Part shown: piece by piece, positions 1 to 5,196 of the stretch
Layout: each line of letters opens with the position of its first letter
Position numbering within the stretch: position 1 is the stretch's first letter
Assembly: GCA_020052215.1 (NCBI GenBank)
Contig: JAGVPN010000026.1
Location: 1 to 5,196 of the forward strand
DNA: 5,196 bases
Direction of reading: 5' to 3'
Source of the DNA: Syntrophobacterales bacterium
Lineage (GTDB): Bacteria > Desulfobacterota > Desulfobaccia > Desulfobaccales > 0-14-0-80-60-11
Notes under the pieces: generated by a model
What the model was told of the DNA's origin: nothing
Databases searched by the model: none
Seen by the model: the letters and a program-made list of their open reading frames with translations, nothing else
Translations under genes and position numbers: made by a program

Positions 1-2397
1 CCCGTAGGCCCGGAGGTCTCGATAGAGGATGGTAATCCCCACCAGGGGATAGCGTTCCTTGAGCAGCAGGGCGTTCTTGAGGGCCTGGGAGCAGCACAGG
101 CGGCTGCAATAGGGGTGGTCCGGCTCGCGGGACCCCACGCACTGGATCATCACCAGGCGCCGCACCTTGGCCAAATCCAGGTCGCAAAAATTGATCTTCC
201 CCTCCAACTCCCGCTGGGTGAGCACCCGGGGGTCCTGCCCGTAGAGATAGCGGCCCTGGGGCCGAAACTCCCGGCCGCCGGTGGCCGCCACGATGACGCC
301 GTGCGACAGTTCCCGCTCTTTAAAGCCGTTCAGGCCGGCGCGGCGCACGAAGCTCTTAAACTGCCCCACGTGCCCCGTGAGCTTAATCAGTTCAGTCTGG
401 AGATGGACCTCGATGTTGGGGTGACGGTAGGCCGCGGCCTGGAGCTGGTGGAGAAATTCCTGGGGGTCCGGGCCTTCCAGGGTAAAGAACAGGTCCCGGG
501 CCAGGCCGCCCAGAGAGTTTTCCCGTTCCACCAGGTAGGTGTGAAAGCCCTGGTCCGCCAGGGTCAGGGAGGCGCTTAGGCCCGCCACGCCGCCCCCCAG
601 CACCAATGCCCGGGGAATCACCGGAAAGCTCTGGGGCTGGATGGGCGTCAGGACCGCCGCCCGGGAGACCGCCATGGCCACCAGGTCCAGGGCCGTGGTC
701 AGGGCGGCGGCAGGCTCCGTCTGATGGACCCAGGCGCACTGCTCCCTGATATTGGCAAAGGCAAAGTAGCCCGGGTTCAGGCCGGCCGCGGCCAAAACCT
801 CCCGGAACACCCCTTCGTGGGTCCGGGGGCTGCAGGCGGCCACTACCACCCGGTTGAGCTTTAGGGTCTGGATGGTCTCCCGCATCCGGGTGGTGGAATC
901 CACCGCGCAGGAAAACAGGTTGTCTTCCACATGAACGACCCCGGGCAGCCGGGCCACGGCCGTGGCCAGTTTCGCCAGGTCGATGGTCTGGGCGATATTG
1001 GTGCCGCAGTGGCAGAGAAAGACCCCGATCCGGGGAGGAAATTCCGCCACCCGGCTAACAACCGGCTTGGTCTTGGGTGCCCAGGTTCGTCTGGCGGTGG
1101 TCAAGAGGCGCGAGGCCACCGCGGCCGCGGCGGAAGCCAAGGTCACGGATTCGGGGATGTCCATGGGTTCCCGGGCCGTGCCGCACACCAGCACTCCCGT
1201 CCGGGCAGTGGTCACCTGAAGCAACGGCGAAGTCTTGATGAACCCGTGCTCATTGAGCCCCACTCCCAGGCGCCGGGCCAACGAAGGCAGCGCTGGCCCG
1301 GCCCTAAGCCCCACGGCCAGGACCGCCATATCAAAGGCCTGCTCCCGGGGCCTGCCGTGGGCGTCGGCAAAGCGCACCAGCACCCCGCCCTGGGGCCGGG
1401 GAGTCACCGCGGTCACCCGGGAGCGGACCAGGCCGACGCCGTGCCCCCGGGCTTGCTCCAGATAACCTTCGTACCCCTTGCCCTGGGCCCTGAGGTCCAT
1501 GTAAAAAAGGGTGGATTCCACCTTGCCGGCGCTGATCTCCCGGGCCACCAGGGCTTCTTTGAGGCTGGTCATGCAGCACAGGCTCGAGCAATAGGCCGCG
1601 CCGGCCTGGGGGTCACGGGACCCCACGCACTGAATGAAGGCCAGGCGGGAGGGTTCGGTGTGATCCGACGGCCGCAGCAGCTTGCCGCCGCCGGGACCGG
1701 TGGCGCTCAAGAGCCGCTCGAACTCCACACTGGTCACCACGTCGGGGTGCCCATACCCGGGGAAATCATCGGCCGGCGCCGGGGCCGCGCCCAGGGCGAG
1801 AATGATGGCCCCCACGGACTCGGGCCATTCCACCGGCGCGTCTTGAAGATTTATGGCCCCGGCCGGGCAGACCTTGATGCAGGCTTCGCAACTCTTCCCC
1901 CGGAAAATCCGGCAGGCCTCCGGGGTGATGTAGGCCGCCTGGGGAATGGCCTGGGGGAAGGGCACGTGAATAGCTTTGGTCTGACTGAGTCCGAGATTAT
2001 ACGGGTCCGGGATACTCTGGGGGCAAACCCGGACGCACTCGCCGCAGCCGGTGCACTTGCCCAGGTCCACGAACCGGGGCCTCCGGCTCAAGAGGACCTG
2101 AAAATCCCCGGCCCGGCCCTGGACCTCAATGGCCTGGGTGGAGGTCTGGATGGTGATCAGAGGGTTTCGGGAGATTTCCAGCATCCGGGGGCTCAGGATG
2201 CACATGGCGCAGTCGTTGGTGGGGAAGGTCTTGTCCAACTGGGCCATCCGGCCGCCGATGGAGAAGCCCGCTTCCGCCAGGGTCACCGGCAGCCCCGCGG
2301 CGGCCACCTCCAGGGCGGCCTGGATGCCGGCAATGCCGCCGCCCACCACCAGCACCCGGGGGTGGGCCACCCGATCTAATGGCCGGATAAAGGCCAT
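1..2397 (-). CDS. hdrA: Tandem HdrA-like heterodisulfide reductase subunit A, 3' end cut by window edge
   Basis: Cytoplasmic FAD and iron-sulfur protein of the HdrA family, the flavin subunit that collects or bifurcates electrons in Hdr-type complexes. The 799 visible codons stay open to base 1. Module 1: Rossmann FAD motif GGGIAG (19-24), the HdrA signature NDCAMC (61-66), ferredoxin motif CTGCGECVRVCP (115-126), second cluster cysteines C162, C170, C173, C177, then QCVGSRD (256-262) and C270/C274/C275. Module 2 is like a canonical HdrA: N-terminal cluster domain with CHCG (462-465), C497, CSPRTHE (522-528) and NIREQC (549-554), then FAD motif GGGVAG (601-606), QCVGSRE (752-758) and C764/C768/C769. 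This two-module layout matches the roughly 1000-residue HdrA proteins of Desulfobacterota, so about 200 residues, probably with a C-terminal ferredoxin domain, lie off the left edge. The start is ATG 2397; an in-frame GTG at 2400 is also possible, and a stop at 2427-2425 limits further extension. hdrC lies upstream across a 279-nt repeat-filled gap. Confidence 0.93.
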   Translation of the reverse strand, partial: MAFIRPLDRVAHPRVLVVGGGIAGIQAALEVAAAGLPVTLAEAGFSIGGRMAQLDKTFPTNDCAMCILSPRMLEISRNPLITIQTSTQAIEVQGRAGDFQVLLSRRPRFVDLGKCTGCGECVRVCPQSIPDPYNLGLSQTKAIHVPFPQAIPQAAYITPEACRIFRGKSCEACIKVCPAGAINLQDAPVEWPESVGAIILALGAAPAPADDFPGYGHPDVVTSVEFERLLSATGPGGGKLLRPSDHTEPSRLAFIQCVGSRDPQAGAAYCSSLCCMTSLKEALVAREISAGKVESTLFYMDLRAQGKGYEGYLEQARGHGVGLVRSRVTAVTPRPQGGVLVRFADAHGRPREQAFDMAVLAVGLRAGPALPSLARRLGVGLNEHGFIKTSPLLQVTTARTGVLVCGTAREPMDIPESVTLASAAAAVASRLLTTARRTWAPKTKPVVSRVAEFPPRIGVFLCHCGTNIAQTIDLAKLATAVARLPGVVHVEDNLFSCAVDSTTRMRETIQTLKLNRVVVAACSPRTHEGVFREVLAAAGLNPGYFAFANIREQCAWVHQTEPAAALTTALDLVAMAVSRAAVLTPIQPQSFPVIPRALVLGGGVAGLSASLTLADQGFHTYLVERENSLGGLARDLFFTLEGPDPQEFLHQLQAAAYRHPNIEVHLQTELIKLTGHVGQFKSFVRRAGLNGFKERELSHGVIVAATGGREFRPQGRYLYGQDPRVLTQRELEGKINFCDLDLAKVRRLVMIQCVGSREPDHPYCSRLCCSQALKNALLLKERYPLVGITILYRDLRAYG

Positions 2398-2407
2398 CAC
2401 ACGCGCA

Positions 2408-2412
2408 CTCCT
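2408..2412 (-). promoter_or_regulatory. Ribosome binding site of hdrA
   Basis: AGGAG on the minus strand. It lies 10 nt before ATG 2397 and 7 nt before the adjacent in-frame GTG 2400. The spacing slightly favours GTG, so the true protein may carry one extra residue. It directly follows the heptamer array. Confidence 0.65.
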
Positions 2413-2423
2413 GCTTCGAAAAG

Positions 2424-2444
2424 TTCAAAGTTCAAGGTTCAAGG
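2424..2444 (-). repeat. Heptamer tandem repeat upstream of hdrA
   Basis: Read on the minus strand: CCTTGAA, CCTTGAA, CTTTGAA, three units with exact 7-nt period and one substitution. The array ends 11 nt before the AGGAG site of hdrA. A related array (core CTGAA) sits just before hdrC at 3156-3183. Confidence 0.75.
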
Positions 2445-2457
2445 TGTTTAATGTAAG

Positions 2458-2474
2458 GGTGCGCACCGCGCACC
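2458..2474. repeat. GC-rich short hairpin
   Basis: GGTGCGC (2458-2464) and GCGCACC (2468-2474) form a perfect 7-bp stem with a 3-nt loop. An alternative palindrome GGTGCGCACC overlaps it. It lacks the GTAG foot of its neighbour, so its membership in the same repeat family is uncertain. Confidence 0.55.
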
Positions 2475-2502
2475 ATGATAATTCACGAGAATTCAAGGCA
2501 TC

Positions 2503-2523
2503 GGCGGGCGGTGCCCGCCCTAC
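2503..2523 (-). repeat. REP-like hairpin with GTAG foot
   Basis: GGCGGGC (2503-2509) pairs with GCCCGCC (2513-2519) in a 7-bp perfect stem with a 3-nt loop. On the minus strand the stem is immediately preceded by GTAG (2523-2520). A short GC hairpin with a GTAG-type tetranucleotide at its 5' base is the layout of REP elements mobilised by REP-associated tyrosine transposases (RAYT). No such transposase is in the window. Confidence 0.6.
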
Positions 2524-2535
2524 ATCCCTCAAATC

Positions 2536-2607
2536 GGTGGCGCAGGCTTTCCAGCCTGTGCCAAAGCAGTAGGTTAATATTGCGCAGCCTGGAAAGGCTG
2601 CGCCACC
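2536..2607. repeat. REPIN-like inverted pair of hairpins
   Basis: Hairpin 1: TGGCGCAGGCT (2538-2548) pairs with AGCCTGTGCCA (2553-2563), 11 bp with one G-T wobble and loop TTCC. Hairpin 2: GCGCAGCCT (2582-2590) pairs with AGGCTGCGC (2595-2603), 9 bp with loop GGAA. The two hairpins are inverted copies of each other: the unit GGTGGCGCAG-N-CTTTCCAG-N'-CTG starts at 2536 on the plus strand and at 2607 on the minus strand. The variable pair is G/C in one copy and C/G in the other, so pairing is preserved. The hairpins are separated by 17 nt. Hairpin 1 matches 5184-5159 (inverted) at 24 of 26 positions. Confidence 0.8.
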
Positions 2608-2679
2608 AGCCAATACCACCTTTTCATGCTTTGCGGGTGGGGCAAAGGCCCATGAATGACTGCCATGACCCCCCCCCGG

Positions 2680-3147
2680 CTATTCCACCTCACCGGCTAT
2701 CCGGGCCAGGGCGTCTTTCACCTCCGTGTCTTCAGGCTCGGACAGGAGTTCGCCGATGAGGCGCCGCCTAAATTCCTGGATAAGCCGCTCCCCCTGCTCC
2801 AACCGGGCCAGCCGGGCCGGGCTGATGAAGCCGTCCCGGAGAGCCAGATTCCTCAAGCCCTGAATAATGTCCAGGAAACGCACGTCCTGGGGGCACTGAA
2901 AGGAGCAGCGGGCGCAGCGGGCGCAGTGCCAGAGAGCCGGAGAACTGAGCAGGGCCGCCCGCTGGCCGTAGAGCACCTGGCGGATGATCTGGCTGGGGCT
3001 GAACTCGGGCGTTAGTTCGCTCACCGGGCAGGTGGCGGTGCAGACCCCGCAGCCAAAGCAGCGCAACAGGTGCTGACAACCGGGTTCCGCGGCCAGTTCG
3101 TCTTTAAACTGGGGGTCCAGATCCTGAAGGTTTACGGTTTCGGTCAT
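2680..3147 (-). CDS. hdrC: HdrC-like heterodisulfide reductase subunit C
   Basis: Soluble electron-transfer subunit carrying two [4Fe-4S] clusters, expected to pass electrons between HdrA and a partner such as HdrB. The 155-residue protein has cluster motif CFGCGVCTATCP (30-41), the typical HdrC linker with SPSQIIRQVLYG (50-61), and second motif WHCARCARCSFQCPQ (73-87; C75, C78, C81, C85). There is no signal peptide or membrane segment, so this is a cytoplasmic HdrC and not the membrane-bound HdrE- or QmoC-type fusion. The acidic, charged C-terminal tail fits soluble HdrC proteins of Desulfobacterota. Start ATG 3147 follows GAAGG (3158-3154) with 6-nt spacing; the stop is TAG. The Fe-S protein gene ends 55 nt upstream, and hdrA begins 279 nt downstream across repeats. 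No hdrB lies on either side within the window. Confidence 0.9.
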   Translation of the reverse strand: MTETVNLQDLDPQFKDELAAEPGCQHLLRCFGCGVCTATCPVSELTPEFSPSQIIRQVLYGQRAALLSSPALWHCARCARCSFQCPQDVRFLDIIQGLRNLALRDGFISPARLARLEQGERLIQEFRRRLIGELLSEPEDTEVKDALARIAGEVE

Positions 3148-3153
3148 AAAGAG

Positions 3154-3183
3154 CCTTCAGCTTTCAGCGGTCAGCTTTCAGCC
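3154..3183 (-). repeat. Heptamer tandem repeat running into the hdrC ribosome binding site
   Basis: Read on the minus strand from 3183: GGCTGAA, AGCTGAC, CGCTGAA, AGCTGAA, four units of 7-nt period (3183-3156). The last unit runs directly into GG (3155-3154), so the likely Shine-Dalgarno sequence GAAGG (3158-3154) is partly formed by the repeat itself. It lies 6 nt before ATG 3147. Confidence 0.75.
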
Positions 3184-3202
3184 GCAAGAACAAGGTTCAT
3201 AT

Positions 3203-3652
3203 TCAAAACAGCTCAATGGCCTCGGTGGGGCAGTACTGGGCGCACTTGCTGCACTTCTCCGCCGCCTGGACCAAGCGGGTGCAAAGTTCCTGATGAACCA
3301 CCACCACCGTGCCGTTGATCATGTGGAAGACCACCCGGTCCTGGGGCCGGGGTCCCTTGCCCAGCCGGGCGGCGGCGCAGTTACCCAGATGGAATTCGCA
3401 CATGGCCACGCAGATGCCGCAACCGTTGCATTTTTCCGAGTCGATGCGCATCCCCGCGGCCGCGGCCAAAGGCCCCAGGAGTTCGTGCAGGGCCTCGATG
3501 AACCCGGCATAGTCGGGCTCGTGGAGGACCGGGCAGTCCTCCGGCATTAGTTCCCGGGCCAGGAGTGACCCGGCGAACTCGGCGCAGCTGAGGCCGCACT
3601 GCCGGCAATCGAGGCCGGGCAAAAATTCCAGAAGTTCTTCAGCCGTGGCCAT
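3203..3652 (-). CDS. Multi-cluster iron-sulfur protein (Fes/PF04060-like N-terminus plus ferredoxin-type motifs)
   Basis: Predicted cytoplasmic electron carrier of 149 residues with 14 cysteines. Residues 11-43 resemble the Fes cluster domain seen in RnfB and in the large corrinoid Fe-S subunit of CODH/ACS: LPGLDCRQCGLSC (11-23), then EDCPVL (38-43). The spacing is C-x2-C-x3-C, one residue shorter than the usual C-x2-C-x4-C. A ferredoxin motif CNGCGICVAMCEFH (75-88) has Glu where Pro usually follows the fourth Cys. A second set is C124 with CSKCAQYCP (134-142); C92 is extra. Two classical [4Fe-4S] clusters and probably a third N-terminal cluster are inferred. ATG 3652 comes 3 nt after the TAA of the FwdA-like gene, so the two are probably translationally coupled; the Shine-Dalgarno is weak (G-rich tract inside the upstream gene). 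I cannot assign a named family; it may link the FwdA-like protein to HdrC/HdrA. Confidence 0.85.
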   Translation of the reverse strand: MATAEELLEFLPGLDCRQCGLSCAEFAGSLLARELMPEDCPVLHEPDYAGFIEALHELLGPLAAAAGMRIDSEKCNGCGICVAMCEFHLGNCAAARLGKGPRPQDRVVFHMINGTVVVVHQELCTRLVQAAEKCSKCAQYCPTEAIELF

Positions 3653-3655
3653 ATC

Positions 3656-5029
3656 TTACCGCCCCACCCAGGGACCGCCCAGGCCTTCCTTAACCCAGAG
3701 GTTTTCCCGGCGCAAACTCTGGAACTGGCAGATTTCCGCCAGCATGGGGGTAGCCGCAGCCCCGGTTTGCCGGTAATACGTGGCCCGGGGCGCCTCGGGG
3801 TTCACCAGGCTAAAGTTGTCCACCACGACTTCCCCCGCCTTGAGCAGGGTACGGCAGCGGCCCAGGTAGTGGTGCCACTGACCGGGGGGGGCAGACGTCG
3901 GCACGTCATAGATGGCCACGTCGGCCCGGGCGCCTAAGCTCAGCCGGCCCCGGTCCTCAAGGCCCAGCAGCCGGGCGGGCAGGGCGCGGGTGGCCCAGAC
4001 CCACTCCGACAGCGAATAGCGCCCCGCTCCCAGGTCATCATGCCAATCCTGGCGGCGGGCCGCGTGGTCCCACAACCAGGAGAACAGGCGGGGATATTCG
4101 GTCACCGGCGCCTGGGCCAGGCCGGCCCCGGAAAAGGCCACTGAGGAACCCTGGCAGCCCAGGGCCAGGGACAAGGCCCGGCGCCCCGCGGCTTTATCCA
4201 CCGGCGGGTTGAGGTCCAGGGGGTGAAACCACCCCAGGTCTATCCGGACCGGCAACTGAGTCTGCCCATCCTTTCGTCCGGGGAGCATAAGCCCCAGGTC
4301 CCCGCTGGCGCCTGCTTCCAGGTGGGCCAGGGCGGCCGAAACCAACTCATCGTCCGTCAGCGCCTGGCCCAGGGCGGCCAGATGAAAGGCCGCAGGCTCC
4401 GGCAGGTTAGCCCGCAGCACCTCGGGAGAGGCTTCCAGGGACAGGGGCGACCCGGTTATCCGGGCCAGGTTGGTCAATACCTCCAGGGCCTTCTCCGGCT
4501 CGATGGCGCGGTGGGCATAAAAACCCTGCCGGTACCGGACAAAGGGCTCCACTACCCGGAAATTGAGGGCGCGGGTCTCGTCCAGCAGATGCAGGATGGT
4601 TTGCCCCACTTCCTGAAGGTGCTCCGGGGACCGCAACCACAGGTCGAAGTCTCGCAGGTTGATAACCAGGGAGGCGGAGGTGTCCACCACCGGCAGGCCC
4701 GCCAGCTGGCGCTGGACGTAGCCCGCGGTCCAGGCCGTCAAAAAGGGCTCGTGGACATGGGTATACCCCAGGAGGGCATAGCTTTCCCCCAATTCCCGGA
4801 GCGAGGGCGCCCCGTTGGCCAGGCGCAGGAAGTTGAGGCCGTAGGTGGCTACCTGCCCCCGAAGCTCAATCCCCGCGGGAGTCACTGTCTGACCCCGGGC
4901 CTCGATCTCCCGATCTGCTTCGGGGAACGGCGCCACCAGGCGGCCGTCTTCGATGTAGAGGTCGCCTGCCGCTCCGTCCCAGCCGCAGGTTGGATCATAC
5001 AGGCGTCCCCCGGCAATTTTAAGGCGCAT
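3656..5029 (-). CDS. FwdA/FhcA-like amidohydrolase-fold protein lacking metal ligands (probable pseudoenzyme)
   Basis: Resembles subunit A of formylmethanofuran dehydrogenase (FwdA) and of the formyltransferase/hydrolase complex (FhcA), which hydrolyse or form the formamide bond at a binuclear metal site. Visible FwdA-like parts of the 457 residues: N-terminal strand region with GRLYDP (8-13) and IEDGRLV (26-32), LGYTHVHEPF (87-96), PVVDTSASLV (113-122), TEYPRLFSWL (310-319), and the C-terminal RALPARLLGLEDRGRLSLG (348-366) with ADVAIYDV (369-376). Where FwdA has D-x-H-x-H, this protein has ELRGQ (55-59: Arg57, Gln59). The HIH segment becomes LSLE (196-199). The catalytic STDHP becomes SGAGL (300-304, Ala302 at the Asp position). 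It is about 100 residues shorter than FwdA, mainly in the middle. Hydrolase activity is therefore unlikely; a structural or binding role is inferred. Start ATG 5029 has GGAG (5042-5039) 9 nt upstream. It appears to be first in the operon. Confidence 0.82.
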   Translation of the reverse strand: MRLKIAGGRLYDPTCGWDGAAGDLYIEDGRLVAPFPEADREIEARGQTVTPAGIELRGQVATYGLNFLRLANGAPSLRELGESYALLGYTHVHEPFLTAWTAGYVQRQLAGLPVVDTSASLVINLRDFDLWLRSPEHLQEVGQTILHLLDETRALNFRVVEPFVRYRQGFYAHRAIEPEKALEVLTNLARITGSPLSLEASPEVLRANLPEPAAFHLAALGQALTDDELVSAALAHLEAGASGDLGLMLPGRKDGQTQLPVRIDLGWFHPLDLNPPVDKAAGRRALSLALGCQGSSVAFSGAGLAQAPVTEYPRLFSWLWDHAARRQDWHDDLGAGRYSLSEWVWATRALPARLLGLEDRGRLSLGARADVAIYDVPTSAPPGQWHHYLGRCRTLLKAGEVVVDNFSLVNPEAPRATYYRQTGAAATPMLAEICQFQSLRRENLWVKEGLGGPWVGR

Positions 5030-5038
5030 AGCGTGGTG

Positions 5039-5042
5039 CTCC
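5039..5042 (-). promoter_or_regulatory. Ribosome binding site of the FwdA-like gene
   Basis: GGAG on the minus strand, 9 nt before ATG 5029. It supports this start, which also gives the expected amidohydrolase N-terminal strand. Confidence 0.55.
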
Positions 5043-5098
5043 GAAGTTTAGTTTCAGAAACCCTCAGTCAGCTTCCGATCATCAGGTTCAGGTGGTGC

Positions 5099-5126
5099 CT
5101 TATACCGAGTTGCAATCAAAAGGTAA
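5099..5126 (-). promoter_or_regulatory. Weak sigma-70-type promoter candidate for the four-gene cluster
   Basis: On the minus strand, TTACCT (5126-5121) is separated by 16 nt from TATAAG (5104-5099). The -10 box is good and the -35 box poor (3 of 6). Transcription would start near 5092, giving a leader of about 60 nt before ATG 5029. The leader (5046-5091) is rich in CTGA tetramers (five copies). This is the only sensible promoter-like site seen upstream of the first gene, and its strength is doubtful. Confidence 0.3.
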
Positions 5127-5130
5127 TTAT

Positions 5131-5185
5131 TGGTAGCCGCAGGCTTTAGCCTGCGCCTGCACAGGCTGGAAAGCCTGTGCTACCA
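5131..5185. repeat. REPIN-like inverted pair of hairpins upstream of the operon
   Basis: The pair is framed by TGGTAG (5131-5136) and CTACCA (5180-5185). Hairpin 1: CGCAGGC (5138-5144) pairs with GCCTGCG (5149-5155), loop TTTA. Hairpin 2: GCACAGGCT (5159-5167) pairs with AGCCTGTGC (5172-5180), 9 bp, loop GGAA. The two are separated by 3 nt (CCT). Each hairpin has a GTAG tetranucleotide just outside its 5' base when read inward from either end. Hairpin 2, inverted, matches 2536-2561 at 24 of 26 positions, so the two loci belong to one repeat family. Confidence 0.8.
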
Positions 5186-5196
5186 TTTGAGTGCGA

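Follow-up and report, generated by a model that had tools for sequence, protein, structure and literature searches.

FwdA, the metal-hydrolase subunit of formylmethanofuran dehydrogenase (Fwd), has a binuclear metal site formed by four histidines, a carboxylated lysine and an aspartate, and its residue Lys64 is described as a 'gate' (PMC11656701, available sections). A pseudoenzyme is already known in the Fwd family, namely FhcB, which is described as a cofactor-free scaffold in the available sections of PMC10100899 and PMC11656701. The type II HdrA clusters of archaea (ANME-2/3 and Methanosarcina) also retain a dead, non-catalytic subunit of the molybdopterin family, for which a structural role is proposed (PMC12054007, available sections). 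These molybdopterin-family proteins branch near FdhG and FhcB, are archaeal and adjoin FdhB and HdrBC, unlike those considered below, and the available sections of PMC12054007 make no mention of a dead FwdA. Bacterial relatives of Fwd are not all dead, since a FwdB with the tungsten ligand Cys118 is reported from Actinobacteria in the available sections of PMC7325909.

The bacterial gene set described here departs from each of these systems. Its FwdA-like protein is about 100 residues shorter than FwdA and FmdA of known structure (PDB 5t5i/5t61, 7bkb and 8rja) and, by alignment, retains neither the Lys64 gate nor any of the six metal ligands. The locus differs from formylmethanofuran dehydrogenase in having no FwdC above the cut-off, no FwdD-type domain and a FwdB without its tungsten ligand. 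In the Fhc complex, the A subunit is active and the B subunit lacks the cluster as well, and we know of no Hdr genes that form part of it. By comparison with FhcA and FhcB (PDB 6s6y), it is the A subunit that appears dead here, and B keeps its cluster cysteines. The gene types HdrA, HdrC, FwdA, FwdB, FwdF and FwdG are shared with the Fdh-Hdr-Fmd supercomplex of Methanospirillum hungatei (PDB 7bkb). Unlike the supercomplex, however, the present operon showed no HdrB-type, FwdC or FwdD gene, its HdrA has a double domain, and a centre that could reduce CO2 or transfer formyl groups is missing. We recognised no account of this gene set in a literature search whose scope left out most subscription journals and all preprints. 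Its distinguishing point is that one conserved bacterial gene set combines a tungsten subunit and a metal-hydrolase subunit that are both without ligands. Of the five groups examined, three have it beside Hdr flavoproteins. The FwdA site survives partly or wholly in neighbouring lineages, which makes the order of loss readable and offers a natural way to tell the wiring parts of a Fwd-Hdr supercomplex from those that do the chemistry.

The stretch of DNA that was analysed (the window, 5,196 nucleotides) makes up all of contig G000:C200, which belongs to a draft genome of 2.83 Mb that is 73% complete. It carries four genes, all on the minus strand. The gene for the FwdA-like protein (457 aa, positions 3656..5029) is separated by 3 bases from that for a 149-aa Fe-S protein (3203..3652), which combines an N-terminal PF04060 [4Fe-4S] domain with a FwdG-like C-terminal half according to Pfam and PDB matches. 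These are accompanied by genes for a HdrC-like protein with two CxxCxxCxxxC motifs (2680..3147) and for a HdrA2-like HdrA with two FAD domains, which is truncated by the contig end (1..2400). The gap of 279 bases between the HdrC and HdrA genes (2401-2679) exceeds the other intergenic gaps of the window. The window's own FwdB gene lies beyond the contig end, and all data on this subunit come from relatives. Homologues with taxon names and 75-79% identity come from bins labelled Desulfobaccales, Syntrophobacterales or Thermodesulfobacteriota, and homologue contigs are labelled Deltaproteobacteria, Desulfobacca, Syntrophobacterales or Syntrophales. Below, f1 denotes the window's family, f2 its order, and f3, f13, f40 and f71 other groups of the phylum.

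Under the labels 'formylmethanofuran dehydrogenase subunit A' or 'B' that many of them bear in source annotations, these proteins would be credited with a methanofuran chemistry that is likely beyond them. The FwdA-like protein of the window scores 108.8 bits against TIGR03121, the subunit A equivalog, which is under the NCBI cut-off of 392.75. It matches the amidohydrolase superfamily model PF07969 with 46 bits (cut-off 29.7) across residues 307-403 only. Comparison of predicted structures, as proposed in the preliminary description, indicates that the overall FwdA fold is retained.

That description held that all metal-binding and catalytic positions had been lost, and our alignments confirm this for the six positions Arg57, Gln59, Arg158, Glu199, Ala219 and Ala302. 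Alignment to 5t5i_A puts Arg57 (codon 4859..4861; this and all following codons on the minus strand) and Gln59 (4853..4855) in place of His57 and His59, as had been noted for the HxH motif. It also puts Arg158 (4556..4558) in place of the carboxylated Lys178 and Ala302 (4124..4126) at the catalytic Asp385, the latter again as first described. Alignment anchors are firm at 57/59, 158 and 302. Consequently, a supply of ligands from elsewhere in the ordinary site is rejected for these four of the six positions. The remaining two histidine positions are hard to align because of indels in the middle third of the protein; they correspond to Glu199 (4433..4435) and Ala219 (4373..4375), where predicted strands 5 and 6, respectively, end. 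The relative L041 has His at the positions matching both. The Lys64 gate aligns with Gly64.

A first homologue search found 396 proteins, of which the best 120 were listed. Full-length rows picked from this and one further list of matches gave an alignment of 98 rows with the window included, and 72 rows, again counting the window, constitute the window clade. The survey of homologues shows that the window copy is no lone outlier: Arg57, Arg158 and Glu199 each occur in 72/72 rows, Gln59 in 64 (His in one), and Ala219 in 69 (His in none), while position 302 is Ala in 60, Gly in 8 and Cys in 4. These three fully conserved replacements are among 71 of 457 columns that are invariant in the clade, as are the polar residues His91, Glu94, Asp116 and Glu161; His93 is present in 71 of the 72 rows. 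By comparison, positions 59 and 302 are about as variable as ordinary columns. His91-Val-His93 (4751..4759) forms an HxH on predicted strand 2 that is found in lineages without the canonical site. Gly64 is present in every row of three groups (72/72 in the window clade, 17/17 of the f13 type and 9/9 of the ANME-1 type). Two clade members lie outside the 98-row alignment. One, L032, has Arg57, Pro59, Arg158 and Glu199. The other, L034 (genome G006), has Cys57, Pro59, Val94, Ser158, Glu199, Gly219 and Leu302, and thus Arg57, Arg158 and Glu94 are not universal in the window's order.

The dN/dS ratio of the FwdA-like gene is 0.222-0.243 (Nei-Gojobori, window versus three relatives, 3/3 pairs), similar to the 0.168-0.221 obtained for two neighbouring genes in 4/4 comparisons, and shows that the gene is under purifying selection. 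Listed matches of the FwdA-like protein contain no internal stops. Because the loss is common to the clade, dN/dS resembles that of the neighbours and gene order is conserved among relatives, the protein is best described as a maintained pseudoenzyme, which agrees with the view originally taken of it. Decay confined to the window copy is rejected on the basis of Arg57 in 72/72 clade rows and the dN/dS of 0.22-0.24.

Three features go beyond the preliminary description: the FwdB partner is also without its tungsten ligand, the small Fe-S protein is FwdG-like, and other lineages keep the FwdA site partly or wholly. In relatives, the gene upstream of the FwdA-like gene encodes a FwdB homologue that scores 283 bits against TIGR03129 (cut-off 327.8). 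Among 88 aligned rows, picked from the best 120 of 262 homologues found, each of the four [4Fe-4S] cysteines is kept in 88/88. The position of the tungsten ligand Cys118 is never Cys (Phe 75, Trp 7, Tyr 3, Leu 3), that of His119 is Lys (60), Met (13), Gln (7), Arg (5) or another residue, and that of Arg288 is Ser (68), Ala (11), Thr (5) or another residue. The predicted fold (pLDDT 87.1, with one loop below 50) matches FwdB at TM 0.91. Another Foldseek match is NuoG of complex I. NuoG is a molybdopterin-type subunit with Fe-S clusters and no cofactor, and to our knowledge it belongs to a different complex that has no amidohydrolase-fold partner. The FwdB homologue of one genome from the same genus has a single in-frame TAG (G003:C232:37658-38896).

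The two subunits occur together. Matches of the FwdA-like protein are present in 23 of 59 genomes searched, or 22 after exclusion of G046, where the match is a 39-residue stretch only. In 20 of these 22 genomes, the FwdB homologue shares the contig (19 full-length, and partial in G039), and in the two exceptions, the window's genome and G018, the contig ends there. A full-length FwdB homologue of this kind without the FwdA-like protein occurs in 0/59 genomes. Canonical FwdA or FwdB elsewhere in the genome is rejected, since neither passes its cut-off in any of the 59 genomes; weaker matches, mostly to other enzymes, are present in 57/59 for each. FwdC (TIGR03122) likewise exceeds its cut-off in 0/59 genomes and has weaker matches in 50/59, none of which, among the matches listed, adjoins the locus in genomes with the FwdA-like protein. 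The FwdD-type domain PF01568, which is common in other molybdoenzymes, is present within 20 kb of the locus in 0/12 genomes (none among 67 matches listed), and a free FwdD might be encoded elsewhere. In contrast to these absences, electron-carrying subunits are represented. The 149-aa Fe-S protein matches the FwdG/FmdG structures 9sfi_U (E 5.6e-8), 5t5i_G (E 1.6e-6) and 7bkb_L (E 0.0036), and relatives have a FwdF-like polyferredoxin (NF042909, 94 bits, below the cut-off of 375).

Downstream of the module, relatives carry a HdrC gene and then a double-domain HdrA gene (1012-1057 aa; 1047 aa in L002). Several add a DUF3795 protein, the FwdF-like polyferredoxin and a HdrA2-MvhD fusion. The DUF3795 protein after HdrA is Cys-rich (L006:14454-14876) and has homologues in L004, L010 and L034. 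Hdr genes are present in 10/10 distinct f1/f2 loci that are long enough (L002, L004-L010, L032 and L034; L003 and L011 stop short of the Hdr region and are outside this count), and are near the module in 2/2 f40 and 4/4 f71 loci. The fetched stretches of f13 (0/3 loci, L047 spanning just 6 kb) and f3 (0/1, with a weak Fe-S match only) contain none, and HdrA is therefore not a constant partner. The HdrB-type CCG domain (PF02754) is found at the locus in none of 12 genomes among the matches listed. However, it has matches elsewhere in 12/12 genomes, one of them on the G028 locus contig about 20 kb away, suggesting that the operon lacks HdrB and the cell does not.

Other redox genes are found near the module outside the window's order. 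A cdhA-like gene (archaeal-type CODH/ACS alpha) adjoins it at L041:11351-14352 (f40) and L043:14831-17629 (f3), with scores of 538 and 489 bits, below the cut-off of 781. L041 also has a cdhB-like (epsilon) gene at 44 bits, and no cdhA-like gene was found near the module in L042 (f40). A cdhA above the cut-off occurs in 2/59 genomes (G037 and G051) and in no f1/f2 genome, and CODH was rejected as a constant partner for the window's order. In L033 (f13), where no Hdr gene was recognised, one contig encodes the FwdB homologue, a FwdG-like protein and the FwdA-like protein together with IorA/PorB-like genes, which are of the indolepyruvate/2-oxoacid oxidoreductase kind.

Members of the FwdA family (E ≤1e-20) are present in 31/395 genomes of the phylum, in groups f1, f2, f3, f13, f40 and f71, and their metal sites form a graded series. 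When residues are read in the order 57/59/158/199/219/302, the f40 locus L041 has HHKHHD, with all six ligands kept, and L042 has HHKHQD, these states coming from two of six f40 genomes. The f3 locus L043 has HHCWGS, the f13 type (G/A)x(R/H)EH(L/M) with Gly57 in 15/17 rows, f71 (A/C)H(Y/F)PR(R/Q), and the window RQREAA. A group of short FwdA-like proteins (P0147-P0156, 404-489 aa), of which P0148 is named as Methanophagales (ANME-1), keeps most of the six ligands. This ANME-1 type has HHKRHD in 4/5 rows of the tree, the fifth having Asn59, and Arg at the strand-5 histidine position in 9/9 aligned proteins. Position 219 is His in L041, in most ANME-1-type rows and in 17/17 f13-type rows. A quick tree built on 46 rows unites the lineages without a working FwdA site in one branch (SH-aLRT 99); in it, L043 and L046 have long branches, and the branching order among f40, the ANME-1 type and the rest is not fixed. 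Beside the bacterial FwdA relatives examined, f40 included, FwdB has kept the four cysteines and lacks Cys118 and His119 in 12/12 loci. The simplest order is thus that FwdB lost its tungsten site first and FwdA its metal site later, leaving remnants that differ per lineage.

What formate and formyl-methanofuran chemistry requires has been lost (the tungsten ligand, the FwdA metal site, the Lys gate, FwdC and, at the locus, FwdD), while what carries electrons (the FwdB cluster, the FwdG-like and FwdF-like proteins, HdrC and the HdrA flavins) has been kept. The simplest reading of this pattern is a scaffold and relay module, for which FhcB and the dead subunit of the archaeal type II HdrA clusters are precedents. 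With moderate confidence, we propose that the FwdA-like protein plays a structural, non-catalytic role in an electron-transfer complex derived from Fwd, which is probably linked here to HdrA and HdrC. A non-catalytic role as scaffold, cofactor binder or allosteric partner had been suggested at the outset; this is supported, and among the three, gene content favours the scaffold, acting with the relay. Presumably, the dead FwdA-like protein would keep the dead FwdB homologue positioned, in the manner of FwdA and FwdB in the parent complex. The clusters of the FwdB homologue, FwdG-like and FwdF-like proteins would then act as a wire that passes electrons to the HdrA flavins or away from them, and neither formate nor a formyl group would be made. 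The vacated metal pocket would be filled by Arg57, Arg158 and Glu199, probably as salt bridges. Such a module might have arisen stepwise, with the FwdB tungsten site, FwdD, FwdC and the Lys64 gate lost first and the FwdA metal site next.

Several points run counter to this reading. HdrA is not a constant partner, and Arg57, Arg158 and Glu94 are not universal in the window's order. Because CCG domains are encoded elsewhere in 12/12 genomes, a HdrB partner in trans, and hence a catalytic Hdr complex, is possible. Furthermore, the invariant polar residues exceed the needs of a spacer and could reflect a new active site or ligand binding. In the first case, a relocated metal or active site in the same barrel (His91, His93, Glu94, Asp116, Glu161 and Glu199) would catalyse another reaction. 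Besides the conservation of these residues across the window clade, position 93 speaks for this: it is His in lineages without the canonical site (71/72 clade rows, 16/17 of the f13 type, L043 and f71 4/4) and Asn in the ANME-1 type (9/9) and f40 (2/2), which retain all or most of that site. However, His91, Glu94 and Asp116 also accompany an intact canonical site and are no substitutes as such, and since the site-less lineages are one branch, His93 may reflect a single event. Moreover, L034 has Val94, L043 has His94, L044 and L045 lack Asp116 and f71 lacks Glu199. On balance, this explanation is unlikely. In the second case, a pocket of Arg57, Arg158 and Glu199 would bind an anion or cofactor and gate electron flow through the Hdr part. 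The replacement of metal ligands by two Arg and one Glu, all invariant in 72/72 rows, would give the pocket charged side chains. Yet the module is kept where the f13 type has Gly57, f71 has other residues and L034 has Cys57 and Ser158, and no cofactor or effector is known, so that we regard such a sensor as improbable.

A functionless relict on its way out is very unlikely. The ordinary variability of former ligand positions 59 and 302 and the in-frame TAG in one FwdB homologue would fit such a fate, but the dN/dS, the uninterrupted frames, the conserved gene order and the 71 invariant columns argue against it. Least credible is an alignment error that hides ordinary ligands at other positions: the indels blur two histidines, but the alignment is securely anchored at 57/59, 158 and 302, and L041 displays the kept state of all six positions.

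More tentatively, and extending the scaffold and relay reading, both catalytic subunits of a CO2-fixing Fwd complex might have become a plug-in, non-catalytic relay chassis, composed of a dead FwdB with its cluster, a dead FwdA and a FwdG-like protein. Its redox engine would vary: the chassis would dock on HdrA in f40, f71 and the window's order, on a CODH alpha subunit in f40 as well as f3, and in f13 on an oxidoreductase of the indolepyruvate type. Living lineages would still show the steps of the conversion. This broader scheme is less likely than not.

In several loci of the window's order, a gene for a cyclophilin-type peptidyl-prolyl isomerase is located between the genes for the FwdB homologue and the FwdA-like protein (L004:9376-9906, L005:9358-9906, L009:9342-9920, L011:2556-3083 and L034:7649-8182).
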